A DNA stretch of 34,148 bases from Candidatus Bathyarchaeota archaeon. Its GTDB lineage: Archaea > Thermoproteota > Bathyarchaeia > Bathyarchaeales > Bathyarchaeaceae. The position numbers and the translations under genes were made by a program. The notes beneath the pieces were generated by a model, which ran no database searches, was not told the DNA's origin, and worked only from the letters and a program-made list of their open reading frames with translations. The stretch covers positions 1,463,237-1,497,384 of the forward strand of contig CP070754.1 in assembly GCA_020348865.1 (NCBI GenBank), written 5' to 3'. How positions within the stretch are numbered: the stretch's first letter is position 1; each line of letters starts with the position of its first letter. Shown here one piece after another: positions 1-34,148 of this stretch.

Positions 1-2
1 TA

Positions 3-275
3 TGCAACCTCACGATTACAGTAACCACTGGAGGAATTACTTCTCCATTTCCTGGAACATACGCCTACACAAATGGAACAGTTGCCACAGTCACAGCCAT
101 ACCAAGCATCTACTACATTTTGAACCGTTGGGAGTTGAACGGCACCAACATTTCGTCAGCAAACCCAGTAAATGTAGCGATGGACGCAAACTACGCACTC
201 CATGCAGTATATTCATTAGTAAAGCTGCCTGGCGGTGATGCTGTTACTCCGCACACGCCCGTGACCACTCCTTAG
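3..275 (+). CDS. C-terminal fragment of a secreted/surface repeat protein (InlB_B/PKD-like repeat)
   Basis: This frame is open from the left edge to a TAG at 273-275, so only the last 90 or so residues of a longer gene are visible. They read as one beta-rich repeat of the kind found in tandem in archaeal surface proteins: a PGTYAYTNGT stretch, then VTAIPS, then a WELNGTNISSANPV block, an MDANYALHAVY strand and a Pro/Thr-rich tail (TPHTPVTTP). Two NGT and one NIS sequons fit an extracellular, N-glycosylated protein. There is no C-terminal membrane anchor, so the chain either ends as a secreted domain or is held by upstream regions outside the window. The family name rests on pattern recognition of the repeat. 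The reading frame itself is clear. Confidence 0.7.
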   Translation, partial: CNLTITVTTGGITSPFPGTYAYTNGTVATVTAIPSIYYILNRWELNGTNISSANPVNVAMDANYALHAVYSLVKLPGGDAVTPHTPVTTP

Positions 276-420
276 CGTGAGCATAGCTGGGGTGAGGTAG
301 CCTCGACCAAACTGGAGATGTCCCCCGCATTTTCTCTTTTCTTGTGCCTGCATGAGCATTGGGTGTTTCAGTTTTGGTCACGAATAATGTTGCTTTTTCA
401 TGCTCCTACTACTTCTCTTA

Positions 421-861
421 CTATCCTCTGCTCGAATGCACTTTTCTTTTGTTCTGTTGATTCAGCACACAGCTGTGGTTTGCTTGGACTCTCAAATACG
501 GAGTACTGCTCTTTATGAATTTGCTGAAAACCATAAAGTCCTCGCCGTAGAAATGTTCACGTAAATATCCTTCTTTCATGTAGCCTAGTTTTTCATACAG
601 TTGGATTGCTTCTTTCATAGCCCAGGCTGTGTGTAGAAACAGTTTACAGCAACCCTTTTCTTGTCCAACAGTTTCCAATCGCTCCATAAGTCGGCGAGCA
701 ACTCCGGAGTTCTGATGGGCTGGAAGCACTGCTAGAGAGCAAACGTGCATGCTTCCGTGTTCTTCAAGACCTGAAACAGTGCCTACAATCTCGTTGTTGA
801 TTTCTGCAACCAGGATGTTGCCACCTGAGTGAATCCTTATGGGGTTCCATGTCTGGCGCGC
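421..861 (-). pseudogene. GNAT N-acetyltransferase, apparently 5'-truncated
   Basis: The frame is open from a TAA at 862-864 down to a TAG at 421-423. It encodes the core of a GNAT domain: strands beta2-beta3 (GNILVAEI, EIVGTVSGL), then beta4 and the acetyl-CoA motif A (HVCSLAVLPAHQNSGVARRL, with Q/R-x-x-G-x-A), and motif B with LYEKLGYMKEG near the end. The first ATG (748-750) would delete beta2-beta3. Between it and the upstream stop there is no ATG, GTG or TTG. The usual beta1-alpha1-alpha2 region, about 50 residues, is missing, and the DNA there codes on the other strand for the gene starting at 849. I infer a truncated or decaying gene. A rare start codon (CTG at 811-813, or ATA/ATT) cannot be excluded. 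Confidence 0.55.
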
Positions 862-1262
862 TTATTTGGCTTGATGTTCTGAAAACGGACCTAATCATCC
901 TTTTGGAGGGAGGCTTCATAGGTGCATTTTCGCTATTCTCACTTTTCACCTATTACTATCATTCATCTACTTCACATGAAGCAAAGAGAAAAACTTTTTT
1001 TGACGGAATCAAAGTTTTCTTCCTTACATTCATTTCAGTTCAGTTTGTCTTGCTGGTGACTCAAAGAGATCTAACGATTGCGACGGTCACATCGGTAGTA
1101 GTTGCTTTAGCTAACTCATTCTTGGGCTTATCTATACGCGTTTATTGGAGGCACGTTGCCATTCAACCTCGGTTGTGCCTAGATTGCAGAAGAGATCTTT
1201 CAGGTTTTAAGCAAGACATATCAAATTGCCCATATTGTGGCAAGGATATAGACAATCACTAG
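849..1262 (+). CDS. Small membrane protein with C-terminal zinc ribbon
   Basis: A 137-residue protein. Three hydrophobic stretches (about residues 8-35, 53-70 and 75-95) are followed by a basic linker and a C-terminal CxxC...CPYC zinc ribbon (CLDCRRDL ... CPYCGKDI). That predicts a membrane anchor with a cytosolic zinc finger. ATG at 849 is the first start after an in-frame TGA at 798, and no clear Shine-Dalgarno sequence precedes it. Its first 13 bases overlap the open part of the truncated GNAT on the opposite strand. Membrane-anchored zinc ribbons of this shape are common in archaea and usually have no assigned function; I do not recognise a named family. Confidence 0.65.
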   Translation: MSGALIWLDVLKTDLIILLEGGFIGAFSLFSLFTYYYHSSTSHEAKRKTFFDGIKVFFLTFISVQFVLLVTQRDLTIATVTSVVVALANSFLGLSIRVYWRHVAIQPRLCLDCRRDLSGFKQDISNCPYCGKDIDNH

Positions 1263-1420
1263 ATGTGTTTGTCTTCTATCACCTTGCTGCAATACACAAA
1301 CGCCTGAGTCGTTTTCTGCGAGCGTTTCCATTTGCTCCATATCTGTTTAAATAGACAAAAACCATTATTCTCCCTAGGAGTTAACATTCTACTTTGAATC
1401 CAGAGAAGGATAGGAAATGG

Positions 1421-1430
1421 CTTTTTAAGA
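1421..1430 (+). promoter_or_regulatory. TATA-like element for the B12 mutase operon
   Basis: The sequence GCTTTTTAAG lies about 45-50 bp before the mutase ATG. Archaeal transcription starting some 25 bp downstream (near 1452) would leave a short leader that still contains the GAGGT ribosome binding site at 1460-1464. Inferred from spacing only. Confidence 0.4.
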
Positions 1431-1473
1431 CGAACAATATTATGGTAACCAAAATCATCGAGGTCAAAAGCAA

Positions 1474-3156
1474 ATGTTTGACCAAAAGAGACTAGGCGAA
1501 ATCCAGAAAAAAGAGAAACACTGGAAAGAAGAAACCCTCCCAGGATGGATTCAGAACCATCCGGAAAGAAGAAGCGATTTTCACACTTCATCAAACATAC
1601 ATATCAAAAGATTGTACACACCTGAAGACATCAAAACCGTAGATTACGTGAATGACCTTGGATTTCCAGGAGAGTACCCATTCACCAGAGGGCTACATGC
1701 AACCATGTACCGTGGACGCTTATGGACCATGAGACAATTCTCTGGGTATGGAACAGCCCAACAAACAAACAAGCGATTCAAATACTTACTCAAAGAAGGT
1801 GAAACAGGATTAAGCATCGCCTTCGACTATCCAACCATACTTGGTCTAGATTCAGATCATCCAATGTCCCTAGGTGAAGTAGGCAAATGTGGAGTAGCAG
1901 TCTCTTCACTGCAAGACATGGAAGTCCTATTCAACGGAATACCACTAGACAAAGTAACCACATCCATGACCATCAACGGACCAGCAACCATGCTCCTGGC
2001 AATGTATGTCGCAATAGGAGACATGCAAAGAGTACCCAGAAAGAAACTTGGAGGCACGACCCAGAACGACATGTTGAAAGAATTTCACGCGCAGAAACTG
2101 TGCATCTTCCCGCCAGAACCTTCAGTCAAACTCGTCACAGACATCGTGGAATACTGCACGAAACATCTACCCCGATGGAATCCCATAAGCATCAGTGGGT
2201 ACCATATCCGAGAAGCAGGCTCAAACGCTGTACAGGAACTCGCCTTCACATTAGCAGACGGAATCGCCTACGTAGAATCTGCAATCGAACGTGGATTGAA
2301 AGTGGACGAGTTCGCACCGAGACTTTCCTTCTTCTTCGCGGCTCACAACAACTTCCTAGAGGAGATAGCCAAATTCAGAGCAGCACGGAGACTATGGGCT
2401 GAAATCATGAAAGAACGATTCAAAGCTAAAAATCCACGGTCCCTATGGATGAGAATGCATATCCAAACTTCTGGATGCACGCTAACTGCGACTCAGCCTA
2501 TCAACAACGTCATAAGAGTTGCCTTTCAATCATTGGCGGCGGTGTTAGGAGGTACACAATCTCTACACACCAACTCATTTGACGAAGCACTAGCTCTACC
2601 ATCCGAAGATGCGGTCAGAGTAGCCCTAAGGACTCAACAGATAATCGCCCACGAAAGCGGAGTAACAGACACTATAGATCCATTCGCAGGGTCATACTGC
2701 ATAGAAACTCTGACAGATGAAATGGAAGAGCGTGCGATCAAATACATCGACAAAATAGACTCCTTGGGCGGAGTAATCTCGGGAATCGAAAAAGGATTCT
2801 TCCAGAAAGAAATCGCTGACAGCGCCTATAAGTATCAGAAGAATGTGGAGAACAAAGAAAGGACTCTAGTCGGAATCAACGAATACACCGTGAAGAAAGA
2901 TTGGGTCCCCATAAAACTCCTACGCATAAAGCACCAAGCAGAAAAAGAGCAGATAGACGCACTGCAAAAGCTGAAGAAGAAACGAAACGACAAAAAAGTG
3001 AAGCAAGTGCTCAGCAGACTGCACAAAGCTGCTGAACATGACGAAAACTTGATGCCCACAATAGTACAGGCTGTGAAATCTTACGCTACGCTTGGAGAAA
3101 TATGCGACGTGCTTAGAAATGTCTTCGGGGAATATAAGGAACAAATCACCATTTAG
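1474..3156 (+). CDS. Coenzyme B12-dependent acyl-CoA mutase, large subunit (methylmalonyl-CoA mutase family; isobutyryl-CoA mutase-type active site)
   Basis: A 560-residue protein covering the whole substrate-binding TIM barrel of the methylmalonyl-CoA mutase family. The B12 domain is a separate gene immediately downstream, as is usual in archaea. Conserved blocks include RGLHATMYRGRLWTMRQ (73-88), TGLSIAFD (111-118), TTQNDMLKEF (195-204), SISGYHIREAG (239-249, with catalytic His244), DEFAPRLSFFFAAHNNF and GGTQSLHTNSFDEAL. Numbering happens to match the Propionibacterium enzyme. Position 89, Tyr in methylmalonyl-CoA mutase, is Phe here, and position 207, the Arg that holds the substrate carboxylate, is Gln. 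The Phe/Gln pair is the known signature of isobutyryl-CoA mutase, so the substrate is probably isobutyryl-/n-butyryl-CoA or a relative. GAGGT at 1460-1464 supports the ATG at 1474. Generic annotation would call this methylmalonyl-CoA mutase. Confidence 0.93.
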   Translation: MFDQKRLGEIQKKEKHWKEETLPGWIQNHPERRSDFHTSSNIHIKRLYTPEDIKTVDYVNDLGFPGEYPFTRGLHATMYRGRLWTMRQFSGYGTAQQTNKRFKYLLKEGETGLSIAFDYPTILGLDSDHPMSLGEVGKCGVAVSSLQDMEVLFNGIPLDKVTTSMTINGPATMLLAMYVAIGDMQRVPRKKLGGTTQNDMLKEFHAQKLCIFPPEPSVKLVTDIVEYCTKHLPRWNPISISGYHIREAGSNAVQELAFTLADGIAYVESAIERGLKVDEFAPRLSFFFAAHNNFLEEIAKFRAARRLWAEIMKERFKAKNPRSLWMRMHIQTSGCTLTATQPINNVIRVAFQSLAAVLGGTQSLHTNSFDEALALPSEDAVRVALRTQQIIAHESGVTDTIDPFAGSYCIETLTDEMEERAIKYIDKIDSLGGVISGIEKGFFQKEIADSAYKYQKNVENKERTLVGINEYTVKKDWVPIKLLRIKHQAEKEQIDALQKLKKKRNDKKVKQVLSRLHKAAEHDENLMPTIVQAVKSYATLGEICDVLRNVFGEYKEQITI

Positions 3157-3174
3157 AAGAGGTGAAGCAGAAGG

Positions 3175-3579
3175 ATGAGCAGAAAAAGAAAGATTAGAAT
3201 TGTGGTCGCAAAACCAGGGCTTGACAGCCACGATAGAGGCGCAAAAGTCATCGCGAGAGCGTTTAGGGACGCTGGCATGGAGGTAATCTACACGGGGTTG
3301 TGGCAAACACCTGAGCAAATCGCGGAGACTGCGTTGCAAGAAGATGCTGACGTAGTCGCCTTGAGCATACTATCTGGTGCCCATATGACTCTCTTCCCAA
3401 AAATAACAGAACTACTTAAAAAGAAAGGACTGAACGAGATTTTGGTGCTCGGAGGAGGCGTCATACCAGAAGAGGATATTCCAGCACTAAAGAAAGTCGG
3501 CATAGCTGAAGTTTTCGGACCAGACACCCATACCGGCAAGATCATTGAATTCATAAAAGAAAACACACGAAAAAAGTAG
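3175..3579 (+). CDS. Acyl-CoA mutase small subunit, cobalamin-binding
   Basis: A 134-residue stand-alone B12-binding domain. It carries the D-x-H-x-x-G motif (DSHDRG, residues 17-22) whose His19 replaces dimethylbenzimidazole as lower cobalt ligand, then the SILSGAHM loop and a GGGVIP loop that enclose the nucleotide tail. Length and order match the small subunit of two-gene acyl-CoA mutases. It begins 18 bp after the large-subunit stop, with GAGGTGAAG in that gap, so the two chains are very likely co-translated and form the holoenzyme. This subunit does not determine the substrate, so it fits either a methylmalonyl- or an isobutyryl-CoA mutase. Confidence 0.93.
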
Positions 3580-3611
3580 TCGACAGATACCTCACGAACG
3601 CGGGAAACACA

Positions 3612-4577
3612 TTGAACCACAATGGACAGCTTGTTGAAGGCGTACTCAAAGGTGACCGTCGATCCATAGCAAGAACGATCACTCTCATAGAAAACAACCC
3701 GTCCGAAGCTCGGAAAGTCATATCCAAACTCTATTCACACACAGGCAAAGCACAAATAATAGGCATAACCGGACCAACAGGCTCAGGAAAAAGCACATTA
3801 ATTGAAAGACTAGTCAAGGAACTGCGAAGAAAAGGAAAAAGCGTGGGTATAATCGCAGTAGACCCAAGCAGCCCGTTCACGGGCGGCGCGTTTCTTGGAG
3901 ACCGCATACGCATGCAGAAACATAGCATTGACGGGAAGGTCTTTATCCGAAGCATGGCAACAAGAAACAGCTCTGGCGGACTAGCGAGGGCTACAAGAGA
4001 CGCAGTCAGAGTCTTGGATGCTTCAGGCAAAGAAGTGGCCATTGTTGAAACTGTTGGGGCCGGACAGTCCGAAGTTGACATCAGAAAAATCGCCCACACC
4101 GTTGTTGTTGTGCTGGCTCCAGGACTAGGCGACGACATACAAGCCATCAAAGCTGGCATTATGGAAATAGGTGACATCTTTGTCGTAAACAAAGCTGACC
4201 GCGAGAACGCAGATGCGTCTGTGATTGACATAGAAACAACGATTAATATGAGTTGGGAGAAAAAAAAATGGAGGCCGCCAGTCATCAAGACAACAGCCGC
4301 GAAAGGCGAAGGAACTACAGAACTTCTGAACCACATAAGTCTGCACATGAAATATCTAGAGAACGAAGGCTTTGACAAGCAGCGCAGACAAGATGTTGAA
4401 ACAGAACTAGCTGAAGCAATCAAGCAGAAAACAACTGATTCTATCATAGGTGAGCTGAAGCGTACAGGCGAACTAGAAGAACTCATTGGAAAAATCTTGG
4501 CAAAGAAAACAGATCCATATTCGGCCGCAGACACATTGCTTAAAGAAAGGCTGAAAGGGTTCAAAACACGCACGTGA
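3612..4577 (+). CDS. meaB: MeaB/ArgK-type P-loop GTPase, mutase chaperone
   Basis: A 321-residue G3E-family GTPase. Walker A is GPTGSGKST (residues 54-62); a DPSSPFTGG block, SMATRNSSGGLARAT, ETVGAGQSEVD (switch/Walker B region) and NKAD (base specificity) follow in order. MeaB proteins load adenosylcobalamin into acyl-CoA mutases and protect or reactivate them. Its place 32 bp after the mutase small subunit and 15 bp before the corrinoid adenosyltransferase supports that role. The start is a TTG at 3612; an in-frame ATG does not occur before the conserved N-terminal helix, so TTG is preferred. In some organisms this GTPase is fused to isobutyryl-CoA mutase (IcmF); here all parts are separate. 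Confidence 0.93.
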   Translation: MNHNGQLVEGVLKGDRRSIARTITLIENNPSEARKVISKLYSHTGKAQIIGITGPTGSGKSTLIERLVKELRRKGKSVGIIAVDPSSPFTGGAFLGDRIRMQKHSIDGKVFIRSMATRNSSGGLARATRDAVRVLDASGKEVAIVETVGAGQSEVDIRKIAHTVVVVLAPGLGDDIQAIKAGIMEIGDIFVVNKADRENADASVIDIETTINMSWEKKKWRPPVIKTTAAKGEGTTELLNHISLHMKYLENEGFDKQRRQDVETELAEAIKQKTTDSIIGELKRTGELEELIGKILAKKTDPYSAADTLLKERLKGFKTRT

Positions 4578-4592
4578 AATGATGGGGAAACC

Positions 4593-5135
4593 GTGTTGAC
4601 GAAACAACAGTTAGAAAGAGGGCTAACTCAGGTCTACACAGGAAATGGAAAAGGCAAGACATCAGCCGCCCTCGGACTAGCATTACGCGCTATCGGATGG
4701 GGGTTCAAAGTTCACATGATTCAGTTCATCAAAGGCGGCGACTTCAAGCACGGTGAACTCCACACTATCAAACGACTCCCAGACTTCAAAACAAGAGCTT
4801 TCGGCCAAGGCAGATACATTATGGAAGACCCTCCACTCGAAGAAGACGTCAAACGCTCTGAAAAAGCCCTGAAGTTCGCCCGAAAAATCGTCAACAGCGG
4901 TGAATACGACATCGTGATTCTGGATGAGATCAACGTAGCTCTGCACCTAAAACTGATAAAAACTGACGAAGTTGTCAAGCTGATTGAGCAAAAGCCGAAG
5001 CATGTAGAATTGATTCTAACCGGTCGCTATGCACCCTCTGAAGTTGTTCAGGCGGCTGACCTCGTTACCGAGATGTTAGAAATCAAGCACCCTTATGCCC
5101 GAGAAATACATGGAAGAAAAGGAATCGAATACTAG
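4593..5135 (+). CDS. cobA: Cob(I)yrinic acid a,c-diamide adenosyltransferase (CobA/BtuR type)
   Basis: A 180-residue protein with P-loop GNGKGKTS (17-24), RAIGWGFKVHMIQFIKG, the ILDEIN Walker B (about residues 107-112), LTGRYAP and a C-terminal KHPYA...GRKGIEY. All are diagnostic of the CobA/BtuR ATP:corrinoid adenosyltransferase, which makes coenzyme B12 from cob(I)alamin and ATP. It closes the mutase operon and would supply and repair the mutase cofactor. Start GTG at 4593 follows GATGGGG; TTG at 4596 is an alternative. The next gene is on the opposite strand, so transcription probably ends in the 57-bp gap after the TAG. Confidence 0.92.
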   Translation: MLTKQQLERGLTQVYTGNGKGKTSAALGLALRAIGWGFKVHMIQFIKGGDFKHGELHTIKRLPDFKTRAFGQGRYIMEDPPLEEDVKRSEKALKFARKIVNSGEYDIVILDEINVALHLKLIKTDEVVKLIEQKPKHVELILTGRYAPSEVVQAADLVTEMLEIKHPYAREIHGRKGIEY

Positions 5136-5192
5136 AACAACATTGCTAGAACAAGGTGTTTTTTCTATCAAGTCGGTTAGCCTGCACTCATC

Positions 5193-6470
5193 TTATTCTT
5201 CTCTCTTCTCGGGTTCATGCACTAGGAACAAGATTATCAAGATCTCGGGAACAGCAAACAATACTGGGATAAGAAACGGAAGTTGAGGAGCTGCATGTTC
5301 ATAGATGAAACCTCCAGATAGTGTACCGAGTGCCATTATGATGTAGTTAACGAAGTTTGAAGACCCAATGATTTTTCCTCGCTGATCTTTGGGAACCAAG
5401 TCAGCTTGCAGTGCTGAAAATCCAACCATCAGTAGTATTTGTGCTACACCAAATAATGGCATACAGACATACAGCTTCGGCAAATCTCCATAGACAAAGA
5501 GCAAACTGGCAGGCGCAAGGAGTCCTAACCCTAACAGAATCGGAATCTTTCTTCCCACCTTATCAACGAGTTTGCCACAGGGAATGGCGAATATTATCAT
5601 TGTCACAAAAAGGAACATCCCCAATATCGCCCAGTCAACAGTTGAAATATGCAGCACAGATTCGTGCACAAGGTTCCCGAACGCATCATAAGTGTCCACG
5701 GCATAGACATTGAAAAGAAGCATACCCATAGCAAAACCAAGTGTTCCCAAGATATTGGATACGAAAAGATAGTACATTGAACGAGGCACCTTCCCCCAAA
5801 CAGCCACACCCTCCTTTATCGCTTCTGGATAAGAGCTCACGAACTCTCTACGATCTATGCTTCCACCCTCTCCCACAGTCTCTCGCAATCGTGACCTCAA
5901 AGTAGCTGCAGTCAAGAAAAGAGCCACCAGAATAAAGTAGCCTATCCTCATCCCGGGAACAAACTCGTAAAAGGTTACCAGAAAAGCGGCTACTGCAGGA
6001 GCGGGAGTCGTCGCAACACGAGTAATAAGAGTGATGATCGAGAAACCCATACCCCTCTTCTCAGACGGAAGCGAATCGGCGACCATGGCCAAAAGAGCTG
6101 GCTGATAGATTAAGCACAAGTTACCAACCAAAGCTCCAACTAAAATCGAGTGCCAGCTGGGAGCTAAAGCGTAAAAAGTGTATGACAGCGCTACTCCGAA
6201 AGTCATCGTTGAAATCAACCATTTTCTTCCATGCTTGTCCGCCAAGTAACCGCCAGGAAACTGAACCAGAGCTAAAGCTAAGAAAGAAACGAATCCGATT
6301 ACGCCGAGAATTGTCTCTGTCCCGCCTAACGCAGGATCGATAACGTAAAGAGAGTAGTACGTGCCCGGTAGTTCCATAGCAAAATCCATAATAATCCAAC
6401 TTAACACAAGAATAGCATAGTTCCCTTGAATGAACGAGAATTCTTCCTTCAACCTAGAGACGATCGGCAA
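5193..6470 (-). CDS. Major facilitator superfamily transporter
   Basis: A 425-residue protein with about twelve hydrophobic helices in two six-helix halves and a central cytoplasmic loop (around residues 195-225). The MFS signature after helix 2 is GGYLADKHGRKW, and its second-half copy is GKLVDKVGRKIP, so both halves of the internal repeat keep the D-x-x-GRK motif. QPALLAMVADSLPSEKRGMG and LVPKDQRGK match the helix 4-5 and 10-11 loops of MFS drug/multi-substrate exporters. Substrate cannot be told from sequence. Start is TTG at 6470, preceded by AGGAGA at good spacing. The gene converges on the B12 operon and lies 115 bp downstream of the helicase on the same strand. Confidence 0.88.
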   Translation of the reverse strand: MPIVSRLKEEFSFIQGNYAILVLSWIIMDFAMELPGTYYSLYVIDPALGGTETILGVIGFVSFLALALVQFPGGYLADKHGRKWLISTMTFGVALSYTFYALAPSWHSILVGALVGNLCLIYQPALLAMVADSLPSEKRGMGFSIITLITRVATTPAPAVAAFLVTFYEFVPGMRIGYFILVALFLTAATLRSRLRETVGEGGSIDRREFVSSYPEAIKEGVAVWGKVPRSMYYLFVSNILGTLGFAMGMLLFNVYAVDTYDAFGNLVHESVLHISTVDWAILGMFLFVTMIIFAIPCGKLVDKVGRKIPILLGLGLLAPASLLFVYGDLPKLYVCMPLFGVAQILLMVGFSALQADLVPKDQRGKIIGSSNFVNYIIMALGTLSGGFIYEHAAPQLPFLIPVLFAVPEILIILFLVHEPEKREE

Positions 6471-6585
6471 TCACATTTCTCCTACATTCACCCGTTATTG
6501 CCCACCTACATTACAACCTAGTAATCATCTTGGTCACTACGGTTATCTTTTCTGGGAAAAAATGACCACTCTCTCGCGCGTCGCT

Positions 6586-7689
6586 CTATTCCAACTCTTC
6601 TATAGTAGTCTTCGTCAAGGATTTTATCCTGTCAAACTCTGAAAGTTCCCCGTAGCCCACAAGTGTAATAGCTGTTCCCTTACGTCCCACTCTAGCTGTT
6701 CGCCCAATCCTATGGAAATACACTAACGCGTCTAATGGAATGTCATAGTTTATTATGTGGGTTATTTCCTGAATGTCCAAGCCTCTCGCAGCAACATCCG
6801 TTGCAATAAGCAGTTTCAGTTTTCTGTTTCTGAAAGAGTTGAGAACGAATTCTCTTTGCGCTTGTGTAAAGCCAGCATGCAAAGGTCTTGCGTCGTAACC
6901 TCTTTCCCTCAGATTATCTGCTAGCCTGCTTGTGCCTATGCGTGTTCTGCAGAATATTATGGCCCGCTCTATATGATTTTCGTCTAATATGTCACACAAG
7001 ATTCTGAACTTGCTCTTAGGGTTCACAACCATGTAATACTGGTCTATCTGTGTAAGAGCTATTTCGTCTTTGCTTACAAGTATTTTCTCAGGTTTCTTCA
7101 TGTATCTGTTGCATACATTCATTACAGACTGATCTATTGTTGCTGAGAAAAGGCTTGTCTGTCTTTTCCTAGGCACCTTGGAGAGTATGTACTCTATGTC
7201 CTCTATGAATCCCATGTCTAGCATCCTGTCCGCCTCGTCAAGAACAACAATTTTCGCCGACGCTAGATTCAGGGTTCCTCGTTTCAGATGGTCTATCATA
7301 CGGCCCGGTGTACCGACAACAATATGTACACCTCTTTCCAGTGCGCGTATCTGTTTCTGAATGGATTCTCCACCGTAAATGGGCAAAACTTTGAATGGCG
7401 CGTACTTGTTAAGTCGACTTATGTGCTCCGCAACTTGTAATGCAAGTTCACGTGTGGGCTCCAAGACCAGACCTTGTACATGTTGAATTCTTGGGTCTAG
7501 TCGCTCAATCATTGGAATTGCGAACGCCGCAGTCTTTCCAGTTCCAGTCTTTGCTTGTCCAATTACATCTTTTCCTTCAAGTAACGGGATTATTGCTTGA
7601 GCTTGAATTGGAAAAAGGTCACTGAATCCAAGCTCTTCGATACCCTTCATAACTTCTGGGCTTAACGGCAAGTCTCTGAAGTATTCCAT
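6586..7689 (-). CDS. DEAD-box ATP-dependent RNA helicase
   Basis: A minimal DEAD-box helicase of about 367 residues with all core motifs: Q motif (FSDLFPIQAQAI), I (AKTGTGKT), Ia (PTRELA), Ib (TPGR), II (DEAD), III (SAT), IV (IIFCRT), V (ATDVAARGLDI) and VI (HRIGRTAR). There is almost no C-terminal extension, so it is a core RNA helicase, probably acting in RNA remodelling or cold/ribosome functions. The frame is open to a GTG at 7716, but GAGGTG sits 7 nt before the ATG at 7689 and supports that start; ATG 7695 is also possible. An inverted repeat and a TATA-like element lie in the 246-bp upstream gap. Confidence 0.93.
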   Translation of the reverse strand: MEYFRDLPLSPEVMKGIEELGFSDLFPIQAQAIIPLLEGKDVIGQAKTGTGKTAAFAIPMIERLDPRIQHVQGLVLEPTRELALQVAEHISRLNKYAPFKVLPIYGGESIQKQIRALERGVHIVVGTPGRMIDHLKRGTLNLASAKIVVLDEADRMLDMGFIEDIEYILSKVPRKRQTSLFSATIDQSVMNVCNRYMKKPEKILVSKDEIALTQIDQYYMVVNPKSKFRILCDILDENHIERAIIFCRTRIGTSRLADNLRERGYDARPLHAGFTQAQREFVLNSFRNRKLKLLIATDVAARGLDIQEITHIINYDIPLDALVYFHRIGRTARVGRKGTAITLVGYGELSEFDRIKSLTKTTIEELE

Positions 7690-7843
7690 TTGCATACACC
7701 TCATTTCTCCTGTCACGAAATTTCACATGTGGTTTCCAAAAGCTTTCAAAAGCTTCCTTAATTCAACACGAGTTAATGTGACAACTCGATTAGTCCGTAT
7801 CTCCCATATAAAAAGGTTTACCGTGCACAAAGAGAAACCTGAC

Positions 7844-7870
7844 TGAATCGAGATCCTCGCATTCGATTCA
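7844..7870. repeat. Perfect 8-bp inverted repeat upstream of the helicase
   Basis: TGAATCGA (7844-7851) and TCGATTCA (7863-7870) are exact reverse complements separated by 11 bases. A competing small hairpin CGAG-ATC-CTCG overlaps the left arm. It lies 3' of the parvulin gene and 5' of the helicase, both on the minus strand. It could be a terminator stem for the former or a regulatory stem/operator for the latter. No T-run was seen directly after it. Confidence 0.45.
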
Positions 7871-7935
7871 TAGGTCATAATCTCTTCTACATTACCGTTG
7901 TCTCATGTCCAAGCCCCGTTGTTGAAAAGACCTAG

Positions 7936-8211
7936 CTATTCAAGCCTTTTCACTATATGATACCCAAACTTTGTCTTTACAATAGCCGAAATTTGTCCCT
8001 TCTGAAGCGCGAATGCAGCGTTCTCGAATTCCTTCACCATCTGTCCTCTGCCGAACGTTCCAAGATCTCCCCCACGTTTTCCTGAGGGGCAGAGCGAGAC
8101 TCCCCTAGCAATGTTCGCAAACTTCTCTCCCTTCTTCAACCGTTCCAGAATCAAGTTTGCTTCTTTCTCAGTCTTCACGAGGATGTGAGCACAATGAACT
8201 TTGTTTGGCAT
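7936..8211 (-). CDS. Single-domain parvulin-type peptidyl-prolyl isomerase
   Basis: A 91-residue parvulin (PpiC/rotamase) domain: CAHILVKTE at the start, then LKKGEKFANIAR, the Ser/Cys-Pro-Ser-Gly-x-x-GGDLG hallmark (SLCPSGKRGGDLGTFGRGQM), FENAAFAL and a C-terminal FGYHIVKRLE. It would accelerate cis-trans isomerisation of Xaa-Pro bonds; with no signal peptide it should be cytoplasmic. The open frame extends to an ATG at 8274, but a TATA-like box at 8235-8245 lies inside that extension, about 29 bp before the ATG at 8211. That predicts a nearly leaderless mRNA starting at 8211, which also matches the family N-terminus. Confidence 0.93.
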   Translation of the reverse strand: MPNKVHCAHILVKTEKEANLILERLKKGEKFANIARGVSLCPSGKRGGDLGTFGRGQMVKEFENAAFALQKGQISAIVKTKFGYHIVKRLE

Positions 8212-8234
8212 GAAGAGTCCTTGCGCCAATTTGC

Positions 8235-8245
8235 ATATATATAGA
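8235..8245 (-). promoter_or_regulatory. TATA box of the parvulin gene
   Basis: On the minus strand the sequence reads CTATATATATG, centred about 29 bp upstream of the ATG at 8211. The spacing predicts transcription starting at or next to the start codon, so the mRNA would be leaderless or nearly so. Confidence 0.55.
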
Positions 8246-8440
8246 TTATTGATTGATTTGCTTCTTTTCTTCAATAATTGAATGCCAAAACTCGTCTTTT
8301 CCTTGCAGGGTCGTCTATCTTTCAGCTTTCATGACTACCCAGCATCAGCTCCCTTGAGTCTACACATGCAGCTTTTCTATGTGAGAAAATGCACAAGATA
8401 TTCTAGGAACAAGAGCCATGATATGACGGAGGGGCACGAT

Positions 8441-9154
8441 ATGGTGAAGAGAGAGACCGAACACATCGGTATAGTTGCATGTAGCTCCGAAGGAGCTGCC
8501 CTATGCTATCGGACGATCTGTGCGGAAGGAGTGGACCCGAAGGGAAGGCACTCACACCCTGAGGTCACAATGCACACTTATCCACTTGACAAATACATGC
8601 GCTACATTGAAGCAGACGATTGGACCGGTGTAGCAGACCTGATGTTGTCTTCAGCCCAAAAAGTGGCAAAGACAGGAGCAGACTTCATCATATGCCCCGA
8701 CAACACAATCCATCAAGCGTTTGACCAAGTCGCCAAGAAATCCCCGTTGCCCTGGCTTCACATTGCCGAAATAGTTGCCACTGAAGCAGCACACAGAAAC
8801 TACAAACGTGTTGGTGTGTTGGGAACACGCCATTTAATGGAAGGCCCAGTTTATCCAACAAAGCTTGCCGCCGCAAATATTGAGCATTTGGTGCCAACGA
8901 AAGATGAACAAAGATGCATCAATGGCGTAATTTTTGACCAATTGGTCAAGGGGCAGTTTACTGCGAGATCTCGTGCTCAGTTCACTGAGATTATTGATCG
9001 ATTGAAGAATCGGGGCTGTGACGCCGTGATTCTGGGTTGCACAGAGATACCTCTCCTAATATCTCAAGTAGATTCGCCCCTACCGACGCTAGACTCCACG
9101 CGGTTGCTGGCGAGGGCTGCACTGAAAAGAGCAATAAAACCTCACGGAGGTTGA
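8441..9154 (+). CDS. Aspartate/glutamate racemase-family protein
   Basis: A 237-residue protein of the Asp/Glu/hydantoin racemase fold, with two similar lobes: IGIVACSSEGAAL at the N-terminus, IICPDNTIHQAF in the first lobe, RVGVLGTRHLMEG at the start of the second, and LGCTEIPLLI near the end. In characterised aspartate racemases each lobe gives one catalytic Cys. The second (in GCTE) is present; the first (P-C-N-T) is Asp here (P-D-N-T), with a Cys two positions earlier. The frame is open from 8282, but ATG 8441 is preceded by GGAGGGG at 8-nt spacing and starts the conserved domain. Possible roles are a racemase with altered chemistry or a related isomerase. Confidence 0.82.
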   Translation: MVKRETEHIGIVACSSEGAALCYRTICAEGVDPKGRHSHPEVTMHTYPLDKYMRYIEADDWTGVADLMLSSAQKVAKTGADFIICPDNTIHQAFDQVAKKSPLPWLHIAEIVATEAAHRNYKRVGVLGTRHLMEGPVYPTKLAAANIEHLVPTKDEQRCINGVIFDQLVKGQFTARSRAQFTEIIDRLKNRGCDAVILGCTEIPLLISQVDSPLPTLDSTRLLARAALKRAIKPHGG

Positions 9155-9174
9155 AGATATCGGTCATGTATACA

Positions 9175-10011
9175 TCACTCGGCGAGTTCTCTTACAAGTC
9201 GCAAGTTCTCAACGTCGCTTCTCCTTTCGTCAATAGGGGTCTCTAAGATTAATGGTAGTTGCCCCAGCGAGCTCTTCAAGATGTTTCTGAATCCTCTCTC
9301 TCCAATCTTCCCCATTCCAATATGTTCGTGTCTATCAAGTCTGGAGCCGAGACCACCCTTGGAATCGTTGAGGTGAACAAGCTTGAGATTCTTCAAGCCT
9401 ATTGTCTCGTCGAATCTTCTTAACATAAGCGCAACTGCTCCCCGTGAAACTAAGTCGTACCCTGCGGCAAAAGCATGAGCTGTGTCCAAACACACACCAA
9501 TGCGTTCTCCATCATCAATTCGGGAAGTGATATACCTAATATCCTCAAAGGACGACCCCATACTATTCCTCGTTCCTGCAGTGTTCTCCAAAATTAGAAT
9601 CGCTTTGTTATTGACCTCCGAGAAGCAGTTGTTGACTGATGCAATGATTCTTTTGAATCCCTCCTTCTTTCCATAACCCAAGTGACTACCTAGATGCGTG
9701 ACAACATAACGAACACCTAACTCTGCAACTCTCCGCAACTCCTCTTCAAGAACCTCAACCGATTTACGGTAGACATCTTCCTTTGGTGAAGCGAGGTTCA
9801 TCAAATAAGGCGTGTGAACAAAGACTGGCCTTATCCCGCTCTGTTTCAGCTTCTCTCTGAAAATCTCAACCTCCGCCGAACTCAGCTTCTTGGAGCGCCA
9901 TGCACGTGGATTACGAGAGAACATCTGCAGTGTATCGCATCTCCGCTCAACAGCTCTGTCAACAACTGTGTCGATTGTGCCTGCAATTGACAAATGCAAT
10001 CCTAACTTCAT
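9175..10011 (-). CDS. nfo: Endonuclease IV (AP endonuclease)
   Basis: A 278-residue TIM-barrel AP endonuclease of base-excision repair, which cuts 5' of abasic sites. Zinc ligands of the Nfo family are visible in order: His in FVHTPYL, His in VTHLGSH, Glu in ENTAG, Asp and His in CLDTAHAFAAGYD, His in LVHLNDSKG, Asp and His in RLDRHEHIGMG, and Glu in ILETP. MKLGLHLSIAG at the N-terminus matches the family start, so ATG 10011 is secure. It converges on the racemase-family gene with a 20-bp gap, so they are not co-transcribed. Confidence 0.96.
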   Translation of the reverse strand: MKLGLHLSIAGTIDTVVDRAVERRCDTLQMFSRNPRAWRSKKLSSAEVEIFREKLKQSGIRPVFVHTPYLMNLASPKEDVYRKSVEVLEEELRRVAELGVRYVVTHLGSHLGYGKKEGFKRIIASVNNCFSEVNNKAILILENTAGTRNSMGSSFEDIRYITSRIDDGERIGVCLDTAHAFAAGYDLVSRGAVALMLRRFDETIGLKNLKLVHLNDSKGGLGSRLDRHEHIGMGKIGERGFRNILKSSLGQLPLILETPIDERRSDVENLRLVRELAE

Positions 10012-10117
10012 CTCTCACGCCGCCCACACAAATCTATGCTATGCTAAGGTGGAAGACATGATAGATTAGCTCTTTCTTCTTCATCCCGATCACGCACATA
10101 CGCAGAACGATGAGAAT

Positions 10118-10471
10118 TCAGGTTTTGTTAGTAACCACTTTGTAGAGGGTGCCGAGACAGTAGCCTATCGGAAAGGGCAACGGTATGATTACAGCAAACA
10201 CTACAGCATCAAACCCTACAATCAACGAGCCAACAGCCACGACCACGGCATACACACCCCAAAATAGAGCGAGATATAACTTCCACTTGTTTTCGGCGAA
10301 AAACGAGAAACTGCAGAAAACACCAACAGAGAAGAGCAAAAACATCTCGGGAATATTGTGAACCTGCCAACCCTCAATCAATGGTGGATTTCCGTAAACA
10401 GTGACAATCACAATAGTGGCAGCTAGCAAGAACAACGAGGAAAAAAACGAAAGCCACTCAAACTTGTGCAT
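10118..10471 (-). CDS. Hypothetical four-helix membrane protein
   Basis: A 117-residue protein with four predicted membrane helices (about residues 7-27, 42-59, 65-84 and 86-108), short loops and a basic C-terminus (YKVVTNKT). AAAGGTAG precedes the ATG at usual spacing. I recognise no family. Composition, with aromatic-rich helices and FW/FF pairs, is like other archaeal orphan membrane proteins. It sits alone between endonuclease IV on the same strand and the divergent V4R gene, with a 241-bp divergent intergenic region that must hold both promoters. Confidence 0.6.
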   Translation of the reverse strand: MHKFEWLSFFSSLFLLAATIVIVTVYGNPPLIEGWQVHNIPEMFLLFSVGVFCSFSFFAENKWKLYLALFWGVYAVVVAVGSLIVGFDAVVFAVIIPLPFPIGYCLGTLYKVVTNKT

Positions 10472-10712
10472 TTCTACCTTTTCTCCACTAAGTTGTTTAG
10501 CGTATGGTTGGTTAGCCTGTAAATGATTTTCGCATGGGTATGCATGCAGGAAATGTGGGTACTGAAATTAGAAAAATCAGTACATATTATGCCGCAACCA
10601 GTGGGAAACTCGTCTGCAAACACTCTAGACATTCTTGCTTGTTCTCAAGAATTATATACCCCTGCACCTGAACGTAATATTCGGTTGGCAAACGCACAGG
10701 TGAGCATTTGGT

Positions 10713-11168
10713 TTGAAGGCAAAAGAAGGGAGTTTTACGTTTCAGTTCGAGACATTTGGTCAGATGGAGGATGCTCTGGAACTCATCTTCTCTCCATCAG
10801 CGGCTTCTGTAATATTGTATACGACCGCAATAAAATGTGGCGTACGCTCCTATATGAAGATGAAAGAGGAATTCAACACCGGAAAGGAGGCACTCAACTA
10901 TCTTTCTTCAAGGAAGAAGGAGGAGAACTGGGGAAAAATGGCTTTCCAAGGAGTTGACTTTGAAAACAAATCCGGGCGAATCGTAATAGACGATTCATTT
11001 GAAGTAATGACCCGCAAAACGAATCAGCCGAGCTGCCACTTCTTCAGAGGTTTTCTAGCAGGCTTCCTCTCTGAACTACTCAAGAAAAGAATCGCTGTCA
11101 CCGAAGAAAAATGCGCGGGAAAAGGAGACAAACACTGCGAATTCGTGTTCGCCAAACAAAAAGCGTGA
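10713..11168 (+). CDS. V4R (4-vinyl reductase) domain protein
   Basis: A 151-residue protein. The C-terminal half has the V4R pattern: a conserved Cys and Gly-rich helix (CHFFRGFLAGFLSELL), then a strand and the ligand/metal-binding segment EEKCAGKGDKHCEFVF with two Cys and the G-D-x-x-C core. V4R domains bind small hydrophobic molecules or zinc and occur in bacteriochlorophyll-synthesis proteins, archaeal regulators and transport-related proteins. The start is TTG at 10713: an in-frame stop lies at 10701-10703, and AGGTGAG just overlapping that stop provides a ribosome binding site. A longer open frame at 10523-10957 in another phase is a shadow. The N-terminal 60 residues are unassigned and no DNA-binding motif is obvious. 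Confidence 0.75.
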   Translation: MKAKEGSFTFQFETFGQMEDALELIFSPSAASVILYTTAIKCGVRSYMKMKEEFNTGKEALNYLSSRKKEENWGKMAFQGVDFENKSGRIVIDDSFEVMTRKTNQPSCHFFRGFLAGFLSELLKKRIAVTEEKCAGKGDKHCEFVFAKQKA

Positions 11169-11330
11169 AATCCGCAAACCAATTGCAGGCTGGACGGCGT
11201 GCAGCAAAATGATGCTAGTGCCCTAGAAGCCAATGTAATGAAACTGACTTGTCTAGATATACGCCAGGCTATAAGAAAGAGACACCAGACACGCCTTTAA
11301 AACCACATATGTTCTTAGAGCCAAAAAGGA

Positions 11331-11341
11331 AATACTTAAAC
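11331..11341 (+). promoter_or_regulatory. Putative BRE/TATA for sepF
   Basis: GGAAATACTTAAA around 11329-11340 resembles a purine-rich BRE followed by a TATA box. A start about 25 bp later (near 11362) would leave a leader just containing the GAGGAG ribosome binding site at 11364-11369. A second AT-rich element (CCTTTAAAACC, near 11294) is an alternative. Confidence 0.35.
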
Positions 11342-11378
11342 TCCAAACAACAACCAACTAATTGAGGAGAATACAAAC

Positions 11379-11759
11379 TTGTCAACCTTTGGAAAAGCGA
11401 TAGACAGATTTGTAGACAGAATTAAAGGGGCCGAAAAAACAAACGAACAAACACTAATCACAAATATTCCTGACAAAGTCTACCTGAGGGCCCTACCTCT
11501 ACGCAACCTTGACGACGTAGACACAATCAAACAAGAAGTCAAATCTGGAAACATACTTATCCTCAGAGTGAGCCCCCTCGCAAAAAGAAGCATCGAAGAC
11601 ATCAAACACGCAGTGAGCGAACTGTGTAGATTTACCGAATCAGTTGGAGGCGACATAGCCAGACTAGGTGAAGAACGCGTAGTTATCACTCCCTCGTTCG
11701 TCAGAATTTGGCGAGAAAAAACTGCCGTCTCCGAAGAAGGGACTCCTACCGCAGCTTGA
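11379..11759 (+). CDS. sepF: SepF-like cell-division protein
   Basis: A 126-residue protein made of a short N-terminal amphipathic segment (STFGKAIDRFVDRIKG), as used by SepF for membrane binding, a linker, and one SepF/DUF552 domain: VYLRALPLRNLDDVDTI, SGNILILRVSPLAKR, then the helix IEDIKHAVSELCRFTESVGG and the closing strands IARLGEERVVITPS. Archaeal SepF is the membrane anchor of FtsZ, so this predicts an FtsZ-based division system in the host. Start is TTG at 11379, preceded by GAGGAG. Its 3' end overlaps the convergent fttA gene by 14 bp. The C-terminal 18 residues are a low-complexity tail. Confidence 0.88.
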   Translation: MSTFGKAIDRFVDRIKGAEKTNEQTLITNIPDKVYLRALPLRNLDDVDTIKQEVKSGNILILRVSPLAKRSIEDIKHAVSELCRFTESVGGDIARLGEERVVITPSFVRIWREKTAVSEEGTPTAA

Positions 11760-13662
11760 CGGTCTCCAAGACCCCCGGAACTATTGCCTCAATATCATAT
11801 CTTCTCCGGAAGAATCCTGCTAGATTATGACTTTTCGTCCTCTCCCCGTGGCACACAATTATTCTCTCAGGCTTCGGCATGAGTCGGCGAACATAGTTGA
11901 TAATTTGTCTCCTATCCGAATGTCCCGAAAATCCAGGGATGGTTTCAACGTCCATACTAGACTTGATAACCTCGAATTTTCCCTCATTGCTTATTACGGA
12001 TGTTTCAGCGATTCCTTTCTGTACCTTGCGTCCCCGTGTCCCTTCAATCTGATAGCATACAAAAATGACTTTATTACGATCATCTGACGCCAACCTCCCA
12101 AAATAGTCAATGACGGGTCCACCCTCAAGCATCCCAGAGGTTGCCATGATTATGCATGGTCCTCCATCCACAATCTCTTCCCGTGCACTAGGATGCTCCA
12201 CAATCGTGAAATAGTCTGACTGGAAAGGGTTAATTCCATCATGTAGAATACTGTTCCGCACTTCCCTTGCCAAATATTCCGGATAGGCTGTATGAACAGC
12301 AGTTGCCTCAGAAATCATGCCCTCAACAAACACAGGTGCTTCTTTCATAAGCCCCCGTCGCATATATCCATCAATAACCAACATAATCTCTTGGGCTCTA
12401 CCAACGGCTGGAACCGGAATCAAGACTTTGCCTCCTCCTTCTAGAGTGCTGTTTATGGTCACAGTGAGTTTTTCTTCAACTTCAACCCTAGACTGCATAA
12501 CATCTTGCGGGGCTCCATACGTGCTTTCAGTTATTATGGTCTCCACTCTGGGGAATTCTGTGACCGCAGGTTCAAGAAGCATCGTCTTCCCATATTTATA
12601 ATCGCCAGTGTAGACGATATTATGCAATCCTTCTCCAATATGGAGATGAACAACTGATGAACCCAAAATATGTCCGGCGTTGTGAAGGGTCGCTCGGACA
12701 TCTGGTGCTATATCAGTTACCGCGCCATATCGCAATGGAATGGTGTGCAACGCGGTCTCCCGTACATCTCTCTGGTCATAAGGTGGAGTCGTCCCCTGTT
12801 TGCTTGCTACGTCAAGATAATCCAATTGAAGCAGAGTCATCAAATTTGAGGTCGGAGCCGTACAATAAACTGGGCCATCATACCCATACTTGAAAAGAAA
12901 TGGAAGAAAGCCACAGTGATCCAAATGCGAATGAGTTACTATAACAGCGTCTAACGTACTCAAATCGAATTGAGGCGCGTCAAGTCTCGGGAATATTGAA
13001 AGAGGTTCTGAGGAACCTGGGTTTATTCCACAATCCAGTAGAACTTGGCTTTCCCTTGTTTGCACAAGAACTGCGGATCTTCCTACCTGTTGAAAGCCAC
13101 CTAACGCAGACAACCGAACGTCTCCGACTCCGTAAACCGTTGGTCGGAAAATTCTTTCGCCCACAGTACGAAGTATTCTTTCCCTTTCCTTGCTTTCGGT
13201 GTGGAGATAATGTCGCATGTGGGCAATGATTCTTGAGGGGATTGGAGGGCTCCTCAGAATACGCGGTCTCCAACGCGACTGTTTCACGATTTCCTGCAAT
13301 ATGACTCCATTTTTCCCAATGACCAAGCCAGGCTTTTCGGCTTCAATGATAACCTCGCCTAGGCTGGGGTCAAAACTTATTCCTGAAATCTGTGCTTCTT
13401 GAGGAACCACTTCCTTTATGACTCTCTCCGTATCTTTCTCGGCAAGTCTTACTGAAGGGTCGGATCGAACGACTATTCGTTTCCTGATTAGGTTGACGAT
13501 GTCTGCAATAACATAGCTCTGGGCGACTAAAACCTCCGGCTTTTTTGTGTAAACCGCTAATGCTGCCCCTTCAAATTCTATACGTGTGATTTCAGCTTCC
13601 TTGGGAACGCGCTCCAGTATGGATTGGCTAATTTCCATTTTGGACTTGTCGGATGCAGTCAC
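11746..13662 (-). CDS. fttA: FttA / aCPSF1, KH-domain beta-CASP ribonuclease and transcription terminator
   Basis: A 638-residue protein with the full archaeal CPSF1 layout: N-terminal KH region (about residues 1-150, with the second KH loop GKNG at 116-119), a metallo-beta-lactamase domain with HSHLDH (244-249), NAGHILGS and YTGDYKYG, then a beta-CASP domain with ITESTYGAP, PVPAVGRAQEI and SGMLEGGP. A final MBL part carries PGFSGHSD and IVCHGE. The protein is a zinc-dependent RNase and the general transcription termination factor of archaea, acting at U-rich RNA 3' ends. It starts with GTG 13662, 16 bp after the proteasome beta gene, so the two are probably one transcript. Its last 14 bp overlap sepF on the other strand. 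Confidence 0.96.
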   Translation of the reverse strand: MTASDKSKMEISQSILERVPKEAEITRIEFEGAALAVYTKKPEVLVAQSYVIADIVNLIRKRIVVRSDPSVRLAEKDTERVIKEVVPQEAQISGISFDPSLGEVIIEAEKPGLVIGKNGVILQEIVKQSRWRPRILRSPPIPSRIIAHMRHYLHTESKERERILRTVGERIFRPTVYGVGDVRLSALGGFQQVGRSAVLVQTRESQVLLDCGINPGSSEPLSIFPRLDAPQFDLSTLDAVIVTHSHLDHCGFLPFLFKYGYDGPVYCTAPTSNLMTLLQLDYLDVASKQGTTPPYDQRDVRETALHTIPLRYGAVTDIAPDVRATLHNAGHILGSSVVHLHIGEGLHNIVYTGDYKYGKTMLLEPAVTEFPRVETIITESTYGAPQDVMQSRVEVEEKLTVTINSTLEGGGKVLIPVPAVGRAQEIMLVIDGYMRRGLMKEAPVFVEGMISEATAVHTAYPEYLAREVRNSILHDGINPFQSDYFTIVEHPSAREEIVDGGPCIIMATSGMLEGGPVIDYFGRLASDDRNKVIFVCYQIEGTRGRKVQKGIAETSVISNEGKFEVIKSSMDVETIPGFSGHSDRRQIINYVRRLMPKPERIIVCHGERTKSHNLAGFFRRRYDIEAIVPGVLETVKLR

Positions 13663-13678
13663 GCCTCTTTGTCGCTCC

Positions 13679-14314
13679 TTAGGAGCCTCGTAGGATGTTC
13701 CCCTTTTCTGCGTCCTTCAGCTCATGGAATCCCTTTTCATCTATGATTGCTACGTCGAAGCTGTCTCCGCTTGCAGCGTCTCTTTTCATAGCAGAGTTGA
13801 CAGCACGTACAACTACAGACAAGAGATCACTAATCATCATTCCTTCTGCATACTTGTCCTCTAGGACTCCATAGGCAATGGGGGATCCCGAACCCGTAGC
13901 AACACACTTTTCTTCAGTAAGGCTGCCAAAGGGGTCCAAAGAAAACACATGCGGTCCTGTGTTATCAACACCTCCGACGAGGACTTGTGCTATCAAGGGG
14001 GCTAGACGCGCTGAGAACAAAAGATTGGCGATGAGTCTGGCCGCTGAATTCACCGGCATTGGGCATCCAGTGTTCAGCTTGTAGAGTTGTGCATTTGCTT
14101 TGAGGATGTCCACTGTTCGTTGTGCATCTGCAACGCCCCCTGAGATGGTCATTGCTAAATGGTCATCAATCCTATACACTTTCTTTCCTCTCTTGTGAGC
14201 CACAAAATACCCCATTGTTACGCGAGTGTCTGAGGCTAGGATAACTCCGTCCTTGCAGATTACTCCTACAGTCGTCGTTCCCTTTAGTACTGAGCGATCT
14301 AGATTCTGATGCAT
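13679..14314 (-). CDS. psmB: Proteasome beta subunit
   Basis: A 211-residue N-terminal-nucleophile hydrolase. A 12-residue propeptide ends in KG, just before TTTVG, so autocleavage would expose Thr13 as the catalytic Thr1. In mature numbering the partners Asp17 (SDTR) and Lys33 (RGKKV) sit exactly where expected. GSGSPIAYGVLE and the helix around the C-terminal third match the archaeal family. It forms the two inner rings of the 20S proteasome; the alpha subunit is not in this window. GAGGT upstream of the ATG gives a good ribosome binding site. It leads the psmB-fttA pair, and a TATA-like AAGTTTTTATG lies about 85 bp upstream. Confidence 0.97.
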   Translation of the reverse strand: MHQNLDRSVLKGTTTVGVICKDGVILASDTRVTMGYFVAHKRGKKVYRIDDHLAMTISGGVADAQRTVDILKANAQLYKLNTGCPMPVNSAARLIANLLFSARLAPLIAQVLVGGVDNTGPHVFSLDPFGSLTEEKCVATGSGSPIAYGVLEDKYAEGMMISDLLSVVVRAVNSAMKRDAASGDSFDVAIIDEKGFHELKDAEKGNILRGS

Positions 14315-14773
14315 TTGTCATACCTCTTGGGCAATTTGATTCCTCAAGAAATCTTTCTTTGGAGAAGTGAGCGAGATGTATTCATGTTGTGTCTACATAA
14401 AAACTTTACGTTGTCTTTTTGTGTCTATGATGGCTTGTAGGAGACCAGCTTGTCAGGTTTAGAACAGTCATCTGCATGTGCTTGTCATGTTGTTTGTGTG
14501 TCTTGAAAGCTTCTGTGCGAAGCCCACGTACATTCGTCTCTGTTTCTCCATGTATGCCCTCGCCTTTTTTTCAGGGTCCTTGTGCTACTCAAACTCAGGT
14601 AGCCTTTCACCTGTTCCAGTCCTCGAATTCTCCACATGACAAGACTTATATTCAACATTAATAATCCTTCATTTTCACCGGCTTGCCAAACGGAATTATA
14701 CATGTCGAGTCGCCTAGATTTGCAGTGCATTTCCGTCTGGATGGTTGGTTCCGCGACAAGGACGAAAAAACAG
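14315..14773. other. 459-bp divergent intergenic region, psmB / TRAM gene
   Basis: No convincing gene was found. Open frames on both strands here have no ribosome binding site or protein-like composition. The left part should hold the psmB promoter (minus-strand TATA-like element near 14396-14408). The right part has two AT-rich plus-strand elements (CTTATATTC near 14645 and ATTATACAT near 14695) that could drive the TRAM-OB-TRAM cluster. The coding frame of the TRAM gene stays open back to 14636, so part of this stretch could be translated if an earlier start is used. A small RNA is possible but unsupported. Confidence 0.5.
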
Positions 14774-15067
14774 ATGCCGAGAAGGCTTTCAGAAAAACCG
14801 AGACATGTGAGACCAAGGCGCAAACACAAGAGAGAACGCAGGTTCGACGCTCTACCTTTTCAACCCCCTCCAGTGAAAAGAGGACAGGAAATTGACGTGG
14901 TCATAAATGATATAGGTAGCGGAGGCGATGGGATAGCGCGAATACAAAACTTCCTAATATTTGTGCCTCGGACAAAAATCGGGGATCACCTAAAGGTGAG
15001 AATAACAAGCGTTGGAAGAAAATTCGCCGTCGCGGAAGGAATTGGGACGCAGGAGGAGACATCTTGA
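14774..15067 (+). CDS. TRAM-domain RNA-binding protein
   Basis: A 97-residue protein. A very basic N-terminus (MPRRLSEKPRHVRPRRKHKRERR) precedes one TRAM beta-barrel: PVKRGQEIDVVINDIGSGG, GDGIARIQNFLIFVPRTKIGD, LKVRITSVGRKFAVAE. Single TRAM proteins in archaea bind RNA and act as RNA chaperones or translation modulators. The frame is open back to 14636, but ATG 14774 gives the typical length and basic start; ATG 14702 is an alternative, and the ribosome binding site is weak for both. Its stop overlaps the next gene's TTG start (TTGA), so the OB-fold protein is translationally coupled. Confidence 0.82.
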   Translation: MPRRLSEKPRHVRPRRKHKRERRFDALPFQPPPVKRGQEIDVVINDIGSGGDGIARIQNFLIFVPRTKIGDHLKVRITSVGRKFAVAEGIGTQEETS

Positions 15068-15354
15068 GAATTGAAGAGCTTAGAGAGGGGATGAGGCGAG
15101 TAAATGTCGTGGCAAAGGTGACTGAAAAATCAGAACCACGCGAGGTCCAGTCAAGGTATAAGAACGAGACGTATCAGGTTGCCGACGCTCGCATTAGTGA
15201 TGAAACCGGCACAATAAAGCTAACCTTGTGGAATGAGCAGATTGACAGAGTCAACGTTAATGATACGGTCAAAGTCGAGAACGGATACATCACTTCGTTT
15301 AGGGGAGAGATCCAGCTAAACGTTGGGAAATATGGAACGTTGAACATCACATAG
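15064..15354 (+). CDS. Small OB-fold nucleic-acid-binding protein (SSB/RPA-like)
   Basis: A 96-residue single OB-fold. IEELREGMRRVNVVAKV starts the barrel; the YQVADARISDETGTIKLTLWNEQ segment is the hallmark of archaeal RPA/SSB-type OB-folds, followed by DTVKVENGYITSFRGEIQLNVG. No zinc finger or C-terminal acidic tail is present, so it is shorter than canonical SSB. It is likely a single-stranded nucleic-acid binder. It sits between two TRAM-domain genes, which suggests an RNA role or a general nucleic-acid-protection operon. Start TTG 15064 overlaps the previous stop by 4 bp. Confidence 0.82.
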   Translation: MRIEELREGMRRVNVVAKVTEKSEPREVQSRYKNETYQVADARISDETGTIKLTLWNEQIDRVNVNDTVKVENGYITSFRGEIQLNVGKYGTLNIT

Positions 15355-15409
15355 AATCAACGTTGACTACTTCGAGATGTGCTATTTTAGAATGGTCCGA
15401 GGTGAAAAC

Positions 15410-15703
15410 ATGAGACACGAAAGAGGATCGCGAAGAGGGTTTGCCCCCCGATTTCCTCCAAAGCCTGTTGAGTTAGGAAAGGAATACGATGTGGAGATTG
15501 AGGAGACTAGCCGCAAAGGCGAGGGCATAGCGCGGATCAAAGGGCTAGTATGTTTCATTCCAAAAGCCAAACTTGGCGAGCAAGTACGAATCAGGATAAC
15601 GAGGATAAGTCGAAGATTCGCAGAAGCAGAGATCGTGGGAAAAGTGGAAGAAACGGCGGAAGCAGGGACCGGTGCGGAAGCTGAAGAAGGCGAACTTGAG
15701 TAA
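15410..15703 (+). CDS. TRAM-domain RNA-binding protein (second copy)
   Basis: A 97-residue protein paralogous to the gene at 14774: basic N-terminus (MRHERGSRRGFAPRFPPKP), then a TRAM barrel (VELGKEYDVEIEETSRKGEG, IARIKGLVCFIPKAKLGE, VRIRITRISRRFAEAEIVG) and an acidic Ala/Glu/Gly tail that the other copy lacks. GAGGTG six bases before the ATG at 15410 fixes the start; frames opening at 15377 and 15392 are less likely. It follows the OB-fold gene by 55 bp on the same strand and is probably part of the same transcript. Two TRAM copies in one operon suggest duplication with divergence of the tail. Confidence 0.86.
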   Translation: MRHERGSRRGFAPRFPPKPVELGKEYDVEIEETSRKGEGIARIKGLVCFIPKAKLGEQVRIRITRISRRFAEAEIVGKVEETAEAGTGAEAEEGELE

Positions 15704-15817
15704 TCTGGAATCTCCAACCATCAAGCTGTTCTAGAATCGTAGCAGAGGCTTTCGACTTTTGGATTGTTAGCCTTACCATTGGGTTGTTTTGCTGTAGTTG
15801 GTCGTTGCATTCTGACA

Positions 15818-16855
15818 CTAGTCAGGCATATGAACCCACTTCTCCAAGCCTGTTTGTGTTCTGGCTGAGTGAAACTCTTTCATTCTTTGGGCTACAATCT
15901 CCACACGCATTTCAGAAATGTCTCTTTCATCACAGAGAAAGTGATGGAGTTTTTCCCTGTGCAGTTTTCCGTACCGAACAGTGTAGTCGGATGTGACGTT
16001 GGGTCTCAAGAAAATTCTTCGAACCTCATCGTAATGTTCAGAAACCTTTGACCTGATACTGCTTGGCAGGTGCTCTATGTTGCCGTATTTCTTCACCAGC
16101 TTCAGAGCTGTCTTGGTGCCGATCCCTTTCACACCATCATTGAAGTCGGTTCCAATCAATATTGCCAAGTCTATCAGTTTTTCACGAGTGAGTTTGTGAT
16201 GGAAAAGGAGTTTCCTTAAATCGACGAGCTCCGGCTTTAGTGGTCTAGAAACCCCTTTGCTGGGCAAGAACTCCTTTCCTGAGATCGTGAGGTATCTTAC
16301 AAGTCTTGGAGCCCCGAACAGGAGAGAATCATAGTCACGGCTACTCGAGGCCCATACATCGCCCCTCATGGTCATGTAGGATGCTTGAGCTTCAGCCTCG
16401 CTAGGAGCTTGCAGGAAAGGTATGCCAAGTAGTCTGAGGAGTCGTTTTGCATCGTCGACCAGAGGTTTTGTCAAGCGACTTGTCATTACTGCCTTGGAAA
16501 AGGCCGTGGCGTAGTCTGTTGTCTCAAGCGCCTTTTTCCATTCTTTTGTGGCTTTTTCTCGAAGTTTTCGCCTCTTTGCGATTTCTCTCTCTTTGAGTAG
16601 CGGAGGTTTTCCATCAAACACAAAGACTAGGTTGATGTGGTAATCATGTATTAGGCGCGTGGACCGGAACATGAGACCTAGGAGGTGAGAGGTGGTGCGT
16701 CCGCTTGAATCCTTTAGGGGTGTTCCGTCTGGTGTGCGGATTAACGACAAAAATTGATATAACATGTTGTTAGCGTCCACGGCAAGGCTTTTGGCTCTGA
16801 GATTCTCCAACCGAATTATGTTTTTGATTATGAGGGGTCTGAGGTTGACTCCCAA
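15818..16855 (-). CDS. fen: Flap endonuclease 1
   Basis: A FEN1/XPG nuclease of about 345 residues that removes 5' flaps in Okazaki-fragment maturation and repair. Visible: N-terminal GVNLRPLI, SLAVDANNMLYQF, VFVFDGKPP, the acidic core APSEAEAQASYM, SSSRDYDSLLFGAP (metal-binding Asp pair), and the helix-hairpin-helix GTDFNDGVKGIGTKTALKLV. The C-terminus has QTGLEKWV, a PCNA-interacting (PIP) box with Trp-Val in place of the usual aromatic pair. FEN1 proteins begin MGVxLR, so I place the start at the TTG 16855; a GTG at 16870 would add five residues. It is divergent from nothing close and lies between the TRAM cluster and a GNAT gene. Confidence 0.96.
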   Translation of the reverse strand: MGVNLRPLIIKNIIRLENLRAKSLAVDANNMLYQFLSLIRTPDGTPLKDSSGRTTSHLLGLMFRSTRLIHDYHINLVFVFDGKPPLLKEREIAKRRKLREKATKEWKKALETTDYATAFSKAVMTSRLTKPLVDDAKRLLRLLGIPFLQAPSEAEAQASYMTMRGDVWASSSRDYDSLLFGAPRLVRYLTISGKEFLPSKGVSRPLKPELVDLRKLLFHHKLTREKLIDLAILIGTDFNDGVKGIGTKTALKLVKKYGNIEHLPSSIRSKVSEHYDEVRRIFLRPNVTSDYTVRYGKLHREKLHHFLCDERDISEMRVEIVAQRMKEFHSARTQTGLEKWVHMPD

Positions 16856-16939
16856 GTTGAAGCCCCACACATTCTTTGTGGGTTAAGAAGCAATTATCTT
16901 TTTGTGATCTGCGAAAAGGTGTGCAGTCTCAGAACGCTA

Positions 16940-17296
16940 TTACTCTGCTTTGGGCATTGATGCTTTTCTGCTCATGAAAACAAGGCTGTCATTGGTTCCT
17001 GTAACTTTGAATTCATGTTGCTTGAAGAATGAAATGTTAGTTAGCCCGGTGCACAAGGTTACCAGCTTTGTTACGTCGAAGCTGAGGATAGCCCGCATGA
17101 GAGCGTTTCCGTAGCCTCTACTACGATACTCAGGCTTTACGTAGATCTCGTGCAATCTGACTTCGCTGGAGGTTTCTGAGGTCACTGCTCGACCTAGCGT
17201 GCAGCCTACATCGTCCAAGAGTCGATAAAGAATATGAGGTCCACATGCTTGTTTGACAACTTGCACAGCGTGACTCCCCTTCTTGAAGATTGCCAC
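16940..17296 (-). CDS. Short GNAT-family N-acetyltransferase
   Basis: A 118-residue protein with the GNAT acetyl-CoA core: LHEIYVKPEYRSRGYGNALMRAI (beta4 and motif A, with R-S-R-G-Y-G), then LCTGLTNISFFKQHEFKVTG (motif B). The N-terminal part is shorter than in full GNATs but contains a plausible beta1-beta3 (HAVQVV, ILYRLLDD, CTLGRAV). Substrate unknown. Start is GTG 17296; a TATA-like CTTATAAC about 20 bp upstream (near 17316) suggests a leaderless mRNA. It lies 69 bp upstream of the flap endonuclease and may share its transcript. Confidence 0.78.
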   Translation of the reverse strand: MAIFKKGSHAVQVVKQACGPHILYRLLDDVGCTLGRAVTSETSSEVRLHEIYVKPEYRSRGYGNALMRAILSFDVTKLVTLCTGLTNISFFKQHEFKVTGTNDSLVFMSRKASMPKAE

Positions 17297-17568
17297 AAAA
17301 GAACACTGCCGTGTTATAAGCCTTTCTCCGGGGGGTCAGCTGATTTGCCTGTATGCATACGTGATAAATGTCTTGTTTGAAGTAATCAGCAAGTCATATC
17401 ACTTGGTCCTCTATCATGTTGTTTCCAGAGGAGTGGTGTTTTGAAAACAACTGCTATTGTTTCTCGTCCACAAACTAATGGTGATAAGTAACCCTAAATA
17501 CTCCATCATTTTCCAACGTATAGAATGAAAAGAGGCGTGTGAGAGTAAAATAGAGCCAGAAATTTCAC

Positions 17569-18174
17569 TCAAGCAGTATTCTTGCTTTTTCTAATGTGCG
17601 CAAGCTTCGAACTCGCGACGATTAGAGCTGTCAGACCTATAAGGCTCATTACAATCGTCTGCTCTTGATGAAGCCACGATTCAGTACCTTCGATCGCCCA
17701 GTCAACCATAGATGCTATAACAGGCGCTTCTCGGATAAAGTGCAAGCGGTCTAACTCTGCTTCTAGGCACGATATCCTGTAAATACTGATGATGATGCCA
17801 CAAATCAAGACGCCAATTGACACTAGAGCTATAAACTGAAGCCCAGACACACTCAGTTTTGCGCGCTCGCGGTATGCCCGAAGAATGGATGCAGCTAACA
17901 CCGAATATATAGTTAGGTATATGATTGTGTCAACGATGAATGCTTCCGAATAGAACTCAAATGTTTCTGTTTCCAGTTGCCCTTTAACCGTATATTTGCA
18001 TGTTGAATACCAAGCAAATGGAAATCCATGCCAGGTGATGTGTTCTCCCGTGAATTCTGCTCGTCTGCTTGCGGAGCGCGTCCGCCAACCACTTGAAACT
18101 ACTCGCGGATATGAGAGAAATGCCGAAGCAAAGGAAAGAACGATGACTAGGACGGCTATCCATAAGATTCTCAT
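17569..18174 (-). CDS. Hypothetical membrane protein
   Basis: A 201-residue protein: an N-terminal signal-anchor (ILWIAVLVIVLSFASAFL), an external segment of about 65 residues containing a GWRTRSASRRAEFTGEHITW stretch, two central helices (about 95-115 and 122-145), another external loop, and a final helix before a basic tail (KLAHIRKSKNTA). AGGAGG lies 4 nt before the ATG at 18174, strongly favouring this start over the open frame reaching 18222. No family recognised. It opens a cluster of small membrane genes; the next one upstream on the same strand ends at 18239. Confidence 0.62.
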   Translation of the reverse strand: MRILWIAVLVIVLSFASAFLSYPRVVSSGWRTRSASRRAEFTGEHITWHGFPFAWYSTCKYTVKGQLETETFEFYSEAFIVDTIIYLTIYSVLAASILRAYRERAKLSVSGLQFIALVSIGVLICGIIISIYRISCLEAELDRLHFIREAPVIASMVDWAIEGTESWLHQEQTIVMSLIGLTALIVASSKLAHIRKSKNTA

Positions 18175-18238
18175 ATATCCTCCTAAAGAGAACCTCCTTT
18201 TCCTTACTTTGTGGATTTCCACATGTCTTCACGTCCGT

Positions 18239-18784
18239 TTAACCGTCTACTTGTGTGGAGCGTGGCGTACCGTGTAGACGCAAGTATTTCGATAGGACTT
18301 TGGTTATCCATAGGGGTTCCAGACCAATCATGCCAGTGGCATTAACTATACGAAGATGTGTGAAGAGATTATGTGTAAGCAGACCTCCACTAGCTGGAGA
18401 GGCTCTTGCACAGAACCCTTTGAAACTTATGGCTTCAGAAAAACCCATACATCCTGACAATGCAACAACTAATGTAAGAAGCACCAAAGAAACCAGAAGC
18501 CAGTTATGCTCTACGGCTTCGACTAGCCCCATCGCTTGCTTCCGCACGTTACGCAGAGAAAACAAAGAAGCAATAAACCAAGCAATCGCCGTGGAGAGGA
18601 TCAAAGAATATTCTAATGTGAAGAGCGGATGTATTAGGAACAATGGTGCCCCCTCCGTTGACCAGTTGATTGCTATCCCATTCATAAAGGGCATCAGAAG
18701 TATCGAAACCCCAAACGCCATTATGGTGTAAACCTGTGGAACTAGTGAATATTTCAATAGTTTTTCACTTTCTTTTTCTATCAT
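18239..18784 (-). CDS. Hypothetical four-helix membrane protein
   Basis: A 181-residue protein with an N-terminal charged segment (MIEKESEKLLK), then hydrophobic helices at about 17-34, 58-75 and 93-112, and a long polar C-terminal part (about 70 residues) with several Ser/Gly/Arg residues and no recognised motif. ATG 18784 is first in frame. It is followed on the same strand, 64 bp later, by another membrane protein, so the pair may be co-transcribed. Function unknown. Confidence 0.55.
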   Translation of the reverse strand: MIEKESEKLLKYSLVPQVYTIMAFGVSILLMPFMNGIAINWSTEGAPLFLIHPLFTLEYSLILSTAIAWFIASLFSLRNVRKQAMGLVEAVEHNWLLVSLVLLTLVVALSGCMGFSEAISFKGFCARASPASGGLLTHNLFTHLRIVNATGMIGLEPLWITKVLSKYLRLHGTPRSTQVDG

Positions 18785-18890
18785 TGCTTCGTTATTTCAT
18801 CTAGTTTTCAGAACCTTTAAAGTCATCGCCACGCATACATCAATACTGTGCATGCGCCATTGAACTTCGATCACAAGAGGTGAAATGGAA

Positions 18891-19031
18891 ATGTCTGAGC
18901 TTGGCTGGGCTGAGGGTTATGCAATTTGCATCGGCATTCTTGTGTTAATCTGCTTGGCGGCTATTCTGCTCTTCTACATCGTTCTCAAACGTGAAATCAA
19001 ACGTGAAGTCGAAAAGGATGTTGAACCATGA
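18891..19031 (+). CDS. Small single-helix membrane protein (46 aa)
   Basis: A short frame: MSELGWAEGYAIC, then one hydrophobic helix (IGILVLICLAAILLFYIVL) and a charged tail of Lys/Arg/Glu (KREIKREVEKDVEP). GAGGTG lies 8 nt before the ATG at 18891 (ATG 18885 is too close to it), and the stop overlaps the next gene's start as ATGA (19028-19031). Both details argue for a real, translationally coupled gene. Function unknown; a small membrane anchor or subunit partner for the zinc-ribbon protein is an inference from the coupling. Confidence 0.62.
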   Translation: MSELGWAEGYAICIGILVLICLAAILLFYIVLKREIKREVEKDVEP

Positions 19032-19357
19032 ATGGAAAAAAGGCTGTGAAGTGCGATTCGTGTGGCGTAGCGATGCACTTTGCACAGAAAGTTCCTTTCA
19101 GAATCATGGGGCAAGATGGGCTTGCGGTATGGGTGTTCGGAGGCGTTGCACAACTCAAAGAGAGAACGTTATCATTTGACATCTATCTATGTCCCAAATG
19201 TGGACGCATAGAGATGTTTGCAGATGATGTTTCAAGACGTTTCTTGCTGAAGATGACGCCTGGAACGTTCTTCAAAAGATGTGTCAAGTGTGGTAGAGAA
19301 ATTCCTATGGCCTCTGAAGAATGTCCACACTGTGAAGCAACACAAAAGAGAAGCTAG
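19028..19357 (+). CDS. Double zinc-ribbon protein
   Basis: A 109-residue soluble protein with eight paired cysteines: CDSCG (9-13) pairs with CPKCGR (about 55-60) around a beta-rich middle (LSFDIYLCPKCGRIEMF), and a second ribbon is formed by CVKCGR and CPHCE near the C-terminus. This suggests two zinc ribbons. The first resembles the fold in which a long loop separates the CxxC knuckles. Probable roles are nucleic-acid or protein binding. It overlaps the preceding 46-residue membrane gene by 4 bp (ATGA), so the two products may act together. Confidence 0.75.
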   Translation: MNGKKAVKCDSCGVAMHFAQKVPFRIMGQDGLAVWVFGGVAQLKERTLSFDIYLCPKCGRIEMFADDVSRRFLLKMTPGTFFKRCVKCGREIPMASEECPHCEATQKRS

Positions 19358-19368
19358 GAAATGTTTGG

Positions 19369-19545
19369 ATGTGTAAGTTCCTGGACTGTCTGAAAGAAGA
19401 ATACAAAATCCTCACGAATGGGGAGCGGAAAATACACCATAGCAAGAGCCTCTTGATGGCTATTTTCGTAGCTTTCATGATATGTATAGCTCGTTGCGTT
19501 TATGATTTCATAAAACGCATCACTAGGAGAGAGGATCGTGGTTGA
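19369..19545 (+). CDS. Small basic membrane protein (58 aa)
   Basis: A 58-residue frame starting ATG 19369. A charged N-terminus (MCKFLDCLKEEYKILTNGER) is followed by a single hydrophobic helix (LLMAIFVAFMICIARCVY) and a strongly basic tail (FIKRITRREDRG), which predicts a tail-in orientation. AGGAA about 9 nt upstream could be a ribosome binding site. Its last 8 bp overlap the GTG start of the next membrane gene. It fills an otherwise empty 180-bp gap in a colinear series of small membrane genes. Below the usual length cutoff, so easy to miss. No homologue recognised. Confidence 0.45.
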   Translation: MCKFLDCLKEEYKILTNGERKIHHSKSLLMAIFVAFMICIARCVYDFIKRITRREDRG

Positions 19546-19768
19546 AGAGTATGTGAAAGACCTGTATAGAATTGGGTTGATCCTCTTTGCTGTTCCAGTC
19601 GTCCTCATACTCCTGGCGATTGCACTGGCAATCCTTGGACAACCTGTAGACTTTGAGCTTTTCAATTCAGTGCTAGGTGTAAGCAGCCTAGTAATCAGTG
19701 GACTTCTGATCATGCTCTACCTTTCAATAAAATACTACTACAAAGAAGGAAGATATGGAAAGTCCTGA
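19538..19768 (+). CDS. Small two-helix membrane protein
   Basis: A 76-residue protein with two hydrophobic helices (about 12-35 and 43-64), a short Asp/Glu/Phe loop between them (GQPVDFELFNS) and a basic Tyr-rich tail (KYYYKEGRYGKS). GAGAGG a few bases upstream supports the GTG at 19538. It could be a paralogue of the next gene, which also has helix pairs and basic tails, though similarity is too weak to assert. No family recognised. Confidence 0.6.
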   Translation: MVEEYVKDLYRIGLILFAVPVVLILLAIALAILGQPVDFELFNSVLGVSSLVISGLLIMLYLSIKYYYKEGRYGKS

Positions 19769-19810
19769 TGCACACTCGCACGTAAGAAATCTATGCAATA
19801 GGGATGTTAG

Positions 19811-20170
19811 ATGCAAATGATGAAAACACTCCTCTATTACGCTGGGATTACGACGTTAAGTGCACTCGCTATTGCAGCTGTGATTTATGTCTTCAATCGC
19901 TTGTTTATCTTTTCACATTTGAGCGGTTTTTTTTCTCCAAGTGACGTGTTGTTCTGCGAAGGATTAGTAATACTAATTCTAGGCATTCTCATCGTTTCAG
20001 GCTCTCCACACTCAGTTGTTACGCACGGAAGAAGACGACTTTTTATGGGGTCAGGCGGCCTCACCATTGACAACGTCAGGAAAAGAACCAGGAATATCCT
20101 GGTTTTTGGGCTTGCCCTAATAATGACAGCAGTAATACTATTGCTGCTCTACTCCCAAGGTATTTGGTAG
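19811..20170 (+). CDS. Small three-helix membrane protein
   Basis: A 119-residue protein with helices at about 6-30, 44-62 and 94-114, and a Gly/Arg/His-rich loop between helices 2 and 3 (SPHSVVTHGRRRLFMGSGG). The loop's positive charge suggests it is cytoplasmic. ATG 19811 and an ATG three codons later are both possible. It is 42 bp after the previous small membrane gene on the same strand. Function unknown. Confidence 0.6.
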   Translation: MQMMKTLLYYAGITTLSALAIAAVIYVFNRLFIFSHLSGFFSPSDVLFCEGLVILILGILIVSGSPHSVVTHGRRRLFMGSGGLTIDNVRKRTRNILVFGLALIMTAVILLLLYSQGIW

Positions 20171-20269
20171 ATCTCCAATGAAAGCTACTACTTCATATAT
20201 AATGCACATACGCATCCTTGATCCCAAAAATTTCGAACCCATTAGCATGAAGCTAGCATACATCCAAAA

Positions 20270-20836
20270 ATGGAGCCTGGAAAAATGAGGTTTATCGCAG
20301 TATTTTCCATTATCTTTATCGTCGGTGGAGCCTTCTTCGTGTCGGGATCTCTATTCATGGTTCCTTACAATGTCCTGGAGTTAGCAAGAGTTGACAGCTC
20401 CAAGACATGGGGATACATGCCTAGAATGACTATTTCACCCTTCGACAATGTAACCTATTATATTATTCCTGTAGCCACAAATGCCAGCATTCTGCAGATT
20501 GATGTGGAATCCTCCGATTTCGTTGTCCTAAAGATCATAAGGGATGTTACAGGGGATCTTTTTTTCGAAGCAAGAAGGAGTGGAACTTGGACATACTTTT
20601 GGACCTCTCCGCATTTTTATTTTGGGCATTGGCGTTTTGTTTTTCATAACCCCTCATCTTATTCGGTGAATGTTACAGCTACATTGACAGAGTTCTATCC
20701 GAAAGCCACCAAGTACATAGAGGTTGAATATTATCGCTCATTGTTTGAGCCTCTCGATGGGTATATAGGACTTATCTCCATACTCACAGGAACAGCGATT
20801 TACGTTATACACCAATCACGTGAAGCTAAAAGGTAA
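20270..20836 (+). CDS. Hypothetical membrane protein with external beta domain
   Basis: A 188-residue protein: N-terminal anchor (FIAVFSIIFIVGGAFFVSGS), an external domain of about 120 residues rich in Phe, Tyr, Trp and beta-branched residues with sequons NVT, NAS and NVT, and a C-terminal helix (YIGLISILTGTAIYVI) followed by a basic tail (HQSREAKR). This is the layout of an extracytoplasmic beta-sandwich held by two membrane passes. The middle part looks like a pseudo-jelly-roll (SGTWTYFWTSPHFYFGHWRF). Its end overlaps the next gene by 17 bp. No named family recognised. Confidence 0.6.
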   Translation: MEPGKMRFIAVFSIIFIVGGAFFVSGSLFMVPYNVLELARVDSSKTWGYMPRMTISPFDNVTYYIIPVATNASILQIDVESSDFVVLKIIRDVTGDLFFEARRSGTWTYFWTSPHFYFGHWRFVFHNPSSYSVNVTATLTEFYPKATKYIEVEYYRSLFEPLDGYIGLISILTGTAIYVIHQSREAKR

Positions 20837-21257
20837 AGGTAGTGTGCGTGCAAGCTGGAGGGCGCTGCAAAAAGAAGATAATGTTGAGTCCGGGAGAGAA
20901 GAAGGGGCCAATGGCGAAAGGCCGATGATAGTTTCTATAGTTGCGGTGGTGATTTTCCTCCTAGGTTCTGGCGGATTGTTTTTAGGGATTATCGCTGTTG
21001 TTGCTGCTTCATTTGTGCGTGTTAACTTACCAAGCTTCGACCTTTTGGTTCTCCTGTTTGGGTCTGTTGTTATTTGGCCTGGTCTGATTCTGGCTGGCTA
21101 CAATCTGTGGAAAAGGAAGAAATGGGCCGGTCAGTTGGCTGTGGCAATAAAGCTCTTTGATTGCATGTTAGCGATAGTCAGAGGAAATGTCTTTGCGTTG
21201 ACACTTGACGTGATAATCCTAGCATCCATAGGCTTAGCTTGGAAACACTTCCAGTAG
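20820..21257 (+). CDS. Hypothetical membrane protein
   Basis: A 145-residue frame from GTG 20820. The first 35 residues are polar and basic, and the remaining 110 carry about four hydrophobic segments (MIVSIVAVVIFLLGSGG, IIAVVAASFV, LLVLLFGSVVIWPGLILAG, and a C-terminal VIILASIGLAW). An ATG at 20925 directly before the first helix is a plausible alternative start and would avoid the overlap with the preceding gene. Family unknown. The fold (four helices with a WKRKKWAGQLA loop) resembles many small prokaryotic membrane proteins. Confidence 0.55.
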   Translation: MKLKGKGSVRASWRALQKEDNVESGREEGANGERPMIVSIVAVVIFLLGSGGLFLGIIAVVAASFVRVNLPSFDLLVLLFGSVVIWPGLILAGYNLWKRKKWAGQLAVAIKLFDCMLAIVRGNVFALTLDVIILASIGLAWKHFQ

Positions 21258-21289
21258 TGCCTTATAACGTATTGGAGTATGGCTGCATC

Positions 21290-21766
21290 ATGGGAACGGA
21301 AGTGAATTACAGCGAATTGAAGAAAAAGATAGCTTTTGAGTTGGAAGAAGCTTTTGGAAAACTGAAAAGAATGGAATATGTTTGCCACTCCATCTCACCT
21401 AGAGAGTTCTACGACTACATGACAGGAGAAACCCTTACAGGAGATACCATCACAATTGTGGATGTTCTGGACAACGAATTCCTCATGATCCATGAAGCTG
21501 TGGAAATCAGCGAACTGAAAAGACAGGGGATCCCAATAAACAAACAGACCGTCATGACATCTCGCCCCAGAGTGTATGAAAGCCATTACAAAGCTACGGA
21601 CTATGAATTAGAGTATGCGTTGAGCAAAGGAAACCATGGGTGGCTGAAGACCAGAGTAGCTCATGCGAAGTCACGGCTTGAAGATCTCGATATGCCACCA
21701 CACTTGATCAAAAAATGCCAAGCTCTGATAACGAAGTTTTCAAAGGCTCAGCAACGTTCTTCATAG
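21290..21766 (+). CDS. Hypothetical soluble protein
   Basis: A 158-residue, charged, soluble protein: a coiled-coil-like N-terminal helix (SELKKKIAFELEEAFGKLKRM), a middle with SPREFYDYMTGETLTGDTI, VVDVLDNEFLMIHEAVEIS, and a C-terminal helical region with HGWLKTRVAHAKSRLEDLD. The EFLMIHEAVEI segment has the H-E pattern of a metal-binding helix but no second ligand is clear. The frame is open back to a TTG at 21239; ATG 21290 with GGAG upstream is preferred. I recognise no family. It is the last protein gene before the tRNA. Confidence 0.6.
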   Translation: MGTEVNYSELKKKIAFELEEAFGKLKRMEYVCHSISPREFYDYMTGETLTGDTITIVDVLDNEFLMIHEAVEISELKRQGIPINKQTVMTSRPRVYESHYKATDYELEYALSKGNHGWLKTRVAHAKSRLEDLDMPPHLIKKCQALITKFSKAQQRSS

Positions 21767-21933
21767 ATTTCATGATTTAGCAAAATATATAATGCGGAAA
21801 ATTTCCATAGGTGTTTTGGCTAGACCATGAAAAGCTGTCTACACATCGGCAACAACGTGCAGTATAGTAGCTGTTACGTTAATATAAACCAGAAAAACAT
21901 ATGAGACCATAAACGTGGCCCGGAAACGTCGTC

Positions 21934-22030
21934 AGCCCGGTAGAGAAAGAGTTTTTTCGCCGATTGTAGCGGACAAGCATGGCGGGCTTTGGACCCGTCG
22001 ACGGGAGTTCGAATCTCCCCCGGGCTACCA
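21934..22030 (+). tRNA. tRNA-Gln (anticodon UUG) with D-arm intron and encoded CCA
   Basis: The acceptor strands AGCCCGG (21934-21940) and CCGGGCT (22020-22026) pair fully; A73 and an encoded CCA follow. The T arm is GGGAG-TTCGAAT-CTCCC, and the anticodon arm is GCGGG-CTTTGGA-CCCGT with anticodon TTG. Between T8-A9-G10 and the rest of the D arm lie 21 extra bases. Removing 21944-21964 leaves a normal 76-nt tRNA whose D stem GTGT/GCAT and loop AGCGGACAA match archaeal tRNA-Gln. Mature exons are 21934-21943 and 21965-22030. A TATA-like CCATAAAC about 25 bp upstream fits a tRNA promoter. Confidence 0.88.
21944..21964 (+). other. 21-nt non-canonical tRNA intron with bulge-helix-bulge
   Basis: The predicted splice motif: exon bases CGGT (21938-21941) pair with GCCG (21959-21962) in a 4-bp central helix with one G-U. 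Three-base bulges AG|A and AT|T flank it, each carrying one splice site (after 21943 and after 21964). The intron folds on itself as GAAA(G)/(T)TTTC with a short loop. The outer helix on the exon side is weak (one C-G pair, then a mismatch), so this is a relaxed motif. Position 10/11 in the D arm is unusual; most archaeal introns sit at 37/38. Confidence 0.75.
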
Positions 22031-22174
22031 TTACCCTGACTCGAATATACCAGTTTGGGTTTGCTGCAGCTCCTTTACTATGGCATGCTTCAAGGCTTGG
22101 TTCAAGACTTGTATCTCTTTGTCTTTTGGATTCACTACTGTCCTATGTGGTGATGATAATGCTTCTTTTGTCAA
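22031..22174 (-). CDS. Possible 47-aa protein abutting the tRNA
   Basis: A minus-strand frame from TTG 22174 to a TAA at 22031-22033, the first base after the tRNA 3' end. The composition looks protein-like: a Lys/Glu-rich amphipathic helix (KEIQVLNQALKHAIVKELQQ) after a polar start (MTKEALSSPHRTVVNPKD). Against it: TTG start with only a weak AAAGG very close by, short length, and no recognised homologue. The rest of the 293-bp gap up to the GltB2-like gene shows nothing else. Confidence 0.25.
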   Translation of the reverse strand: MTKEALSSPHRTVVNPKDKEIQVLNQALKHAIVKELQQTQTGIFESG

Positions 22175-22323
22175 GGCCTTTGCGCGCGCGGAGTAGTTTT
22201 AGAGTCTAGAAACATCCTAACAACATGGCGTATTTTCGTCTATCCTCTAAAGACATACGCGTGCGCATAATAGACAACTGGCAAGGCAGCCTACGTTCTG
22301 GTTGAATGCTACAGTACGTGAGT

Positions 22324-23874
22324 CTATCCAAGATCTCTTTGAGGCAGTACGCGGTCTTCAAATCCCACTAATTTTGCACCTGAAATTGCTGATGTGTCTA
22401 TTGTTAGGGCTCTAAGATCCTCTTTGCTCAACTCCTTGATGCTGCAGTGACCTGCCAACATCGTTAGGGTTCTTATTTCTTCCTTGGTTACCGAAAGGAA
22501 ATTCGCAACCTTCTGAGAGGCCATCTCAGGATTAAGCCTCGCTGTAAGTGCAGGATCTTGGGTCGTTATCCCGATTGGGCAACGACCACTTTGGCAATTG
22601 AAACATGTATAGCAACCCATAGCTATCTCTATCGCCGAAGCCATCCCTACTGCGTCCGCTCCGAGAGCTATGGCCTTTACTACATCAGCTCCTGAGGTTA
22701 CGCCGCCCAAGATTATCAATTTTACATCATGGTAAACGCCCAGCTCTTCCAAGGCTTTGACAGCTGGAGGGATGCAGGCTATAGTCGGCAAACCAGCGTG
22801 CTGAGTTGTCTGTTCGGGAGAAGCACCCGTGCCGCCGTACTTTCCGTCAATTTCCACAGCGTCAGCACCAACCTCAACCGCGATCTTCACATCTTTGTAT
22901 ACTCTTCCTGGTCCCAATTTGATTATTATCGGCTTTTTATACTCAGTTATGTCTCGAAGTATGTCAACTTGATTCTTCAAATGCTTCCTTACGTCGAGAA
23001 TGTCCATATGCCTGGCAGGGCTAAGACAGTCAGTACCCACAGGAATTCCCCTCATTTTCGCAATATCCTCGGTGACTTTCTCTCCGAGAAGGTGTCCGCC
23101 CATACCGGGCTTAGCGCCCTGTCCTATCTTAATCTCGATAGCATCTGCCTTGAGGACGTAATCGACATCAACGCCCCATCTTCCAGTGGACCACTGCGTA
23201 GCTATGTATCCTCCAGGTTTCCATGTTTTCACACCATTCTTAAAGCATTCTTTACTCTTGTATCCATGCACCAAAAGCTCTTCGCCAGAGAAGGACCCTC
23301 CTTCACCAGTGCTAATCAATGTTCCTGCCTTCGCGGTTGCGATGGACATGGCTATCTTGGCTTGTTTAGATATGGCTCCATAGGACATGGCTCCAATCAT
23401 GATGGGGATTTTCATCCTCACGGGCTTCTTGACCTTGCCTTCACCTATTACTACCTCAACATCACACTCCTCTCGGTATTTGTCCAACGGAGCGGGTTCG
23501 GCAAGTTGAGACGGAACAATCAAGAAGTCGTCAAAGTGAGGTAGCGGTCTGAGGGCTCCGAACCCCCTAACGAAATATTTCCCCTTCTCAGCTTTGGTGT
23601 GTATCTCTTCGACCACTCTACTGGTCCAAATCCCTCTTGAGTACATTTCCGGGATGGTTGCTCTCACCCGAATTGCGTTCTGGGGACAGTTATCAACGCA
23701 GAGCCTACAACCCACGCATGCGGCTTCGTTGGCCACGAATGATTTTTCAGCCTCGTCTGAGGCAAAGACGAAGTGGGGGCATACATCGACGCACGTTGCG
23801 CACTTTCCCGGTTCTCTCTGGTTCAGACATCTTCTTGCAGCAATCTCTACAGCGAACGAGCATATCACGGGCAT
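22324..23874 (-). CDS. Ferredoxin-fused glutamate synthase FMN domain (GltB2-like)
   Basis: A protein of about 516 residues. The N-terminus has two 4Fe-4S sites (C-x2-C-x3-CP near 27-35; CVGCRLCVDNCP near 55-66). From about 155 it is the FMN barrel of glutamate synthase: IPIMIGAMSYGAIS, STGEGGSFSGEE, QGAKPGMGGHL, KLGPGR, IDGKYGGTGASP, ILGGVTSGADV, and the 3Fe-4S triad C423-x5-C429-x4-C434 (numbered from 23880). This domain converts 2-oxoglutarate plus ammonia to glutamate, or carries out the related N-methylglutamate chemistry. GATase and GXGXG parts are not in this polypeptide. AAGGAG fits ATG 23874; TTG 23880 would overlap the previous stop (TTGA). Last gene of the operon. Confidence 0.92.
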   Translation of the reverse strand: MPVICSFAVEIAARRCLNQREPGKCATCVDVCPHFVFASDEAEKSFVANEAACVGCRLCVDNCPQNAIRVRATIPEMYSRGIWTSRVVEEIHTKAEKGKYFVRGFGALRPLPHFDDFLIVPSQLAEPAPLDKYREECDVEVVIGEGKVKKPVRMKIPIMIGAMSYGAISKQAKIAMSIATAKAGTLISTGEGGSFSGEELLVHGYKSKECFKNGVKTWKPGGYIATQWSTGRWGVDVDYVLKADAIEIKIGQGAKPGMGGHLLGEKVTEDIAKMRGIPVGTDCLSPARHMDILDVRKHLKNQVDILRDITEYKKPIIIKLGPGRVYKDVKIAVEVGADAVEIDGKYGGTGASPEQTTQHAGLPTIACIPPAVKALEELGVYHDVKLIILGGVTSGADVVKAIALGADAVGMASAIEIAMGCYTCFNCQSGRCPIGITTQDPALTARLNPEMASQKVANFLSVTKEEIRTLTMLAGHCSIKELSKEDLRALTIDTSAISGAKLVGFEDRVLPQRDLG

Positions 23875-23876
23875 TC

Positions 23877-24986
23877 TCAACTCTCCTTCTTCTTTACTTG
23901 AGACAAACCTTCCAATTTCTGGAGAGCCTCCTCATCGACTATGGGCTTCTTTAGACTCTTGATAGCAGCTAAGAGTGTCTTGTCTGTTTCAACTGCTGAG
24001 GCTCTTTTCTTCTTTGACTCTATGAAACTCCTCAGCTCCTTGCGTGTACTTGAGGATGGCTCTCCTAGCTCTATGTAATTCATCTTTGTAGCCGCTCTAA
24101 CTAGTTCCTCACCAAAAGAGGTTCTGATGATTGCTGTTTCAAAACCGGGCTTGGAACCTACACTCCCAACAGCGATGTCCGCTTGTTCTCCTACGAAATC
24201 AACGCACCTAGCGCAGCCTTTCGCCATGAATCTTGCCAATTCTATCAGAGGTATGGTTGCCCTTCCGTTCCCTGTCTGAAACGCAAGTTCTGATCCGTTT
24301 CCAGCAATCTCAATCGTAGAAATGCTCCACAGAGGAATGCCCAACTCTCTTTCGATCTTTGAGAGAACTCCTGGATAGAATGCTCCAGGGCAGAAGTAGC
24401 TTATCTTCAGATACTTCGGTCTCCGGAAAGGCTCCAAGACGCACATAGTTGATGTTTCCAATTTCTTGAGCGCTTGAGCCCAACAAGGTGGGCCAACGAC
24501 AGCCACCCTCTTCGTTCTTCTAGCCCTATTTATCATCTTCAACCCCGCGGAAAACAAGGGGACCGGCAGAGGTGAATCTCTCAAATCCTCTGGTTTGCTT
24601 AGGAATTTGAGTGTTGGCTGGCTGCTCCATCTATCCAGATCCGTGGCAACGATTCTATCAATGGCACCTAGTTCTAAGCCACAAAGCAGTAGATCCTTTG
24701 TCACGCTACCTGACTTTTTAGGCCTCAAAGAGAAAACTTTCCCTAGTGTCTTCGGATTCCACTCAAACATCCTCGGACAGACTTCAATGCATGGTGCTTC
24801 ACACAGCTTGCATGGGTCTATTTCTATTGTTCTATAGCCAGCGAGTCTCGTGAACTCCTTAGTTGTTGGATGACGATTTACGCTCTCATCGAACATCAGT
24901 ACTCCCTTGTTGCATACTGCTGTGCAGAGACCACAGCCAGTACATCTTTCTAAACCCCAGACCTCTTCCTTCAGTTTTTCACTCAT
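23877..24986 (-). CDS. FrhB/FdhB-family Fe-S flavoprotein (coenzyme F420 hydrogenase/dehydrogenase beta subunit type)
   Basis: About 369 residues. An N-terminal pair of Fe-S motifs (CTGCGLCTAVC; CKLCEAPCIEVCP) precedes the FrhB domain: VAVVGPPCWAQALKKL, ISYFCPGAFYPGVL, and CARCVDFVGEQADIAVGSVGS. FrhB proteins pass electrons between FAD, Fe-S clusters and F420 or another carrier; sequence alone does not tell which. In some methanogens an frhB-like gene accompanies a split glutamate synthase, so here it likely feeds electrons to the GltB2-like enzyme. GGAG eight bases before ATG 24986 favours that start; ATG 25010 would overlap hdrB by 4 bp. Its stop overlaps the GltB2 start region. Confidence 0.85.
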   Translation of the reverse strand: MSEKLKEEVWGLERCTGCGLCTAVCNKGVLMFDESVNRHPTTKEFTRLAGYRTIEIDPCKLCEAPCIEVCPRMFEWNPKTLGKVFSLRPKKSGSVTKDLLLCGLELGAIDRIVATDLDRWSSQPTLKFLSKPEDLRDSPLPVPLFSAGLKMINRARRTKRVAVVGPPCWAQALKKLETSTMCVLEPFRRPKYLKISYFCPGAFYPGVLSKIERELGIPLWSISTIEIAGNGSELAFQTGNGRATIPLIELARFMAKGCARCVDFVGEQADIAVGSVGSKPGFETAIIRTSFGEELVRAATKMNYIELGEPSSSTRKELRSFIESKKKRASAVETDKTLLAAIKSLKKPIVDEEALQKLEGLSQVKKKES

Positions 24987-25006
24987 ATCTCTCGCTCCAA
25001 TTGTGT

Positions 25007-25888
25007 TCATTCCATGAAGTCAAGTATTGCATCTGCACTAACTCTATTCATGCCAAGACCAACTTCCTTCTTGTCAAACCCCATACACAAACCAAGTAAT
25101 TGGGTAAACAAGACGACTGGTAGTGTAAACCGCTTATCGACTTTTTTCTCTATTATTGATTGATTGTAATCGAATTGCATCTGACAATACGGGCACAAGC
25201 TCACTATGCAATCTGCCCCCGACACCTTCGCGCTCTGGAGCTTCTTTCCCCCAAGTTTACAGCTCAAGTCTCTATCAAAAGCCAAGATTGGAGCACCACA
25301 ACACCACGACTTAAGCTGCCAATACACGCTTTCAATACCCAGTCCCTCAACAAGCTCATCCAGCATCCTCGAATCCTCTAGGCCTACCGGATGATACGAT
25401 GCAGAGAATCTAGAAAAATGACAGCCCGAGTGCACCGCTGCCTTCAACCCTTCAAATCCTCTAATAATGTAATCTTTCCTCAACTTCTTGAGACCTATAT
25501 CATCATGAATCACCTGAAGTAGGTGTTTCACCTTAACACCGCCTTGGTAATCTAATCCGGCCGTTGAGGAGAGCAGATGTTTCACCTCCTTTCCAAAACC
25601 GGCATCCTCTTCAAGACCAACGTTTGCCTTCATAAACGAGGAGAAGCACTCTGGACAAAGCGTGACTATAGTGTCTAGCCCCTTCTTCTCAGCCATTGCC
25701 AGCACTTGAGCCGATAACGCCGATGCCATGCGGTAGTCCACAGATTTGATTGGCGCAGGCCCACAGCATGGAGCATCCGACATGTCGATGATTTCGACAT
25801 CTAGTTTCCTCATGATACTCCTCGCTGATAGGTCGTACTGTGGCATTCTAGCCAAGGCATAGCATCCTGGGTAATATCCATAACTCAT
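25007..25888 (-). CDS. hdrB: Heterodisulfide reductase subunit B (HdrB-like)
   Basis: A 293-residue protein with two CCG domains. First: YPGCYALAR, APCCGPAP, LCPECFS. Second: SGCHFSR, WCCGAPI, LCPYCQMQFD. Each C...CCG...CxxC set builds half of the two non-cubane [4Fe-4S] clusters that reduce a disulfide in methanogen HdrB. The natural disulfide here is unknown, and a CoM-S-S-CoB heterodisulfide is not implied. The AGGTGA ribosome binding site is formed by the end of hdrC. Neighbours hdrC and hdrA make this an HdrABC unit. Confidence 0.92.
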   Translation of the reverse strand: MSYGYYPGCYALARMPQYDLSARSIMRKLDVEIIDMSDAPCCGPAPIKSVDYRMASALSAQVLAMAEKKGLDTIVTLCPECFSSFMKANVGLEEDAGFGKEVKHLLSSTAGLDYQGGVKVKHLLQVIHDDIGLKKLRKDYIIRGFEGLKAAVHSGCHFSRFSASYHPVGLEDSRMLDELVEGLGIESVYWQLKSWCCGAPILAFDRDLSCKLGGKKLQSAKVSGADCIVSLCPYCQMQFDYNQSIIEKKVDKRFTLPVVLFTQLLGLCMGFDKKEVGLGMNRVSADAILDFME

Positions 25889-25889
25889 C

Positions 25890-26405
25890 TCATCTCACCT
25901 TGAGGATGTCAGCGACTCTCGTCTTGTTTACCATTCCTTTAATCGATTCAGTGTCGATTGAAGGCACACTGGGCAATTTGAGTTTCAACCTCTTCTCCAT
26001 TTGAAACCGGCTTGGGGCAATCAACCTGCCTGTATCATTGAGGTTTTTACAGCTTTCTTCAACTGACCTAGGCACTACGATTCCCTCTCTCAAGGCGACG
26101 TCCCTCATGCCTAGGATTAAACTAGCTAGCTTGACCCCTTGAGGGCATCTTTCAGTACACATATAACACGTGGAGCACTGCCATAGCGCCTTACATCGAA
26201 CAAGTGTGTTCTTTAACCCCAGTTTTATCATTTCAACCATTTCATGTGGTTTAATGTCCATCTCCTCCGCTACAGGACACGACGATGAACATGTCCCACA
26301 CTGGTAACAGCAAGACAATGTTCTTCCCATGTGAGATTTCATTACTTCTTCGAAAAATGTCCTGGAGACTTTACTCAGGTTAGTGGTTCGCTCCACGGTT
26401 CTCAC
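25890..26405 (-). CDS. hdrC: Heterodisulfide reductase subunit C (HdrC-like)
   Basis: A 171-residue soluble protein with two ferredoxin-like clusters: CYQCGTCSSSCPVA (about residues 33-46) and CSTCYMCTERCPQGV (about 77-91). In between is a helix starting MVEMIKLGLKN, as in HdrC. It passes electrons from HdrA to the catalytic HdrB. Start GTG 26405 overlaps the hdrA stop as GTGA; a second GTG at 26396 has a better-spaced AGGTGAG. The stop is followed by hdrB after one base. There is no membrane helix, so this is the cytoplasmic HdrABC type, not HdrDE. Confidence 0.92.
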   Translation of the reverse strand: MRTVERTTNLSKVSRTFFEEVMKSHMGRTLSCCYQCGTCSSSCPVAEEMDIKPHEMVEMIKLGLKNTLVRCKALWQCSTCYMCTERCPQGVKLASLILGMRDVALREGIVVPRSVEESCKNLNDTGRLIAPSRFQMEKRLKLKLPSVPSIDTESIKGMVNKTRVADILKVR

Positions 26406-29400
26406 CTTTTCTTGTACGGGCTAGGCCCAAGTGACTCTAGTTTCTCTGTGAACTCCGCGACTTTTTCTGCAAAAATCTTCCCTTCACCAGCGCTGATCCA
26501 CAGAGTCAAGAACCTCTTTGGGTCTATCATAGTGGTCTTCAACATTTCCTTCAATTTGCCCAGAGCTTCATCGGCCTCGAGGTTTCCAAAGATGTAATGA
26601 CAGTCGCCTTTCTTGCAGCCTCCTATCAAAACTCCGTCGGCTCCCTGCATAAACGAGTAAAGCACGTAAAAGGGGTCAACCATTCCACTGCACATCGTTC
26701 TAACAATTCTTATTGCGGGTGGGTACTGGAAGCGACTAACTCCGGCTGCATTTGCGCCTGCATAGGCGCACCAATTGCAGAGGAAAGCAATGACTTTGGG
26801 CCTGTCTGGACTAGGTTCGGCTAGAGCTGCTCTTATCATCGCCATCGTTTGAGCCCTTGTGAACCCCCTTACTTCTATTGCCCTGCCCGGGCAGTCTGTG
26901 GCACAGGTGCCGCAACCCTTGCACAGGATTGGGTCTATCTCGGCGACCATCCGCCCATGGTCCAATTGAACCATCTTTGGAGCGTTGTACTCACAGATGG
27001 AGACACACGTGCCACATCCGGTGCATTTTTCATAATCTACTGTAGCTATCCGAGGTTCGACCGTGAGTTCACCAAGAACTAGGGGTGTAAGAGCCCTCGA
27101 AGCCGCGGCCAAACCTTGGGTGGCAGCCTCTTCAAGGGATTGAGGGCTATGTGCCATTCCCGCCATGAATAAGCCCTCTGAGGAGAAGTCTATTGGTCTC
27201 ATCTTTGGATGTATTTCTAGAAAGAATCCATCCTCATTGAGAGGCACCTTGAACGTGTGGGAGATGCCATCGGCTTCCTCAGGCGCTATTAATGGGACCG
27301 AGAGGACTAGCTTGTCTACAGGAAGACTAATTCGCTCGCGGAGGACAAGATCATACGCCTCGACGATCTTTTTCTTGTTCTCCATGTAGACCCTTGGCTT
27401 GGACATTTCGTCAAACCTAATGAAGATTATGCCAAGCTCCCGGGCTTTTCTATAAAATCTCTCTCCTTCCAGAGGAAGTCTAATGTCTTCGTAGAATATG
27501 TAAACGTTAGAGGCCGGCTTGGACTTCTTGGCTATCAGTGCTGAATCCAAAGCTTCGGCACAACACCGCTCGGAGCCCCCACAAATTATGAACCCTATCA
27601 CCTCATGTTCCCTAAGGTCTTCGGTCTCCATTATTCTTCTGAATTCACTCACTGTGTAGACAGAATCTAGACTTCCATACCCGTACAAACCTTGGGGATT
27701 CATCTCAACAGCATCAGGCGCGATTATCGCAACGCCCACCTCAAAGCGTCTAGCCTTTTCCGGGTTACTCTGAATTGACACTTCGAAGTGTCCTATTGAT
27801 CCCTTGAATTCGGTTGGCTTCGATGACAGGATTACGTCGATGTTGCCGTGTTTCTCTACAGCTTTAACCAGTTTTTCAAGCTCTGACTTCACGTTAACGT
27901 CCCTGAAGGGCATATGAGGATACTCACTAAACAAACTCCCACTGAGTTTTTCAGATTTCTCAACTAGAAGAACTTTGAACCCGGCATCCGCTATGACCTT
28001 GGAGCATACTAAACCAGCCACAGAACCACCTACAATGAGGGCTGAAGGCGTTATACTTGTACTGAGCTCCTCCAGTGGTTCTAGCATGGTCGACTTGATC
28101 ACCCCCATCCTTACTAGGTCTTTGGCTTTCTCCGTGGCCTCTTCCGGGCATCGTTTATGGACCCAAGAGGCGTGTTCTCGGATGTTGATCATCTCAAAGA
28201 GATAAGGGTTCAATCCAGCTTCTCTGCATATGCTGCGAAATAGAGGTGCATGAGTTGTTGGTGTACAGGCAGCCACAACGACTCTGTTGAGCTTCTCCGC
28301 TACTATAACTTTCTTGATGTGTTCAGTGCCATCTTTGGAGCATGTGTACATGAGGTCTTCTGCGTAGGTGACGTTAGGAAGGGTCTTGGCATACTCTGTT
28401 ACCTCTTTGACGTCAACGACGTTCGCAATGTTAAGACCACAGTGACAGACAAATACCCCTGTTCTGGGCTCGACCATGGAGTGGACCCTTGAGACTTCTG
28501 TTTTGCCTTCGACCTTGGGCTCGACCAAGGGGCTGAAGGGGAGTGCCCGGAGGAGAGCTTCGGTGGTAGCTGCGTGAGCTTGAATCACGCTGTGTGAGAT
28601 GTCCTTGGGTCTCTGCATACAACCGCATATGAATATTCCCGGGACGTTCGTCGCAACATCAAACAAGGGGACAGAGGAATTGTGGAATCCGAATTCATCT
28701 ACCTCTATTCCCAACTTCTTAGCCAATGCTCCATGATTCTTTGTTGGAATCATAGCTGGACAAAGCACTACGAGATCTGTTTGTACCTCTCTCATTTCGC
28801 CAGAAGATATGTCCATGTGACGAACAACAAGTCTACCAGAGAGAGGATCGCGCTGAACTCCTCCGGGTAAGCCCTTGAGATAGTTGATTTTAAACTCTTC
28901 TTTTGCTCTCTTCACAAGTTCTTCATAGCCCTTACCGGATACCCTGAGGTCGTTGTATAGAATGGCGACCTCAATCTCAGGTTCATGTTCTTTGGTCACG
29001 ATAGCCTGTTTTGTGGCGTACATGCAACACACTTGTGAGCAGTAGGACTTTCGCTTCGGCTTCTGGCTCCGGGATCCAACACATTGGATGAATAAGATTC
29101 TCTTCGGCTTCGAGCTGTCTGAGATTCTGACGATTTTTCCTCCAGTCGGTCCCGCTGCGTTCATCATTCTCTCGTACTGCATAGAGTAGAGCACATCAGG
29201 AAATTGCCTGAAACCGTACTCTGTGAACGGGGACGAATCAAGGAGGTCATAACCTGTTGCTACGATAATCGACGAAACCTGGATTGACAGCTCTTCTGCT
29301 TTCTGATCGAAGTCTATGGCCTCTGCGGGGCATGCTTTTTCGCAGACTCTGCATACTCCCTTTGTGAGATTTAGGCAAGCATTTTCATCGATTGTCGCTA

Positions 29401-29851
29401 TCGCTGGTACTGCCTGTGGAAAGGGAATGTAGATCGCCTTCCTCTCCATCAAGCCTGCTTCAAACTCGTTTTGAGTTTTGGCTGGACATTTCTCGGTGCA
29501 CAGTCCACATCCTACACATTTGTTTTCATCAACGTATCTCGGCTTCTTAGTGATTCTAACCGTAAAAAAGGTGCCATCAGCTGACCGTTTAACTTCCTTA
29601 ACTTCCGAATACGTTATGAGCTGGGTGTTTGGATGTCGGGCGACCTCCACCATTTTGGGAGCTAAAATGCAAATCGAACAATCAAGTGTGGGAAATGTTT
29701 TGTCGAGTTGAGCCATATGGCCCCCGATGGAGGGGGACCTCTCCACAAGATAAACCTTGAAACCCTTATCCTCTAAGTCCGAAGCCGCTGTGATTCCTGC
29801 TATTCCGCCCCCGATTATCAACACACGATTCTGGACCGTTGCGTCTATCAT
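26402..29851 (-). CDS. hdrA: Giant HdrA-HdrA-MvhD fusion (flavin/Fe-S electron-bifurcation subunit)
   Basis: About 1149 residues (frame open to 29887; ATG 29851 has AGGTG upstream). Positions below count from 29887. Module 1 (about 20-460): FAD motif GGGIAG, an inserted ferredoxin (CVGCGLCTEKCP at 124-134; CxxxxxxxCRVCEKACP at 171-187), and the YCSQVCC HdrA signature. Module 2 (about 475-1010): the HdrA N-terminal CHCG domain, a second nucleotide motif degraded to GGSVAG, no inserted ferredoxin, then two 4Fe-4S sites (CTGCGTCVSICE, CKGCGTCATDCP). C-terminus (1030-1155): an MvhD domain (CNWCAYAG, GGCKKGDCHY) that normally links hydrogenase or formate dehydrogenase to HdrA. A tandem, complementary HdrA of this kind is not the methanogen layout. 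Confidence 0.9.
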   Translation of the reverse strand: MIDATVQNRVLIIGGGIAGITAASDLEDKGFKVYLVERSPSIGGHMAQLDKTFPTLDCSICILAPKMVEVARHPNTQLITYSEVKEVKRSADGTFFTVRITKKPRYVDENKCVGCGLCTEKCPAKTQNEFEAGLMERKAIYIPFPQAVPAIATIDENACLNLTKGVCRVCEKACPAEAIDFDQKAEELSIQVSSIIVATGYDLLDSSPFTEYGFRQFPDVLYSMQYERMMNAAGPTGGKIVRISDSSKPKRILFIQCVGSRSQKPKRKSYCSQVCCMYATKQAIVTKEHEPEIEVAILYNDLRVSGKGYEELVKRAKEEFKINYLKGLPGGVQRDPLSGRLVVRHMDISSGEMREVQTDLVVLCPAMIPTKNHGALAKKLGIEVDEFGFHNSSVPLFDVATNVPGIFICGCMQRPKDISHSVIQAHAATTEALLRALPFSPLVEPKVEGKTEVSRVHSMVEPRTGVFVCHCGLNIANVVDVKEVTEYAKTLPNVTYAEDLMYTCSKDGTEHIKKVIVAEKLNRVVVAACTPTTHAPLFRSICREAGLNPYLFEMINIREHASWVHKRCPEEATEKAKDLVRMGVIKSTMLEPLEELSTSITPSALIVGGSVAGLVCSKVIADAGFKVLLVEKSEKLSGSLFSEYPHMPFRDVNVKSELEKLVKAVEKHGNIDVILSSKPTEFKGSIGHFEVSIQSNPEKARRFEVGVAIIAPDAVEMNPQGLYGYGSLDSVYTVSEFRRIMETEDLREHEVIGFIICGGSERCCAEALDSALIAKKSKPASNVYIFYEDIRLPLEGERFYRKARELGIIFIRFDEMSKPRVYMENKKKIVEAYDLVLRERISLPVDKLVLSVPLIAPEEADGISHTFKVPLNEDGFFLEIHPKMRPIDFSSEGLFMAGMAHSPQSLEEAATQGLAAASRALTPLVLGELTVEPRIATVDYEKCTGCGTCVSICEYNAPKMVQLDHGRMVAEIDPILCKGCGTCATDCPGRAIEVRGFTRAQTMAMIRAALAEPSPDRPKVIAFLCNWCAYAGANAAGVSRFQYPPAIRIVRTMCSGMVDPFYVLYSFMQGADGVLIGGCKKGDCHYIFGNLEADEALGKLKEMLKTTMIDPKRFLTLWISAGEGKIFAEKVAEFTEKLESLGPSPYKKR

Positions 29852-29861
29852 GGGCTTACAC

Positions 29862-30524
29862 CTAGACAAACGGTCTCTCGGAGACACGAACTATCTTTTT
29901 GAACTCATCTGCCTTCGCTTCTATGCCGTATTTTTTCAGCAGAGAACTTAATCTGTTCAAATCCTCGCCGATTAGTTTATCATATTTGGCGTTATGCCCA
30001 AGGGATTTACACTCCCCCTTCAGGTATATAATGCCCCTGATCATGTAATCGCCAAGCTCTTTGCCGGCGTCCCCTGCTATCACTATCTCCCCACCGACCA
30101 TGTATAGGCCCACGACATCTCCAACGTTGCCCTTTACGATCAAAATTCCGCCCTTGAGCATTTGTCCGACCGCATCGTCGGCATCCCCATAGATGACAAT
30201 TGTTCCGCCGCAAGAATACACACCAGCCCCGTAACCAGCGTTTCCCTTTACTATTATCTCACCGTCTTGGGAGCTATCGCCAACGAAAGACCCAGTATTA
30301 CCCTCAATGATTATCCTGGCACCGTTGTTTAGAAAAGCGATATAATCGTTGGCATTTCCTTTTACCGTCAACTCGCTCTCCTGCAAGCCCGGCGCGATTC
30401 CGTAAAGATGTTCTACGTTGACGACGTTGACTCGCACCCCATGGTTTGTGGCAGCCCTAATCTGGGAGTTGACTGCCCCTAGAGATAGACCTTTGCTGTC
30501 AATTGTTATCTCATCCAGTCTCAT
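29862..30524 (-). CDS. GXGXG beta-helix protein (GltB3-like)
   Basis: A 220-residue right-handed beta-helix. Repeats of the form G-x-x-G-x-x-x-x-G-G-x-I-x-V-x-G run through the middle: YGAGVYSCGGTIVIYGDADD, AVGQMLKGGILIVKGNVGD, VVGLYMVGGEIVIAGDAG, LGDYMIRGIIYLKGE. The C-terminal SLGHNAKYDKL then FKKIVRVS matches the stand-alone GXGXG domain of archaeal split glutamate synthase and MgsB of N-methylglutamate synthase. FwdC of formylmethanofuran dehydrogenase shares the repeat but not this context. GGTGA supports ATG 30524. It ends 10 bp before hdrA starts. Confidence 0.88.
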   Translation of the reverse strand: MRLDEITIDSKGLSLGAVNSQIRAATNHGVRVNVVNVEHLYGIAPGLQESELTVKGNANDYIAFLNNGARIIIEGNTGSFVGDSSQDGEIIVKGNAGYGAGVYSCGGTIVIYGDADDAVGQMLKGGILIVKGNVGDVVGLYMVGGEIVIAGDAGKELGDYMIRGIIYLKGECKSLGHNAKYDKLIGEDLNRLSSLLKKYGIEAKADEFKKIVRVSERPFV

Positions 30525-30584
30525 TCTCTGTCACCCATTTTCAGCAATGCGCATCCAATTTCTCAATGTTCATGCAATGTTCCA

Positions 30585-31172
30585 TCACATTGACCTCTTT
30601 TCCTGCGGAACAATCTTCTTGAATCCATCCATGCTCAAGCCGAGCTTGTGTTTCGCGAACAAATCCTCCAAGGTCTTCTTGTCATTCTTTGTCAGCCTAG
30701 TCTGCTGCGAGTTTGCTCCCAGAGTCTCATAGTCTCCTTTGATGAAAATCGCACCTGACACCATAGAACCTCCCAGCTCTCTTCCTGCATCTCCTCCGAC
30801 GATTATCGTGCCTGCAACCATGAAAGAACCAGCGTAGTCACCCACGTTACCGACCACAATTATCGTTCCTCCTTTCAGTAACTGCCCCACATGGTTTCTC
30901 GCATCTCCTTTAACGACTAATATTCCTCCATAGATGGCTGTGCCCGCTCCTTCGTCTGCATCACCTTCAATCACAACTTCGCCCGCGGTCATTCCATCTG
31001 CTGCGTACTTGCCCGCGCTACCTTCCACCAAAACTGTTGCTCCATCATTTAGGGCGCCGATAAGATCGCCCGCATCATTCCTGATTACAATATGGGCTTT
31101 TTTTTGAGCATCAACTGCCTCTAAGGTCTCGCCGGTTCTTTCTTGCGTGGACACCGTTGATCGCCCAGGCAA
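30585..31172 (-). CDS. Second GXGXG beta-helix protein (GltB3-like paralogue)
   Basis: A 195-residue paralogue of the protein at 29862: AGDLIGALNDGATVLVEGSA, GAGTAIYGGILVVKGDAR, HVGQLLKGGTIIVVGNVGD, YAGSFMVAGTIIVGGDAG, LGGSMVSGAIFIKGDYETLG, ending MDGFKKIVPQ. It lacks about 25 N-terminal residues of the other copy and differs at most surface positions, so the duplication is old. Two such subunits suggest a heteromeric beta-helix platform. Start TTG 31172 directly follows the stop of the previous gene, with no good ribosome binding site, so coupled translation is likely. GTG 31154 is an alternative. Confidence 0.86.
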   Translation of the reverse strand: MPGRSTVSTQERTGETLEAVDAQKKAHIVIRNDAGDLIGALNDGATVLVEGSAGKYAADGMTAGEVVIEGDADEGAGTAIYGGILVVKGDARNHVGQLLKGGTIIVVGNVGDYAGSFMVAGTIIVGGDAGRELGGSMVSGAIFIKGDYETLGANSQQTRLTKNDKKTLEDLFAKHKLGLSMDGFKKIVPQEKRSM

Positions 31173-31931
31173 CTAGGTAATCGATTTTGCTAGCCGATTG
31201 ATAGCGGTCAACAGCTTCTCGCACTTGTTGAACTTCCATTCCCGCCGCCAAATCTCACTTGAATGTTCTTTTCCTTCCCCAAGAACGTGCGTTCCCAGCA
31301 AAGATGGGTTGATATACAGGTAATGGGAGCACCCTTCAACAATTGGTGATAGTTTGGAACACATTTTGAGCTTTTTGAATCCCTCCTTCACTGGAAGTCT
31401 TTGGGACGCTTGTATGAACCATTCAGGGTTGATGGCATCCTCTGCCGGATTGCCTTCGGACCATTCTAGCTCTAGGACCATGGAAGTTCCATCACTCCAC
31501 ACTGGAAGAACAGAGAGCGACTGAATCTGCCTACCATCTGGGTATTGCCCACAAGTTTTTGCTGCAATAGTCACCACAGAAACCTTGGCCATTGCCTTCA
31601 TTTTTTCCGGGTCACTTGAAAATTCTTCAAAGGTTCTTGCATCGCAAACGTCTTCACCAGTGTACACTGGAAGATTGATCACTTCTGAACCATCTTCAAC
31701 CAGTCTCATTTCAGAGCTGCCTGGAAATCGGCCTAGTATGTATTGCTTGAAGCTGCTGGAAGGTATCTCTAAAGGAAAAGAACGCCATTCAGTTATTGGA
31801 AACTCGCCTGGAACCACATCGCAGCATTCTGTTTTGATGACGACGTTCCCTAACTTGATCAGCGTTACTGTTTTGTTAGGTTCGCTTTCGAACTGCTTCA
31901 TTAACAGCTTGCTTTCGTTCACTATCCTCAC
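31173..31931 (-). CDS. Uncharacterised 252-aa protein, first gene of the Hdr/Glt operon
   Basis: I do not recognise a family. The chain has no membrane segment. Cysteines lie at CC (N-terminal quarter), GEDVCDART, AAKTCGQYPDG, KMCSKL, EGCSHY and FNKCEKL, too scattered for a ferredoxin. The middle has alternating hydrophobic strands (VSVVTIAAKTCG, SLSVLPVWSDG, MVLELEWSEG); the C-terminus is helical. It abuts the first GXGXG gene with no gap and leads the operon, so it is probably made in step with the complex as a subunit, assembly factor or ammonia-donor substitute. GTG 31931 is used here; GTG 31922 has a better-placed GGTGAGG. Confidence 0.65.
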   Translation of the reverse strand: MRIVNESKLLMKQFESEPNKTVTLIKLGNVVIKTECCDVVPGEFPITEWRSFPLEIPSSSFKQYILGRFPGSSEMRLVEDGSEVINLPVYTGEDVCDARTFEEFSSDPEKMKAMAKVSVVTIAAKTCGQYPDGRQIQSLSVLPVWSDGTSMVLELEWSEGNPAEDAINPEWFIQASQRLPVKEGFKKLKMCSKLSPIVEGCSHYLYINPSLLGTHVLGEGKEHSSEIWRREWKFNKCEKLLTAINRLAKSIT

Positions 31932-31959
31932 CTTTTAGCTAGAGATTGAAAAAGGGACG

Positions 31960-31966
31960 TATATTC
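31960..31966 (-). promoter_or_regulatory. TATA box of the Hdr/Glt operon
   Basis: The minus strand reads GGGGAATATACG here. A start about 26 bp downstream (near 31936) would give a leader of only 5-14 nt before the GTG at 31931 or 31922, a normal arrangement in archaea. Confidence 0.45.
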
Positions 31967-32045
31967 CCCGCTTACAGCTGAACCTGTCAAAATATCCAAA
32001 GAAGTCAAAACTAGGCCGAAAGCGGATCTGTATCAGCCAGTCTCT

Positions 32046-32098
32046 TTTGATGTGTTTGTACACTATTGTTTACATCAAATCGCCTTCTGACTGTACAA
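32046..32098. repeat. Nested inverted repeats between operon and regulator
   Basis: TTTGATGT (32046-32053) is the exact reverse complement of ACATCAAA (32072-32079). A second pair, TTGTACA (32056-32062) and TGTACAA (32092-32098), interleaves with it and contains two TGTACA palindromes 35 bp apart. They lie between the two outward TATA elements, where an operator for the divergent regulator is expected. The operator role is inferred from position. Confidence 0.5.
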
Positions 32099-32150
32099 CA
32101 ATGGCATATTGAACCTTTGAAGATGCTGAAAATCGGCAAAAATTCACCCA

Positions 32151-32160
32151 TTTTAATCAT
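32151..32160 (+). promoter_or_regulatory. TATA-like element of the regulator gene
   Basis: TTTTAATCAT, centred about 23-26 bp before the TTG at 32178, predicts a leaderless or nearly leaderless transcript. If the ATG at 32199 is the true start, the leader would be about 20 nt. Confidence 0.35.
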
Positions 32161-32177
32161 ATTCCTTAATTAGCGGT

Positions 32178-33239
32178 TTGTCACAATGGGCTAAAGTGAT
32201 GCAGCTTACAGCAATTGATGACATGAAATATCGTCTTTTGAGGAGTCTGGTCCATGGAAACTGCGTCAGCGTCAACATACATCGCCTTTCGAAAATCCTC
32301 AAAAGACATAGAAACACTGTGCGGTCTAGGGTCGAAGAGATATTTGAAAATAATGTGCTTAATCCACCCAATTTCCCATTTGTAGGCTTGTTTAAAGAAT
32401 ACCCATTGTTGACTCTTGTTTGGGCTGAACTTCCATATGAAGAAAAAGTTGAGAAGTGGTTTAGAGAGGACCCTAATATCTTTGCTGCATTCAGATCAAG
32501 GTTTTCAGAATACAATACTTTACTGATTCTCTATCATAAAGACATTACAAGCTATCAATTATGGCGAGAACAACTCGTCACGGAGCAGAGAATACCTCTC
32601 GAGGATAGTTCTCTGCAACGAAGCTCCACGTCGTTCTTCTCAAACCAGCTGAGAATCAAGTATGACCCTAATGCGTCAGTCCATCTATTGGAGGAAGAAA
32701 TGAGGAGAAAAGGACATGTTAGCTTGGGTGAATACGAAGTTGACAAACTGAGCTTTCGGATTATTAGGCTGTTGGCAGGAGGTAAGTGTATCAAGATAAA
32801 CGAAAACAGACTCGCGAAAGAGCTTGGGGCTAACAGAAAGACAATCATCAAACGAACGCAAGAGCTAATGAGAGAAGGATGGATTTCTACTCCAGTCTGC
32901 AGATTTCCAAACTTTTTCACCCCATTGAATTACATCCTAACTATCTTCAAACTGGACGTTAGATCTGGCAAGCAAAGATTCGTTCAGAACATCAGAAATG
33001 ACCCGCATATCACGCTAGCTTTTGACGTTAGGGAGGGCAAATACAACATTCTTTTGTTCGGAACCTTTCGAGATTTGGAAGAAGAACTAGAGTGGGAAAT
33101 CAAGCAAGGTCTGTTTCTTCCAAGAAGCATCGGGCACGTTGACATACAATATTTCTCACCAAGAAGTATAGTCAATGTAAGTCAGAAAAGCGTGTCCCTT
33201 GGAATAATTGACAGGAAATACGTGTATTTCAGAACCTAG
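32178..33239 (+). CDS. Transcriptional regulator with duplicated HTH-sensor unit
   Basis: A 353-residue protein of two similar halves. Half 1 (about 14-120): DDMKYRLLRSLVHG, a helix-turn-helix (RLSKILKRHRNTVRSRVEEI), NPPNFPFVGLFKEYPLLTLVW, then NTLLILYHKD. Half 2 (about 188-296): DKLSFRIIRLLAGG, RLAKELGANRKTIIKRTQEL, ISTPVCRFPNFFTPLNYILT, then YNILLFGTFRD. Each half looks like a winged HTH of the Lrp/AsnC style followed by a small alpha-beta sensor. Duplication should give a pseudo-dimer in one chain. It is divergent from the Hdr/Glt operon across 246 bp, so it likely controls that operon and itself. Start TTG 32178 or ATG 32199 is uncertain. Confidence 0.75.
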   Translation: MSQWAKVMQLTAIDDMKYRLLRSLVHGNCVSVNIHRLSKILKRHRNTVRSRVEEIFENNVLNPPNFPFVGLFKEYPLLTLVWAELPYEEKVEKWFREDPNIFAAFRSRFSEYNTLLILYHKDITSYQLWREQLVTEQRIPLEDSSLQRSSTSFFSNQLRIKYDPNASVHLLEEEMRRKGHVSLGEYEVDKLSFRIIRLLAGGKCIKINENRLAKELGANRKTIIKRTQELMREGWISTPVCRFPNFFTPLNYILTIFKLDVRSGKQRFVQNIRNDPHITLAFDVREGKYNILLFGTFRDLEEELEWEIKQGLFLPRSIGHVDIQYFSPRSIVNVSQKSVSLGIIDRKYVYFRT

Positions 33240-33275
33240 AACTAGGTAAGCAACGTATTCGCTTCTGGAATACGT
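33215..33275. repeat. Three inverted repeats at the 3' end of the regulator
   Basis: GAAATAC-GT-GTATTTC (33215-33230) lies inside the last codons. CCTAG-AA-CTAGG (33235-33246) spans the stop. ACGTATTC with 7 bases then GAATACGT (33253-33275) follows it. The last could be a terminator stem between convergent genes, though no long T-run follows. A zinc-ribbon gene ends 71 bp further on. Confidence 0.4.
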
Positions 33276-33346
33276 GTCGCACGCTGAACACAATTAGCGT
33301 TTTCTTACATCCCATCCACGCTGCCGTATCTGATTAGCGCGTACGT

Positions 33347-33532
33347 CTACTTTCTTGTAGGACAAGAAGGAAGGGGAGTCCACCTTGCGCTTGAAGAAAT
33401 TTCAAAGGCAAATTTGCAGTCCTTGCAAAAGTAGTGTTGGCTACCCCAGATTTGTGTGTGGCTCTCAATATTGATGCTTCCACATTTTGGGCAGTGCCCG
33501 ACCTTGCTCTCCTTGACTGGTTCATCGGTCAT
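33347..33532 (-). CDS. Small zinc-ribbon protein
   Basis: A 61-residue soluble protein with one zinc ribbon: HCPKCGS (about 13-19) and YFCKDCKFAF (about 34-43), flanked by an acidic start (MTDEPVKESKVG) and a C-terminal Ser/Pro-rich tail. In the CxxCG...CxxC arrangement the spacing of about 18 residues is typical of ribbon proteins in archaeal transcription or transposase-associated families. It is downstream of the gltD-like gene on the same strand, separated by 136 bp. Function unknown. Confidence 0.65.
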   Translation of the reverse strand: MTDEPVKESKVGHCPKCGSINIESHTQIWGSQHYFCKDCKFAFEISSSARWTPLPSCPTRK

Positions 33533-33668
33533 TTCTAGCCAACAACCATTCCCAAGGGTTCATCTAGTTGCCCAAAGAAGCCTACGAACATCCAAAGAGT
33601 AAGAAATTCAAACATTCTTGAGCCTCCTGCGCGCAAGGGGTTGGAGCGTCCCGAGAGAATGTGGGTTT

Positions 33669-34148
33669 TCATCTACTAACCACAACCGTCTTCTCCTTTC
33701 TCAACCTTGTTCTGCTCAATAGTCTATCAATGTTCTCTGTGGCAAGCCTTCCATGACCCATGGCGTCTGTTACAGTACCACCCCTCCCGTTGTATTGATT
33801 CCCGATTATGTCGCCACCAGCAAATACAAGACAGTCTTCTGCTGATACTACCCCTAGAGTCTCAGGATTGACAGTAATACCCTCCATTTCATCTGTCTCT
33901 AGGCACCTCGTCCTTCTACGCAGAAGAGGATTGGGGCTTTGACCAACGTCTATGATGAATGTATCATAAAGGGAGGAGTGTGTTCTTCCCGTTTCAACTG
34001 GGATTCTCCTTCCGGAACGGTCAACTTTGCTGCTGAGTTTCAGCACAGAATATTCTACTCTCCGAAGCTTACCGTTACTGCCAATCAGTTTTCTGGGGTT
34101 TCTAAGCTCCTTGAATCTAACTTCTTCTTCCAACGCGTGCCGTATCTC
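33669..34148 (-). CDS. GltD-like NAD(P)/FAD oxidoreductase, C-terminal part (runs off the window)
   Basis: The frame is open to the right edge, so this is the last 159 residues of a longer gene (the in-frame TTG at 34133 is internal: EIRHALEEEVRFK reads through it). FKELRNPRKLIGSNGKL, SLYDTFIIDVGQSPNP and the hallmark VFAGGDIIGNQYNGRGGTVTDAMGHGRLA, then the helix ENIDRLLSR, match the FAD/NAD domain of glutamate synthase small subunit (GltD) and relatives. GltD supplies electrons from NADPH to GltB. It lies beyond the divergent regulator, so it is not in the Hdr/Glt operon but could serve the same enzyme. Confidence 0.82.
   Translation of the reverse strand, partial: EIRHALEEEVRFKELRNPRKLIGSNGKLRRVEYSVLKLSSKVDRSGRRIPVETGRTHSSLYDTFIIDVGQSPNPLLRRRTRCLETDEMEGITVNPETLGVVSAEDCLVFAGGDIIGNQYNGRGGTVTDAMGHGRLATENIDRLLSRTRLRKEKTVVVSR

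What the first reader, a model, noticed from the sequence alone, without database searches (positions are those of the whole stretch)
21934..22030. tRNA-Gln(UUG) interrupted in the D arm by a 21-nt intron
Without 21944-21964 the gene gives a canonical archaeal tRNA-Gln. With it, the D stem cannot form. The junctions fit a bulge-helix-bulge: CGGT pairs with GCCG, with bulges AG|A and AT|T. Introns at position 10/11 are rare, and standard tRNA finders may miss or misfold this gene. A gene-specific splicing endonuclease type (with relaxed substrate range) is implied.
Basis: partly seen in the sequence, partly recalled or inferred. Interest (0 to 1): 0.68.

Follow-up and report, generated by a model that had tools for sequence, protein, structure and literature searches.

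The report
tRNA intron with decoy acceptor strand
A glutamine tRNA gene of an uncultured archaeon is split by a 21-base intron next to its first stem, and just before the gene there is a spare copy of that stem's first strand which appears to hold the partner strand while the intron is cut out; the pairing of intron and spare strand recurs across many archaea and in a second tRNA.

Summary
Confirmed: window 21934-22030 is tRNA-Gln(UUG), interrupted at position 10/11 by a 21-nt intron (21944-21964). Removing it gives base for base the layout of intronless Bathyarchaeia orthologues. The only other tRNA-Gln found in the genome (CUG) has a different 27-nt intron at the same place, so neither copy found is intact. 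Nineteen such introns share the same 4-bp helix (nt 5-8 with intron GCCG) and two 3-nt bulges. The central helix uses acceptor-stem nt 5-7, and the outer helix of a strict bulge-helix-bulge is missing. All 18 intron-bearing tRNA-Gln genes scored have a fully pairing copy; none of 45 intronless ones does. tRNA-Ser(UGA), intron at 8/9, repeats this with its own acceptor sequence: 5 of 5 against 0 of 13. Folding predicts that the copy holds the 3' strand and frees the true 5' strand to form the splicing helix. Most likely the copy is a placeholder that makes splicing possible and imposes splicing before 5' maturation. Splicing itself and the switch are untested. I found no description of this in the literature held.

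The parts
21879..21888 (+). TATA-like element TTAATATAAA (putative promoter)
   Evidence: sequence; 38 nt upstream of the leader copy. In 16 of 17 intron genes the best TATA-like element lies 29-43 nt before the copy, by a crude consensus scan. Inference, not a mapped promoter.
21917..21923 (+). leader copy GGCCCGG of the acceptor 5' strand (AGCCCGG); can pair with acceptor 3' strand 22020-22026 (CCGGGCT, one G.U)
   Evidence: 18/18 intron-bearing tRNA-Gln genes scored have a 7/7 pairing copy; 0/45 intronless
21934..21943 (+). exon 1, tRNA nt 1-10 (AGCCCGGTAG)
   Evidence: comparison with intronless orthologues
21938..21941 (+). central splicing helix, 5' strand CGGT (tRNA nt 5-8; nt 5-7 also belong to the acceptor stem)
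   Evidence: same helix in 19/19 introns
21942..21944 (+). 5' bulge AG|A; predicted cut after 21943
   Evidence: RG|A in 19/19 introns
21944..21964 (+). 21-nt intron
21945..21958 (+). inner helix h' (21945-21949 with 21954-21958)
   Evidence: sequence-variable but pairing-conserved among orthologues
21959..21962 (+). central splicing helix, 3' strand GCCG (intron)
   Evidence: ACCG in G001 keeps the pair as U-A
21963..21965 (+). 3' bulge AT|T; predicted cut after 21964
   Evidence: AN|T in 19/19 introns
21965..22030 (+). exon 2: D arm remainder, anticodon UUG (21989-21991), variable region, T arm, acceptor 3' strand (22020-22026), A73 (22027), encoded CCA (22028-22030)

Best explanation
This is a functional archaeal tRNA-Gln(UUG) gene with a relaxed bulge-helix-bulge intron at 10/11. 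It is cut by the cell's ordinary tRNA-intron endonuclease and the exons are presumably joined by RtcB-type ligase. Because the splicing helix uses acceptor-stem nt 5-7 (and nt 8), the precursor cannot form both the full acceptor stem and the splicing helix. The leader solves this: a copy of the acceptor 5' strand (RGCCCGG) near the start of the transcript pairs with the acceptor 3' strand as a placeholder, freeing the true 5' strand to pair with the intron. After excision the true 5' strand has lost its intron partner, can displace the placeholder, and the leader is then removed by RNase P. Splicing should therefore precede 5'-end maturation. Shown by sequence: intron, junction, conserved motif, leader copy, their co-occurrence in two tRNA species. 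Computed: the predicted fold switch. Inferred: splicing in vivo, strand exchange, order of steps.
For: Intronless orthologues equal the spliced form; 19 introns share the motif. Leader copy in 18/18 intron genes (nt 2-7 invariant, nt 1 A or G, both able to pair with U72) against 0/45 intronless genes; Fisher p = 4e-16, not corrected for relatedness. In the same genomes G007, G009, G012 and G020 the UUG gene has intron and copy while the CUG gene has neither. Independent second tRNA, Ser(UGA), intron 8/9, with a copy of its own acceptor strand GCCGGGA: 5/5 against 0/13. Among 27 readable tRNAs of the own genome only these three have a full copy. The copy stops at the acceptor stem: the next base is T, as in the tRNA, in 1/18; the base before it is T in 14/18, able to pair with A73. 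Partition-function folding: central-helix probability averages 0.77 with the native leader against 0.31 with the copy scrambled, leader:3'-strand pairing 0.99; same direction in 5/5 Ser genes. Without the leader the acceptor stem wins, while the isolated 5' piece folds into the splicing hairpin. Interrupted D-arm tRNAs without acceptor conflict showed no second acceptor copy.
Against: No RNA data: transcription start, splicing and strand exchange are not observed. Folding gives low central-helix probability in 3 of 18 Gln genes even with the copy (L071, L135, L146), and for several (L081, L136, Ser L194, L196) the helix forms well with the copy scrambled. In distant families many copies pair 6/7 or 5/7 only, and I had no intronless controls there; 12 of 45 intronless leaders also reach 6/7 somewhere in 45 nt. 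The structural endonuclease subunit is missing from this assembly, as is hisS, its neighbour in a relative, probably an assembly gap.
Confidence: 0.8

Rival explanations
1. The leader copy is a scar: the intron entered by an insertion that duplicated the acceptor 5' strand at the tRNA 5' end, and the copy has no role now.
For: Copy and intron always occur together in the genes scored; a duplicated insertion site would create exactly such a repeat.
Against: Spacers (2-19 nt) and intron sequences have diverged widely while nt 2-7 of the copy are invariant in 18/18 genes; in distant families the internal changes seen (C to U at nt 3, 4 or 5 of the copy) keep a G.U pair. A scar should decay.
Confidence: 0.08
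2. The copy pairs with the 3' strand but serves another purpose, for example giving 3'-end processing or modification enzymes a tRNA-like acceptor domain before splicing, rather than enabling the splicing helix.
For: Predicted leader:3'-strand pairing is about 0.99 in nearly all genes, including those where the splicing helix is not predicted to dominate.
Against: Interrupted D-arm tRNAs whose splicing helix does not touch the acceptor strand showed no copy, which ties the copy to acceptor conflict rather than to a disrupted D arm as such.
Confidence: 0.1
3. Ordinary non-canonical archaeal tRNA intron; no leader involvement, and the splicing hairpin simply forms during transcription before the 3' half exists.
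For: The isolated 5' piece folds into the splicing hairpin on its own; archaeal introns at odd positions are well known (PMC4090602, PMC8450103).
Against: Does not explain the 18/18 against 0/45 and 5/5 against 0/13 association.
Confidence: 0.06
4. Disrupted pseudogene or assembly error.
For: Low covariance-model score of the unspliced gene.
Against: Same intron position with conserved motif in 14 genomes of the order; no intact tRNA-Gln found in this genome; exons intact.
Confidence: 0.01

Closest known systems
Non-canonical bulge-helix-bulge introns of archaeal tRNAs (PMC4090602, PMC8450103)
   Same: Short intron, 4-bp central helix, 3-nt bulges cut 2|1, removed by a protein endonuclease.
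   Different: Position 10/11 (and 8/9 in Ser) is not among the example positions printed in PMC4090602 (20/21, 22/23, 25/26 ..., 3/4; the list ends in 'etc.' and its figure could not be read). The central helix takes acceptor-stem bases and is accompanied by a leader copy of the acceptor strand.
Relaxed HBh' motifs cleaved by (alpha-beta)2 splicing endonucleases (PMC6379350)
   Same: Outer helix missing, 5' bulge and inner helix intact; catalytic subunit closest to crenarchaeal (alpha-beta)2 enzymes.
   Different: Here a leader element seems to make the helix available; no such element was found in the papers searched.
Split tRNAs with pairing leader and trailer (PMC3218864, PMC4090602)
   Same: A leader outside the mature tRNA is kept by pairing and is needed to present a splice motif.
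   Different: One contiguous gene; the leader pairs with the acceptor 3' strand, not with the partner intron half.
Leader pairing with the 3' RCCA in bacterial pre-tRNAs, which inhibits RNase P complex formation (PMC9433436, abstract)
   Same: Leader pairs with the 3' end region and should delay 5' processing.
   Different: There it extends the acceptor stem; here it would replace its 5' strand.

Membership tests
archaeal tRNA-Gln(UUG) | cloverleaf with anticodon UUG after removal of the insert | tested here: met
   ARAGORN call tRNA-Gln(ttg) on the spliced form; same layout in intronless orthologues
strict bulge-helix-bulge intron (hBHBh') | 4-bp central helix flanked by two 3-nt bulges | tested here: met
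   19/19 introns
strict bulge-helix-bulge intron (hBHBh') | outer helix h on the exon side | tested here: not met
   only C4-G12 can pair next to the 3' bulge (sequence); file as relaxed HBh'
relaxed HBh' archaeal tRNA intron | central helix, 5' bulge and inner helix | tested here: met
relaxed HBh' archaeal tRNA intron | precise excision and exon ligation | not testable with these tools
   no RNA data; inferred from intronless orthologues
(alpha-beta)2 splicing endonuclease in this organism | catalytic subunit with PF02778 + PF01974, closest to crenarchaeal catalytic chains | tested here: met
   G000:C1:388395-388649; PDB 2cv8, 3p1z, 3ajv among best matches
(alpha-beta)2 splicing endonuclease in this organism | separate structural subunit | tested here: inconclusive
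   present in G003 (L138) and two genes in most relatives; not found in G000, whose hisS is also not found
split (trans-spliced) tRNA | halves transcribed from separate loci | tested here: not met
   both exons contiguous in 97 bases

The most novel reading that the evidence does not exclude
A leader-encoded acceptor-strand placeholder: a general, recurrent device in Thermoproteota tRNA genes in which a copy of the acceptor 5' strand holds the 3' strand so that an intron can recruit the true 5' strand for splicing, making splicing obligatory before 5' maturation. It would be a built-in RNA conformational switch ordering two processing steps.
Probability: 0.7. Interest if true: 0.8.

Novelty: new variant of a known kind. 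Interest (0 to 1): 0.72.

Why it matters
Introns near the acceptor stem pose a puzzle: how can the endonuclease find its motif when the same bases form the most stable stem of the tRNA? The leader copy offers a concrete answer that can be tested with a short RNA and a purified enzyme. It also gives a sequence signature (intron plus leader copy) for finding tRNA genes that finders misread, predicts a fixed order of splicing and 5' maturation, and suggests that sequence outside the mature tRNA is under selection for splicing.

Tried and rejected
ARAGORN cannot choose the junction: it calls Gln for most nearby cuts; orthologues decided it. A first pattern search in relatives used GGTTC where Gln has AGTTC and missed the genes. 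A contiguous outer helix for a strict motif was looked for by eye and not found. The idea that the leader copy is itself the mature 5' strand was rejected: nt 8-10 follow only the second copy. Distance from TATA-like elements was too noisy to show that the copy sits where the tRNA once began. Literature searches for the leader copy returned nothing relevant; the library holds open-licence papers only, and the full intron-position catalogues (Marck and Grosjean 2003; Sugahara 2008, 2009) were not read.

Full report
What is there. The window is the last 34 kb of G000, a 1.497-Mb, 92%-complete genome. Close matches to its tRNA-Gln in named genomes are almost all Candidatus Bathyarchaeota. At 21934-22030 lies tRNA-Gln(UUG) with encoded CCA. 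The 21 bases 21944-21964 separate nt 10 from nt 11. General tools misread the gene: ARAGORN calls Arg(GCG) or Thr(TGT), Rfam matches only positions 9-63; after removal of the 21 bases ARAGORN calls Gln(TTG).

Junction. Intronless relatives carry the joined sequence directly: AGCCCGGTGG-TGTAGCGGACAAGCATGGCGGG-CTTTGGACCC in L087, L089 and L101 against AGCCCGGTAG-TGTAGCGGACAAGCATGGCGGG here. The predicted bulge cuts (AG|A and AT|T) fall exactly at this junction.

Not a pseudogene. Only two tRNA-Gln genes were found in the genome, UUG (this one) and CUG (G000:C1 about 914330-914430, minus strand). Both are interrupted at 10/11, by 21 and 27 nt of different sequence. In the order, 14 of 163 genomes matched a tRNA-Gln interrupted there; in a sample of 398 genomes of the phylum, 20 matched (one of these, L179, is not a tRNA).

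Motif. All 19 introns collected have C5-G, G6-C, G7-C and U8-G (U8-A in G001) as central helix, a 5' bulge RG|A, a 3' bulge AN|U, and a variable inner helix. Pairing of the inner arms exceeds a permutation control. The outer helix that a strict motif needs is absent, so this is the relaxed HBh' type, which (alpha-beta)2 and epsilon2 enzymes cleave (PMC6379350). The genome encodes a catalytic subunit closest to crenarchaeal chains 2cv8 and 3p1z. A structural subunit is present in most relatives. It was not found here, and neither was hisS, its neighbour in G003, which points to an assembly gap.

The conflict. Central-helix bases 5-7 are acceptor-stem bases. Folding the precursor without its leader, the full acceptor stem beats the splicing helix, while the isolated 5' piece forms the splicing hairpin.

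The leader copy. Every one of 18 intron-bearing tRNA-Gln genes scored in Bathyarchaeia has, 2-19 nt before nt 1, RGCCCGG, able to pair over all seven bases with the acceptor 3' strand CCGGGCU; in the window it is 21917-21923. Three more (G004, G007, L107) have it too. Of 45 intronless tRNA-Gln genes none has it; the best reach six of seven somewhere in 45 nt. Shuffled leaders give a full match in 2.2% of trials. Four genomes hold both states: UUG with intron and copy, CUG with neither (G007, G009, G012, G020). The copy ends with the acceptor stem, its neighbours vary, and the base before it is U in 14 of 18, able to pair with A73.

Second tRNA. Scanning the own genome for leader copies picked out only the two Gln genes and a tRNA-Ser(UGA) that ARAGORN reads as Leu. 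It has an intron at 8/9 (central helix nt 3-6 CGGG with intron CCCG, bulges AU|N and U[G/C]|G) and a copy of its own acceptor strand, GCCGGGA, 7 nt upstream. Across the order, five intron-bearing orthologues all have the copy, 13 intronless ones none, and the intronless sequence GCCGGGAT-GGCAGAG equals the spliced form. Since the copy follows each tRNA's own acceptor sequence, pairing rather than a fixed motif is being conserved. Among the interrupted D-arm tRNAs inspected in G003, G334 and G354, those whose intron lies deeper in the D arm had one acceptor 5' strand only.

Deeper relatives. Interrupted tRNA-Gln genes of other families of the phylum also carry a copy 1-9 nt upstream: ten pair 7/7 (including AGCUCGG with a U.G pair), ten pair 6/7 and one about 5/7. 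A Ser gene in G334 has a five-base version. I had no intronless controls there, so this part is weaker.

Mechanism. With the leader included, predicted pairing of copy with 3' strand is about 0.99, and the central helix has mean probability 0.77 against 0.31 when the copy is scrambled; the five Ser genes move the same way. Three of 18 Gln genes do not form the helix in this model and several form it without the copy, so the energetics are supportive, not proof. Proposed sequence: the copy pairs with the 3' strand; the true 5' strand pairs with the intron; the endonuclease cuts; the exons are ligated; the true 5' strand displaces the copy; RNase P removes the leader. The enzymatic steps and the strand exchange are inference.

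Literature. Non-canonical archaeal tRNA introns, relaxed motifs and tools that model them are well described (PMC4090602, PMC8450103, PMC6379350, PMC12397907). Positions 10/11 and 8/9 are not in the example list I could read, and searches for a leader copy of the acceptor strand found nothing. The library is partial, so novelty is provisional.

Independence. Genomes are related, so the Fisher value overstates the evidence. The robust parts are the within-genome contrasts, two tRNA species with different acceptor sequences, and recurrence in different families.

Noticed in passing
G000:C1:929079-929200 (+), loci L028/L195: tRNA-Ser(UGA) with an intron at 8/9, a probable second intron in the anticodon loop, and a leader copy of its own acceptor strand; ARAGORN reads it as tRNA-Leu.
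   Followed up: yes
L124 (G006), L125 (G009), L126 (G004), L180 (G354), L107: tRNA-Gln genes with a second insert in the D arm (probably 24/25, motif CAAG...CUUG) besides the 10/11 intron; L107 has its second insert in the D loop.
   Followed up: partly
L154 (G023), L155 (G009), L153 (G020), L147 (G013): Isolated 3' fragments of tRNA-Gln from about the anticodon stem to CCA without a 5' half; likely attachment sites of integrated elements, possibly something else.
   Followed up: no
L093 (CP070692.1, titled Deltaproteobacteria bacterium isolate bin617): An archaeal tRNA-Gln with 10/11 intron and leader copy in a record titled deltaproteobacterial; probably a mixed bin.
   Followed up: no
G000:C1:388395-388649 and 388782-388855; G003:C39:64451-64696 and 64834-64907: A tRNA gene (Cys in G000) lies directly downstream of the catalytic splicing-endonuclease gene in both genomes.
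   Followed up: no
G000 whole genome: hisS and the structural endonuclease subunit, neighbours in G003 (L138), are both not found in G000; suggests an assembly gap.
   Followed up: partly
window 22324-29887 (-): Gene run: glutamate-synthase-domain protein, FrhB/FdhB-like, Cys-rich CCG-domain protein, ferredoxin-like, and a large HdrA/FlpD-type fusion; looks like a heterodisulfide-reductase-like electron-transfer cluster.
   Followed up: no
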